Below are positions 1-64,000 of a DNA stretch of 64,000 nucleotides, in pieces. Within the stretch, counting starts at the first letter, position 1; every line of letters begins with the position of its first letter. The position numbers and the translations under genes were made by a program. Origin of the DNA: Lantana camara (Eukaryota; Streptophyta; Magnoliopsida; Lamiales; Verbenaceae); NCBI GenBank assembly GCA_037501455.1, contig CM074864.1, positions 20,020,001 through 20,084,000 of the forward strand. Reading direction: 5' to 3'. The notes below the pieces were generated by a model. The model searched no databases. It was given only the letters and a program-made list of their open reading frames with translations, and was not told the origin of the DNA.

Positions 1-65
1 AATGATTTTCTAGAATAATTTCAATTTTATACACAAAATGTATTTATGGTAACGCTAAAAACGTC

Positions 66-1576
66 ATGTGGACAACTCTTAAAATACCGCGAGTTAATAA
101 ACCATTTAGAGTTCAGACAGCTGAGCGTGGTGGACAAAAGGTATTTGAAAAGGTCCCAATACAGATAAATACTATTTCAATAAAAAGGATAAACTTTGAT
201 TTCTTTAAAAAGAAAATTGAAGAAAATTATAATCATAACCTATTAGCCTTTTGGAAAGAAGTTCACCCTAAGGCTAAAATAGAATTAACTGAAAATGTGA
301 TTATAAAAGAAAAACTTATGTTATATACTATTGAGGAAAGATAAGAATTTAAAAATCAAATAGAAGAACTGTTTGATAAAAAACTAATCCGTAAAAGTTT
401 CAGTCCTTTCTCTAGTCCTGCTTTTATGGTTGTGAAAGAAGCAGAAAAGAAGAGAAATAAGGCTCGAATGGTAATAAATTATAAGTGGTTAAACTATTTT
501 ACTAAAGATGATAGTTATCCTCTACCTAATAAAGAAGCCAATATAAATTTAGTAAAAAACAAGTCTTTCTACTCTAAATTTTATTACACTTCAGGGTTTT
601 GGCAAATAAAAATGGAAGAAGACAATATTCAATACACTGCATTTAGTGCTCCACAAGGACATTATGAATGACTTGTAATACCTTTTGGGTTAAAAAATGC
701 ACCATCAATATACCAAAGAAAAATGGATAACATCTTCTTAAAATACCACAATTTTATGGTTGTATACATAGATGATATCCTAATTTGTTCTGATATAGAA
801 GAAGAACATAGAAAACATCTCTTATGTTTTGCTAAACTTTGTAAAGAAAATGGAATTGCTCTTTCTGAGAGAGAAGCCATAACAGAGAAAAAGGAAATAG
901 AATTTCTAGGGGTAAAATTGAGTGTTGTAGGAATAAAATTGCAATCTCATATTTCTCGAAAAATTCTAGAATTTCCAGATAAATTGATAATAGAAAACAA
1001 ATAGAAAGTTTTCTTGGATGTTTAAATTATGCTGAAGGATTTATTCCAGATTTAGCTAAGAAAAAGCATGAAATACAAAAACTGCTTAGAAAAAATAATA
1101 CAAAAGGTTGGAGTTCTAAAGATACTGATATAGTTGTTAGTCTTAAAGAAGAATGTAAATTGTTACGAGAATTAAGACTACCAGAAGATAAAGACAATCT
1201 TATTGTTCAAACTGATGCTTCTGACCTTTATTGGTCTACTATTTTAAAAACAGATCTTAATGAAATATGCAGATATAGCAGTCGAACTTTTAGCCCAAAA
1301 GAGGTTAATTATTCAACACATGAAAAGGAGCTACTTGGAATAATAAGAGCAATTGAATCTCTTTTTCTTCTACAAAAGCCTTTTGAAGTTCATACAGATA
1401 ACACCCAAATTCAAGGTTTAATTCAAAATAAACTTCCAAATAAGCCTCAATATAGAAGGCTTCATCGTTGGTAAGTTTTCTTATCACACTATAAATTTAA
1501 AATTAAGCATATAAGAGGAACGGATAATTTCTTAGCAGATTTCGTTTCCCGGAAGGTTGAGTTTGAATTTGATTAA
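66..1576 (+). pseudogene. Endogenous caulimovirid (pararetrovirus) RT-RNase H remnant, broken
   Basis: Reverse transcriptase followed by RNase H of Caulimoviridae type, read across several broken plus-strand frames. Visible landmarks are a palm motif YIDD near 768-779, the preceding block ending PQGHYE (about 651-668), a PFGLKNAPS block (about 681-707), and an RNase H block with QTDAS near 1208 and HTDN near 1391. A GTDNFLADF segment lies near 1519. Breaks seen: stop TAA at 342-344, TGA at 669-671, loss of frame near 1000, stop at 1472-1474. No protease, coat or movement protein is visible, and the left end may continue beyond the window. The order of motifs and the short spacing to RNase H fit pararetroviruses better than Ty3/gypsy. 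It is a fossil; the genus cannot be settled by eye. Confidence 0.8.
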
Positions 1577-1660
1577 AGGCGTACATGCGTATACATATAC
1601 CTAGTCCATATCAAACGGTAGATGGTAAGGACATTATCAAATCCGTTAATGGGTGATGAT

Positions 1661-3625
1661 TGTTAAAGTAGTGCCCTAGAAGAGCTAAAATAGTTTAGGT
1701 CTCTTTTTGTAAACTACTCTTATTAGCAACAATTTGTGACATTAATGAAATAATAAATGTAACGTTTCATAGTCGTTTAATTCTATGTTGCCAATTCATC
1801 ATATCTCATTAGAGTTTATTAATTGCATATTATAACTGTCTGCATATGGATGAAACCCCAAGGTCACATTAAGCTACGGGACTTGACCTCGCATACGGAT
1901 GGAGGCTTTGGAACAAGTCTCCATGGCGTGACCTAAACCAACTCAAATTCGAAGAGTCTAATAAGCACGGGGTGCTGACTTGACTCGTTTAAGACTTGCT
2001 CATATGACATGCCTTTGAGAAAGGTTACTTTGTTTCATAAGTATTGAATGTGGAGACGTTCACAAGCGTATGAAGGTGCTTGTTAGGGAATAAGTACATT
2101 GAGGATCCCGATGGGAACACCTCAATGGGGTAAGGCTTTTATGCCTTAATGATGAGGTTGGTTCCTTAGTTGTGGTAGTGTCTAAATGGTCCTTGGACTT
2201 GAGGCTCCATTGATGCTCTGTGCGTGACAAGGGCAGTGTTTGATATACGCCTAGAGATTCATGGGTTCCATGAATCTCGTTATGGTTGTATGTTGGCATT
2301 GTTCGAATCATGTATGGGGGCATATGAGATGCCAACATAGAATCTATCGTTCGTATAGAAGAACGAGTGAATCACCCATGAATTCTATTGTAGCACATTC
2401 CAATTAAATCCTTACACAAGGTAGTGAGATCTAAATTAGGAAATGAGTTTTCTAGAGTGGTAGATCAAATGGAATTGCTATTAGAATTAATTCATAGCGT
2501 TAGGACTAGTGGGGTTCTATCATTCCTATACCCTAGGTCCTAGTCGGGGATTGGACGATAGAAGGATCTTTTCTCACGGTATCCATGAGACTGAAAGGTT
2601 CACAGCATAAACTTCACCTGTTGGATGGGTGGTGATGAGCTTGTCACTAGACATCGATCATGATCTGTAGGTACTAATTAATTAAAAGGAGTTTTAATTA
2701 AACAGTGATTAATTGAAAGGGTTCAATTAAATCAATAAGACAAATGGTTATCTAAAATACCACATTAAGAATGTGGGCCTACTGCTATTTATTGGTGAAC
2801 CTAAGGGGTCACACAATGACTCGAATTGAACATCGTGATTATCTAAAGATCAATGGAGATTGATCGATAAATTAAAAGAGTTTAATTTATAAAATGAGAG
2901 AGTAATTAATTAATAATTGTATTAATTAATTTATGCTTAATTGTTAAGCTATTGAGAATAGGTGTTAAAGAGTTAACATTAATTTAAATAAGTATATTTA
3001 AGTTAATTGGACTTGTTAAGAGTAATTAATTTTTAAGTCCACCAATTTAATTAGATATTGGACTTATGATTTAATTAATGTAATTAAATTAAGTCCACCA
3101 ATTAAATGAATATTGGGTTTTTTAATTTAATTAGAAGTAATTTAATTAAAACCCATCATATTAACTAGCCCATAGAGTTTTTGACCTAGGACTAAGCATA
3201 TAAGCAGATTTGTAAGAAGAAATCACACGTCGTTATTTTCTTCTTTTTTGCTTGCTCTCCAAGACTTCAGTTTTCTCTCTTTTCTCATCTCTCAATATTG
3301 TGTTGAGCATACTATTAGATAATCAATATCTAATTAGTGTTCTAGTGTGTTAATTAAATAGTCGTTCAATTAGGGGTCGTGGACTACCTTAGAGGGATTC
3401 CACGTGGAGTTCTTGGAAGCAGATCGGATAGGAGGAGACCGGATAGGTTTTGGAAAACCTTCTTATCATCGCCATCAACTGGAAGCGAAAGAGTTATTTG
3501 ATCATTCTTTTGTTTAAATCATAAATCTTGAATCAAAGGTTATCTTGTTTGGAATTCCGATAAAATAGTTTTTATAATCCCTAAAATTTTAATTTCCACT
3601 GCGTTAGGGTTGACGAATTCCAACA
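1661..3625 (+). mobile_element. Copia-I 5' LTR
   Basis: Starts TGTTAAAGTAGTGCCCTAGA and ends CCAACA directly before a PBS, so it is a 5' LTR of about 1.97 kb on the plus strand. Its start resembles the Copia-II and Copia-III LTR starts (a shared GTGCCCTAGA), but the body is clearly diverged, so this is a related but separate family. The five bases before it (atgat) are the expected left target-site copy; the right copy is not in the window. The U5 end contains a forward pyrimidine-rich stretch near 3235-3300. Matching 3' LTR: none seen here. Confidence 0.8.
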
Positions 3626-3626
3626 G

Positions 3627-3639
3627 TGGTATCAGAGCC
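3627..3639 (+). other. Copia-I primer-binding site
   Basis: TGGTATCAGAGCC, one base after the LTR end, is complementary to the 3' end of plant initiator-Met tRNA. It fixes the element orientation as plus. Confidence 0.9.
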
Positions 3640-4064
3640 ATACTTTGATTGATTTACGATTTTTTAGTTCTTTGTATTAATTTGTTTAATATGTTGATGC
3701 GTGTCATGCTTGTTTTAATTTGAGATTCGTTTGGGCAAAGTTTAAAAATTTGAAGAAAAGTTCTTGTTTTAAAACTTGTATGAAAATTATGAGATTTTGT
3801 GAAAATTGAAAAACTGTTTTCCATAATTTTATAAAATTATAATTTATCTATATTTTATTTTAAAATAAGATTTTAAACAGTGTGTGCGTGTGGCTGCTGC
3901 TTTAGGGTAGCGGATTGGGCTTGCTTGCAACCCAAGTCGCAGCCTCTTCAAGCTTAGGGCAGCAGCGGGTTTGGCCACAGTTTTAAAAATTGTTTTAAGA
4001 CTAAAATCAATATATATATATAATTTAGAACCCTTAAGGTTATCCACATGTATGCTGACGTAGA
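3640..4064 (+). other. Copia-I leader, first part
   Basis: Non-coding leader between PBS and gag, cut off by the Copia-II insertion at 4065. It has an AT-rich start and then a more GC-rich patch at 3878-3980, in the place where Copia-II and Copia-III carry strong GC-rich blocks. The leader resumes after Copia-II. The last five bases (gtaga) are the expected target-site copy, but the other side is truncated so this cannot be confirmed. Confidence 0.65.
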
Positions 4065-4477
4065 TGTTCGAAAACGGAATCAGAAAAGCAGCGGAAATTT
4101 AAAAATTTTCCAACAAAAGGATCTTAGGCTCGCAATCGTGTATCCAAATTCGTAGGGATTAGAAACTTACTTTCTTAATTATCTTTCTTGAAGCGTTTCA
4201 AGCCACCCAAGAATGCTCTTCTCGCGGCTTGATCCCCTTTACTTGGTAAAGCTCGAATCTTCAAACTTCTAACTTCTAACTTGAAGCTCTCTAGAGATAG
4301 TCCACCAACTTGACTACAATCTAACTAGTAAGGATGCTACTTCTCTAGTTAGTGTTTAGGCTTAACCTAGTGTTTCGTGTATCTTGGAGAAAGGATGGTG
4401 TTCAACACATGAACCAAAAGAATTACAAATTAGCTCTAAGAGGAGCTCGAGCTCCCCTATTTATAAGAAGTGAGTGG

Positions 4478-4512
4478 CCGAAAATCCTAGTCCTTATGAG
4501 CTAGGGTTTTGG
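4478..4512 (-). promoter_or_regulatory. Promoter-proximal hairpin and TATA region of Copia-II LTR
   Basis: An inverted repeat of about 12 bp (CCGAAAATCCTAG / CTAGGGTTTTGG) sits just upstream, in minus sense, of the TATA-like box. Copia-III has a hairpin of different sequence at the same place. Confidence 0.5.
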
Positions 4513-4805
4513 TCTCTCTCTCTCCTATTACTTGATCATCAAGTATTTTCCAAATTTGACTTTGAATTCTAATTCAAATCAACTTTTAAGAGAGCTAAAA
4601 TATCCAAACTAATTTTGGATAATTTTATACTTTATTTATTTAAAATAAATAACTTATTTTTATCTAATTAATTAATTCGTAATTAATTAACTAGATTATT
4701 TTTCTCCAAAATAAGACTTTCTTTTTAATTCAAAATTAAACCAAAGTCTATTAAATAATTAACAAATTAATATTTTAATATATATACAATATATATATAT
4801 ATATT

Positions 4806-4871
4806 CACGTGAGACACGTGTCATAATGACACGTGTCACTCACGTGAACCACAAGTGTGGTTTCACACGTG
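4806..4871 (-). promoter_or_regulatory. G-box cluster in Copia-II LTR
   Basis: Five CACGTG cores lie within 66 bp. CACGTG is the G-box bound by plant bZIP and bHLH factors (established). A TATA-like CTTATAAATAGG lies downstream on the minus strand at 4457-4468, followed by a GAGCTCGAGCTC dyad at 4444-4455. The promoter role is inferred from order and similarity to Copia-III. Confidence 0.6.
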
Positions 4872-6019
4872 TGGAACCCTCTCGGCCCGATTAACTCGTT
4901 TAATCATTTTAAAGCCTCAACTCATGTAACCAAGTTGTTGTGTGTGACCCTCTAGGTTCTCAATTCAATTAGCAGTGACCATAATTAATTAATTCACTAA
5001 TTAATTAATCAGTTCACAGATTAAACGACCATAGTCTAGCAACAGGTGTTTAACCCCTAGCTGAATTGGAATGTTCGGATTCGACAGAACCTTTAAGTCA
5101 TTGATTCATGTGAGATACAATCCTCCTACTTACTATCTCTCAACCTATATCTAGGGTAAGGGAATAATCAGAACCCTAATAATCCGGTCTTAAAGCTAAG
5201 TGCATTTCATATCCATTTGATCTCAATCCAAGAAACCCTTTTCTTGATGTCTTGATCTACTGCCTTGGCCAAGGACTCCATATGGCATATGAATGACTTA
5301 CACAATAAGAGATCACCTTGCAAATACAAGTGTAGGTCCTTTCTTGATTCTCATTTACTTTCATGAATCACTTGTGCAGCCCCAGTATAAGCCTTGAATC
5401 GATTGTCTAAGGCGACACCCTTTAAAGCTTATACCTAAGACTACAGAGTTAACTCATAAAGTGACAAGGAACCTCAAGTCTAAGGATCAATTAATCACAT
5501 CAATGACTCGTGAGATATTTCCTAATCTGGAAGTTTTTATTTCCTGAAATAGAAACTTCCTTTCCCATTTAGGAATGTTCCCATACGGGGCACCTCAGTG
5601 AACTTACTTATTGAAGTAAGCACCCTCATGTATCACGCACGTATCAACTATACACTTTGCACCTCCATGAAACAAGATGGTCCTTCTTAAGGGCGTGATC
5701 CCATAAGCAAGCCTTAGAGGAGTCAGGTTGACACTCCCACTGTCTGTAGGACTCATCGGCTTGGAGTATTTTACTAATCATGACTTATCTGATATAGGGC
5801 TTGTTTCATGAACCATTTCACCTAAATGGTAGTGTCCTAAAGTCATCAGGATTAGGGGAGTTCTCATACATGCACAAATAAAGTAAACGCATACGAAACA
5901 AGAGCATATAAAGAAGTGTTGCCTCAATTCGTTATTTCATTCAAAGATTGTCTGTGATTACAATAACGAAAAGCACAAAGCGGATATACAATCGGCTTTC
6001 TAGGGAACTATTCCTAACA

Positions 6020-6035
6020 ATCTCTCACTTGCCCG
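6020..6035 (-). other. Copia-II polypurine tract
   Basis: Minus-strand GGGCAAGTGAGAGATT lies immediately before the 3' LTR and is equivalent to AAGTGGGAGAT before the Copia-III 3' LTR. It primes plus-strand DNA synthesis in LTR elements. Confidence 0.8.
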
Positions 6036-6052
6036 TCAAAGCCATTCTAAAG

Positions 6053-6616
6053 CTATTCTAAGTCCCATCTTCTGAAGATGACCTTGGAAAGCTTGTCGAC
6101 TAAGGGGTTTAGTAAGTGGATCTGCCACGTTCTCTGTGGATCTGCCACGTTCTCTGCTGATGTGACCCTCTCAATTTGCACATCTCCTCTTTTGACAATA
6201 TCACGGATTAGGTGATACTTCCTCATAATGTGCTTGGTCCATTGGTGAGATCTTAGTTCTCTTGCTTGAGCAACCGCCCCAGTGTTGTCACAAAACACAG
6301 TAATGGGGTCTTTCATGCTAGGAACAACATTCAACTCTTGAATGAAGTTTCTAATCCAAACACCTTCCTTAGCTTCATCATTCGCAACTAAGTATTCGGC
6401 CTCAGTGGTCGAATCTGCAGTGGTAGGTTGCTTGGAACTCTTCCAACTCACTGCTCCGCCGTTTAGGCAGAAAATGTGTCCTGACATTGACTGAAAATCA
6501 TCTAAGTCAGATGCAAAGCTTGCATCGTAGTATCCTTCGACAGTAAGATCTTTCTGACCTCCGTAAACTAAGAATAAATCTTTAGTACTTTTCAAGTACT
6601 TAAGAATATTCTTCAC
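6053..6616 (-). pseudogene. Copia-II RNase H domain, broken
   Basis: Copia-type RNase H at the C-terminus of pol. Visible are the YYDASFASD block with the first catalytic Asp, SWKSSKQPTTADSTTEAEY with the catalytic Glu, and CDNTGAVA with a further Asp. The C-terminal SAENVADP motif is disrupted by a 20-bp tandem duplication at 6116-6155 that shifts the frame. Upstream it is separated from RT by a stop near 6621. It lies next to the PPT, as expected for the 3' end of copia pol. Confidence 0.9.
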
Positions 6617-6622
6617 GGCAGC

Positions 6623-7575
6623 CTAGTGACCATCTCCAGGGTCAGATTGGAAATGACTTGTTACACTAAGTGCATAAGCCACATCCGGTCGAGTACATAA
6701 CATTGCATACATTATGCTACCTATTGCTGATGCATAAGGTGTATGAGTCATTCTTTCCTTCTCAAGGTTAGTCTTAGGATACATCTTCTTTGAAAGACAT
6801 GTTCCTACACTCATAGGAAGGTTCTTAACCTTTGCTAACTCCATATTGAATCTCTTCAATACTTTGTCAATGTACATCGACTGTGATAGTCCTATTAACC
6901 TTGTAGATCTATCTCGATAGATTTTAATTCCAAGGATATAGGACGCATCACCAAGATCTTTCATCTCGAATTGGTTTGACAACCATAACTTAGTCACTTT
7001 CATGTCATCCTTCGAATTCCCAATAAGAAGGATGTCATCTACATAAAGTACTAAGAATTGCACTGAGGTCTCCAATTCCTTTCTATGCACACATGATTCA
7101 TTCGAAATTTGAACGAAGCCAAATGCTTTGACTGATTCATTAAATCGAATATTCCAATTCCTAGAAGCCTGTTTTAATCCATAGATTCATCTTTGGAGTT
7201 TGCAAACCTTTTGCTCACTCCCACTGAATGTGAAACCTATGGGTTGCTCCATATAAATGTCTTTATCAATGTCACCATTGAGAAAGGTAGTTTTCACATC
7301 CATTTGCCATATCTCGTAGTCATAATACGCAGCAATGGCAAACATGATCCGAATAGACTTTTGCATTGCAACTGGCGAAAAGGTTTCATCAAAGTCCACG
7401 CCGGTCTTTGAGTGAATCCTTTTGCAACCAGTCTTGCTTTGTAGGCTGCAATGCTTCCATCAACTCCAAGCTTTCTCTTAAAGATCCATTTGCAACCTAT
7501 GGGTTTGACCCCATCAGGCAAATCTACCAAGGTCCAAACTTGGTTGGAGTTCATGGATTCCATTTCGGATTTCAT
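6623..7575 (-). pseudogene. Copia-II reverse transcriptase, frameshifted
   Basis: Ty1/copia RT in two or three pieces on the minus strand. The N-terminal part (7294-7575) has QVWTLVDLP and GCKWIFKRK followed by ARLVAKGFTQ. A frameshift near 7400 leads into the DFDETFSPV block (7187-7399) and MDVKTTFLNG. A stop follows KVCKLQR near 7185. The palm motif YVDD has its two Asp codons at 7034-7039. Residues needed for catalysis are present but the reading frame is not, so no enzyme can be made. Confidence 0.92.
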
Positions 7576-7839
7576 GGCTTCTATCCACTGTTCAGAGTCA
7601 GAATCTGAAAGTGCCTCCTCATATGTTAAAGGATCATTATCCTTTTGAGAGATTTCATGGAAGAATCCATACCATCTCTCCGGCTGTCTAGGAGTGCGTT
7701 CAGAATGCCTTAGAGGAGGATTTGCATGTGTATCGAAATTCGTGATTGGTTATTGTTGATCAGAAGGGGTCGTTTCTTCAGTGGGTGGTGTGGGATCACT
7801 TTGTACTTCTTCTAATTCTATGATCTTGCCTTTCTTTTC

Positions 7840-8625
7840 CTAAAGGAACGGTTCCTCCAGAAAAGTGGCATTTCTGGAAACAAACACCTTTTGCTCAGAT
7901 TGATCATAGAAGTAGTATCCTATGGATTCCGTAGGATAACCTACAAAGTAGCATAAGTTAGAACGAGATTCTAACTTATCTCCCACTGTCCTCTTCACGT
8001 AAGCAGGACAACCCCAAATTCTTAAGTAAGAATAACTAGGGATTTTACCATGCCACATTTCATAGGGCGTTTTAGGGACTGACTTAGAGGGAACTAGATT
8101 CAAAATCTTTGCTACACTTTCTAGGGCATAACCTCAGAAAGAAGGTGGTAAGTCAGTGAAAGTCATCATGGAGTCAGTGAAACTCATCGTGAAACGAACC
8201 ATATCGAGTAGGGTTCGATTCCTTCTCTCAAAAACTCCATTAAGCTGAGGAGTTCCCGGAGGAGTCCACTGAGAGATAATCCCATTATCTTTGAGATGAT
8301 TAAGGAATTCTTCACTAAGATACTCGCCTCCTCGATCAGATCGAAGTGCTTTGATCTTGTGACCAGTTTGGTTCTCAACCTCCTTTTGAAATTCTAAGAA
8401 TTTCTCAAAAGCTTCAGATTTATACTTCATTAAGTATACATAACCATACCGACTAAAGTCATCAGTAAAGGTTATGAAATAATGATGATTGTTTCTAGTG
8501 CTTACACTAAGCGGTCCACAAACATCAGAATGGATCAAATCCAAAACCTTAGTGGCACGTTCCACAGTTCCTTTAAAAGGGACTTTTGACATTTTTCCTT
8601 TGAGACAGGATTCGCAAGAAGTCAA
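7840..8625 (-). pseudogene. Copia-II integrase core, broken
   Basis: rve-type integrase core lying before RT, the copia order. The first Asp is in LIHSDVCGPL, the second in SDRGGEYL, and the Glu in NGVFERRNRT, giving a DDE arrangement. A piece with CQ-like SCESCLKGK lies at the N-terminal edge, the end of the HHCC zinc region. The frame is lost near 8130 and the C-terminal portion continues at 7840-8103, including a PYEMWHGKIPSYSYLRIWGC-type block that is typical of copia. About 260 bp between this and RT (7576-7839) are a degraded linker. Confidence 0.9.
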
Positions 8626-9186
8626 CTCTTTGAGATCATTTTCAGAGAATGATCCTAAAGTGTTTATCTTGCTAGTTCTGTTCTTGGAAATGTGTCATAA
8701 TCTAGCGTGCCATAAGGGAACTGAAACTTTGTCATCTCTCATACGTTTAGTTTCTCGTTGTATATTCATAATATTGATATTCTCAGTTAAATAAAGTCCA
8801 TTACTTAGAGTACCGATGTGAACGGAAGAGTTGTTCCGTTTGATAAAGTATTTACCATTCTTAATATAAGTTTCATAACCTTCACAATCTAAAATTGGAA
8901 CTGAAATTATATTACGAATAATGCTCGGTACATAAAGGACTTTATTTAAGGCTAACTCAAAACTACCTAAATCTAATCTAATTGTGCCTAAAGCTCGGGC
9001 TTCAACGTTTCAGCCATCGCCGATCTTCAAGATACATTCTCCTTCTTTGAGTTGTTGGACTTCACTTAGCATCTGTACATCATTACAGATATAAGTTCCA
9101 CAACCGGTATCAAGTACCCAAGAACTAGAATTAATAGAAATATTTATTTCAACGAGAAACATACCTTTTTTTAGAGTAGCCTTGTA
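8626..9186 (-). pseudogene. Copia-II protease and pre-integrase region, broken
   Basis: No long open frame, but translation of the minus strand shows SSSWVLDTGCGTYIC at about 9130-9085: an aspartic protease active site (DTG) of the retroviral type. A stop follows the IGDG motif near 9010. Further on, LWHARL and HISKN (about 8720-8685) mark the GAG-pre-integrase HHCC zinc region, with a TGA stop between the two histidines. The region is continuous with gag upstream and integrase downstream. Confidence 0.8.
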
Positions 9187-9996
9187 CTATGGGCAGTTTC
9201 TCCTCCAATGTCCCGCTTTGCCACAATGGAAGCAAACATCCTCTTTCTGATCACGCTTCTTCTTTTGGGCCTTCCCCTTCGAAACGCCACCAGTGGGCCT
9301 AAGGGGTTTCTTCTTCTTCTTTTGGGCTCTCTTGCCCTTACCTTTAGAAGGCCCAGAAGAGGAAGATGGAACATTCACCATCAAAACCTTATTGTCCTTC
9401 TTGATCGTGCTTTCAGCAGTCACAAGTTGACTAATCAGCTCAGCTACAGTAGAACCAGCATGATTCATGTTGAAGTTAAGGACAAAAGGGTTGAATGATG
9501 GTGGGAGCGAGGCTAGCAATAAGTCCACTGAAAGCTCATCTTTCAGCGGCATGTCCATGGAAGCAAGTTTCTCAGTAAGGGCGAGAAACTTGAGTCCATA
9601 CTCATGGACACTAGATACTTCCCTCATTCTTAAGTGGAACAATTCCTTTGAAGTGTTATACATTGTAACACGTTCATGAGGGCGGTAAAGTTGCTCTAAG
9701 TGGTCGTAAATCTCCCAAGCAAATTCCATGGCCTCATGTTGCCTTTGCAAGTCCGGAGACATGTTAGCCAACATAAGGCAACGAGCTTGGAGATTATCAT
9801 CCTTCCACTTCTGGATCGCTTCCCGTTCGGCCCGAGTGGGAGCCTCCCCTTCGGGACTAGGCTCCCCTTCGAAGAGAACATAAGTTCTCTTCTCAGAATC
9901 TAAAATGATTTTTAGATTCCTTAGCCAATCAGAATAGTTGGGACCAGTCAACTTGTTTGACTCGAGGATCGAAACAAGAGGTGTTTTGGTTGCCAT
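9187..9996 (-). pseudogene. Copia-II gag (UBN2-type) with zinc knuckle
   Basis: 269 codons open on the minus strand from ATG at 9996. The N-terminal half has the copia Gag pattern LTGPNYSDWLRNLKIIL and ARCLMLANMSPDLQRQHE. The C-terminal part is rich in Lys and Arg and ends with a CX2CX4HX4C zinc knuckle, CFHCGKAGHWRRNC. A TAG at 9187-9189 right after the knuckle separates gag from the protease in the same frame; because the frame continues past it, it looks like a decay mutation. Gag forms the particle and binds element RNA (family knowledge). Confidence 0.9.
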
Positions 9997-10202
9997 TTCA
10001 AAACACGTAGAGAATCACAGAATCTACGACCTAAATGGTAAAACAGAGACCTAGTGAGCATGCTGAATTATAACGATATACAAAAGATAAGGTCTTTAAT
10101 CTAATGTAGATCCCACTGTTTTTCAAAGATCTTTAATTCCCAAAGATCTAAGAGGAACACGTTTCCCAATGGGTACTAAGATCCTAGGCATTTTACCTCG
10201 AA

Positions 10203-10494
10203 CCCACGACTCGCGGACATTCTAAGTAAAACCCTAGGTAGGTACAACTTACCAATTCTAACACCTTTAGAACTCTTAGTAATTGTTTTTGCATCACCTA
10301 TCTTTCAATATGGACCCACGACTCGTGCGACATCCATATTTACTTAGGCATTAAGCTAGACCCATCAATCATAAGATCATGATCAAAACTTAGTTCGAAC
10401 GACCCACGACTTGCGGACATCGTCCTTGCCAAAATTGATCACTAGGTAACCAAGAACTAATAAGCTCCACTAGCTATCCCACGACTCGCGGACA
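10203..10494 (-). repeat. Four leader dyads of Copia-II
   Basis: Copies on the plus strand at 10203-10220, 10315-10333, 10403-10420 and 10478-10494, consensus CCCACGACTCGCGGACAT. The core CCRCGA-S-TCGYGG has dyad symmetry. Spacing is about 60-110 bp. Equivalent copies occur in Copia-III and in the Copia-I leader. Confidence 0.85.
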
Positions 10495-11639
10495 ATAACT
10501 AGCTTCACTTACTAAACTTAAAACCTATTGATGGAATGCTAGGAATTTAATTCAAAATTTGCAACTCGAATTAAACACCTACTTATTCGAAATTAGCTTA
10601 ATATTTAATGGGAATTTTCGAATCAACTGGAGAGTTGCCCGGTTCGACCTCACCAACATATATGTTATCCAATTTTATTAGTCTTGATTAATGCAAGTAC
10701 AACTGAAATGCATTTCAAACAAGCACATAAACAGATAACATGTCCTAGCATGATACTAACATGTAATGATCATGGGTTCTACCTATCTTATGCATGATAT
10801 GTGGGAGCCACTCCACAATCACAAGTTCTAACATACATGCCACATAAACAGTTTAAATCACATAAGGGATAGCGGTAATAAAATACGAGCCCTATCTCTA
10901 CTACATTTTCACAATTGAGATTCCCTCCCTAACATTTTGAGGGGTCTTCACTTATGGCCTCCTTGTTACTTGAATGTGGTCCATCTTACTCCATGGGTGC
11001 ATTGTCTCCAAAATGAAAATAAAACCTCACCACCTATCTCTACTCTCAAATTAAAAGATAAAGACATAAAGTAATAAGGCTCAATCTTCATATTGGCCTT
11101 AGACAATTACACGGGGTATACCCCGGCCTCAAAACAGTAATATGGAAAGCCACATACTAAATCACATAACAGTACGCACATAAGTGAGGCTCCAACCTCA
11201 ATTGAAAAACGCAACTATAGGGCTCCAACCCCAATTTAAACCATCCATGTGCATAAATTATAACCATACATAAGTCTAAACCCATGATCACCTAACATGC
11301 ATAAATTGTAAGAATTTAAATTTAACCAATAAATTAAAATTCTCGCTTTAATCTCTAATAGCTTAAAACACGACTTAGATGCAATTCTTGTTGAAGAGCA
11401 TTTTCAATAAAACCCGAAAAACAATGAACTAATAAAATTCCAATTAATTTCTGAAAATTAATAATTTTATTCTTTCAATATTTTCATAAAATAAAGTTTG
11501 TAATTTTTCCAAAATTTAAATCGCTTAAATTTTCAAAATCCTAATTTAAACAATTATTTCAAAAATAATTCAAATTTAATAAAATAAAATTTTCAGGAAA
11601 AATTAAATCGGGATTGGATTGGACTAAACACGAAAATGA

Positions 11640-11975
11640 AGATCGCGAAACGAGGGCCAGGCTTCGCCCGCACGCCAGCCCAGGCGGACCGCACGCATCG
11701 CGCGCGCACCGCATCGCCTACGCCAGCAGGAGCGCAGCGCGCATGCCTTCTCGCGCGCATCGCGCTCGCTTCGCCTAGGCGGGGAGGCAGGCGGGCGACT
11801 GGAGGCTCCCGCACGGTTGCGGGAGGAGCAGGCGGGCGCCCCTAGGAGCTGGCGGGCAGGCCTCTCGCACGGTTGCGGGAGGGACGTGCAGGCAGTCCCG
11901 CGCGGCTGCAGGACTGCTGTGGGGGACGGCACGGGCCTGGGCGTGCGACGCCCTAGCACGCCTAGGCTCGTGTTT
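11640..11975 (-). other. GC-rich block in Copia-II leader
   Basis: About 330 bp rich in G, C and CpG inside an otherwise AT-rich leader, with repeated GCGCG and CGCACGGTTGCGGGAGG-type stretches (two near-copies near 11808-11828 and 11863-11885). Copia-III has a comparable block at 25870-26235. Open frames across it on both strands are side effects of composition and are not called as genes. Confidence 0.7.
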
Positions 11976-12239
11976 TCGTAACGCGATTTTCGTGTTTCGT
12001 GTTTCAGTTCAAAATCATCAACAATCCAAAATTTAAAAGACACGATTAAAAAGGATTTCAATCAAAACGATTTTCAAAAACACAATTTAAGAAAACAGTT
12101 TAAGAAATTCAAGAAAAATTACAGTTTCGTAATTCAGGCTTTCTAAAAGAATTCATGAATACCTAATTCGCATCTAAGCCTAAGAATTTCTACCAAATTC
12201 AGAATAATTGAGACGAATCAGAAACACGATTAACGAGGT

Positions 12240-12252
12240 GGCTCTGATACCA
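12240..12252 (-). other. Copia-II primer-binding site
   Basis: Minus-strand TGGTATCAGAGCC, two bases from the 5' LTR end, complementary to initiator-Met tRNA. Confidence 0.92.
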
Positions 12253-12254
12253 CT

Positions 12255-12967
12255 TCTTCGAAAACGGAATCAGAAAAGTAGCGAAAATTTAAAATTTTTC
12301 CAACAAAAGGATCTTAGGCTCGTAATCGTGTATCCAAATTCGTAGGGATTACAAACTTACTTTCTTAATTATCTTTCTTGAAGTGTTTCAAGCCACCCAA
12401 GAACGCTCTTCTCGCGGCTTGATCCCCTCTCCTTGGTAAAGCTCGAGTCTTCAAACTTCTAACTTGAAGCTCTCTAGAGATAGTCCACCAACTTGACTAC
12501 AATCTAACTAGTAAGGATGCTAGTTCTATAGTTAGTGTTTAGGCTTAACCTAGGATTTCGTTTATCTTGGAGAAAGGATGGTGTTCAACACATGAGCCAA
12601 AAGAATTGCCAATTAGCTCTAAGAGGAGCTCGAGCTCCCTATTTATAAGAAGGGAGTGGCCGAAAATCCTAGTCCTTATGGGCTAGGGTTTTGGTCTCTC
12701 TCTCTCCTATTACTTGATTATCAAGTATTTTCCAACTTTGACTTTGAATTCTAATTCAAATCAACTTTTAAGAGAGCTAAAATATCCAAACTCATTTTGG
12801 ATAATTTTATACTTTATTTATTGAAAATAAATAACTTATTTTTATCTAATTAATTAATTCGTAATTAATTAACTAGATTATTTTTCTCTAAAATAAAACT
12901 TTCTTTTTAATTCAAAATTAAACCAAAGTCTATTAAATAATTAACAAATTAACATTTTAATATATAT

Positions 12968-13013
<46 letters not shown>

Positions 13014-14084
13014 CGTGAGACACGTGTCATACGTGACCCACACGTGTGGTTTCACACGTGTGGAAACCTCTCGGCCCGATTAACTCATTTAATCATTTTA
13101 AAGCCTCAACTCATGTAACCAAGTTGTTGTGTGTGACCCTCTAGGTTCTCAATTCAATTAGCAGTGACCCTAATTAATTAACCAGTTCACAGATTAAACG
13201 ACCATAGTCTAGCAACAGGTGTTTAACCCCTAGCTGAATTGGAATGTTCGGATTCGACAGAACCTTTAAGTCATTGATTCATGTGAGATACAATCCTCCT
13301 ACTTACTATCTCTCAACCTAGATCTAGGGAAGCGAATAATCAGAACCCTAATAATCCGGTCTTAAAGCTAAGTGCATTTCATATCCATTTGATCTCAATC
13401 CAAGAAAGCCTTTTCTTGATGTCTTGATCTACTGCCTTGGCCAAGGACTCCATATGGCATATGAATGACTTACACAATAAGACATCACCTTGCAAATGCA
13501 AGTGTAGGTCCTTTCTTGATTCTCATTCACTTTCATGAATCACTTGTGCAGCCCCAGCATAAGCCTTGAATCAGTTGTCTAAGGCGACACCCTTTAAAGC
13601 TTATACCTAAGACTACAGAGTTAACGCATAAAGTGACAAGGAACCTCAAGTCTAAGGATCAATTAATCACATTAATGACTCGTGAGATATTTCCTAATCT
13701 GGAAGTTTCTATTTCCTGAATTAGAAACTTCCTTTCCCATTTAGGAATGTTCTCACACAGGGCAGCTCAGTGAACTTACTTATTGAAGTAAGCACCCTCA
13801 TATATCACGCACGTATCAACTATACACTTTGCACCTCCATGAAACAAGGTGGTCCTTCTTAAGGGTGTGATCCCATAAGCAAGCCTTAGAGGAGTCAAGT
13901 TGACACTCCCACTGTCTGTAGGACTCACCGGCTTGCAGTATTTTACTAATCATGACTTATGTGATATAGGACTCGTTTCATGAACCATTTCACCTAAATG
14001 GTAGAGTCCTAAATTCATCAGGATTAGGGGAGTTCTCATACATGCATAGATAGAGTAAACGCATACCAAACAAGAGCATATAAA
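12255..14084 (-). mobile_element. Copia-II 5' LTR, truncated
   Basis: Alignable with the 3' LTR at 4065-6019 but stops after GAGCATATAAA at 14084, lacking the first 108 bp or so of U3. It contains its own G-box cluster (13012-13065) and a TATA-like box near 12638-12650 (minus sense). Loss of the U3 start means the right-hand target-site copy cannot be read. Confidence 0.9.
12971..13010. repeat. (AT)n microsatellite in Copia-II 5' LTR
   Basis: About 20 AT units, compared with a much shorter AT run at 4784-4803 in the partner LTR. It has expanded since insertion and lies just upstream of the G-box cluster. Confidence 0.9.
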
Positions 14085-16060
14085 TGAAAGAAAAATAGTT
14101 ATAATGTTTGGTAGAAATCACGCTTTAAATACGTCTTCCAAAAATTTTAACTTTCATTTTTCTACTCATCCCAAATTATTCTTCATCTATTACGTTCTAT
14201 TTTTTTATTCATTCCAAAGTGCATTCTAAATTATGTCTTTGTGTTTTTACTACCCTTCTTCCTCTATGTGTAAGTTCTCCGTTATATTTACTAAGTTATG
14301 TATTCTAGTTTTTATCCATTAAAATTTTTCCTTATTTATGTGTTTGTTTGTACTTCAAGTATCTCAGTTATTATATCTACCTCTTATTTATTATGTTTTT
14401 TTCCTTATGTTTATTTCATCACTTATATATATATATATATACACGTTGCGTTGTTATGGTTTTATATTTATTTTATATGTATATATATTTTTTAAATGAT
14501 TTTAACATTTTTATTTATATAATTTTTCACATTTATAATTTAACTATTTTATTTTTTTATTTATATAATTTTTCATATTTATAATTTAATACTTTTTGAG
14601 ATGGTTAACGCACGAATGTTCAATGCATGTGGTTTTTTAGTTTTTTATTTAATTTTTACAAATTAATTTCCTAAACATGATTTATGTGTGTTTTTAAAGA
14701 TAATTTAATTTTTTAATTTAATGTATCCCTGTGTTGTGGGCATGGGTTTAGAACTAGTTTTATAATTAATTTTGTACTATTATTTTACTTGAAAATTAGT
14801 TATTTTTGCCCAAATACGAGATCTAATGGGAATTAAATTGGATTAGAGAATTCAATTTAATTTAATTTGAAGGATTAATTTAATTGTGGAATTAAAAGAT
14901 AATCCTTGGTCAATAAATAATTTTAGAAATTATTTAAAGACTTTAAATCACATAATAACTATTTACTTGGTAAATTTATTTTATGCTATGCATTGGATGT
15001 ATGAATGGATTAATCATGTGCTTTATTTGCGCTATGTATGAGTTTATTTTATTTATCCATTTTGGTATTGGTTTTAAACGAGTGTCTGCGAGCCTCTTAT
15101 TCAATTGTTGTAAGCATTGTTTTTATTTTCTCCCCCTTAAAGACAGTAGTTTTAGGGTGAGATCTCTAATTAGATTAGGAGATGGAGATGCGAGACGGAG
15201 TAACCAACGGAGTAAGAAGCCCATCAAGGGCCCAAAAGTGTTTGGGCGCAATTATTTTGATGTAATAGAATAGGATTCTATTTGAGTGCTCTCTTTGTGT
15301 GCTTAATTCTGTTTGATGCATGAATAGAACCATGGTCCATAAAATGGCTATTATGGACCATGCATAGGAAGCCCATGATTATCTATATTATAGGAGCATG
15401 CTAGGCTTTTATTATCTTGTTATGAATGTTATCTTTATGTGCATAAATTTGTTCATGCATTAATTAAGATAATAATTACAATTGATGAGTCTTGGTGGAA
15501 TTTTTGAAATTCTTAAACCCCAAACCGTCTTAGATAGTCTCAGACAAAATAAATATTAAATCCAAATAGAATTGAAGGATAAAATTCGATTTTATAAATT
15601 TCCAAGCATTCCGTCAATAGAATTATTTGTTTTAGAATTAATCAAATCATTAAGTATTGGCCACGAGGTGTAGGATATGAAATGACGAGATTAATTGAAC
15701 TAAAATAATTCTTTGTATAAAAGATGCAATTTTTCAATGTCAAAATTATGTTATTGGCCACGAGGCGTGGGATATTCATAATAGCGATGGAGAAATCTTA
15801 GGGATTGATGGGTCGAAGTTAAATACTGATTAGTGTAGATGTCGCACGAGTCGTGGGTCTGATGATAAGTGCTTGGGGGTCTTAATACCCACTATTTGAA
15901 AGATATGATTTTTCTAAAATTATAAGGGGGTCAAAGGAGTTTGATTAAAATAGTGGGAGACAACATTTGATAAAAGTCCATATCATTTGTAATTGTTATT
16001 ATTTCATATCAGTCACTTATACTACGTTTTCTGCTTACATGTAGATTTTCTGCTAAAATC
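14085..16060 (+). other. Copia-I leader, second part
   Basis: From about 14760 on, the sequence parallels the leaders of Copia-II and Copia-III: a block near 15175-15290 that aligns with the GGAGTAAGATGG region of Copia-III, then CACGAG-type dyads, then gag. The first 600 bp (14085-14700) are very AT-rich low-complexity sequence that I cannot assign; open frames there are compositional. A hairpin GCCCAAA/TTTGGGC lies at about 15228-15247. Confidence 0.6.
15659..15860 (+). repeat. Leader dyads of Copia-I
   Basis: Three copies related to the Copia-II/III dyads: 15659-15674 (CACGAGGTGTAGGATAT), 15754-15772 (CACGAGGCGTGGGATAT) and 15838-15860 (GTCGCACGAGTCGTGGGTC). The third is almost identical to one copy in Copia-III. 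The other two have lost the CpG-rich centre. Confidence 0.7.
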
Positions 16061-16412
16061 GTGATGTCTAAAAATCCACTTACTACTATCCTTGAGGCCA
16101 ATAAATTGACTGGCTCGAATTATTCTGATTGGCTTCGCAATCTCAAGATTGTCTTGGATTCCGAAAGGAGGAACTATGTATTGACACAGTCTCCTCCCGA
16201 TGTCATACCTGATGACATGGCAGCCGATGAGAGGGAAACAGCTCTCCAGTGCCAAGAAGATGATCTACAGGCTAGATGTCTAATGCTTGCCACTATATCC
16301 CCCGAGTTACAAAGGCAGCATTCTGAGATGCGCCACTCAGCTGAGATCCATCTTCACTTGGAATAGATTTACAAGCCGATCAATAGGATTAATCGATTCG
16401 CGGCATCTAACG
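16061..16412 (+). pseudogene. Copia-I gag, 5' fragment
   Basis: Starts at ATG 16061 and shows the copia Gag pattern LTGSNYSDWLRNLKIVLDSE and QARCLMLATISPELQRQH, homologous to Copia-II gag but diverged. A stop lies at 16364-16366 and recognisable sequence continues in the same frame until a gypsy LTR begins at 16413. The rest of the element is not in the window. Confidence 0.88.
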
Positions 16413-17298
16413 TATAACACCCCGATTTTTTCATTCAATCATTATATGTTAATTTATAATCTCATGACATTAGATTCTTAATATTTCCATGAATTATATG
16501 AAATTATTGTTAATGTGAGATTTACATGAATTAATTGATAATGTGACTAATTGTTCATATATGACCTTACTTGATCATTTCTTAAAAATGAGGACTTGAT
16601 TGCATGAAATGAATTGGAGTTATTTGATCATTTCCCATGGAACAAAAGACCTAAGTTCAAAAATGGTTGAGTCATATGAGTTAGTGGAGGACTTTTGTAT
16701 ATATCTATACATTACATACATATTATATCATATACATCTATCTCCCAAAATATCATTCATCAAATATCATCCAAATCTCACACACATACACACACTAATA
16801 CACGATCAAACACACCAAGAAGGGAAGGAAGAATCCATCTCTTTTTCAAACAAGATTCTTGGAGGATTTGTGAAGCTAGAAGCATCATCTTCATCATCTC
16901 ATCATTTCATCTATTTCTTCTTGCATCTTGAGGTATATCGAGAATTTGATTAAATCCCTTGAGATATATTTGATGTAGGGTTTAATGATTATTTGGAGCC
17001 TTCTTGTTTATTTATGGTTAGGAGCATGTTTAGAACCATTTTACTTCAAAGCTTGCATGAATTCTTGAAGAATATGAGAGTTGGAAGACATGAGATTATA
17101 TAGGGTTTTGTTGATTGATTCTTGATGATCTATACAAGTTTCAATGGATTAAATGATGCCTAATTGGTATATATGATCATATACTTGTTATATGATTGTT
17201 TTGGAGTGTTTTAGGTTGAGTTTTTAAGTGTTTTGGTATTTGGTTGCTTCCTCCCTTGTTATGCTCTGTTTTTCCTTCGTTTATGCTGCTGGAGAGTG

Positions 17299-17417
17299 AT
17301 CTACGGGCGTGGATTTTGACCCACGGTCGTGGATTTTCATCCAGAAACTTGGGAGTTTCGGTAAGAGTGATCCACGTGCGTGGATTTTTGTGCATGGAGA
17401 AATCCACGGCCGTGGAT
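17299..17417. repeat. Dyad array in LTR A
   Basis: Four 16-bp copies at 17299-17314, 17319-17334, 17370-17385 and 17402-17417, consensus ATCCACGNNCGTGGAT. The last, ATCCACGGCCGTGGAT, is a perfect palindrome. Confidence 0.9.
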
Positions 17418-18287
17418 CTTCCCCTGTTTTTAGCCTGAGTTTGTTTTGTTCCGTTTACCCCTCAAACGAATTCCGATTAACCTGATTTTTGAACCCACAG
17501 AAAGCTCTTGAAGTCTAGAACAACCTCCAATTGGAATCACCTCAATATCGTTTCCATTTGTAAGATATTATCAATTCCTTTTTGGTGTCGTTGCTTTATC
17601 GACAAACTGCAATCATCCAACTTCAAGCTTACGCCATTTTCTCCTCACTTTGAACTAGAAAACGAGTCATATATCCTTGGAAAGACTTTTGTGTCTAGTT
17701 TCATTTTCAATAAACAAAACTCAATTCCAACTTCTAAAACTCCAAATATTTCCATTTTCCTACAACTTATGCGTTTCCAAAAACTGTCAACTTTTGCCAA
17801 ACTTCACCAAAACCCTTCTTATTGCATTCCTTTCACTTCCTTGGCTCCTTTGTGTGACTTATATGAGTTATATACTTCATTTATTGATAAGTATGCTCAT
17901 ATTTGACACTTATTGATACTTTATTTGGGAATTTAGACACATTCATGATATTTATTGATTGTGAAGGCATGATTGACATCTCATGACTTTGCCGTTCATC
18001 TTAAATGGTTCATACGAGTCGAGTCCCATGTACACTTGTCCTTGTACATAGATCACGGTCCCAGAGACGAGGAGCATACTCCATAGGGTGCTTCCTTTCT
18101 ACTTTTGGTTGGTTGGTAAAGGTGAGGTTTAATTTCTAGTTATATAGAATCCGTACAACCCTTATGTGATGTTTTCGGCCAAAATGTATCTATATATCTA
18201 TAGTTTTCCAAATCTAAAATGATTGTAAGCTAGCCATGTTATTGTACTGAATCAAGCAAGCTATGTTATTGATTTATTGATTGATTG

Positions 18288-18501
18288 GGCGAGTAAAGCA
18301 TGTTCACTTTGGGCCCGAGGGTAGTGTATTGAGCTAACCGGGAAAGCAAGGGCTAACGGGTAACTCTTTCACTATCCTCACCATGTTAGGATCACCTCTG
18401 AATCCACCAGGTGGTTTGGTGGAGGAAGAAATCCCGTGCGTGGGAGTCATGTTCCCGACGTACACCATGATTGGATGGTTGGGTCTTGCAAGCCCACCAT
18501 C
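18288..18501 (+). other. Structured block of LTR A (partial)
   Basis: The left half of the closing helix GGCGAGT is at 18288-18294. Stem I GGGTAGTG/CACTATCC is at 18319-18326/18370-18377, and stem II CCACCA/TGGTGG at 18404-18409/18417-18422. Stem III GTGCGTGGGA/TCCCgACGTAC is at 18436-18445/18453-18463, and stem IV GATGGTTGGG/CCCACCATC at 18474-18483/18493-18501. The right closing strand is lost at the TRIM junction. Confidence 0.65.
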
Positions 18502-18582
18502 ACCCGGAGGAAAAAGGGTTCATGAAACTGCTTCTTGTGCACTGTAATGAATTGCATGATCACCCTTGAATGTAAACTAAAG

Positions 18583-18829
18583 TGTAACAGCCCGAAAACC
18601 CGCCTGTCGATATTGTCCGCTTTGGTGGGCTAAGCGACACCACCCTCACGGTTTTGTTTCTCCCGGTGGAATTTAAGCCCGAAGGCGCCCACCCAGGAAA
18701 AGGCCTCAACAGGGAAGAGGTATCCACCCCCTTATAAGGAAGGCTTCGTTCTCATCTTCTTCCGATGTGGGACAAGCACTTTGAGCTTTACAGTCCACCC
18801 TCCCATAAGGGCCCAGCGTCCTCGCTGGC
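18583..18829 (-). mobile_element. TRIM fragment: one LTR plus a piece of internal sequence
   Basis: A 210-bp LTR at 18583-18792, read on the minus strand as TGTAAAGCTC...GGGCTGTTACA with the CCCACATCGG motif typical of plant TRIMs. It is followed on the plus strand by 37 bp of internal sequence (GTCCACCCTC to CTCGCTGGC) containing the PPT side. It breaks off at 18829. It is nearly identical to the copy at 33841-34273. TRIMs are non-coding and mobilised in trans (family knowledge). Confidence 0.82.
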
Positions 18830-20160
18830 TTTCCAAAGGGTAACCAACAATTACAATCAACTACAACCTTGGGGAAATGGTAACCGCTTCCCATTTAACC
18901 GTAAGAGAATCGATGCTACACTCGAAAGATTTTATGGGAAGAAAATTATAATTTTACAGCAAATCCTTCGTGGAATTTGGAAGAAACCTTAGTGGATTTC
19001 AAAGGAAGTAAATGAAATTTTAAATGGAAGATTTGGGATCAGGAGAAACTTATGGAGCGTCTCGATACGGGAATTAGATTTTGGAGTCCTCTAGCTACAG
19101 GGGAGAATGGATCACACAAGAAATTATCCCCTGACTTTAAAAGGAAACCAATAAGAATCATCAGTTGACGATGCAATCTTCTTAAATATTTTGAGAAAGA
19201 AGAATACTATCCGTGAGAAGATCGATACCATAAGTGGGGAAAGAATCAAGATTTTAAGTAAGACTAATTTTCAAGAAATTTCAAGATATACAAATTGAAG
19301 AAGAATTCGGGCCGTGAGATTTGGAATAGTTTATTGAGCTAATCAAATCTACGAAGAATTATAAGGATTAATCAGAGTCCCAAGAATTCAAATACTTTGG
19401 AAAATCAGACCAATGAAGAGTGGAGAAGTGGATTAGAGTTATTTGAGCTAAACAAAAACCGTGGGATAAAGATCAGGGTGCTATTCGAAGCTCGAGAGAC
19501 GTTGGGAATTTCAGAACTTAACAGTGAATAAGGAACTTTGAAGTTGATCAAATCATCATAAAGATAAGATTCCAACGCTTCGGTGAACGGTACATTAAAC
19601 ATACATATCACGTGCATCATCAATCTTTTGTTCTGCTTTGCTTTGGGGGGTGTATGTTGTTGTTGTGAGTTGTTGGTTACCCTTTGGGGTGACTTGAGAT
19701 TTCGTGTGTTGTTGCTTGCGGTAAGTTGAGGGTCGTGCTTTGCAATGGTCTTCTCAACGAGTTCCCTAGAGCTTGCAGTTAAGGTGAGCAACGTTCGAAG
19801 GTCAATTTCGAACTACAAGATTGAAGGCCCTTTTGGGTTGGAGAACGAGTGGTGGGAGTTCTTTAACAACTCCACTCGTGGTCCCGAATTATGGGTTGGT
19901 TTGGATTGATTCAAGTGGTAGGAGTTGAATCACTTGTGAGCCCCCTATCGTGCGATGAGTCTGAACTACTCCTAGTAGGGATCGAGTTCGTGTGAAGCTT
20001 GAAGTGATGATCGAACCCCCTTCGTGCTTGGAAGACCTTTCTCGGGCTAACCTTTGTCGGAGTGTCGCGAGCTCCGAACTTGGGTGAATACGAGAGAGTT
20101 GCTCGTAGTTTTGTTATGAGCGGTAGAACCTGGGGGCCAGGTTCTCTTAAGGGGGGAGAT
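18830..20160 (+). other. Unassigned 1.3-kb stretch ending in a gypsy PPT
   Basis: No coding frame I trust. An 18-bp perfect inverted repeat CCAAAGGGTAACCAACAA is at 18833-18850 with its complement at 19670-19687, so 18830-19690 may be a small non-autonomous element that begins at the TRIM breakpoint. The last 40 bp (AACCTGGGGGCCAGGTTCTC, then AAGGGGGGAGAT at 20149-20160) match the 3' internal end and PPT of Gypsy-II. Upstream of this no chromodomain or integrase can be read, so the gypsy internal part here is either non-coding or wholly replaced. Confidence 0.5.
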
Positions 20161-22956
20161 TGTGACGCCCCGCCTCTTCGGCATTTCAGGTACGACGTCA
20201 CGAGAGAGTTTAATTCAGTAATTTTGTGAATTATGTGATTTAGCATGCTGACGTGTCAATGTGATATTTATTTTAATTATGTGTGCTTTAGAATTTAATT
20301 AAATGTCTTGGACTCAATTGTCCAATGTTTGCAATTTAGGGACCTAATTATAATTAGGACGTTTGAGCCTTCGTGGCTATTTGAGCTCGGGAATTCGAAT
20401 TCGAATTCCGACCCTATCGTTGAGTTCGTTTCGATGATTCGGATTCAATGAATTAACCATTTATTTTCTAAAGCCATTTGATAGCCTTACTGTTTTAAAT
20501 CCGATCCGAATGGACCGGATACCGTTTGACCCTAACCATTTTAACCGACCCGTTTGCCCGGCCCTAAAAAGGGCCAAGCTTTTTCCCTCCTCACTTGATC
20601 GATCAGCAGCGACAAGGAAGAGAGGAAGAGAAGCTTTTTCCCCATTTTTGGTCATCAAGCCTTGAGCTCGGGTTTGGAAGATCCAACCGTCCGATCAACG
20701 ACCCAATGTAAGATTTGTGACCCTTTCGTTACGTGCTTTAATTTATCGTCTCTTTCGTGCCTCGGATATGTGCCTACGTGCTTTGTTGGGGAAGATGATA
20801 AATAGTAGCGGGTCGGGGGTTTGGCGTGATTAAGCTCGTTTTTTGAGCTCTTAAGTGTAATTATGTGCTATATATGTTATATATGCTTTACTGTGTTAAT
20901 TTTGCATGCTTTGGTTGTTGGTTGTGGCTGTTTGAGTGTGGTGGTGTTGGCTCCCGAGGCCATTGCTGCTTCAGCTCTATTTTAGTGAGCAGGACGGTCC
21001 GGAACGGCCGTTCCCGTTTTGGCCTTGGGGCCGGAACGGCCATTCCCATCCGCGTGTGGGAACGGCCATTCCCGTTTTGCCTTGTGTCTGGGAACGGCCC
21101 TTCCCGTGGTCCAGTGTGTGGTTTTGGGTTTTTTATGCTTTTAATTGATTTCTTTTGCCGCTGATTGATTTATATCTTAATTGTATTGCATGTTTTGATA
21201 TGAATTCGCATTATATGCTATGCTTGGTGCTTGAATGGTATTTTAATATTAACGAATGAGTATTTTATGCGTGTATACGTGATCCATGACTTCATGCCAA
21301 TCATAAGCATACGCCGTGCGTTTATTTGGTTCATTCACGTGTCTAAGTCCTGTTTTGTATTCAGTTTGTTCAGGTACACCCGGGGTGGTGTTTTATGGGC
21401 CGTGTTGATTCCGGGGTGGATCATTTGTTGTGTCTTCGGCCTCTTCGGTGTCAGGTGAGGTTAGGATATAGTTATTCCTTAATAAAATGTGCTCGGTTTT
21501 GATGCATGTGATTTAATAAAGCCTTATATGTACGTAAATAGGTGTGGGATACGTATTTGTTTGATACGTCAAAGATTTGCAAGTATGTTAAGCAATGTAC
21601 AAGCCTATGTATGCTTGATTTGGAATGATTTGTTATGTTTTGCCACGCGAAGCTATGCTTCTAACCGTATACTTCTCATGAGCCAAGTTTGGCAAGGACC
21701 GAGTGGATTGAAACGGAAAATGGTATGTATACGTATATATGTACAAGTCTGTCTGTTTGTCTGTCTCTGTTGTAGCGGGATATGATATGATATGTGTTTG
21801 TTGGGCCCCGGAGCTATGGGTAAGGAGCCCTCGGGACGGCATAGGGCCTTCGAGGTTAAGCCTGTGCATAGTCTCCATATGTTTGCAGAGGATCACCCCT
21901 GAACTCACCAGGAGGTTTGGTGAGGGAAGGAATCCTGAGGGTTTGAGTACTCGCAAGGCGCTCCCCTCGTTTGTTTGGATGGTTTGGGCGTATACACCCT
22001 TCCATCACCCGGAGTTGAGGATGATATGATATGATATGTATGTAAGTTTTCTGTTTTGATTCTGATATGATATGTTATGAGGAGATTGGGGGAGACGGAG
22101 CTCGTACCCGCCGAGTTCTATATGATTTGATATGTATGTTCTATTAAGGTTTATGAAACGGGGATAGATTCTAAGTTAAACTAAAAGGGAGTTTTTATAA
22201 GATAAGCTAAGTTTTGAATATGCTAAGATTTAATAAGCTTTGCTAAGTTTGTTCGGTAAGTTATTTTGGTTTGTTTGATTTTGCTAAAGTAAGCCCTATA
22301 TGTATATATCACAGGAAACGATTTAGTGTGCAAAAACTATCCCTGCGTTCATGAACACTATGAATTTGATATGTGCTTTGCTCCTATATATATATAGTGT
22401 GAGTGCGTTAACCCCTCACTCAGTCGAGTTAAGACTGACCCCTCCCCTTTTACTTTTAGTTTGCAGGCTTTGCTTGGTGTTCGGGCTAGGCGGAGTGTGT
22501 CTATCCTTTGAATTCTGGTTCTCGAGTCTATGTCTAGTAGGTTTTCTTGCATTCGCATTTCTTTAATTCGGCTTATGTATAAAGTATGTTTGAATATGAT
22601 ATATGGAATTTAATTATGAATTGATATGTATATTTCGGGACAGGTTAGGACAGGTTAGCCTAAATTAGTTGAACCCGTTGGATTTATGATTATTGTTGGA
22701 TATTCGGGATTAGGTATTTATGCTAGTTGAACCCGTCAACTGTTTATGTATGTTTGATTGTTGCGTGACTTATTTCACTTTCGCATTTTTGTTGTCTGTT
22801 TGGTTATGTTGTTTAGGGTCTAAGTTCCGCCTAGCTTAGGTGTGAGTCTGTCAGTCTCCCGTTCGCCACTGTTTGGTACATGTACGGACTTCCCATTTCG
22901 TATGTGGATCGGACTTTGGTGCAGGGGATGTGGTGAACCACCGTGCGGGTGCTACA
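20161..22956 (+). mobile_element. Gypsy LTR B (Tekay-type)
   Basis: Starts TGTGACGCCCCG right after a PPT and ends GTGCTACA eight bases before a PBS; 2796 bp. It shares with the other Tekay-type LTRs the dyad array (21001-21105), donor-like TCAG/GTGAGG (21454-21455), hairpins TCACCA/TGGTGA near 21904-21922 and GATGG..GGG/CCC..CCATC near 21979-22008, and an acceptor-like TTTTAGTTTGCAG ending at 22466. The part before the hairpins is diverged from LTRs A, C, D and E. Confidence 0.85.
21001..21105. repeat. Dyad array in LTR B
   Basis: Four copies at 21001-21015, 21033-21047, 21058-21073 and 21090-21105, consensus GGGAACGGCCGTTCCC. Two copies show CGT to CAT, as expected from CpG decay on one strand. 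Confidence 0.9.
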
Positions 22957-22964
22957 TCCTTAAG

Positions 22965-22977
22965 TGGTATCAGAGCT
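22965..22977 (+). other. Primer-binding site after LTR B
   Basis: TGGTATCAGAGCT. The bases after it (GTCGTGTCGTGTCAGTTAGG region) match the Gypsy-II and Gypsy-IV leaders, so this is a true gypsy leader. Confidence 0.88.
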
Positions 22978-23523
22978 ACCAGGTTCAGAACCGGTGCTCT
23001 GGAGTCGTGTCGTGTCAGTTAGGTCGTACGGCGTAGGAATACTTTTGTATTGCATTCGTCTGATTTGAAATTTTGACTTCCCTTCATGAATTTATCTGAG
23101 CTTATGTGATTGTGTCCACGCTATGATTACGATTTTTGCAAAATTATTATTGTTATACTTTAAATTTTAGTAGGTTACGTGTTGCATCTTCATTAATTAG
23201 GTGCTCTTAATTGCTTTCATTACTTGACATACCAACGTACTAACCCACATGCATAGATTTTGATCCATTGGTGAATTACAAGGTGTTGGCTAGATGACAA
23301 AAGAGTAATTGATTGTGACAAACACTTTCCGCTTCAACAAATTGATGATAGATGATTTAAAACTACCATGCCCCGATTGCTTGAATAAAGGACAAATGGA
23401 TTTCTGAAAGAATTCGACAATAGCGAGATGTTAATATTATGAAAACAGGTATCTTGCATTCATAGCACGTGCATCATGCATTGGATTAAATTATAATTAT
23501 TTCGAACATTTGTTTTATGTGCT
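22978..23523 (+). other. Gypsy leader remnant and unassigned sequence
   Basis: The first 60 bp or so are gypsy leader following LTR B. No gag is readable after it. The rest is AT-rich and I see no gene or clear repeat in it up to the inverted-repeat element at 23524. Confidence 0.5.
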
Positions 23524-23638
23524 TGATTGTCTTCCCTGCTGATTGATGAGTGCATACCATTCACATCCCTAACCCCACATGCATTAGCTTTGTGGTTGTA
23601 ATTTAGGTGTTCCCCTATCTGATCCACTAAGTGCTGTC
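23524..23638 (+). repeat. Long inverted-repeat element, outer part of left arm
   Basis: 115 bp starting TGATTGTCTTCCCTGCTGAT. It is the reverse complement of 33726-33840, with about a dozen differences. The left arm is interrupted here by Copia-III and continues at 33109. The last five bases (ctgtc) are the Copia-III target-site copy. Confidence 0.9.
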
Positions 23639-24785
23639 TGTTAGGAATAGTGCCCTAGAAAGCCGATTCGACGTAATCTGCTTTGGGACTTTTCTTGTAT
23701 CACAGACAATCTTTGAATAATATACGATTGATCATAGGCAAAAACTTCTTTATATGCCAATACGTGTTTTGAGTGTTTACTTTAGCTGTGTATGTATGAG
23801 AACTCCCCTAATCCTGATGACTTTAAGACTCTACCATTTAGGTGAAATGGTTCATGAAACGAGCCCTATATCACATAAGTCATGATTAGTAAAATACTCC
23901 AAGCCGATGAGTCCTACAGACAGTGGGAGTGTCAACCTGACTCCTCTAAGGCTCGCTTGTGGGATCACGCCCTTAAGAAGGACCACCTTGTTTCATGGAG
24001 GTGCAAAGTGTATAGTTGATACGTGCGTGATACATGAGGGTGCTTACTTTAATAAGTAAGTTCACTGAGGTGCCCCGTGTGAGAACATTCCTAAATGGGA
24101 AAGGAAGTTTCTATTTCAGGAAATGGAAACTTCCAGATTAGGAAATATCTCACGAGTCATTGATGTGATTAATTGATCCTTAGACTTGAGGTTCCTTGTC
24201 ACTTTATGAATTAACTCTGTAGTCTTTGGTATAAGCTTTAAAGGGTGTCGCCTTAGACAACTGATTCAAGGCTTATGCTGGGGCTGCACAAGTGATTCAT
24301 GAAAGTGAATGAGAATCAAGAAAGGACCTACACTTGCATATGCAAGGTGATCTCTTATTGTGTAAGTCATTCATATGCCATATGGAGTCCTTGGCTAAGG
24401 CAGTAGATCAAGACATCAAGAAAAGGGTTTCTTGGATTGAGATCAAATGGATATGAAATGCACTTAGCTTTAAGACCGGATTATTAGGGTTCTGATTATT
24501 CCCTTGCCCTAGATCTTAGTTGAGAGATAGTAAGTAGGAGGATTGTATCTCACATGAATCAATGACTTAAAGGTTCTGTCGAATCCGAACATTCCAATTC
24601 AGCTAGGGGTTAAACACCTGTTGCTAGACTATGGTAGTTTAATCTGTGGACTGATTAATTAATTAGTGTTAATTAGGGTCACTGCTAATTGAATTGAGAA
24701 CCTAGAGGGTCACACACAACAACTTGGTTACATGAGTTGAGGCTTGAAAATGATTAAACGAGTTAATCGGGCCACGAGGGTTCCA

Positions 24786-24853
24786 CACGTGTGAAATCAC
24801 ACGTGTGGCTCACGTGAGTGACATGTGTCACTGTGACACGTGTCACACACGTG
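24786..24853 (+). promoter_or_regulatory. G-box cluster in Copia-III 5' LTR
   Basis: Five CACGTG cores at 24786, 24800, 24811, 24837 and 24848, most within CACACGTGTG palindromes. The 3' LTR has six because ACATGTGT there reads ACACGTGT. Such clusters are known binding sites for bZIP/bHLH factors; stress or light control is inference. Confidence 0.65.
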
Positions 24854-25145
24854 TGTGCATGTATATATTATATACATATTAAATAATTAATTAGTTAATT
24901 ATTTAATAGACTTTGGTTTAATTTTGAATTAAAAAGAAAGTCTAATTTTGGAGAAAATAATCTAGTTAATTAATTATGAATTAATTAATTAGATAAAAAT
25001 AAGTTATTTATTTTATAATAAATAAAGTATAAAATTATCCAAAAATAGTTTGGATATTTTTAGCTCTCTTAAAAGTTGACTAGAATTAGAATTCAAAGTC
25101 AAAGTTGGAAAATACTTGATAATCAAGTAATAGGAGAGAGAGGAA

Positions 25146-25213
25146 CCAAATCCTTGTCCGACAAGGATTTGGATCGGCACTCCCTCCTATATATAGGGGA
25201 GCTCGAGCTCCCC
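25146..25213 (+). promoter_or_regulatory. Copia-III core promoter: hairpin, TATA box, palindrome
   Basis: A perfect 11-bp inverted repeat (CCAAATCCTTG / CAAGGATTTGG, 5-nt loop) at 25146-25172, a TATA-like CTATATATAGG at 25188-25198, and an 18-bp perfect palindrome GGGGAGCTCGAGCTCCCC at 25196-25213 in the expected start-site region. The same set occurs in the 3' LTR at 32668-32735. Confidence 0.6.
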
Positions 25214-25583
25214 TTTAGAGCTAATAGACAATTCTTGGTTCATGTGTTGAACACCTTCCTTTCTCCAAGATTAAATTAGACCCTAGGTTAAGCCTAAACA
25301 CTAACTAGAGAACTAGCATCCTTACTAGTTAGATTGTGATCAAGTTGGTGGACTTTCTCTAGAGACTTCAAGTTAGAAGTTTGAAGATTCGAGCTTTACC
25401 AAGGAGAGGGGATCAAGCCGCGAGAAGAGCGTTCTTGGGTGGCTTGAAATGCTTCAAGAAAGAATTAAAAGAAAAGTAAGTTTTCTATCTTTACGAATTT
25501 GGTTACACGATTGCGAGTTCTAGGTCCTTTTGTTGGGAAAATTTTTAAATTCCGCTGCTTTCTGATTCGTTTTTTCCAACAAG

Positions 25584-25596
25584 TGGTATCAGAGCC
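25584..25596 (+). other. Copia-III primer-binding site
   Basis: TGGTATCAGAGCC, two bases after the LTR, complementary to initiator-Met tRNA. Confidence 0.93.
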
Positions 25597-25869
25597 ACCT
25601 CGTTAATCGTGTTTCTGATTCATCTCAATTATTCTGAATTTGGTAGAAATTCTTAGGCTTGATGCGAATGAGTATTTGTAATTGTTTTATAAAGCCTGAA
25701 TTATGAAACTGTATTTTTTCCTGAAAGTTTCTGAAAATTGGTTTTTGCAAAATTTAATTTTTTGAAAACAATTTTAGATTTGAAACTGTATAAACTGTTT
25801 TTTGGATTTCTTGGATTGGTTTTACTTTTGAACGAAAACACGAAACCAAAAGCCTGGATTACGAACACG

Positions 25870-26235
25870 CGAAACCCCACGCGCGAAGGCGTCGCGCGCG
25901 TGGGCTTCGCGCGCACCGTCCGCCTGTCCTAGGCGCGCGCAGGCATCACCGCCACCGCCCTCCCGCAAGCGTGCGGGCGGGCCCGCCCGGGGCTGCCGGG
26001 AGAGGCCGCCCGCCGTCTCGCCCAGGCTGGGCGAGAATCCCGCAAGGCGTGCGGGATAGCCCGCCCAGGCCGCCCGCTGTCGCCCGCCATCCTTGCCGAG
26101 AAGGGCTGCGTGCAGGAGCGCGCGGCGTGCACGCCCAGCGCGCGTACTCGCGCGGCCTTGGCCGTGCGCAGTGTGCGCCTGTCACGTGCGCGCGCGCGCA
26201 CGCCCGCTACGAGCAGCCCGTCTCGTGCAAGGGCC
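25870..26235 (+). other. GC-rich block in Copia-III leader
   Basis: CpG-rich stretch with CGCGCGC runs and near-repeats of CCCGCAAGSYGTGCGGG (near 25962-25980 and 26038-26054). Same position as the GC block of Copia-II, but not the same sequence. Open frames on both strands here are compositional. Confidence 0.7.
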
Positions 26236-27378
26236 CCATTTTCGTAGTCCGTGTTTTTCGTATTTCGTGCAATCCAGTCCCAATTTTTATTTTTAATTTT
26301 AAAATTTTATTTTTGAATATTTATTTTAATTTTTGAATAAAACTTAAAATTGGGATTTTTGAGAAATTGAAACGGTTTATATTTTGGGAAAATACAATCT
26401 TTGGTAAAATTATTAATTTTCAGAAATTAATTGGAATTTTATTTGTTTTGGTAATTGGGATTTATTGAAAACTTTTATAAATAAGACTCGCATCAAGTCG
26501 TGTTTTGAGTCATTAGCACTTAAAACGGGAATTTTAATTTATTGGTTAAATTTAAATTCTCGCAAAAGCATTTTAGGTGATCATGGGTTTAGATCTATGT
26601 ATGGTTTTAATTTATGCACATGGATGGTTTAAATTGGGGTTGGAGCCCTATAGTTGCGTTTTTCAATTGAGGCTGGAGCCTCACTTATGTGCGTACTGTT
26701 ATGTGATTTATTATGTGGCTTTCCATATTACTGTTTTTGAGGCCGGGGTATGCCCCGTGTAATTGTCTAAGGCCAATATGAAGATTGAGCCTTATTACTT
26801 TATGTCTTTTTCTTTTTATTGTAATTTCAGAGTAGAGATAGGTGGTGAGGTTTTATTTTCATTTTGGAGACAATGCACCCATGGAGTAAGATGGACCACA
26901 TTCAAGTAACAAGGAGGCCATAAGTGAAGACCCCTCAAAATGTTAGGGAGGGGAATCTCAATTGTTAAATGTAATAGAGATAGGGCTCGTATTTTGTTAC
27001 CGCTTTCCCTTATGTGATTTAAACTGTTTATGTGGCATGTATGTTAGAACTTGTGATTGTGGAGTGGCTCCCACATATCACGCATAAGATAGGTAGAACC
27101 CATGATCATTACATGTTAGTATCATGCTAGGACATGTTATCTGTTTATGTGCTTGTTTGAAATGCATTTAAGTGTACTTGCATTAATCAAGACTAATAAA
27201 ATTGGATAACATATATGTTGGTGAGGTCGAACCGAACAACTCTTCGGTTGATTCGAAAATTCCCATTAAATATTAAGCTCATTTCGAATAATAGGTATTT
27301 AAATCGAGATGCAAATTTTGAATTAAATTCCTAGCATTCCATCAATAGGTTTTAAGTTTAGTAAGTAAAGCTAGTTAT

Positions 27379-27700
27379 TGTCCGCGAGTCGTGGGATAGC
27401 TAGTGGAGCTTATTAGTTCTTAGTTACCTAATTGGTCATTTTAAATGATCAATATTTCGTGGTTAATTTTGGCAAGGGCGATGTCCGCGAGTCGTGGGTC
27501 GTTCGAACTAAGTTTTGATCATGATCTTATGATTGATGGGTCTAGCTTAAACGCCTAAGTAAATATGGATGTCGCACGAGTCGTGGGTCCATATTGAAAG
27601 ATAGGTGATGCAAAAACAATTACTAAGAGTTCTAAAGGTGTTAGAATTGGTAAGTTGTACCTACCTAGGATTTTACTTAGAATGTCCGCGAGTCGTGGGT
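27379..27700 (+). repeat. Four leader dyads of Copia-III
   Basis: Copies at 27379-27395, 27481-27500, 27569-27590 and 27682-27700, consensus ATGTCCGCGAGTCGTGGGTC. Number, order and spacing match Copia-II in mirror orientation, including the variant copy with GTCGCACGAGTCGTGG. Confidence 0.88.
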
Positions 27701-27890
27701 TCGAGGTAAAATGCTAAGGATCTTAGTACCCATTGGGAAACGTGTTCCTCTTAGATCTTTGGGAATTATAGATCTTTGAAAAACAGTGGGAGCTACATTA
27801 GATTAAAGACCTTATCTTATGTATCTCGTTATTATTCAGCATGCTCACCTAGTTCTCTGCTTAGCATTTAGGTTGTAGTTCTGTGATTCT

Positions 27891-30800
27891 CTACAATATG
27901 AAATGCAAACCCATTCGTATCCATCCTTAAGTCAAATAAGTTGACTAAGTCCTGACTAACTCTAAATGGCTTCGGGTCCTAAAATTCATTTTAGAATCCG
28001 ACTAGAGAAAGGCGTTCTCTAAAGGGCGAAGTTTTCAATTGTGAAAATTCGACCCGGGCCAAAAGAGAAGCAATCTGAGGTGAATGGATTTTTCCAAACC
28101 ACTTAAGAGCAATTGAACCACCTCATAAAAATGTTACAAGGTATAACATTATGGAATTATTCAATATTCCAAATGAGGAAACAAGTACACACGAACAAGG
28201 TCTAAAGATCTTATTTGAAGATCTTATGGTCTCGATCATCAACCGAGAAAAGAGTTCTCTATGCACTGATTGCTTACATTGCTTCCACCATCATTCAAAC
28301 CCTTTATGCTCAACTAGAATGATGCTAATGTTGCATAGTTAATCATTTAAGTTGATAATGGTTGAGAGCATCCTTAAGAAGGAATAAAAGGTTGAGATGG
28401 TTAATTCTTCTTCTAAAACTCCCTAAGTTAAAGGCTTGAAGGCCTAAAGAAGAAGAAACCCTTAAGAGCCCAATGGAGGGGCATGTAAGGGGTACGCCCA
28501 AAAGACACTAGAGATCAAATAGGACGTTTGCTTCTATGGTAGCAAATAAGGACTTTGAAAAGGGAACTGCAAAGAGTATGAGTACTTTGAAATGTTACCT
28601 CGTTTAGTAATTCTACTAGGAATAGAATTTACTAGTCTTAAGTCAATTCTGCATAAGCCGTTGTGCAAAGACTCAAGGTACTAATGTTCTGAACATACAA
28701 CGAGATAACAAAAGTAAGTGAGATGACAAAGCTTCGAATTACTTTGGAACGTTGAGATATAAAAGGATTAGCAAGTCAGAAACCTTAGGATCATTCTATG
28801 AAAATGAACCTATAGTGTTGACTTCCTGTGAATCCTGTCATGAGGGAAGCGTTCCTGAATCCCATTTATAAGAAACTTGGAACGTTCCAAAATTATAGTG
28901 GATTTCGATCCATGCTGATGAGTGTAAGATGCTTAATGTAAGCACTAGATAAAATCGTCACTTTAATCATTATGAATGAATGTACTTGTTAAAGTACAAA
29001 TTCGAAACTTATATGAAATTCTTAGAATTTCGGAAGGAGGTTAAGAACCGAAGTAGTCATAAGTTATAGGTAAATCGATATGATCGAGATAGCCAATATC
29101 TTAGCAACTAATTCCTTACTCATCTTAGAGATAATAGGATTATCTCTCAGTAAACTAATTCAAGAACACCTTAGTGTTTCTGAATGAAGGAATGAAACCT
29201 TATAGGATATGGTCCATTCCATAGCAAGCTTTACTGACTTATAATCATTCTAGGAATAAACTCCTAGAATATGCAGTTAGAGATTTTGAATTTAGTACCT
29301 TCCAAAATCAGTCCTTCAGTTGCACTATGCAAAGTGGCATAGTAAATTCCCTAATTATTCTTATCCAAGAATTCAATGGAATCCTCTTACTTGAAGAGGA
29401 TAGTGGGAGATAAGCTTGAAATGAGTTCAAGTTTATACAATGATATTGGATATCAGTTTTGCGATTCCCTTGCACAAAGGTTGTTTGTCTCAAAGGAATG
29501 TACCTTTCTTAAGGAATCGTTCCTATAGAAAAAGAAAGGCAAGCAAGCAGACCTCAAAGAAATTTGAGAAAAATTATTCATGCCACATATAGAAGAAACG
29601 AGCCCATCTGATAAAACTTAGCCAAATTTTAGAGTATGTACACGTGTGAAACCCTTCTCTTAAGTTGCGTTTAGAACGCGTTCCTAGATAGCCAAGGAAT
29701 TACTTGAAGAGGAGACACTGTCAGATTTGGAATCTGAGTAGTGTAAGCAAGCCTTGAAATCCAATATGGATTCCATATACTTAAACCGGGTTTTGACCTT
29801 GGTTGATCCACCTGATAGGATCAAGCTCCTAGAGCTTCGAGTAAATGAAAAGCATTACAACCTTCTTGACTGTTGAAATGCAAAAGTCCATTTGGATTGT
29901 GTTTACCATATCCTCATATTCTGACTATGAGATATGACAAATGAATATGAGAACTATCTTGTTCAATATGAGATTGAAAGAGATTGAAATAAAGTGTTTC
30001 TATAAATCTCATATTCAGTGGGAGTATGCATAAGGTATGCAAATCCCTAAAGTCAATCTGTGGATTGATAAAGGCTTCTAGGATTAGACAATTCGATTCC
30101 ATAGGATAGTCAAGTCGTTTGACACAGATGGAAGTCGAATAAGTCTCAAAAGTGTACATAGGAAAGTTAGTGATGTAAGAGTCAATTTTTGGTTCTTTAG
30201 AAAACGACATCCTTCTCATTAGGAATGTCAAGGATGACGTGAAAGTTACCAATTCTTGTTTAAGAAACAATTTGACATGAAAGATCTTAGTGATTATCCT
30301 ATATTCTCGACATTCAGATCTATAGAAGATAAATCTAAGAGAATAAAAGGATTATCACAAAATGAGTACATAACCACGGTACTAAAAGGAGTTTAGTATG
30401 GACAATGGAACATCTCTCTTGAAGAGTATGTGTCCTAAGATAACTTTGAGAAAGTTAGAATGTCCAAAATCCCTTTAAGCGAAAGGGTGCATAATGTATG
30501 AAATGTAATGTACTAAATTAGATATGGCGCAACACTAAGCGTAGTGGGCCGAATCTAATATGACCTCAGAGAAGGTCATTAGATCTCTGTAAAGGATCTC
30601 CTCAGAGTACTTGAGAAGAAATGAGGATATGTATTAGTTTACAGAGCCTAAAAGATCTTGTTGTAAGAAGGATATTTGATGTAACCGTTCATCAAACATG
30701 GATGATTATGAAATCATTGAAAGGATACAACTTCTACCAGAATGGTAATGCAATGTGTTGGAAAGGGGTTCCAAGGATGGACATTGCAAAACTCGACTGT

Positions 30801-31149
30801 CATAGTTGAGAACTTAGTCGTATTATATAACGCTAAGTTAAGTGTTTGGGTAAGAAACTCCATCTAACTTGTTAGATGAAGTTCCTAGCATGAAAAGAAA
30901 TCCTTGATCATATTGTATGATAAAAAGGATGGTTGCTCAAGTAAGAGAACCAAGACCTCACCAAGAGACTGAACACGTGATTACAAATCACTTTATAAGG
31001 AAAAGGTGTTTCCTAAGAGATGTGTAAACAAGAGGGTCACATCAGCAGAGAATATAGCAGATCCACTTTGGAAACGCCCAAAGTCAATAGGGTCTCTAAG
31101 TGCATCTTGAGAAGATGGGACTTAGAGTACCTAAATGGCTTTTACGGGC
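27891..31149 (+). pseudogene. Copia-III gag-pol relic
   Basis: No long frame is left, but the DNA follows Copia-II gag-pol in order and is shorter by small deletions. The gag start is near 27900. A KELF...HEQGLK block is readable at about 28149-28215, and the zinc-knuckle region is near 28500-28560. The CESC integrase zinc end is near 28822-28845. An RT segment matching VWTLVDLPDG is near 29775-29815 and a QKSI block near 29880. The RNase H end with SAENIADP-like sequence is near 31040-31065. All frames are broken many times, so no product is expected. Confidence 0.8.
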
Positions 31150-31160
31150 AAGTGGGAGAT
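31150..31160 (+). other. Copia-III polypurine tract
   Basis: AAGTGGGAGAT directly before the 3' LTR. Confidence 0.85.
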
Positions 31161-33103
31161 TGTTAGGAATAGTGCCCTAGAAAGCCGATTCGACGTAATC
31201 TGCTTTGGGACTTTTCTTGTATCACAGACAATCTTTGAATAATATACGATTGATCATAGGCAAACACTTCTTTATATGCCAATACGTGTTTTGAGTGTTT
31301 ACTTTAGCTGTGTATGTATGAGAACTCCCCTAATCCTGATGACTTTAGGACTCTACCATTTAGGTGAAATGGTTCATGAAACGAGCCCTATATCACATAA
31401 GTCATGATTAGTAAAATACTCCAAGCCGATGAGTCCTACAGACAGTGGGAGTGTCAACCTGACTCCTCTAAGGCTTGCTTGTGGGATCACGCCCTTAAGA
31501 AGGACCACCTTGTTTCATGGAGGTGCAAAGTGTATAGTTGATACGTGCGTGATACATGAGGGTGCTTACTTTAATAAGTAAGTTCACTGAGGTGCCCCGT
31601 GTGAGAACATTCCTAAATGGGAAAGGAAGTTTCTATTTCAGGAAATGGAAACTTCCAGATTAGGAAATATCTCACGAGTCATTGATGTGATTAATTGATC
31701 CTTAGACTTGAGGTTCCTTGTCACTTTATGAATTAACTCTGTAGTCTTTGGTATAAGCTTTAAAGGGTGTCGCCTTAGACAACTGATTCAAGGCTTATGC
31801 TGGGGCTACACAAGTGATTCATGAAAGTGAATGAGAATCAAGAAAGTACCTACACTTGCATATGCAAGGTGATCTCTTATTGTGTAAGTCATTCTTATGC
31901 CATATGGAGTCCTTGGCCAAGGCAGTAGATCAAGACAACAAGAAAAGGGTTTCTTGGATTGAGATCAAATGGATATGAAATGCAATTAGCTTTAAGACCG
32001 GATTATTAGGGTTCTGATTATTCCCTTGCCCTAGATCTTGGTTGAGAGATAGTAAGTAGGAGGATTGTATCTCACATGAATCAATGACTTAAAGGTTCTG
32101 TCGAATCCGAACATTCCAATTCAGCTAGGGGTTAAACACCTGTTGCTAGACTATGGTAGTTTAATCTGTGGACTGATTAATTAATTAGTGTTAATTAGGG
32201 TCACTGCTAATTGAATTGAGAACCTAGAGGGTCACACACAACAACTTGGTTACATGAGTTGAGGCTTGAAAATGATTAAACGAGTTAATCGGGCCAAGAG
32301 GGTTCCACACGTGTGAAATCACACGTGTGGCTCACGTGAGTGACACGTGTCACTGTGACACGTGTCACACACGTGTGTGCATGTATATATTATATACATA
32401 TTAAATAATTAAATAGTTAATTATTTAATAGACTTTGGTTTAATTTTGAATTAAAAAGAAAGTCTAATTTTGGAGAAAATAATCTAGCTAATTAATTATG
32501 AATTAATTAATTAGATAAAAATAAGTTATTTATTTTATAATAAATAAAGTATAAAATTATCCAAAAATAGTTTGGATATTTTTAGCTCTCTTAAAAGTTG
32601 ACTAGAATTAGAATTCAAAGTCAAAGTTGGAAAATACTTGATAATCAAGTAATAGGAGAGAGAGGGACCAAATCCTTGTCCAACAAGGATTTGGATCGGC
32701 ACTCCCTCCTATATATAGGGGAGCTCGAGCTCCCCTTTAGAGCTAATAGACAATTCTTGGTTCATGTGTTGAACACCTTCCTTTCTCCAAGATTAAATTA
32801 AACCCTAGGTTAAGCCTAAACACTAACTAGAGAACTAGCATCCTTACTAGTTAGATTGTGATCAAGTTGGTGGACTTTCTCTAGAGACTTCAAGTTAGAA
32901 GTTTGAAGATTCGAGCTTTACCAAGAAGAGGGGATCAAGCCGCGAGAAGAGCGTTCTTGGGTGGCTTGAAACGCTTCAAGAAAGAATTAAAAGAAAAGTA
33001 AGTTTTCTATCTTTACGAATTTGGTTACACGATTGCGAGTTCTAGGTCCTTTTGTTGGGAAAATTTTTAAATTCCGCTGCTTTCTGATTCGTTTTTTCCA
33101 ACA
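31161..33103 (+). mobile_element. Copia-III 3' LTR
   Basis: Same length as the 5' LTR and about 99% alike by eye. It ends CCAACA before the target-site copy ctgtc. It has the full promoter set (G-boxes about 32306-32376, hairpin 32668-32694, TATA 32710-32720, palindrome 32718-32735) and so could drive transcription into the inverted-repeat arm that follows. Confidence 0.95.
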
Positions 33104-33108
33104 CTGTC

Positions 33109-33840
33109 TTGGTCGAAGTAACATTGGAATTCAAACAAGGGTTGACCAGAAGATGTATGATTGAGCTAACATAGTCAGGGTATTGGGTGGATAAAAAGAA
33201 GATATTTGTATACGAGGGAGACAAGTGATCTTTTAGTTATCAAAGTGCCTTCAGGATATATATATACTCTACATACTTGGAGGTGCTCAAAAGTAACATG
33301 CTTTATGAAGACATCAAAACTTCTAACTCTGGATAACGGGAGGTAGCAATGGAGAAATCGAGGCACTTGTACCATTCAGAGGCACTTGTACATTGAGTAT
33401 TCTTGTCATTTGCACACACGTCTTTAAAATAGTCTGACCCTCACTTGAATGACTCTGAATGGTACAAGTGCCTTGATTTCTCCATTGCTACCTCCCGTTA
33501 TCCATAGTTAGAAGTTTTGATGTCTTCATAAGACATGTTACTCTTGAGCACCTCCAAGTATGTAGAGTATATATATATCCTGAAGGCACTTTGATAACTA
33601 AAAGATCACTTGTCTCCCTCGTATACCAATATCTTCCTTTTATCCACCCAATACCCTGACTATGTTAGCTCAATCATACATCTTCTGGTCAACCCCTATT
33701 CGAATTCCAATGTTACTTCGACCAAGATTTTACTTAGTGGATCAGATAGGGGAACACTTAAATTACAACCACAAAGCTAATGCATGTGGGGTTAGGGATA
33801 TAAATGGGATGCACTCATCAATCAGCAGGGAAGACAATCA
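33109..33840. repeat. Long inverted-repeat element: rest of left arm, loop, right arm
   Basis: The left arm continues at 33109-33380, the loop is 33381-33453 (73 bp), and the right arm is 33454-33840. Adding 23524-23638, both arms are exactly 387 bp and about 95% complementary, giving an 847-bp foldback structure before Copia-III inserted. Outer ends are TGATTGTC/GACAATCA. No target-site duplication is visible. It is non-coding as far as I can tell and resembles a foldback or MITE-like element, or the source of a long hairpin RNA. Confidence 0.9.
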
Positions 33841-34273
33841 CCACCCTCACGGTTTTGTTTCTCCCGGTGGAATTTAAGCCCGAAGGCGCCCACCCAGGAA
33901 AAGGCCTCAACAGGGAAGAGGTATCTACCCCCTTATAAGGAAGGCTTCGTTCTCCTCTTCTTCCGATGTGGGACAAGCACTTTGAGCTTTACAGTCCACC
34001 CTCCCATAAGGGCCCAGCGTCCTCGCTGGCACACCGGACCGGGTCCCAGCTCTGATACCATTTATAACAGCCCGAAAACTCGCCTGTCGATATTGTCCGC
34101 TTTGGTGGGCTAAGCGACACCACCCTCACGGTTTTGTTCTTCCCGGTGGAATTTAAGCCCAAAGGTGCCCACCCAGGAAAGGGCCTCAACAAGGGAAAGG
34201 TATCCACCCCCTTATAAAGGAGGCTTTGTTCCCCTCTCCAACCGATGTGGGACAAGCACCTTAGGCTATTACA
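33841..34273 (-). mobile_element. TRIM element, left LTR truncated
   Basis: Minus-strand element: 5' LTR at 34063-34273 (211 bp), PBS (minus TGGTATCAGAGCT) at 34048-34060, a short internal region, PPT side near 33994-34012, and a 3' LTR reduced to 153 bp at 33841-33993. The outer 57 bp or so of that LTR are replaced by the inverted-repeat arm. It carries CCCACATCGG and ends GGGCTGTTATA (for TTACA). The right side abuts gypsy LTR sequence mid-LTR, so it inserted in the Gypsy-II 5' LTR. No coding capacity. Confidence 0.87.
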
Positions 34274-35694
34274 GTATCAATTTTATTATGAGATTTCATG
34301 TTTAAGTTTCATAGGGGAGGTTTGTGTAATATTTCCATACTTTGATTTATACCTTGAATACTTGATCCTTGCTACTTTGTTTGATAAATTGAATACGTTT
34401 ATAATATTTATTTATCGCAATTGCATGATTGACACTATTGGAACATGTCATTCGTCTTAAATGGTTCATTCGAGTCGAGTTTCACGTACACTTGTCCTTG
34501 TTACACAGATCACATACCGGGTAACGAGGAGCACACTCTGTAGGGCGTATCCTTATTTCTTTTGGTTGGTAAAGGTGAGGTTACTTCTAAATAAAAAGAA
34601 ACCTACAACCCTATGTGAATTTTGGACCAAAATGTGTCTATATATATAGTTATAGTTTCCAAAACTTTATTGATCTTCAATTGAATTAGTAAATTGTACC
34701 GACTGATTGATTGACCGATTGATCGACTGAATTGATTGTTTGGCGAGTATATTGTTCACTGTGGGCCCGAGGGTAGTGTATTGAGCCAACCGGGAAAGTG
34801 TGGGCTGACGGGAAACTCATGCACTATCCTCACATTGTTTGGGATGACCCCTGAATCCACTAGGAGATTAGTTGAGGAAGGAGTTTCGGGTATAGGGAAT
34901 CATGAACCCTATACTCACACTGATTGGATGGCGGGGCCTTGCAATCCCCCATCACCCTGAGGAAGAAGGATGGACTATTGAAATTTCTAATTGTTCATAG
35001 AACTATATTGCTTGATCACTTAATTAATCACAACAGAATTATTGTATCCTATCAGAGAAAGGTTGGAGAATTGCCCTCGCTCGCCGGGTCACTGATTGAC
35101 TGAACGAAATTGTACCGAATTGATTGAATTGTTAATTGATTAGTTGTAATCTCGGGCGAGGTCTATCTTATTCTTGAACTTATATTGTTTCTTTTATAAA
35201 AATCTTACCCGAGATTATAGCTCGTGTGGTAATTACGCTTTTAAATTATAAACCCCTCACTTAGTCTTTCTTAGACTGACACCTCACATTTTCAGGTATT
35301 GCAGGTTGAGTACCAGACGGGATTGAGTCGAGTTTTTGCTTCTTTTAGGTCTAACACTTATCATTCTCATGTTTCATGTATATTATGGGTACATTTATCG
35401 CTTATGAATTGTTTTGGGTATATATGTATATATTATGAATGACACTTGAGATTTGGAGTGTGTAATTATGGATATGAAATGGAAATGAACGATGAAGTGA
35501 ATGTATGTTGATATACTTGCCCTTAAGTCTTTACATTGTGGTATTAGTTGGGGGTTAGTCCCGCCAAGCTAGTGTGTTATTTTCTTTATTGTCTCCCGTT
35601 CGCTATAGCTTTGGTTTATATATGTGTTATCCATTTCATATGTGAATTGAACTATAGTGCGGGGGATGTAGTGCCTAGCGTTCTGGGTGCTACA
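34274..35694 (+). mobile_element. Gypsy-II 5' LTR, 3' half
   Basis: Begins mid-LTR after the TRIM (aligns with 47145 onward) and ends GTGCTACA. It includes donor-like AAAG/GTGAGG at 34574-34575, the structured block, hairpin AGTCT/AGACT at 35263-35267/35273-35277, and acceptor-like TTTTCAG ending at 35295. The dyad array would lie upstream and is lost. Confidence 0.85.
34742..35085 (+). other. Structured block of Gypsy-II 5' LTR
   Basis: Closing helix GGCGAG/CTCGCC is at 34742-34747/35080-35085. Stem I GGGTAGTG/CACTATCC is at 34771-34778/34822-34829, and stem II CCACTA/TAGTTG at 34857-34862/34869-34874. Stem III GGGTATAGGG/CCCTATACTC is at 34888-34897/34907-34916. Stem IV, with loop CCTTGCAA, is near 34927-34953. 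Confidence 0.7.
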
Positions 35695-35702
35695 TCTTAA
35701 GG

Positions 35703-35715
35703 TGGTATCAGAGCC
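35703..35715 (+). other. Gypsy-II primer-binding site
   Basis: TGGTATCAGAGCC, eight bases after the LTR end, the same gap as in LTR B and Gypsy-IV. Confidence 0.92.
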
Positions 35716-35938
35716 ACGGTTGCAAAACCACGGTTCTAGTGTCGTGTCTTGTGAGTCTAAGTCGTACTGCATAGGATTATTTGATTAATTGTAAGTCTTG
35801 CATTCTATTTGAATTTACTTGGATTTATTTGAACCTACTTGAATTAAGTGAATTATGTGATTTATGGGTATTATGAGCTTTATTGCACTCATTTGCACTT
35901 GTTAATCGAACATGCATGTATAGTGTTTGAATTTGAGG

Positions 35939-36947
35939 ATGCCACGTGGTCGCCCTCGTATAGAGCATTCTCCAGGACATAGGCATCAACGCCAAGACCA
36001 TTCTCCTCCACCTCCACCCCCTCAAGCTCAACCGTAGGATTTCTTAAATTGTATGGTTCAGTTAATAGATCAAAGGTTGCGAGATTATGTGCCTCCAACA
36101 CCACCAGTTCCTCCACCACAACAGATACCAATTTCCGCTATTCTACGGGGAATTTCAGAATCAACATCCACCGAGATTTTTCAAAGGAAATGATATGCAA
36201 GCCGAGAAATTGCTTAAAGAAGTTGAAGGATTTGGAATCTCATCCCTTTTGAATCTTGAGAGAAGGCTCGATGTACACTTGCCTTAATTCAAGGGGAAGC
36301 TTATTCTTGGTGGGAGAGTACTAAGATTGTTTTGGATGCCGCCGAGGAGGAAGTTACGTGGGAAGTCTTTGTAAGGGAATTCAAGAATAAATTTATTCCA
36401 CCCTCTTCTCGTACTCGAAGACTTAGGGAATTTACAGAACTTAAACAAGGTGGAAGATCGGTTGCGGAGTATATAGCCGAGTTTGAGAGGTTATCCAAGT
36501 ATGCTCCTAACATTGCAAGTGACGACTTTCACAAGGCTATGCAATTCGTGCAAGGGTTGAGGCCGGATATTCAATCAGCAATTGAAGCGGTTAACACTAG
36601 TACTTGGAAGAAAGCTACCTCAAAGGCTTTAAAGGTTGAAGATTCAGTCAATGCAAGGAGATCTACTTATAGATCGGGTCAGGGTTCAGGTTCCGGGTCG
36701 AAACCGGGTTATAACCGGGGCAAGAGGCCAATCCCTTATGCTACAGTTCCTCCACAGCCTAAGGGTCGGGTAAAGAAGTTTAAATAACCGGGACCGATCC
36801 AGAAGGCTCCTCAGCCTCCTACTTTGCCACCACCACCCGAGAAACCCAAGTGTTCCTTATGCGGGCAACCAACTCATCATTATGATAATTGCAGGAGACG
36901 TCTTGGGTTATGTTTGATATACGGGAGTGCCGATCACAGGGTGGACA
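35939..36947 (+). pseudogene. Gypsy-II gag, broken
   Basis: Starts at ATG 35939 with an Arg/His-rich, then proline-rich N-terminus like Gypsy-IV. There is a stop at 36034-36036 and loss of frame near 36110-36300. The retrotransposon gag domain is readable at about 36332-36660 ([37 protein letters not shown]). A stop at 36785-36787 precedes the first zinc knuckle CSLCGQPTHHYDNC (about 36850-36893). The second knuckle is degraded and is then cut at 36948 by solo LTR C. Confidence 0.9.
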
Positions 36948-37051
36948 TGTAACACCCCGTTTTTCATTTATGCATTATGTTACATTATTTTAAATTTCAT
37001 GACAATATATGTAATATATTCTTATGCATTTATATGAATTTCCATTAACGT

Positions 37052-37305
37052 GAAATTTACGTGAATTAATTGTTAACGTGTCTAATTGCTATTATGTGAC
37101 ATTACTTGATCATTTCCTAAATATGTGGATTTAATTGCACAACATGAAATGGAGTTAAATGATCATTTACCTTGAGATGAAATTTACGTGAATTAATTGT
37201 TAACGTGTCTAATTGCTATTATGTGACATTACTTGATCATTTCCTAAATATGTGGATTTAATTGCATAACATGAAATGGAGTTAAATGATCATTTACCTT
37301 GAGAT
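37052..37305. repeat. 127-bp tandem duplication inside LTR C
   Basis: Units 37052-37178 and 37179-37305 differ by about one base. LTR A has only one unit. Confidence 0.93.
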
Positions 37306-37972
37306 GAAACTTGATTGCATGACTTCAAATATTCCAAGGACTAAAGTGCAAAATATGGTGATTCATGCTTGTTAGTGGAAGTCTTTATAAAATATCTTAT
37401 GTATCTTATCTCTCTCATTTCATTCATCATTTTCATCCAACATTCACACACACACACACACACATTAATACACGATAGAAACACTAAGGGAAGAGAAGAG
37501 GAAGATTTCATCTCAATTTCAAGCTTGATTCAAGGAAGATAATTGCATAATTGGAAGCATCATCCTCATCTCATCATTTCACCCATTCCTTCTTCTAGTT
37601 CAAGGCAGAATGAGAATTTGTTTGATCTCTTGAACACATGATGATGTAGGGTTTGATGATTATGTGAAGCCTTCTTGTTTATTTATGGTTAGGAGCATGT
37701 TTAGGATCATTTTACTTCGAAGCTTGCATGAATTCTTGAAGAATATGAGAAGTTGGATGATATGAGAATATATGGGGTTTTGAATGATGATTCCTTGATG
37801 ATTGATGCATATTTGATGGTTTGTTTGATGCCTAATTGGTATATATAAGTTATACGCATGATATATGATAGTTTGGAGTGATTTAATTGCATTGATTTGG
37901 TGTTGGAATGGCTTGGGAGCCAAATCCCATGCCTATACCCTGTTTTTCCCCTGTTTTTTGCCCAGATTGCTT

Positions 37973-38094
37973 CCAAACAGGAGTTTGGTCCCTTAGTTAT
38001 TTTACCAAACGCCCTTGTGAGATGTGTCTGCCTTACCCGAGAGCTTCCTAACACCCGTTTATGCTTTCAGTTCATTTGTCAAACGGGCGTTTCT
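37973..38094. repeat. Dyad array in LTR C
   Basis: Four degraded copies at 37973-37988 (CCAAACAGGAGTTTGG), 38005-38020, 38048-38063 and 38079-38094. The inferred ancestor is CCAAACGNNCGTTTGG. It occupies the same place in the LTR as the arrays of LTRs A, D and E. Confidence 0.65.
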
Positions 38095-38860
38095 CCCTCA
38101 TACGAACTCCGATTGACTTGATTTTTGAACTCACGAAAACCTCTTGAAGTCTAGAAAAACCTCCAATTTGAATAATCTCAATATAATTTCTAGAATGTGA
38201 GATATAATCTATTCTTTTAGGTGTCGCCACTTTCCTGACAAACTGCACTCGCCTAACTTCAAGCTTATGCCATTTTCTCCTCACTTTGAAATAGAAAACA
38301 AACCATATATCATCGGAAAGGTCTTTATGTCTAGTTTTATATCCATCAAACAAAAATCAATTCCCACTCCTAGAACTCAAGATATTCCAGTTTTCCTATA
38401 GCATGTACGTTTCCTGAAATTGTCCATTTTTACCAAACTTCACCAAAACCTCTCTTATTGCATTCCTTTCACTTGCTTGGCTCCCGTATGTGACTTATAC
38501 GATATATATACTTGTTTTATTGATAATTATGCTCCTACTTGACATTCCTTAATTGTTATTGCATGAAACATTGATCATAACTTTGTCGTGCGTCGTAAAT
38601 GATGCATACGAGTCGTGTCTCACGAACACTTGTCCCTTTTTACACAGATTCTCTTTTCGTTGATGAGGAGAAAGCTCTATAGCCGTATCCTTGTTATATT
38701 TTTGGCACAGGTGAGGTTTAATTCTAGATATATAGAACCCGTACAACCCTACGTGATGTTTTCGGCCAAAATGTATCTATATATCTGTAGTTTTCCAAAC
38801 CTTATTAATTTTCAACTGATTTCATGGAATTGCTTGATTAATTGATTGTTTGATTGATTG

Positions 38861-39206
38861 GGTGAGTAAGCATGTTCACTTTGGCCCCGAGGGTAGTGTA
38901 TTGAGCCAACCGGGGAAGCAAGGGCTGACAGGTAACTCTTGCAGTATCCTCACCATGTTGGGGTCACCCCTGAATCCACCAGGAGGTTTGGTGGAGGAAG
39001 GAGCCCGCTGGGCATAGGGACTAATGAACCCTATGCCCAGATTGATTGGGTGGTCGGGCCTTACAATCCCACCATCACCCGAAGGAATAAGGAGTTATTG
39101 AAACTGCTAATTGTGCACTGCAATTGATTTCTTGATCACCTAATCACTTAATAACTGAATTATTGTACACTGTCGGAGAAAGGTTGGAGATTTGCCCTCA
39201 CTCGCC
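38861..39206 (+). other. Structured block of LTR C
   Basis: Closing helix GGTGAGT/ACTCGCC is at 38861-38867/39200-39206, and stem II CCACCA/TGGTGG at 38976-38981/38989-38994. Stem III CTGGGCATAGGG/CCCTATGCCCAG is a perfect 12-bp stem at 39008-39019/39029-39040. Stem IV, with loop CCTTACAA, is near 39049-39075. Stem I has one mismatch (38891-38898/38942-38949). Next to the acceptor is CAGTCT/AGACTG at 39374-39379/39385-39390. Confidence 0.7.
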
Positions 39207-39716
39207 GGGCCACTGATTGATTTAATTGAACTAATTGAATTGTTAAATTGATTAGTTGTAATCTCGGGTGAGTTGTATTTTATTATTGAACATATATTAT
39301 TTTCTTTAAAAAATCTTACCCGAGACTATAGCTTGCATGGAAATTGCGCTTATATTTATTTATACCCCTCACTCAGTCTTTCATAGACTGACACCTCACC
39401 TTTTCAGGTCTGCAGGTTGCATGCTAGGCGAGATCGAGTCAAGTCTTTTATTTTGAGTCTAGCATTCCACTTTCATGTTGGTACATATGTATATGATGTA
39501 ATTGAACTTAAGGATAATGAAGAGAATGTATATTATGTTTTCATTTTTTGAATCGTATATGTTGGTAATATCTGAGGGTTAGTCCCGCCTAGCTAGAGGT
39601 TTATTTTCTTTTGTCAACCGTTCGCTGTAGTCTTAGTTCATGTACGGATCATCCATTTCGTATGTGGACTGAGCTACAGTGCGGGGGTGTGGCATCTCTA
39701 CGTATAGGGTGCTACA

Positions 39717-40554
39717 GGACACTTGTCCGGATCGTCGGGCCAGCATGCCGGGGGTCAGAGACCGTTAATTAGAGCCCGTTCTTATGCTCTGGAAGGAGAA
39801 GAAGCGGATGCAGACGTGGACCATGCAGCGGTTGTCGAAGGTACCATTTATATTCATGGCATAGACATACATACTCTATTTGATCCGGGAGCTACCCACT
39901 CCTTTATTTCCCGTGATATATCTATAAAATTGCCCTTGTGGGTTACTTTATCTTCTGCATGCTATGTTGTTAGTACTCCTTTTGGTGGTACTGTAGAAAC
40001 TGATCGGGTTTTTAGAGAGGTACCGATGAGTATTGAGGGTCGGGTTTTCTCGATGGATTTCATTGAATTACCCATGTCTCGCTATGGTTCTATCTTGGGA
40101 ATGGATTGGTTATTCAAGCATTGTGCTACCGTGGATTATCGGGCCAAGAGAGTTCTGTTGGGTTCAGAAGTGATCACGGGTTGGAGTTCTAAAACCGTAC
40201 CTCTATTATCCTTCTCTGAAGCTCAGAAATTGGTTCGTGATGGGGCTATGGGATTCATAGCCTATATTCTTAATCGGCCTAAGGATCAGGTGAAATTAGA
40301 AGAAACAGAAGTTGTTAAGGAATTTCCTGAAGTGTTTCCGGAAAAATTGATTTGTTGTCGCCAGATAGAGAAATAGAATTTGTGATTGATTTGTATCCGA
40401 ATGCAGAGCCATGTTCTAAGACTCCGAATCGGATGGCTCTGGAAGAATTGAAAGAATTAATGATTCAACTTGATACTCTGTTGGAAATTGGGTATATTAG
40501 GCCGAGCTCGTCGCCGTGGGGTGCGCTGATATTATTTGTGAAAAAGAAAGATGG
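39717..40554 (+). pseudogene. Gypsy-II protease and start of RT, broken
   Basis: Resumes gag-pol after solo LTR C. The protease motif FDPGATHSF (about 39879-39905) has Pro where DSG or DTG is usual, as in Gypsy-[11 protein letters not shown] follows near 40086-40112, and the RT N-terminus has SSSPWGA...LFVKKKDG up to 40554. A one-base frameshift near 40350 separates the EVFPE block from the [14 protein letters not shown] block. It is cut at 40555 by solo LTR D. Confidence 0.9.
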
Positions 40555-41533
40555 TGTAACGCCCCGGTTCCGGATGAACAGGTAAGCACGCCACGTGTGC
40601 GTTTTGAGCGTAGGATTTTATTTTCTTTCTTTAATTTCATACTATTTTACGTGGCATCTCATAATTTTACAAAATTCATGAAACATTATTTATATCAATT
40701 ATTTGAATTCATATCACTGAAAATATTATTTCATGACACATAAAATATTTATTGCATGAAATAATAACCGAGAGTGTTTTAAATTACCAAATTGTCCCTA
40801 AATATTCAATTTAAAACTTTGGGGACTTGATTGCATCATCTTCCAAGGACTTAATTGAACAAATTTCAAATTGTAGCATACTTGATTGCAGAAATTCACA
40901 AATTAAGGGATTTAATTGCAATTTCCACATTTCACAAAAATCAAGGTTGGGTTTTACGTAATGCATCTCCAAGCTTCTATGCTCTCATTTCACACAAGAT
41001 TTCCCAACAACTTTGTTCTCTCTTTCTCTCGGTATTAAGAAGAAGAAAAAGAAGAAGTGAATTTTCATCCAATTCATCCAAGATTCAAGAAATCATTCAA
41101 GTTTTGGGAAATTGATCATCATCTTCATCCACCTTCTTCATTTCTTAGTTTGCAAGGTTGGTTTGCATGGAAGTGATGATTCTTGCTCATATTTGACATG
41201 GTTAGGGTTTGAGAATTATATGCTAGATGAATGAATTAGAATTAGAAGCATGATTATGTGATCATTTCATGAATTATGGCATGAATTATTCATGATATTG
41301 TTGAGAATTTGAGCTTGGGTGATCAAAGTGGGCATGAGCTTGAAATCTTGGAAACCTTGGTGACATAGCATGTTTTATGTGTTTAAGTGTGATATTATTA
41401 CTCCTTGAATGTGTATGCATCATGCTTCCAGAAATTATTGCATTTGGGGATCAAAAATGGAATTTTGTTGCTTTGTTGCTCATTCTCGTGAGCATCCCCT
41501 ATTTCTGCTCTGTTCTTCAAATTTGCAGAAACT

Positions 41534-41763
41534 GGGAACGACCGTTCCCAGCCTCAAGGCATTGAGGGAACGGGCGTTCCCACCTTTTCAAATGAACTGG
41601 GCGCCCGAGCATGGGAACGGCCGTTCCCACTTTGGCCTTGCTGCCGGAAGGGCCGTTCCCAGCTAGAAGGCGCGCTTTTAATTTTAAAATCGTTGGCGCG
41701 TTTTGGGGAACTCATGGGAACGACCGTTCCCATTTTGCAAAGGGGACCGGAACGGTCGTTCCC
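41534..41763. repeat. Dyad array in LTR D
   Basis: Six copies at 41534-41549, 41566-41581, 41613-41628, 41645-41660, 41716-41731 and 41748-41763, consensus GGGAACGNNCGTTCCC. The third is a perfect palindrome. The two central bases vary (AC, GG, GC, GT), while the arms are kept. Confidence 0.93.
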
Positions 41764-42185
41764 ACCTGGAATGCAGAACAAAATTCACTGCATAAAATTA
41801 CGAAAATGACCCCTCGATCCAACGACTTCTTTGATCCCGAATTGCTATAATATGTGCTAATATGAAGTGAAACAACATGTTATCATGCCACATTGTATTT
41901 TCGTGGTCGTCTCGATACATTTTCGCCGTTCGTCATATTTTGGTCATTTTAGGTCATGTCTCACGTATATACGTCGTATTTGCACAGGTCACGAGGGCGT
42001 GGACGGGGAGCAAGCTCCTTAGAACACTTCTTTACTGTATTTTGCAAGGAAAGGTGAGGTTTTAGGTTATGTATATAGAACCCTAGCACCCCTATGTGCT
42101 ATTTCGGCCAAAATATACTATATTTATAAATGATTTCAAAACCATGAATATTTCAAGCAAGCAAGTCATGATTTCAAGCATGTTT

Positions 42186-42585
42186 GGCGAGTACATGATT
42201 GTACGTGGGCCCGAGGGTAATTCTTGAGCCAACCGGGAAAGCAAGGGCTGACGGGTAACTCCTGAATTATCCTCACATTGTTGGGATCACCCCCGAAGCC
42301 ACTAGGAGATTAGTGGTGGAAGGAGTTTCGTGTCTAGAGGGTCATGTCCTCTACACACACCATGTCGTGGATTGTCGAGCCTTGCAAACTCGCTATCACC
42401 CAGAGGAAGAAGGAGACTGGGGATTAATCCGGCATGTCTGGTTATCCTCGGGTTATCGCATGATTTCAAGCATGAAATTGTCTATATGAGCACTAAATGA
42501 CATTGCATGATCATGTATTGAATTGATAAAGCAAGCACGTATTGTCACGTTTGGTGTTATGGTTGGAGATTCGCCCCTACTCGCC
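42186..42585 (+). other. Structured block of LTR D
   Basis: Closing helix GGCGAGT/ACTCGCC is at 42186-42192/42579-42585. Stem I GGGTAATTC/GAATTATCC is at 42215-42223/42264-42272, and stem II CCACTA/TAGTGG at 42299-42304/42311-42316. Stem III GTGTctAGAGG/CCTCTacACAC is at 42330-42340/42348-42358. Stem IV CGAG/CTCG, with loop CCTTGCAAA, is at 42376-42379/42389-42392. Stems I to IV differ in sequence from LTR C but still pair. Confidence 0.72.
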
Positions 42586-43202
42586 GGGGTCACATGTTCA
42601 TGAAATGTTTAAGCTAAAATGTTAAAGTGATTGGTTGTAATCTCGGGCAAAGATTAAGTTTCTTGAGTTATATATTCCTTTCAATTCCAAAGTCTTCACC
42701 CGAGGCTACACCTTGCATGTGATGTGTGTTATATATATTTATTGCCCCTCACTTAGTCTTCGGTAGACTGACACTTCACTTTTTAGGTACACTTTGAGCG
42801 TGGTCGTACTAGGGGGGAGTTGTTCGAGTCTTGCATTTCCACGGGTCTAGTCTCATACCCTCATGTATAGTTTTATGCTAGTTTCATGTTATAACAATGT
42901 TCTCACGTTTTGGATACTCGAGTATGTATATTATTAAGAGATGATAATGTATTGATAGTTAAGTTGGTATCTATACGTATCTATTCGGTAAATATGGTAC
43001 CTATACGTATGCATGATCTTATTGTTTCCGCTTTCATTATCATGTTTGCTTTGGTGTTGTAGGGGAGAGTGTCCCGCCTAGCTCGTCATTTTTATTGTCA
43101 CCCGTTCGCTATAGTTTTGGTTTATGTATGGACTTCCCATTTCATACGTGGATCGAGGCTATAGTGCGGGGGATGTGGTGCCCAGGGGGTTAGGGTGCTA
43201 CA

Positions 43203-44290
43203 GATGGTAGTTTATGGATGTGTATTGATTATCGGGAATTAAATAGGACGACTATCAAGAATAAATATCCTTTTCCACACATTGAAGAGTTGTTTGATAT
43301 ACTCCAAGGATCTAAAGTATATTCAAAACTTGATCTACGATAGGGATATTATCAATTACGGATCCGAGTTGAGGATATTCCGAAAACGGGTTCCAACACG
43401 AGATATGGGAATTATGAATTTGTGGTTTTGCCATTTGGTTGGACAAATGCTCCCACCGTTTTTATGGATATGATGCATAGAATTTTTCGACCCTTCCTTG
43501 ATAAGTTTCTTGTGATATTCATTGATGATATTTTAGTTTTCTCCAAGTCGGTTGAGGAACATACCAGGCATCTTTAGCTTGTATTAAAAACTTTGAAGGA
43601 ACATCAATTATTTGCAAAGTTTAGCAAATGTGAGTTTTGGATCGACCGGGTTTCCTTCTTGTGTCATATTATTTCGGGAAATGGATTAGAAGTCGATCCC
43701 TCTAAGATTGAAGCGGTGATGAAATGGGAGAAGCCAAAGAATGCCTGCGAGGTTAGAAGTTTTCTGGGATTGGCGGGATATTATAGAAGATTCGTGAAAG
43801 ATTTTTCAAAAATCGCCGCTTTCTTAACTCATTAAACAAAGAAGGATGTCAAATTTGTATGGGATGATGGTTGTGATAAGAGTTTCAATACTTTGAAGGA
43901 GAAGTTAGTTTCAGCTCCAGTTTTAACTTTACCTGAAGGTTCTGAAGGATATATTGTTTATACAGACGCGTCGAAGGAAGGCTTGGGGTTTGTTTTAACT
44001 CAAAACGGGAAAGTGATTGCTTATGCTTCCCGAAAATTGAAAGAGCATGAAAATAACTATCCTACACATGATCTTGAGCTTGCCGCCGTAATATTTGCCC
44101 TTGGGAATGGAGACATTATTTATACGGGGTGACTTTTGAGATTTTTACGGATCATAAGAGTCTTCAATATTTGTTTACACTAAAAGATCTCAATATGAGG
44201 CAACGAAGATGGATGGAACGGTTAGAAGACTATGATTATGTTATTAAGTATCATCCCGGGAAGGTGAATATGGTTGCCGATGCTTTAAGT
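43203..44290 (+). pseudogene. Gypsy-II RT and RNase H, broken
   Basis: RT continues with CIDYRELNR, a stop at about 43340-43342 in the LRQGYYQ block, and the FIDDIL palm motif (Asp codons 43524-43529). Stops also occur near 43576 and at 43833-43835. RNase H starts with [10 protein letters not shown] (about 43959) and contains [12 protein letters not shown] near 44139, with a frame break near 44130. The order RT-RH-IN marks Ty3/gypsy. Confidence 0.92.
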
Positions 44291-45349
44291 AGGAACGTGG
44301 GTATAGCAAATTTGGAAGTTGAAGAAAGTAGTGGAATTGAGCCTATTGTGGTAAAAGCTCGGGTTTTTAATATCTCCATCTACCCGGAATTGAAACATAC
44401 ATTGTTTGAGGCTCAAAATAAGGATCTGGAGGTTCAGAAATTAGTTGTTAAAGCAAGAAAGGATTCTAAAAGTCCATTCGGGTTCGATGAAATTGGTCTT
44501 CTTCGTTTCAAGAACCGAGTGGTAGTGCCCTATGAATTAAAAAGGGTATTGCTTGAAGAAGCTCATAAGTCGGCATATTCGGTACATCGGGGAGGAAATA
44601 AAATGTATAAAGATTTGAAGCATTATTATTGGTGGTATGGGTTAAAGAAGGATGTAGCCAAGTTTGTGAAACATTGTTTGACATGTTAGAAAGTTAAAGC
44701 CGAACATCAAAAGCCGGGAGGTCTTCTACAAACGTTACCTATTCCCGAGTGGAAGTGGGAACAAGTGAAAATGGATTTTATATCTGGATTACCAAGAGTG
44801 AAAGGCGGTTATGATGGTATTTGGTTAACTGTGGATCGACTAACTAAGTCTGCATATTTTCTACTGGTTCGAATGTCTTACAAAATTCGAAAGTTAGCTG
44901 AGATTTATAATAGAGAGATTGTTCGACTTCATGGGATTCCGTTGCGTATTGTTTCAGACAGAGATCCCCGTTTTACTTCCAAGTTATGGCAAGAGTTACA
45001 AAGTATTTTGGCCACTAAGCTTCAATTTAGCACGGCTTTTCATCCTCAAACCGATGGTCAGTCCGAGAGGGTTATTCGCTATTTGGAAGACTTACTTCGA
45101 GCTTGTGCATTGGACTTTCAAACTTTGTGGCATGAGCAATTTCCATTGATTGAGTTCGCGTATAATAATAGTTATCAAGCTTCCATCGGTATGGCTCCAT
45201 ATGAAGTGCTTTATGGGCGTAAATGTCGATCACCATTATTCTTTGATTTAGAAGAATGGAAATGGACAAAACAAGGAGGAGTAAAGAAAGGTGACAAACT
45301 TGAGAAACCTTCTAAGGCTGTGAGAGTTATGATCGAGAAAGTTCAATAG
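44291..45349 (+). pseudogene. Gypsy-II integrase, broken
   Basis: The HHCC zinc region runs to KHCLTC with a stop directly after it at 44687-44689. The DDE core follows with MDFISGLP near 44771, SDRDPRFTS near 44956 and TDGQSERVIRYLED near 45051. The second Asp to Glu spacing is as in Gypsy-IV. A stop lies at 45347-45349. Confidence 0.92.
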
Positions 45350-45361
45350 ATACAACAACTG

Positions 45362-45856
45362 ATGAAAGCTGCACAAGATAGACAGAAAAGTTATGCCGAT
45401 ATTTGTCGAAGGGATCTTAAATTTGAAGTGGGAGACCGGGTTTTCTTAAAGGTATCTCCATGGAAAGGGTTTTCTCGGATTGGAAAGGGAGGAAAGTTAA
45501 ATCCCCGATATTTGGGTCCGTTTGAAATTCTTGAGAGAATTAGGGAAGTAGCTTACAGATTGGATCTATCGCCTAATCTTATTGGAATTCATAATGTTTT
45601 TCACATATCTCAGCTAAGAAAGTACTACCCGGATGAAACTGAAATTCTCCCCGTTCAAGAAGTTGAGTTAGAACCGAATTTGTCATTTGTTCAACAGCCA
45701 GTTAGAATCTTGGACAGAAAATATCAAGAATTGAGAAACCGGAGTATTCCTATGGTTAAAGTGTTGTGGCGAAGTGAGAAAACCGAAGAGATAACTTGGG
45801 AGGCGGAAGATGAAATGAAAAGGTTCTACCCGGAGTTATTTATTTCCGATCAGTGA
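45362..45856 (+). pseudogene. Gypsy-II integrase C-terminus and chromodomain
   Basis: 164 codons open. Contains the GPFEILERI and [15 protein letters not shown] blocks of the integrase tail and then a chromodomain-like VKVLWRSEKTEEITWEAEDE. A chromodomain after integrase defines chromoviruses and is thought to guide insertion to chromatin (family knowledge). Stop at 45854-45856. Confidence 0.88.
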
Positions 45857-45877
45857 ATCTGGGGACCAGATTCTTCT

Positions 45878-45890
45878 AAGGGGGGAGAGT
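45878..45890 (+). other. Gypsy-II polypurine tract
   Basis: AAGGGGGGAGAGT directly before the 3' LTR. Confidence 0.88.
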
Positions 45891-47649
45891 TGTAACGCCC
45901 CAATTTCCGGAAGTTCGGGTAAGCACGCCATGAGCGGGTCTTCGGGAGTTGGGAGGTTTAATTTAGTTATTTCATTTATTTATTTATAACTTTCATAGTA
46001 TTATATATGCATTACATCTCCATGTACGTATATGAATTGTCATTAATATGAATTATACGAACTAATTGATATATGTGACTTAATTGCACTATATGTCCTT
46101 AATTGATCCTTGGTGTAAATTTGTATACTTAATTGCATAACATGAGATGGATATAAGTGATCTTTTGTGTAGAGATGAAACTTGATTGCAGGAATTTAAA
46201 TAGCTTAGGGACTTATGTGCAAAATGTAATGAATCACACATATTCATGCTAGACTTTGTTATATTATGTATTGCTTCTGATTCATTCCATTACATTCCAA
46301 GATATACAAGAAATCTCACACATTACACACACCATATATCGATCAAAACACCAAGGGGAAGACAGGAAGATTTCATCTCAAATTCAAGCTAGTTTTTGAA
46401 GGGATTTTGGAGCTAGGATTATCATCATCATCATAGCCACTTTTCATCTCATATTTCTTTCATTTCAAGGTATAATATGGAAAATTATGAATCTCTTGAT
46501 TTGTGTATGAGTAGGGTTTATGGATTTAATGATGAATTCTTGCATGTTTGGACCTAGAAGCATGTCTATGACCAAAAAGATTGAAAGCTTGCATGGAAAC
46601 ATTGAATTAATTAGAAGTTGGAAGCATGAATAATTATGAGGTTTTCATGATTGATTTTTGATGCTTTGATGCATATTTCTTGGTTTATTTGATGGATAAG
46701 TGAAGTATAATGTGTTTTGGGTGTGTTGGATCAATTCTTATGGAATGAATTTGCTTTGATTGTTGGTTTTGTGGTGTTATGGTTCGGACTCCCATGTTTT
46801 TCCCTGTTTTTCAGCTGCTGCGTAGCAGGTCGCGCCCGCGACCGATAACAAAACAAATTTGGTCACGCCCACAACCCACTCACCGCTTTGGCGGAACTTC
46901 AGGTCGAGCCCACGACCTGAATTAGGTGTTTTTCAGTAGCGGCCCTGACCCGATTTTGGCCAAGTTTCAAGATTTGAAAAATTGGATTAAAAATACCTGA
47001 AAAAAATAGGTCACGCCCGCGACCCCTGCATTTTCTGCATAAAAATGTGAATTTCAAACTTAATTTGCATGGATTTCTTTGTTCGTTTCCGGCATGAACA
47101 CTTCATTGATATACCATATAAAGCATGATATTGTGTATATCAATTGTATTATGAGATTTCAAGTTTAAGTTTCATAGGGGAGGTTTGTGTAATATTTCCA
47201 TACTTTGATTTATACCTTGAATACTTGATCCTTGCTACTTTGTTTGATAAATTGAATACGTTTATGATATTTATTGATTGCAATTACCTGATTGACACTA
47301 TTGGAACATGCCGTTCGTCTTAAATGGTTCATTCGAGTCGAGTTTCACGTACACTTGTCCTTGCTACACAGATCACATACCGGGTGACGAGGAGCACGCT
47401 CTCTAGGGTGTATCCTTATTTCTTTTGGTCGGTAAAGGTGAGGTTACTTCTAAACGAAAAGAACCCTACAACCCTATGTGAATTTTGGACCAAAATGTAT
47501 CTATATATATAGTTATAGTTTCCAAAACTTTATTGATCTTCAATTGAATTATCAAATTGTACCGACTGATTGATTGACCGATTAATCAACTGAATTGATT
47601 GTTTGGCGAGTATATTGTTCACTGTGGGCCCGAGGGTAGTGTATTGAGT
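45891..47649 (+). mobile_element. Gypsy-II 3' LTR (LTR E), cut by Gypsy-III
   Basis: Starts TGTAACGCCCCAATTTCCGG. It includes a dyad array, the donor-like AAAG/GTGAGG at 47437-47438, GGCGAGT at 47605-47611 and the start of stem I, where Gypsy-III interrupts it at 47650. The remainder must lie right of the window. The region 47141-47649 parallels 34274-34790. Confidence 0.9.
46828..47024. repeat. Dyad array in LTR E
   Basis: Four copies at 46828-46843, 46861-46876, 46902-46917 and 47009-47024, consensus GGTCRCGCCCGCGACC: two 7-bp complementary arms around central CC. Different arm sequence from the other LTRs but the same CG-NN-CG layout. Confidence 0.88.
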
Positions 47650-50189
47650 TGTAACACCCCTATATTTATTTTCATAAATACTTCTAATATTATAAATAAA
47701 TTTACTATATAATAATAAATAATATTTTAAAAGGGTTATAATATCAAAACTAGGGACTAATATCTTTATGGTATTAAGATTTGATGGGCTCAAAACCATC
47801 AACCTTCTAATCTATGAGTAAAAACAACTGTTTAGTTGTTAGTTTTCTCAAAACCATTGTCTTGAAACCACGGTTTAGTTGATATTTTTCTCAAAACCAT
47901 TAATTGAAAACCATGGATTGTTGTTCGGTTTTCTCTAAACAATGGGCTAGCGATTGCATCTGATTGGTTGAAAATGTCCATAAATAGGTTGGGAATTCAA
48001 GAAATCTTCTTCATCTCCAAAACTTGTGTAAACATGGCTTCTAAGGTTTCTATACTTACACATATAGTTATACGTATATATTAGGTTTCTTAGACCCCTT
48101 TTTCAACCAAGCCAATCTTGCTCATTCCTTAGCCAAATCCTATAAACTCATATACCATCTTCATCATTTCAACGAGATGATCGCGATAGAGTAGACGATT
48201 TCTAGTTTCAGCGAATTGAGAGTGAACTTTGAAGGCCCGTATAGCTGCTGCGCACTCTGATACTCTTCCCGGCTAATTTTATGGCAAATTTCGACTGAGC
48301 TTTAGACGGTTGGGACGGTCTTGGAGAAGCAAGGATAGTAGTGTCTCTGTGTTGGTCAGAAAACAACTCCGACGAAGCTGCGAAGACGGCCAACGAACGG
48401 CGGCTCAAGGTGGAGGTGGTTCTTGGTGAAATTTTAGATCAAAAACTTTAGCAACTAAGGTATGTTTCAACCTAGATAACATGTTTCTGCAATTAGTTCT
48501 AAGCAGTATGGAATAAATTAGATTTAATATTTAGATTTAAGCAACTCTGGGATTTTAGAATTTTGGTAGATAGGTTTTTAGGAATTAAAATCCATTGGCC
48601 GATAGTCTTGTGAAATTAATTGAAAATTAGTAATGGGCTTATCGAGATGAACTTATTGGTATGTTATTTTAAAATTTTTTGTGAAATCCGGTGGGCAACC
48701 GGTGATTTTTAGACGGCAGCCCGACAATCTTGAAACTCAAAAAATTTGTCTCGACCTTCCAACCCTAGATTTGTCAATATTGGATTCATCCAATGTCTAA
48801 ATAATTAAAAATGGATTAAATAGTAATTTTCTTTAAATATAAATTTAGTCTCCATGAATTTATATAAAAATTATATAATTGAGCATTGATATTTAAGCGT
48901 CTGTTATATAAACTAAAATTACTAAATAGCATTTTCCTTCTGAGCATGTTATTGGTATACTTGATATTATAATAGTTGGAAATTATATTTATCACAATTG
49001 AGATTACTTATACAACTATAAACGGTGATATTATTAATGGTTGATAAACCATCATTTTCACGCTACTTAAGAATTAAGGATCGAGATTTTCTTATTATAG
49101 GTATTAATTTGATATAATATCTAATAGTTGATTTGTGTTAATTAAGAAATATATATACATATATCCAAACGTACATTATATATAATGAATTTATTTGTAA
49201 TTTTAACTTGGTTGGCAAATAATAAATAATTATGAGCAACAATTAGTAGTGTGTAAATGATAAGTAATCTAGGTTATATTTAAACTTATAGGTGACGTGC
49301 AAGGATTCAAATAATTCTTGAGCATCGATCGAGCAAGTAAGAATTTCAGGTGAGGTTTCTTGAACCTTCTCATTTGTGAGCTTTACCATACCCTTTTTGT
49401 TGGAGAACAAATTCTGCTTCATCTTCTATATAATTTCTCATAATTAAATTGATCATGAACCCTTATTGCTTGATTGAGCTATCCTTGCTTATTGTTGTTT
49501 ACCAACCTTCAAACTTGAATTACCATTTGATTGATTAGATATTCTTGATTGTTCTGTTACCCATCTGAAGGAGAACTATTGTACTGTACTGGCGGCTATA
49601 GGAGATCCTATAGTTCGTATTGTTCCCTGGGGGTTCCCTTGGAATGACTAGGCGGGGGCTCCCGCTAGTCACATTGATTGAGTGTCCACGTTTGGCCAAT
49701 CCGGAAAGAGGCGATAAAAGGGTGGACCCGATCTTGATATGAAATATTATGTCTTCTTAAACCTCACTCATTACTGAACCTTGAAATTAATTACCACCTG
49801 GTTTTCATATCTTGAATTACTTCAACTTCTATTGTTATTTAATTTCATGCTCACCTCACTGGGTCATTTTGACTCACCCCTCTATTTTATTTTTTTTTAC
49901 TCTCCAGATATTACAGGTAAATAAATTTTGAAGAAGTAATCATTTTGGGGAAGGAATCGGTATCGACTAAGAAGAAATTATAATCCTATTGCACTATAAT
50001 TACGTTTCGGCTATGTTTTGATTAAGTCCGTATTTAAGTAGAGATATTATATTCTAGTGGATCACTTATGTAATGTTTTAAACTTGGTTATTTATGTAAA
50101 TTATCTTTTGTTTCTTCGTCTCTGATACTTGCTCGACTCAAGTAACAAACCGGGTTCCGAATCAGCGCATTCGGGGTCGGGGCGTTACA
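47650..50189 (+). mobile_element. Gypsy-III 5' LTR
   Basis: 2540 bp, TGTAACACCCCT to GGCGTTACA, followed by a PBS. Outside the ends it does not align with the Tekay-type LTRs. It has donor-like TTTCAG/GTGAGG at 49349-49350, a hairpin cluster at 49596-49727, hairpin GGGTC/GACTC at 49861-49865/49871-49875, and a pyrimidine tract with TCTCCAG ending at 49907. Confidence 0.9.
49596..49727 (+). other. Hairpin cluster in Gypsy-III LTR
   Basis: CTATAGGA/TCCTATAG is at 49596-49603/49606-49613. TGACTAG(g)CGGG/CCCGCTAGTCA is at 49645-49656/49661-49671. GTCCAC/GTGGAC is at 49684-49689/49722-49727. The cluster lies between donor-like and acceptor-like sites, as in the Tekay-type LTRs. Confidence 0.68.
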
Positions 50190-50192
50190 GGG

Positions 50193-50205
50193 TGGTATCA
50201 GAGCA
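50193..50205 (+). other. Gypsy-III primer-binding site
   Basis: TGGTATCAGAGCA, three bases after the LTR end; initiator-Met tRNA type. Confidence 0.9.
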
Positions 50206-50313
50206 TAGGTCGAACGCCTAAGCTACGCTAGGACGGGGTCCTAGGGATATAGAGAATTGACTTAGCTTATACTAGTATTAACTTTAAGTTTTTTTTTTTT
50301 GGTTTTTGATAGG

Positions 50314-50928
50314 ATGTCAAGGGACAAGGGTAAAGCAACTATAGTTATATCTAACTCGGACTCAGAAGAAGACATAGGAACCTTGCAGGGGATAATACAC
50401 AATCTTGAGATAGAGATTCAGGATTTAAACAATGAACTTGTTGCAAAAGATAAAGGAATTTGCGATCTGAGAGTTTTAGTGCGAAATTATGAGATCACTA
50501 TTAACGCTAGTAACCAGAACGAGCAGTGGGAACATCAGGAACGCACTCGGCGTTGGGGTAGGCTCACTGAGATGTAGCAACATATAGATAGGAGAAGGGA
50601 TTACATAACCCGTCAGTCACAGGACTTTGTAGCCCGCTCAGAGGAGTTCACCCAAATGATAAAAGATTTTAACACGATCATCACTTCAGATATGGGTTAT
50701 CTTAGGGCCAGTTATCCTTACTGTGAGACAGGAATCTACCAGGGGTGGGGTGATGCTGCAGGACCTTCTAGTGTACCAGGGCCAGTTGGAGGGAACGTTA
50801 CAGAACCTATAGGACCGAACCCACTTTATGATCAGGGAGTTAATATGGGTAATGTTGGGGATGGTAACAATGGCGATGATGAAGGTGGAGAAGAATCCTC
50901 AGAAGACGTAGATGCATATATCGACTAA
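50314..50928 (+). pseudogene. Extra ORF upstream of gag in Gypsy-III
   Basis: 204 codons from ATG 50314, with one stop (TAG 50575-50577) inside. I do not recognise a domain. The N-terminus is basic then acidic (SNSDSEEDI). Residues about 20-55 have a heptad-like pattern (IIHNLEIEIQDLNNELVAKD) suggesting a coiled coil. The C-terminus is Gly, Asn and acid rich (DDEGGEESSEDVDAYID). The bases before the ATG are a 13-T run and TTTTTGATAG, which resembles a 3' splice site. Extra ORFs are known in some plant gypsy elements, but I cannot assign this one. Confidence 0.65.
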
Positions 50929-51282
50929 AGGAGGCAGATTAGTATGCTCGTATATATATAAGTATAAACTAATTTTGCGGTGTATCTGGTTGATTTTTGT
51001 ACAACTACTAAAAGTATAAACTAACGAGATAGCCCCAAATAGTATAGCTTACTAACGGTTGATTTTTGTACAACCAAGGTACTTAATATTATGTAGGGTC
51101 TGACTCATTTTCCAATAGATAGCCCCTAAGTATTAACTTTTGTACTTAATCAAAGTTGCTATATATTATATTATAGGATTTTGTAAGAAATATCTTTTTG
51201 TGATATAGTTAATATTATCTTACGTATCTCAGTCTAACTCGAACTGACTTGATAATCATTGTGATTATCAACTGCTTAGAAA
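50929..51282 (+). other. Spacer between extra ORF and gag
   Basis: About 350 bp, AT-rich, no frame. It contains a direct repeat of GGTTGATTTTTGTACAAC (50988-51005 and 51057-51074, 69 bp apart), each copy with GTTG/CAAC inverted ends, and repeated AGTATAAACTA. Confidence 0.75.
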
Positions 51283-52389
51283 ATGGCTTCACAACAAGCT
51301 TCCCGAACTCACTCACGTGGACATACTGCTCGAAGGGGTAGACCTCCAATCAATCGATCGGGACCTGCGAGAGGAAGAGGACAAGGAATACCTACTGGCA
51401 ATGGATCGGATGACCAACAAAGTGTCCAAAATCCCCCACAAGGACCTCAAATACCTGCAATGGGCGAGAAGATGATGCAACAATTCGCACAATTTATCCA
51501 AAATCAGGCATAACAAGACGGTGCTCGGGCTGAAGGAAATGTAGAACAAGAAGAGAAAACTCTCGAACGATTCCTCAAATTTCATCCGCCAAAATTTGCT
51601 GGATCACCAGATGATCGAGTTGCTGAAGAATGGTTTAGTGAAATGGAAAATAATTTTCGAGTACTAACTTACTCGGATCAACAAAAGATCAGACATGCCA
51701 CTTTCTTGATGGAAGGTGCAGCTCGACACTTGTGGCGACTTACAGCTGCCCAATGGGAACAAGAAGGAACTGCTTGGACTTGGGAAAACTTTTCACGTGT
51801 TTTCCACAATAAGTATGTTCCCCAAGTAGTAAAGAATTCTCGGGAAAGAGAATTTATGGCCTTGATTCAGGGGATGTCTACAATAGCTGAGTATGAGGCT
51901 CAATTTAATCGTTTGCTTCAATATGCACCTCATATTCAGGCGGACGAGACCCGAATGACTAGAAAATTTGTCGATGGTCTCAGGGCAGAAATTCGAAGAG
52001 CTCTTGTGGCTTGCGACATCTTCAGGTACAATCAAGTAGTCAATAAAGCTCTGCAAGTGGAATCTGAGTTGCAAGAATTACGTCGGATTGAGGATCGAGT
52101 GAAGAAAGGAAAATTTATCAAGCATGAGAATCCAGCTCGAAAAATACAAAAAATTCAGCATGGATACACCCCTCGTTACCTTGGAGGAGCTAAAAGAGTG
52201 GTCATCACTCCTTAGAAAACCCCAACTGAAAAGTGTAGATACTGCGGAGGGCCAAATCATAAAGAAGAGGAATGTTGGAAGAAAAATAAGAAATGCTATA
52301 GATGTGGGAATGGCGAACACTTCATCAAGGACTGCCCAGAGCAAGGCAACCTAGTTGGTGCAACTGCAAAAGAAAAAGGAAAGCAACAA
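51283..52389 (+). pseudogene. Gypsy-III gag, broken
   Basis: Starts at ATG 51283 with an Arg/Gly-rich head. A TAA at 51511-51513 is followed by the retrotransposon gag domain (FLKFHPPKFAGSPDD, AARHLWRLTAAQW, FNRLLQYAPHI). A TAG at 52213-52215 precedes two CX2CX4HX4C zinc knuckles, CRYCGGPNHKEEEC and CYRCGNGEHFIKDC (about 52232-52337). Frame is otherwise continuous with protease. Two knuckles also occur in Gypsy-IV, but the sequences differ. Confidence 0.9.
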
Positions 52390-52950
52390 ATGAAACCAGC
52401 AGGAGGAAAGCCAAAAGTACCAGCTAGAGCATACGCGATCACAGGAGAGGAGGCTCCTGAGCCTAACGAGGTGGTTGAAGGTAAACTGTCAATTGTTGGC
52501 ACTGAGGGTAAAGTTTTATTTGATTGTGGAGCTACTCATTCTTTTATAGCACCAACTTTTGCTAATGCCTTAACAATCAATAGTGAAGTTGTTCCTTACC
52601 TAATTGAGGTACGAATGCCTGTAGGCTCTAGTTTGGTAACTGATAAATTATACTCTAAGTGTCCGATAACAATTGAAGGAAAAGAGTATAACGCTGATCT
52701 TATTAAACTTGCAATTCAAGGTTATGATGTTATTCTACGGATGGATTGGTTATGTCGATATCAAGCTCGAGTCGACTATTTTAATAAGAAGATCTTATTA
52801 GGAGACTCGACCCTGATACTAAGTTCTAGAATGGATACGCGTACGATTATCCCAATGATATCATTCGTGGAAGCTAAAAGAATGATTAGGGACGAGAATC
52901 AAGCATTCCTTGCTTATTTGATTAATAAGCCTCAAGATCAGCAAAGATTA
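52390..52950 (+). pseudogene. Gypsy-III protease
   Basis: Open through the aspartic protease region. The active site reads FDCGATHSF (Asp codon 52521-52523), with Cys in place of the usual Ser or Thr, and GYDVILRMDWL (for ILGMDWL) follows near 52723. Retroviral-type protease cleaves the Gag-Pol polyprotein. The DCG substitution may be decay. Confidence 0.85.
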
Positions 52951-53738
52951 GTGGAAGTAGAAGTAGTAAAGGAGTACCCTGAAGTGTTTCCTGAAGATTT
53001 AGATTCCCTACCTCCACAAAGGGAAGTGGAATTTGTCATTGAAACAATTCCCGGCGCTGCCCCATACTCAAAGACGCCATATAGAATGGCACCAGCAGAA
53101 TTGGCAGAGTTAAAGAAGCAACTAAGCGAGTTGCTTGATAAAGGATTTATTTGACCCAGCACTTCCCCATGGGGAGCCCCTGTGCTTTTCGTGAAAAAGA
53201 AAGATGGAACCCTAAGGATGTGCATCGACTATCGAGAGCTCAATCGGCTTACTATCAAGAACAAGTATCCATTGCCTCATATCGAAGAACTTTTTGATGT
53301 CTTTCAGGGATCTTCTGTATACTCGAAGCTCGATTGAGGCAAGGATATTATCAGCTGAAGATTCGAGAGGAAGATATACCGAAAACAGCTTTCAATTCAA
53401 GATACGGACACTACGAGTTTGTAGTGATGCCGTTCGGATTGACCAATTCTCCAGCTGCATTCATGGATCTTATGCATCGAGTTTTTAAACCTTTCTTGGA
53501 TAAGTTCATGGTAATATTCATCGATGATATTCTTGTCTTTTCCAAATCCGAAGAAGAACATAAGACCCACTTGCGGCTAGTTTTGCGAACTTTGAAGGAA
53601 AATAAACTATATGCCAAATTTAGTAAATGTGAATTTTGGCTGAGCTACGTGGCGTTCTTGGGACACATTATCTCTGAAAAAGGGATAGAAGTGGATCCCG
53701 CAAAGGTTGAAACCGTCACAAATTGGAAACCACCGTAA
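52951..53738 (+). pseudogene. Gypsy-III reverse transcriptase, frameshifted
   Basis: Starts with VVKEYPEVFPEDLDSLPP, then [13 protein letters not shown] at 53152-53154, within the GFI-PS block, precedes [19 protein letters not shown]. One base is missing near 53335 in the [10 protein letters not shown] block, giving a frameshift. The palm motif FIDD has Asp codons at 53523-53528. A stop at 53736-53738 ends the frame. Confidence 0.92.
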
Positions 53739-54067
53739 AATGTGTCTGAGATACGAAGTTTCTTAGGATTAGCTGGGTACTACCGAAAATTTGTACCCGG
53801 ATTTTCAAAACTAGCAGAGCCATTAACCCGACTAACTCGGAAAGATCAATCGTTTGTATGGGATGACAAGTGTGAAAAGAGTTTTCAAGAACTCAAAAGG
53901 AGGTTAACCACTGCACCCGTTCTTGCTCTGCCGGATGGCCTTGACGGATTCGTCGTATATACCGATGCTTCAAAAGAAGGACTGGGATGCGTACTCATGC
54001 AGAAAGGGAAAGTTATAGCCTATGCCTCTAGGAAGCTTAAACCTTACGAGCAAAATTATCCCACGCA
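53739..54067 (+). pseudogene. Gypsy-III RT end and RNase H start, truncated
   Basis: [20 protein letters not shown], then the RNase H Asp in [10 protein letters not shown] (about 53960-53989) and [17 protein letters not shown]. Gypsy-IV begins at 54068 within the conserved THD triplet. RNase H remainder and integrase are outside the window. Confidence 0.92.
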
Positions 54068-54680
54068 TGTAGCACCCGGAACGCCAGGCACCACATCCCC
54101 CGCACTATAGCTCCAATCCACATATGGAATGGGCAATCCATACATGAATCAAAGCGATAGCGAACGGGAGACAATAAAATGACTCAAGGCTAGGCGGGTA
54201 CCCTCAATTTAAAACCGACTAACAATCAAATCAGAGTATAAAAACCGCGGAAGCAATACCATTCATTAAATACGTATAAGTACCATATTTATTTATTTAC
54301 GTATAGATACCAACATTTACACAATCAATACAATATCATCCTTCGACAAGATAGATAACAGGGCTCGATACAAAATATCCCAAGCTAACTATACATGAAC
54401 AAAATGTGGAATGAAGTGTGCTAGACCCAAATTTAAAGACCTCATGACTCTAAATTCCCGCCTAGTACGCCCTGCAAAACACTGAAAAGTTGAGGTGTCA
54501 GTCCAACTCGGACTGAGCGAGGGGTATAAATAAATATAAGCGCACATACATGCAAGTTATAACCTCGGGTAATAATTTTGGAAAACAATACGATATAATA
54601 AGTTAAAAGAGATACGATCGCCCGAGATTACAACTATTCCAATTTCAATTCAATCAATTCAATACAATCAATAGTGGCCC

Positions 54681-55027
54681 GGCGAGTGGGGCAATTCTCC
54701 AACCTTACACCGACTGTGTACAATCAATCAATCAATTATTAGGTGATTAGGTGATCAAGCAATTCATTAATGTGCACAATTAGCAATTTCAATGACGCCT
54801 TCTTCCTCCGGGTGATGGTGGGATTGCAAGGCCCCACCATCCAATCAATCTGGGCAGAGGGTACATGAATCCCTAAGCCCGGAACTCCTTTCCCGCCCTA
54901 ATCTCCTAGGGGGTTCAGGGGTCATCCCAATTTGGTGAGGATAGCTCCCGAGTTACCCGTCAGCCCATGCTTTCCCGGTTAGCTCGAGTCACTACCCTCG
55001 GGCCCACAGTGCAATACAATACTCGCC
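54681..55027 (-). other. Structured block of LTR F
   Basis: In plus coordinates, the closing helix GGCGAGT/ACTCGCC is at 54681-54687/55021-55027. Stem IV GATGGTGGG/CCCACCATC is at 54814-54822/54833-54841. Stem III GGGCagAGGG/CCCTaaGCCC is at 54852-54861/54871-54880. Stem II CCCTA/TAGGG is at 54896-54900/54907-54911. Stem I is weak in this copy. Confidence 0.7.
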
Positions 55028-55470
55028 CAATCAATCAATCAATCAATCAATTCTTTTCAATATTTCGATAAACATTTGAAAACCAATCTCATTTGAAAAC
55101 TATAAGTATAAATATAGGTTTTGGCTTAAAATATCACATAGGGTTGTACGGGTCCTATGTATCTAAAATTAAACCTCACCTGAACGACCCAAAAATACCC
55201 AAGGAAACAGCTCACGGGGCCTGCTCCTCGTCACCAGGAAGCTGGTCTGTGCAAGAAAGACAATTGTCCGTGAAACACGACTCAAAATGTACCAAATAGG
55301 ACGAACGGCAAAATGCGACGAAACGACGGGAAAAATACAATGCACCTGGAAAATATTGCGTTTCAAAATGTATGCGATCATAATAAAGCAATTAGGGGTC
55401 AAAGAAGCCGTCCGATCGAGGTGCGAAAATTTTAATTTTATGAAGTGAATTTTCGCACTTTCTGGACTAT

Positions 55471-55694
55471 GGGAACGGCCGTTCCGGCTTCCCTTTGAAA
55501 ATGGGAAGGGCCGTTCCCAGGCCTGAAGAAAACGTGCCAGCGTTTTTTTAAAAAGGGAAACGTTTTAGCCGGGAACGGCCCTTCCGGCTCAAAGGCCAAA
55601 ATGGGAATGGCCGTTCCCAATCTCGCTGGCCTTGTCTCAGCATCATGGGAACGGCCGTTCCAGTTTTGAACTGGAGCTGGGAAGGGCCGTTCCC
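55471..55694. repeat. Dyad array in LTR F
   Basis: Six copies at 55471-55486, 55503-55518, 55571-55586, 55603-55618, 55647-55662 and 55679-55694, consensus GGGAACGGCCGTTCCC with one- or two-base changes. Confidence 0.93.
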
Positions 55695-56615
55695 AGAATA
55701 CGTGAGCAAGAAATGCAGAGCAGAAAACAGAGCAGCCATGGCAATCACTCCAAACAACCACAAAAATGGATTTAAATCAAGTTCAAATGTGAATATAAGA
55801 TACAATAAATATGCTAGCATGTATATTGATCAATAACAAATCATAAAAACACATATTTGCACATTAGATCATCACTAATCCATTATTTGAAACCCCCACA
55901 CTCATTCATTCTCCAAGTTCATAAAACACAAGTTATATGCATCAAATTCAAGCTTATAGTTCACTAATAATTTTCCAACACTCAATACACAATTCATTCA
56001 AGCTAACACAAAGCCCTATCAATGCCATATTTACAAGAAAATCAACCAAACTCCAAAAATACCTTAAATGCAAGAAATGGAAGTCAAGAAGAAGAGATGA
56101 TGATGATGAAGCTTGTATGATCCCAAATCCCACAAATATTAGCTTGAATGGATGAAATCTCCCTCTCTTACACAAGGGTTTGCTCTCGGTTGAACAAAGG
56201 AAGAAAGGGAGCAAGGATGATATTTTGTATGAATGAGGAAGAGATGCTACGTGATATGCTGCTCAAGAGAAGAGAAAAGATGGCCATTTTGCAATTAAAT
56301 CCCTTCATTTGTTTAGTTATGCAATTGAGTCCAAATCCCATTTTTCAATGATCAATTAGGTCCAATTCAATTAGGTCTCACATTCATAAAAATGAGCAAT
56401 TAAGGACATAAAGGAATAAATCACATTGCAATCACGTTCAATTTATCCGAAAATTGTGATATGATATGAATTTTCAATAAAATGTTAAGAATATAATTTT
56501 ATAAAATTAATGTCATGCTATGGAAATTAAAGAAATGAACAATTAAAATAAAATATATCCCTCAAACGCACACGTGTCGTTCATACCTGAATTGCCGAAA
56601 GCTGGGGCGTTACAA

Positions 56616-56630
56616 TCCTCCCTCCTTATA
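56616..56630 (-). other. Gypsy-IV polypurine tract
   Basis: Minus-strand ATAAGGAGGGAGGAT directly before the 3' LTR and 18 bases after the gag-pol stop. Confidence 0.88.
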
Positions 56631-56648
56631 AGAATCTGGTCCCCAGAT

Positions 56649-59600
56649 TCACTGATCGGAAGGGAACAACTCTGGATGGAACCGTCTCATTTTGTCTTCG
56701 GTCTCCCACGTGGCTTCTTCGGTCTTATCACTTCTCCAAAGAACTTTAACCATGGGAATCCTCCGGTTTCTTAATTCCTGAAACTTCTTATCCAATATCT
56801 TAACCAGTTTCTGAACAAAGGTAAGACTCGGTTCCAATTCCACTTCTTCAACAGGAATGATCTCGGTTTCATCGGGGTAGTATTTCCTCAGCTGAGACAC
56901 GTGAAATACATTATGAATCCCCGTGAGGCTCGGTGGTAGGTCCAATCTGTAAGCAACTTCTCCAATTCTTTCCAAGATCTCATACGGACCTAAATAACGA
57001 GGTTTAAGTTTACCTCCTTTCCCAATCCGAGCAAATCCTTTACGTGGAGACGCCTTCAAGAAAACCCGGTCTCCAACGTCAAACTCGAGATCCCTTCTGC
57101 GACGATCGGCGTAGCTCTTCTGTCTGTCCTGAGCTGATTTCATCCGTTGTTTTATTAGTTGGACTTTCTCAATCATAGCTTCAACGGCCTTGGAAGGTTT
57201 TTCCAATTTCTCACCTTTCTTAACACCTTCCTGCTTAGTCCATTTCCACTCTTCCAAATCAAAGAACAACGGAGAACGACACTTCCGTCCATAAAGTAGC
57301 TCATACGGTGCCATTCCAATCGAAGCCTGAAAACTGTTGTTGTACGCGAACTCAATCAGAGGTAGCTGATCATGCCAAGAAGACTGAAAATCCAAAGAAC
57401 AAGCTCGAAGTAAATCCTCGAGATACCTTATTAATCTCTCGGACTGACCATCCGTCTGAGGATGAAAAGCTGTACTAAACTGAAGCTTCGTACCCAAAAC
57501 CTCTTGCAATTCACGCCACAACCTCGAAGTGAATCGTGGATCTCTGTCTGAAACGATGCTAACCGGAATCCCGTGAAGTCTAACAATCTCCTGGTTATAA
57601 AGCTCAGCTAGCTTGCGAATCTTATACGACATCCGAACCGGCAGAAAATGTGCAGACTTCGTCAAACGGTCCACAATCACCCAAATCCCATCAAATCCAC
57701 CTTTCACCCTAGGTAATCCGGACACGAAATCCATCGTCACCTGTTCCCACTTCCACTCAGGAATAGGTAACGGCTGAAGAAGACCTCCCGGTTTCTGATG
57801 CTCGGCTTTCACTTTCTGACAAGTGAGACAATGCTTCACAAACTCGGCCACATCTTTCTTCAATCCACGCCACCAATAATATTGCCTTAAATCCTTATAC
57901 ATCTTGTTTCCTCCGGGGTGGATAGAATAAGCCGATCTGTGAGCTTCCTCGAGCAACACCCGTTTCAACTCTTCGGGTACAACCACTCGGTTCTTGAAAC
58001 GAAGAAGACCGGTTTCATCGAACCCGAATGGACACTCTGGATCAGCTCTTGCCTTAGCTACCAATCTCTGAACTTCCAAATGTGTACTCTGAGCCTCAAA
58101 CAACTTATGCTTCAACTCTGGCTGAACCGAAATATTAGAAACTCGAGCCTTTAAAACAATTGGCTCGATTCCACTGCTTTCACCCACTTCCAGGCTCGAC
58201 ACACTAGCCTTCCTACTAAGTGCATCGGCGACCACGTTGGCTTTGCCGGGATGGTACTTAATCGTGCAATCATAATCTTCCAACCTTTCCATCCAACGCC
58301 GTTGCCTCATATTCAGATCCTTCTGAGTGAATAAATACTGGAGGCTTTTGTGGTCGGTGAAAATCTCGAAAGATACTCCGTACAAATAATGTCTCCACTT
58401 TCCAAGTGCAAAGACTACGGCAGCAAGTTCAAGATCATGTGTCGGATAATTCTTTTCATGCTCTTTCAACTTTCGGGATGCATAAGCAATTACTTTACCC
58501 TTCTGAGTCAACACACATCCCAAGCCTTCCTTAGAAGCATCCGTATAAACAGCATATCCTTCAGAACCTTCCGGAAGGGCTAACACTGGAGCAGACACTA
58601 ACTTCTCCTTCAAGAAGGTGAAACTCTTCTCACAATCTTCATTCCAATCAAATTTCACATTCTTCTTCGTCAACCGGGTTAAAGGAGCTGCTAACTTGGA
58701 GAAATCCTTAACAAACCTCCGGTAATAACCTGCCAATCCCAAGAAACTCCTAATCTCAGAGGCATTCCTAGGTTTCTCCCACTTCAACACCGACTCAATC
58801 TTGGAAGGATCGACTTCCAACCCATTGCCCGAAATCACGTGACCCAAGAATGACACCCTGTCAATCCAGAACTCACACTTGCTGAACTTGGCAAACAACT
58901 GATGCTCCTTCAAAGTCCTTAATACCAACTGGAGGTGTCTTGCATGCTCCTCGGCAGACTTCGAGAAAACCAGGATATCATCAATAAAAATAACCACGAA
59001 CTTATCCAGAAAAGGCCTGAAGATCCTGTGCATCATATCCATAAAAGCTGCTGGGGCATTAGTCAATCCGAACGGCATCACAACAAACTCATAATGCCCA
59101 TACCGAGTGTTAAATCCTGTCTTAGGAATATCCCCCGCTCGGATACGCAGCTGGTAGTATCCTTGTCTCAAATCCAATTTCGAATAGACTTTCGATCCCT
59201 GAAGTATGTCAAACAACTCCTCGATGTGTGGAAGAGGATACTTGTTCTTGATCGTCATCCGGTTCAACTCTCTATAGTCTATGCACATTCTCAAGGTCCC
59301 GTCCTTCTTCTTTACAAACAAAACCGGTGCACCCCAAGGAGAAGAACTCGGTCTGATATACCCAATCTCCAACAACGCATCAAGTTGAGTCTTCAACTCT
59401 TTCAACTCGGCCGGAGCCATACGATACGGAGTCTTGGAGTACGGCTCTGCGTTAGGGTACAAATCGATCACAAACTCAATTTCCCGTTCTGGAGGTAAAG
59501 AATCCAATTCCTCAGGAAAAACCTCGGGAAATTCCTTCACTACTTCCGTCTCTTCCAGCTTACTCTGATCCTTGGGTTTATTGAGAACATAAGCAATGAA

Positions 59601-61229
59601 ACCCGTGGCTCCCTCTCGAACCAACTTATGAGCTTCAGAAAAAGAAAGTAGCGGTACAGTCTTGGAACTCCAACCTACTACCAAATCTGATCCCAACTGA
59701 ACCTTCTTCGCTCTGCAATCCACTGTGGCAGAATGTCTGTACAACCAATCCATACCCAGAATAGATCCATAGCAAGTCATCGGCAGCTCAATGAAGTCTG
59801 ACAAGAAAACTCGACCCTCGATGCTCACCGGAACCTCTCTGAACACCCGATCAGATTCTAAACTACCACCAAAAGGAGTGCTAACCACATAACATGCAGA
59901 AGAACGAGAAACAGGCAAAGACAAAGAAGCAGATATAGCACTCGAAAGAAAGGAGTGAGTAGCTCCCGGATCAAACAACGTATGAATGTTCGTGCCATGT
60001 ATGCAAATGGTACCTTCAACTACCGCGGCTGGATCAACATCAGCATCCGGCTGCTCTCCGTCCAAAGCATAAGCCCGAGCCCTAATCAGTGGTCTCGGTG
60101 CTCCCGGTGGTGGTATCCTGCGATCCGGACAGCCATCTACCAAATGCTCATCGCTCCCACAAAGTAGGCATAAACCCAAACGCCTCCTGCAGTTATCATA
60201 GACGTGTGTCCTCTGTCCACAGAAGGTACAATAAGGTCTCTCGGGTGGTGGTGGCAAAGCTGGAGCAACTGGAGCAGCTGGAGCTCTAATCACTGGTCCT
60301 GCTGGTCGGGGCTTCTTCCCTGGGCCCTGTGGAGCTGGTAGTGGAGAAGAATAACCCATCGGCCTCTTGCCTGAAGCAGAACCCGAGCCAGAACCCTTAA
60401 ACCCTGATCCGGCACCTCTGAAACCTGATCCAATACCTCTAAATCCCGATCCTGAACCTGAGCCCGAACCTGAACCTGAACGGTAAGAAGACCGCCTCGC
60501 ATTCACTGAATCCTCAACTAACAAGGCCTTTTTAGTAGCCTTTGCCCACGTGCTCGTGTTGACCGCCTCAATCGCTGCCTGAATATCCGGTCTAAGGCCC
60601 TGAACAAACTGCATCGCCTTATGGAAATCATCACTCGCTATATTAGGAGCATAGCGGGACAATCTCTCATACTCAGCGATATACTCTGAAACTGACCGGC
60701 TTCCCTGCTTCAATTCTGTAAATTCCTTCAATCTTCTAGTGCGAGAAGATGGAGGAATGAACTTGTTCCTGAACTCTCTGACAAACACTTCCCAATTCAC
60801 TTCCTCACCTGCTGCCTCTAACACTATCCGGGCACTCTTCCACCAGGAATAGGCCTCACCCTGAATCAAAGAAAGTGTACAAGGGGCCTTCTCCTGAGAC
60901 TCACAAGGAATGAGCTCCCAAACCCTCTCGATCTCCCTGAGCCACTGCTCGGCCTGAATATCATTACCTTTGTAAAACTTGGGAGGATGCTGGTTCTGGA
61001 ACTCCCTAAAGACAGCTGAAATCTGTGCCCCTGGCTGTGGTGGTGGCACTGGTGGTGCTGGAGGCACATGATCCCGGACTCTCTGATCAATAAGACCCAC
61101 CACTGCGTTCATGAAGTCCTGTGGCTGACCCTGAGGAGGTGGAGGAGGAGGTGGTGATCTCTCCCTGCGATGATGTCGATGATGTCGATGTCTAGGAGAA
61201 CGATCACGGTGATGTCTATCGCGAGCCAT
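56649..61229 (-). CDS. Gypsy-IV gag-pol polyprotein, intact
   Basis: One frame of 1526 codons from ATG 61229 to the stop at 56649-56651. It encodes particle protein, protease, RT, RNase H and integrase of a Ty3/gypsy chromovirus. Residues 1-65 are Arg/His then Pro rich. The gag domain is about 100-210, with a Gly/Ser repeat at about 250-285. Zinc knuckles are C334-C337-H342-C347 and C354-C357-H362-C367. The protease Asp is D420 in FDPGATHSF (Pro for Ser/Thr). The RT palm is FIDD with D750 and D751, and RNase H has D897 in YTDASKEG. The integrase has an HHCC region near 1100-1145 and catalytic D1167, D1228 and E1264 (35 residues between the last two). A chromodomain lies near 1480-1515. There is no stop between gag and pol. 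The ATG follows TTGATTGCAGG, which resembles a splice acceptor. No disabling mutation was seen, so it is probably functional. Confidence 0.96.
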
Positions 61230-61457
61230 CCTGCAATCAAGTCACTATTATGCATGTTCGATTAGTCAATGCCAATGTGTGCAAATAATTCAAAATCGCA
61301 CATAAGTTCAAAATTCCAACAAGTCACCCCAATTCAAGTAAGTCACGTAGGTTCAAGTATCAAATAGCAATGCAAGACTCTCAAATTGACAATTAGTTCC
61401 TATGCCGTGCGACCTAGACTCACAAGACACGACCCTAGAGACCCGGTTTTGCAACCG
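61230..61457 (-). other. Gypsy-IV leader between PBS and gag
   Basis: About 228 bp with no gene. In element sense it ends CTTGATTGCAGG just before the ATG. It is homologous to the Gypsy-II leader at 35716-35938. Confidence 0.85.
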
Positions 61458-61470
61458 GGCTCTGATACCA
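61458..61470 (-). other. Gypsy-IV primer-binding site
   Basis: Minus-strand TGGTATCAGAGCC, eight bases from the 5' LTR end; complementary to initiator-Met tRNA. Confidence 0.94.
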
Positions 61471-62091
61471 CCGTAGGATGTAGCACCCGGAACGCCAGGC
61501 ACCACATCCCCCGCACTATAGCTCCAATCCACATATGGAATGGGCAATCCATACATGAATCAAAGCGATAGCGAACAGGAGACAATAAAATGACTCAAGG
61601 CTAGGCGGGTACCCTCAATTTAAAACCGACTAACAATCAAATCAGAGTATAAAAACCGCGGAAGCAATACCATTCATTAAATACGTATAAGTACCATATT
61701 TATTTATTTACGTATAGATACCAACATTTACACTATCAATACAATATCATCCTTCGACAAGATAGATAACAGGGCTCGATACAAAATATCCCAAGCTAAC
61801 TATACATGAACAAAATGTGGAATGAAGTGTGCTAGACCCAAATTTAAAGACCTCATGACTCTAAATTCCCGCCTAGTACGCCCTGCAAAACACTGAAAAG
61901 TTGAGGTGTCAGTCCAACTCGGACTGAGCGAGGGGTATAAATAAATATAAGCGCACATACATGCAAGTTATAACCTCGGGTAATAATTTTGGAAAACAAT
62001 ATGATATAATAAGTTAAAAGAGATACGATCGCCCGAGATTACAACTATTCCAATTTCAATTCAATCAATTCAATACAATCAATAGTGGCCC

Positions 62092-62438
62092 GGCGAGTGG
62101 GGCAATTCTCCAACCTTACACCGACTGTGTACAATCAATCAATCAATTATTAGGTGATTAGGTGATCAAGCAATTCATTAATGTGCACAATTAGCAATTT
62201 CAATGACGCCTACTTCCTCCGGGTGATGGTGGGATTGCAAGGCCCCACCATCCAATCAATCTGGGCAGAGGGTACATGAATCCCTAAGCCCGGAACTCCT
62301 TTCCCGCCCTAATCTCCTAGGGGGTTCAGGGGTCATCCCAATTTGGTGAGGATAGCTCCCGAGTTACCCGTTAGCCCATGCTTTCCCGGTTAGCTCGAGT
62401 CACTACCCTCGGGCCCACAGTGCAATACAATACTCGCC
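62092..62438 (-). other. Structured block of LTR G
   Basis: Same stems as LTR F shifted by 7411: closing helix at 62092-62098/62432-62438. The only nearby differences I saw (for example at 62212 and 62371) lie outside the stems. Confidence 0.7.
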
Positions 62439-62881
62439 CAATCAATCAATCAATCAATCAATTCTTTTCAATATTTCGATAAACATTTGAAAACCAATCT
62501 CATTTGAAAACTATAAGTATAAATATAGGTTTTGGCTTAAAATATCACATAGGGTTGTACGGGTCCTATGTATCTAAAATTAAACCTCACCTGAACGACC
62601 CAAAAATATCCAAGGAAACAGCTCACGGGGCCTGCTCCTCGTCACCAGGAAGCTGGTCTGTGCAAGAAAGACAATTGTCCGTGAAACACGACTCAAAATG
62701 TACCAAATAGGACGAACGGCAAAATGCGACGAAACGACGGGAAAAATACAATGCACCTGGAAAATATTGCGTTTCAAAATGTATGCGATCATAATAAAGC
62801 AATTAGGGGTCAAAGAAGCCGTCCGATCGAGGTGCGAAAATTTTAATTTTATGCAGTGAATTTTCGCACTTTCTGGACTAT

Positions 62882-63105
62882 GGGAACGGCCGTTCCGGCT
62901 TCCCTTTGAAAATGGGAAGGGCCGTTCCCAGGCCTGAAGAAAACGTGCCGGCGTTTTTTTAAAAAGGGAAACGTTTTAGCCGGGAACGGCCCTTCCGGCT
63001 CAAAGGCCAAAATGGGAACGGCCGTTCCCAATCTCGCTGGCCTTGTCTCAGCATCATGGGAACGGCCGTTCCAGTTTTGAACTGGAGCTGGGAAGGGCCG
63101 TTCCC
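62882..63105. repeat. Dyad array in LTR G
   Basis: Six copies at 62882-62897, 62914-62929, 62982-62997, 63014-63029, 63058-63073 and 63090-63105. The fourth is a perfect GGGAACGGCCGTTCCC, whereas its LTR F partner at 55603 has T for the first CpG C. Confidence 0.93.
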
Positions 63106-64000
63106 AGAATATGTGAGCAAGAAATGCAGAGCAGAAAACAGAGCAGCCATGGCAATCACTCCAAACAACCACAAAAATGGATTTAAATCAAGTTCAAATG
63201 TGAATATAAGATACAATAAATATGCTAGCATGTATATTGATCAATAACAAATGATAAAAACATATATTTGCACATTAGATCATCACTAATCCATTATTTG
63301 AAACCCCCACACTCATTCATGCTCCAAGTTCATAAAACACAAGTTATATGCATCAAATTCAAGCTTATAGTTCACTAATAATTTTCCAACACTCAATACA
63401 CAATTCATTCAAGCTAACACAAAGCCCTATCAATGCCATATTTACAAGAAAATCAACCAAACTCCAACAATACCTTAAATGCAAGAAATGGAAGTCAAGA
63501 AGAAGAGATGATGATGATGAAGCTTGTATGATCCCAAATCCCACAAATATTAGCTTGAATGGATGAAATCTCCCTCTCTTACACAAGGGTTTGCTCTCGG
63601 TTGAACAAAGGAAGAAAGGGAGCAAGGATGATATTTTGTATGAATGAGGAAGAGATGCTACGTGATATGCTGCTCAAGAGAAGAGAAAAGATGGCCATTT
63701 TGCAATTAAATCCCTTCATTTGTTTAGTTATGCAATTGAGTCCAAATCCCATTTTTCAATGATCAATTAGGTCCAATTCAATTAGGTCTCACATTCATAA
63801 AAATGAGCAATTAAGGACATAAAGGAATAAATCACATTGCAATCACGTTCAATTTATCCGAAAATTGTGATATGATATGAATTTTCAATAAAATGTTAAG
63901 AATATAATTTTATAAAATTAATGTCATGCTATGGAAATTAAAGAAATGAACAATTAAAATAAAATATATCCCTCAAACGCACACGTGTCGTTCATACCTG

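Follow-up and report, generated by a model that had tools for sequence, protein, structure and literature searches.

The window, a stretch of 64,000 nt of Lantana camara DNA, contains eight stretches of a recurrent block that were revealed by a profile search, one of them short and one far diverged. The block considered here extends from 38861 to 39210 (plus strand; profile span 38850-39218), running from the putative 5′ pseudoknot strand through a hairpin designated V. The remaining plus-strand copies are copy A (18276..18571), the 3′ part of which has been replaced; a far diverged copy (21770..22150; profile stretch 21889-22014, core 21803-22015), which is outside the list given in an earlier note on this DNA and which possesses the loop IV palindrome GTATAC, the loop V sequence CCCGC, and the 5′ strand GCGGG; a copy at 34731..35096, with a PBS at 35703; and, from the profile search, copy D (42179..42598) and a short 5′ piece (47594..47648). 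On the minus strand, copy F (54670..55039; profile search) and copy G (62081..62450) belong to the 3′ and 5′ LTRs, respectively, of the F/G element, whose PBS begins at 61470 on that strand. Near-palindromic repeat clusters (GGAACGGCCNTTCC) are found upstream of the domain in the same LTRs (window 21001-21104, 41614-41659, 55472-55693, and 62883-63104; L014 ~8560-8750, minus strand). A comparison of the whole window to Rfam at gathering cut-offs gave no matches, and thus no known ribozyme family.

The two LTRs of the F/G element are 99.4% identical over 2,523 nt, and the element carries the PBS TGGTATCAGAGC and a 1,530-codon frame. Pfam analysis of three pieces of this frame reveals gag, protease, RT, RNase H, and integrase, together with Chromo matches of 21.0 and 24.0 bits, which are below the Pfam cut-off of 25.1. 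The block-bearing elements are Ty3/Gypsy elements with a chromodomain, the chromodomain match being sub-threshold; the clade label Tekay comes from the earlier note. Where a PBS was found (9 of 33 copies), it lies 896-1162 nt 3′ of the core start, placing the domain before the PBS; in five copies the block starts ~0.8 to 2.9 kb 3′ of LTR-start motifs, the pairing of motif and copy having been made by eye.

Read 5′ to 3′, the domain consists of a GGCGAG strand, GGGCCC, stems I, II, III, and IV, an A/T-rich spacer, and hairpin V, which holds CTCGCC in its loop. In the copy at 38861 the 5′ strand is GGTGAGT (38861..38867, plus strand, as are all features of this copy), which is complementary to loop V, most family-1 copies having GGCGAGT. 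It is followed by stem-loop I (GAGGGTAGTG/CAGTATCCTC and inner helices; 38889..38951), stem-loop II (TCCACCA/TGGTGGA; 38975..38995), stem-loop III (CTGGGCATAGGG/CCCTATGCCCAG; 39008..39040), and stem-loop IV (39048..39076), in which the palindrome position (39061-39066) reads TTACAA, one base off TTGCAA. Hairpin V, GCCC(TCACTCGCC)GGGC, occupies 39194..39210, and its loop ACTCGCC (39200-39206) would be the 3′ pseudoknot strand. Stems I-IV as drawn by the earlier note are all present at 38861-39206, and the sequence lies in an LTR. Diverged families possess the same stems in other letters; in L017, for instance, stem I is GGGAC.TAGTATATG/CATATACTAGTCCC. Loop III contains CATG in 15 of the 19 rows of the alignment described below (A2) and TCATGA in seven; TCATGA was also noted upstream of stem IV in 10 of 20 inspected loci. 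A possible further hairpin (CTCGGGTGAG/CTTACCCGAG; 39263..39324), read from the sequence, looks conserved in other copies. An inverted repeat, CAGTCT/AGACTG, is located 3′ of the domain at 39374-39392 and looks conserved in other copies as well.

A DNA search of the 1.27-Gb genome with the block gave 6,869 candidates, of which 40 were scored, at 89-100% identity. Ten of 20 regions of 10 kb each, chosen by position, have a copy at E ≤ 1e-3; besides these, L013, L023, and L026 give weak matches, reveal the same architecture on inspection, and are linked by BLAST to each other and to other diverged copies. The stem-IV pattern of the diverged families is found at 2,186 places in the genome, and the same pattern read backwards at none; one pattern run against the viral contigs of IMG/VR also gave no matches. 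In the family of L017, the 40 listed matches are all 98-100% identical and many are paired ~7 kb apart, from which this family looks recently active.

Pairing in the stems was assessed in alignment A2, which comprises 19 copies aligned by sequence alone; 49 pairs were scored, the structure having been drawn with these sequences in view. Paired cells make up 88.6%, compared with 80.4% in shuffled and 38.5-50.6% in slid controls. Both-side changes are seen at 26 of the 49 pairs (shuffled 15.3; slid 10-13), and the cells with both-side changes number 86 (shuffled 27.2; slid 11-21). A home-made test after the R-scape idea, employing a G-test, average-product correction, and substitutions redealt along a FastTree tree, was then run on a sequence-only alignment of 37 copies picked for diversity out of 58 blocks. 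Against this phylogeny-preserving null, the column pairs ranked 1, 2, and 3 of 44,551 fall in stems IV, II, and IV; from rank 4 down, most of the high-ranking pairs are non-structural. When the test is confined to the 36 proposed helix pairs (two-set test), four have E ≤ 0.05, two each in stems II and IV, and four slid controls give 0, 0, 0, and 1 of 36. No tested pair in stems I, III, or V is significant in the 37 copies, stems I and III being out of register between families. The all-pairs test, with no restriction to proposed pairs, is underpowered and yields one pair at E ≤ 0.05 with 37 copies and one or none, depending on which of two nulls is used, with 19. In a check of the R-scape type that the earlier note had suggested, covariation is thus seen for stems II and IV (4 of 36 pairs) and not for stems I, III, and V. 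Its wider proposal, that a covarying multi-helix domain exists in these Ty3/Gypsy LTRs, holds up: stems I-IV are kept in diverged subfamilies and outperform the shuffled and slid controls, and pairs of stems II and IV stand out against the phylogenetic null as well. Its view that pairing kept under sequence change denotes a selected RNA structure is likewise supported, most strongly in stems II and IV.

The earlier note had enclosed these stems within a plain outer closing helix, GGCGAGT/ACTCGCC. The two strands are indeed complementary, with one G.U where the 38861 copy has GGTGAGT; the plain helix was not sustained, since ACTCGCC forms the loop of the further hairpin V (GCCC/GGGC and variants) and the closure thus reads as a pseudoknot, the strands of which are ~340 nt apart. 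When loop V type is set against the 5′ strand, 21 copies are CTC/GAG, six are CCC/GGG, one is CCC/GAG, and none is CTC/GGG (Fisher p 1.9e-5 for 28 copies, those of the CCC type perhaps stemming from a single lineage). This count derives from 39 scored copies, 11 of which have neither strand in the 75 nt searched, with 19 of the 58 skipped, and for a handful of copies the hairpin called automatically is clearly something other than V. GCGAG accompanies the CTC type, and GCGGG or ACGGG the CCC type; the lone CCC/GCGAG exception is L041, in which the automatic hairpin looks wrong. In L047, GUGAG (5′ strand by eye) occurs with CUCAC. The joint change of loop V and the 5′ strand in families 1 and 2 is suggestive of a pseudoknot.

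As to the strand that folds, the stems contain 64 G.U cells against 23 A.C cells, a ratio above that of ten slid versions summed (1192 to 905; p ~0.001, the cells not being independent). One of the ten (slide −4) matches it at 151 to 53, which weakens the strand test and slightly lowers confidence in the RNA reading; the excess of G.U leans toward the element-sense RNA as the folded strand. Folding energy was rejected as proof. The MFE of the 58 blocks is slightly below that of dinucleotide shuffles (z averages −1.31 for the sense and −1.71 for the antisense strand), and the sense fold is more stable than the antisense in 56 of 58, but the shuffles show the same strand difference (12.8 vs 14.2 kcal/mol), and no strand preference is left in the 58 blocks once composition is allowed for.

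The loop of stem IV was described in the earlier note as nearly fixed, which proves true of one family only: CCTTGCAA is near-fixed there, and related families possess other palindromes. UUGCAA is found in 14 of the 19 A2 rows (family 1); two of the other rows have different palindromes (GUAUAC and UGUACA), and three, including the copy at 38861, are one base off. When the stem context of family 1 was searched for different loops, it gave one match, probably a decayed copy. Loops of eight bases whose third base is A or C gave 87 matches, most of them TCACGCAA, apparently a product of CpG decay in TCGCGCAA. Palindromes present in at least two copies are UUGCAA, GUAUAC, UGUACA, GGUACC, GGAUCC, CGAUCG, UAAUUA, and UGUGCACA, and those seen in single copies of the loop lists or loci are UGAUCA, CGGCCG, UCACGUGA, UUGCGCAA, UAGCUA (L031), and UGGCCA (L023).

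The 100 listed places of the 2,186 with the stem-IV pattern include 32 distinct loops in 13 clusters, seven of which have a palindrome of at least 6 nt, where letter-shuffled loops average 1.5 (p 1.5e-4). Among nine-base loops, 100 of 599 were listed, and a palindrome of at least 6 nt is present in 68 of these 100 copies. They comprise 33 distinct loops, 16 with such a palindrome versus 3.5 expected; the two loop lists overlap, several loops are one base apart, and the lineages are fewer than the loops. Confined to loops seen at least twice in the same 100, the count is 11 of 15, ten of them at positions 3-8; column shuffles average 1.9, and none of 20,000 reaches 11 (p ~5e-5). Within the listed nine-base loops, the mirror column pairs 4-7, 5-6, and 3-8 are the most complementary, ranking 1, 2, and 3 of 36. 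Positions 5 and 6 are adjacent and so do not pair within one molecule. The axis of the palindrome lies at 5.5 and that of the stem at 5. That loop IV stays palindromic while its letters change points to kissing between RNA molecules.

Contrary cases exist. UAGGAACAA, which accounts for 11 of the 100 nine-base loops listed, has no palindrome; UAGGCACAA, UAGGUACAA, and GAGUACACA are without a 6-nt palindrome; and UCGCGCAA (21 of the 100 stem-IV places listed) holds GCGC only. The UAGGAACAA loop belongs to a multi-copy subfamily (e.g., G000 C1:40871749 and C1:40878053). In L013, L028, and the minus copy of L021, loop IV again has no palindrome, and the hairpin before it carries UAGCUA or a near form. 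This second hairpin 5′ of stem IV, possibly a second kissing site, occurs in L013, L021 (minus, 3051), L028 (minus, 3763), L026, L032 (minus, 8921), and L036.

An element found at L042 and L055 (G000 C1:15627140-15631800) possesses a PBS, a gag frame (Pfam E 1.4e-20), and a protease piece. By eye, ~1.4 kb separates the PBS from the next LTR start, which is too little for RT and integrase. When three pieces of the F/G frame were compared to it with tblastn, the gag-protease piece alone matched, the RT and integrase pieces being without a positive control; the same three pieces found nothing in L014, L032, or L017. The two copies of the block that it carries share 96.5% identity over 376 bp, and loop IV holds UAAUUA. 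Copies of this gag-only element stand in a row, ~4.4 kb apart, at C2:33464723-33477844. Retention of the domain, with a palindrome of its own, fits a cis-acting replication signal.

Splice-like signals flank the domain. Upstream of the 38861 copy is a donor-like AG|GTGAGG (38709..38716, plus strand), and downstream are a branch-like CTGAC, a pyrimidine-rich tract, and an acceptor-like CAG, the latter called by eye (39388..39415, plus strand). In 25 of 33 copies a GTGAGG motif precedes the core by 155-389 nt, 22 of them exactly AGGTGAGG, and CTGAC[A/C/G]CC is found 3′ of the domain in 21 of 33, followed by an acceptor-like AG by eye; some of the 33 loci end short of the motif positions. Perhaps, then, the domain resides within a leader intron.

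We surmise, with reasonable though far from complete confidence, that the domain is a structured cis-acting RNA which acts as a genome dimerization and, presumably, packaging signal in chromodomain-type Ty3/Gypsy elements. Packaging was among the roles offered in the earlier note; loop IV narrows these toward kissing dimerization and packaging, the packaging step itself being the more conjectural. Transcription would run through the block, and in the resulting element-sense RNA a long-range pseudoknot, formed by loop V with the 5′ GGCGAG strand, would hold hairpins I-IV together and present them. Two unspliced genomic RNAs of one family could then kiss via the self-complementary loop IV, and Gag would package the RNA dimer. 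If located in a leader intron, the domain would be carried by the unspliced genomic RNA only, and spliced RNA, devoid of it, would be translated. A more speculative extension, which we put forward tentatively, is that the loop functions as a family-identity code, under which each coexisting retrotransposon family has its own kissing palindrome and its genomic RNAs thereby partner with their kind, a gag-only element having retained the scaffold with a palindrome of its own, and that splicing of the intron chooses between translation and dimerization/packaging.

Host proteins offer a different account, in which the domain governs nuclear export or translation, like the MusD transport element, and any loop contact is internal or incidental. 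The architecture is equally elaborate here, and an RNA that is long and keeps its leader intron unspliced would have to be exported; nonetheless, this role needs no self-complementary loop with letters that change together, and sites bound by proteins usually conserve their sequence, which leads us to consider it unlikely. The palindrome would serve just as well were the kissing loops to bring together both LTR-derived ends within a single RNA, resulting in circularization rather than dimerization. That idea depends on the block being within R, which would put it at both RNA ends, and we rate it a little lower still.

Processes acting on DNA, such as quasi-palindrome template switching or protein-binding sites in the DNA, might maintain inverted repeats without selection on RNA. 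Such processes would be compatible with folding energies little below those of shuffles, with antisense scores that are no worse, and with the single slid version in ten that equals the excess of G.U over A.C. They account poorly for palindromes that share no common site sequence and for pseudoknot strands ~340 nt apart, and a single palindrome-perfecting event cannot make both axes of the nine-base loops, 5.5 for the palindrome and 5 for the stem; we regard this explanation as improbable. Common descent with neutral change, the pairing being due to chance, draws on the all-pairs covariation tests and their 0-1 pairs at E ≤ 0.05, but is opposed by the slid controls, the two-set test, and the palindrome tests, and it appears very improbable indeed.

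In the literature covered, which took in few subscription papers, no description of this LTR domain was found, including in the available parts of PMC3735527, PMC12786077, PMC11381356, PMC5454406, and PMC4974528; the words "packaging signal" and "dimer" are absent from the accessible text of a 2025 review on the life cycle of plant LTR elements (PMC12786077). For plant LTR elements, the signals for dimerization and packaging have so far been poorly defined, and a predicted kissing site renders genome pairing in these elements testable. The copies in this single genome, with their many different self-complementary loops, amount to a natural library and an evolutionary test of RNA kissing. On our reading, families should be specific in the partners with which they pair, and splicing should switch an RNA between translation and packaging; the domain also indicates what a non-autonomous element must keep.

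The dimer initiation site in SL1 of HIV-1 has an apical loop of 9 nt whose positions 3-8 form a 6-nt palindrome flanked by A. Loop IV resembles it in having a 6-nt palindrome in an apical loop, at positions 3-8 of 9 nt and with flanking A, in front of gag; it differs in lying in the LTR before the PBS, within a much larger domain that a predicted pseudoknot would close, and in the many palindromes present in one genome. Ty1 is a Copia element. According to the part of the text available, its RNA contains a 5′ domain of ~330 nt that is closed by a long-range pseudoknot, includes nested kissing hairpins, and serves dimerization and packaging (PMC5454406). The domain proposed here, with hairpins enclosed by a predicted pseudoknot, would be similar in architecture; the kissing loops of Ty1 are described there as two different complementary 7-mers and not as one palindrome (PMC5454406). 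Ty3 is, like the present elements, of the Ty3/Gypsy type, and its PAL6, a short palindromic sequence located apically in a hairpin, is proposed as the start of dimerization in the accessible text (PMC11381356). PAL6, however, is within the GAG frame, and the same portion of the source describes no comparable multi-hairpin domain or turnover of palindromes (PMC11381356). Among plant LTR elements, the parasitic BARE2 is said to have conserved signals for dimerization and packaging, and BARE1/BARE2 also have a spliced RNA class; these are barley Copia elements in which the splice serves Gag production, and no structure based on covariation is given in the available part of the paper (PMC3735527). 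The MusD transport element combines a pseudoknot with kissing-loop motifs in a retrotransposon RNA, but it belongs to a mouse element, functions in nuclear export, and has kissing that is described, in the text at hand, as intramolecular (PMC12786077).
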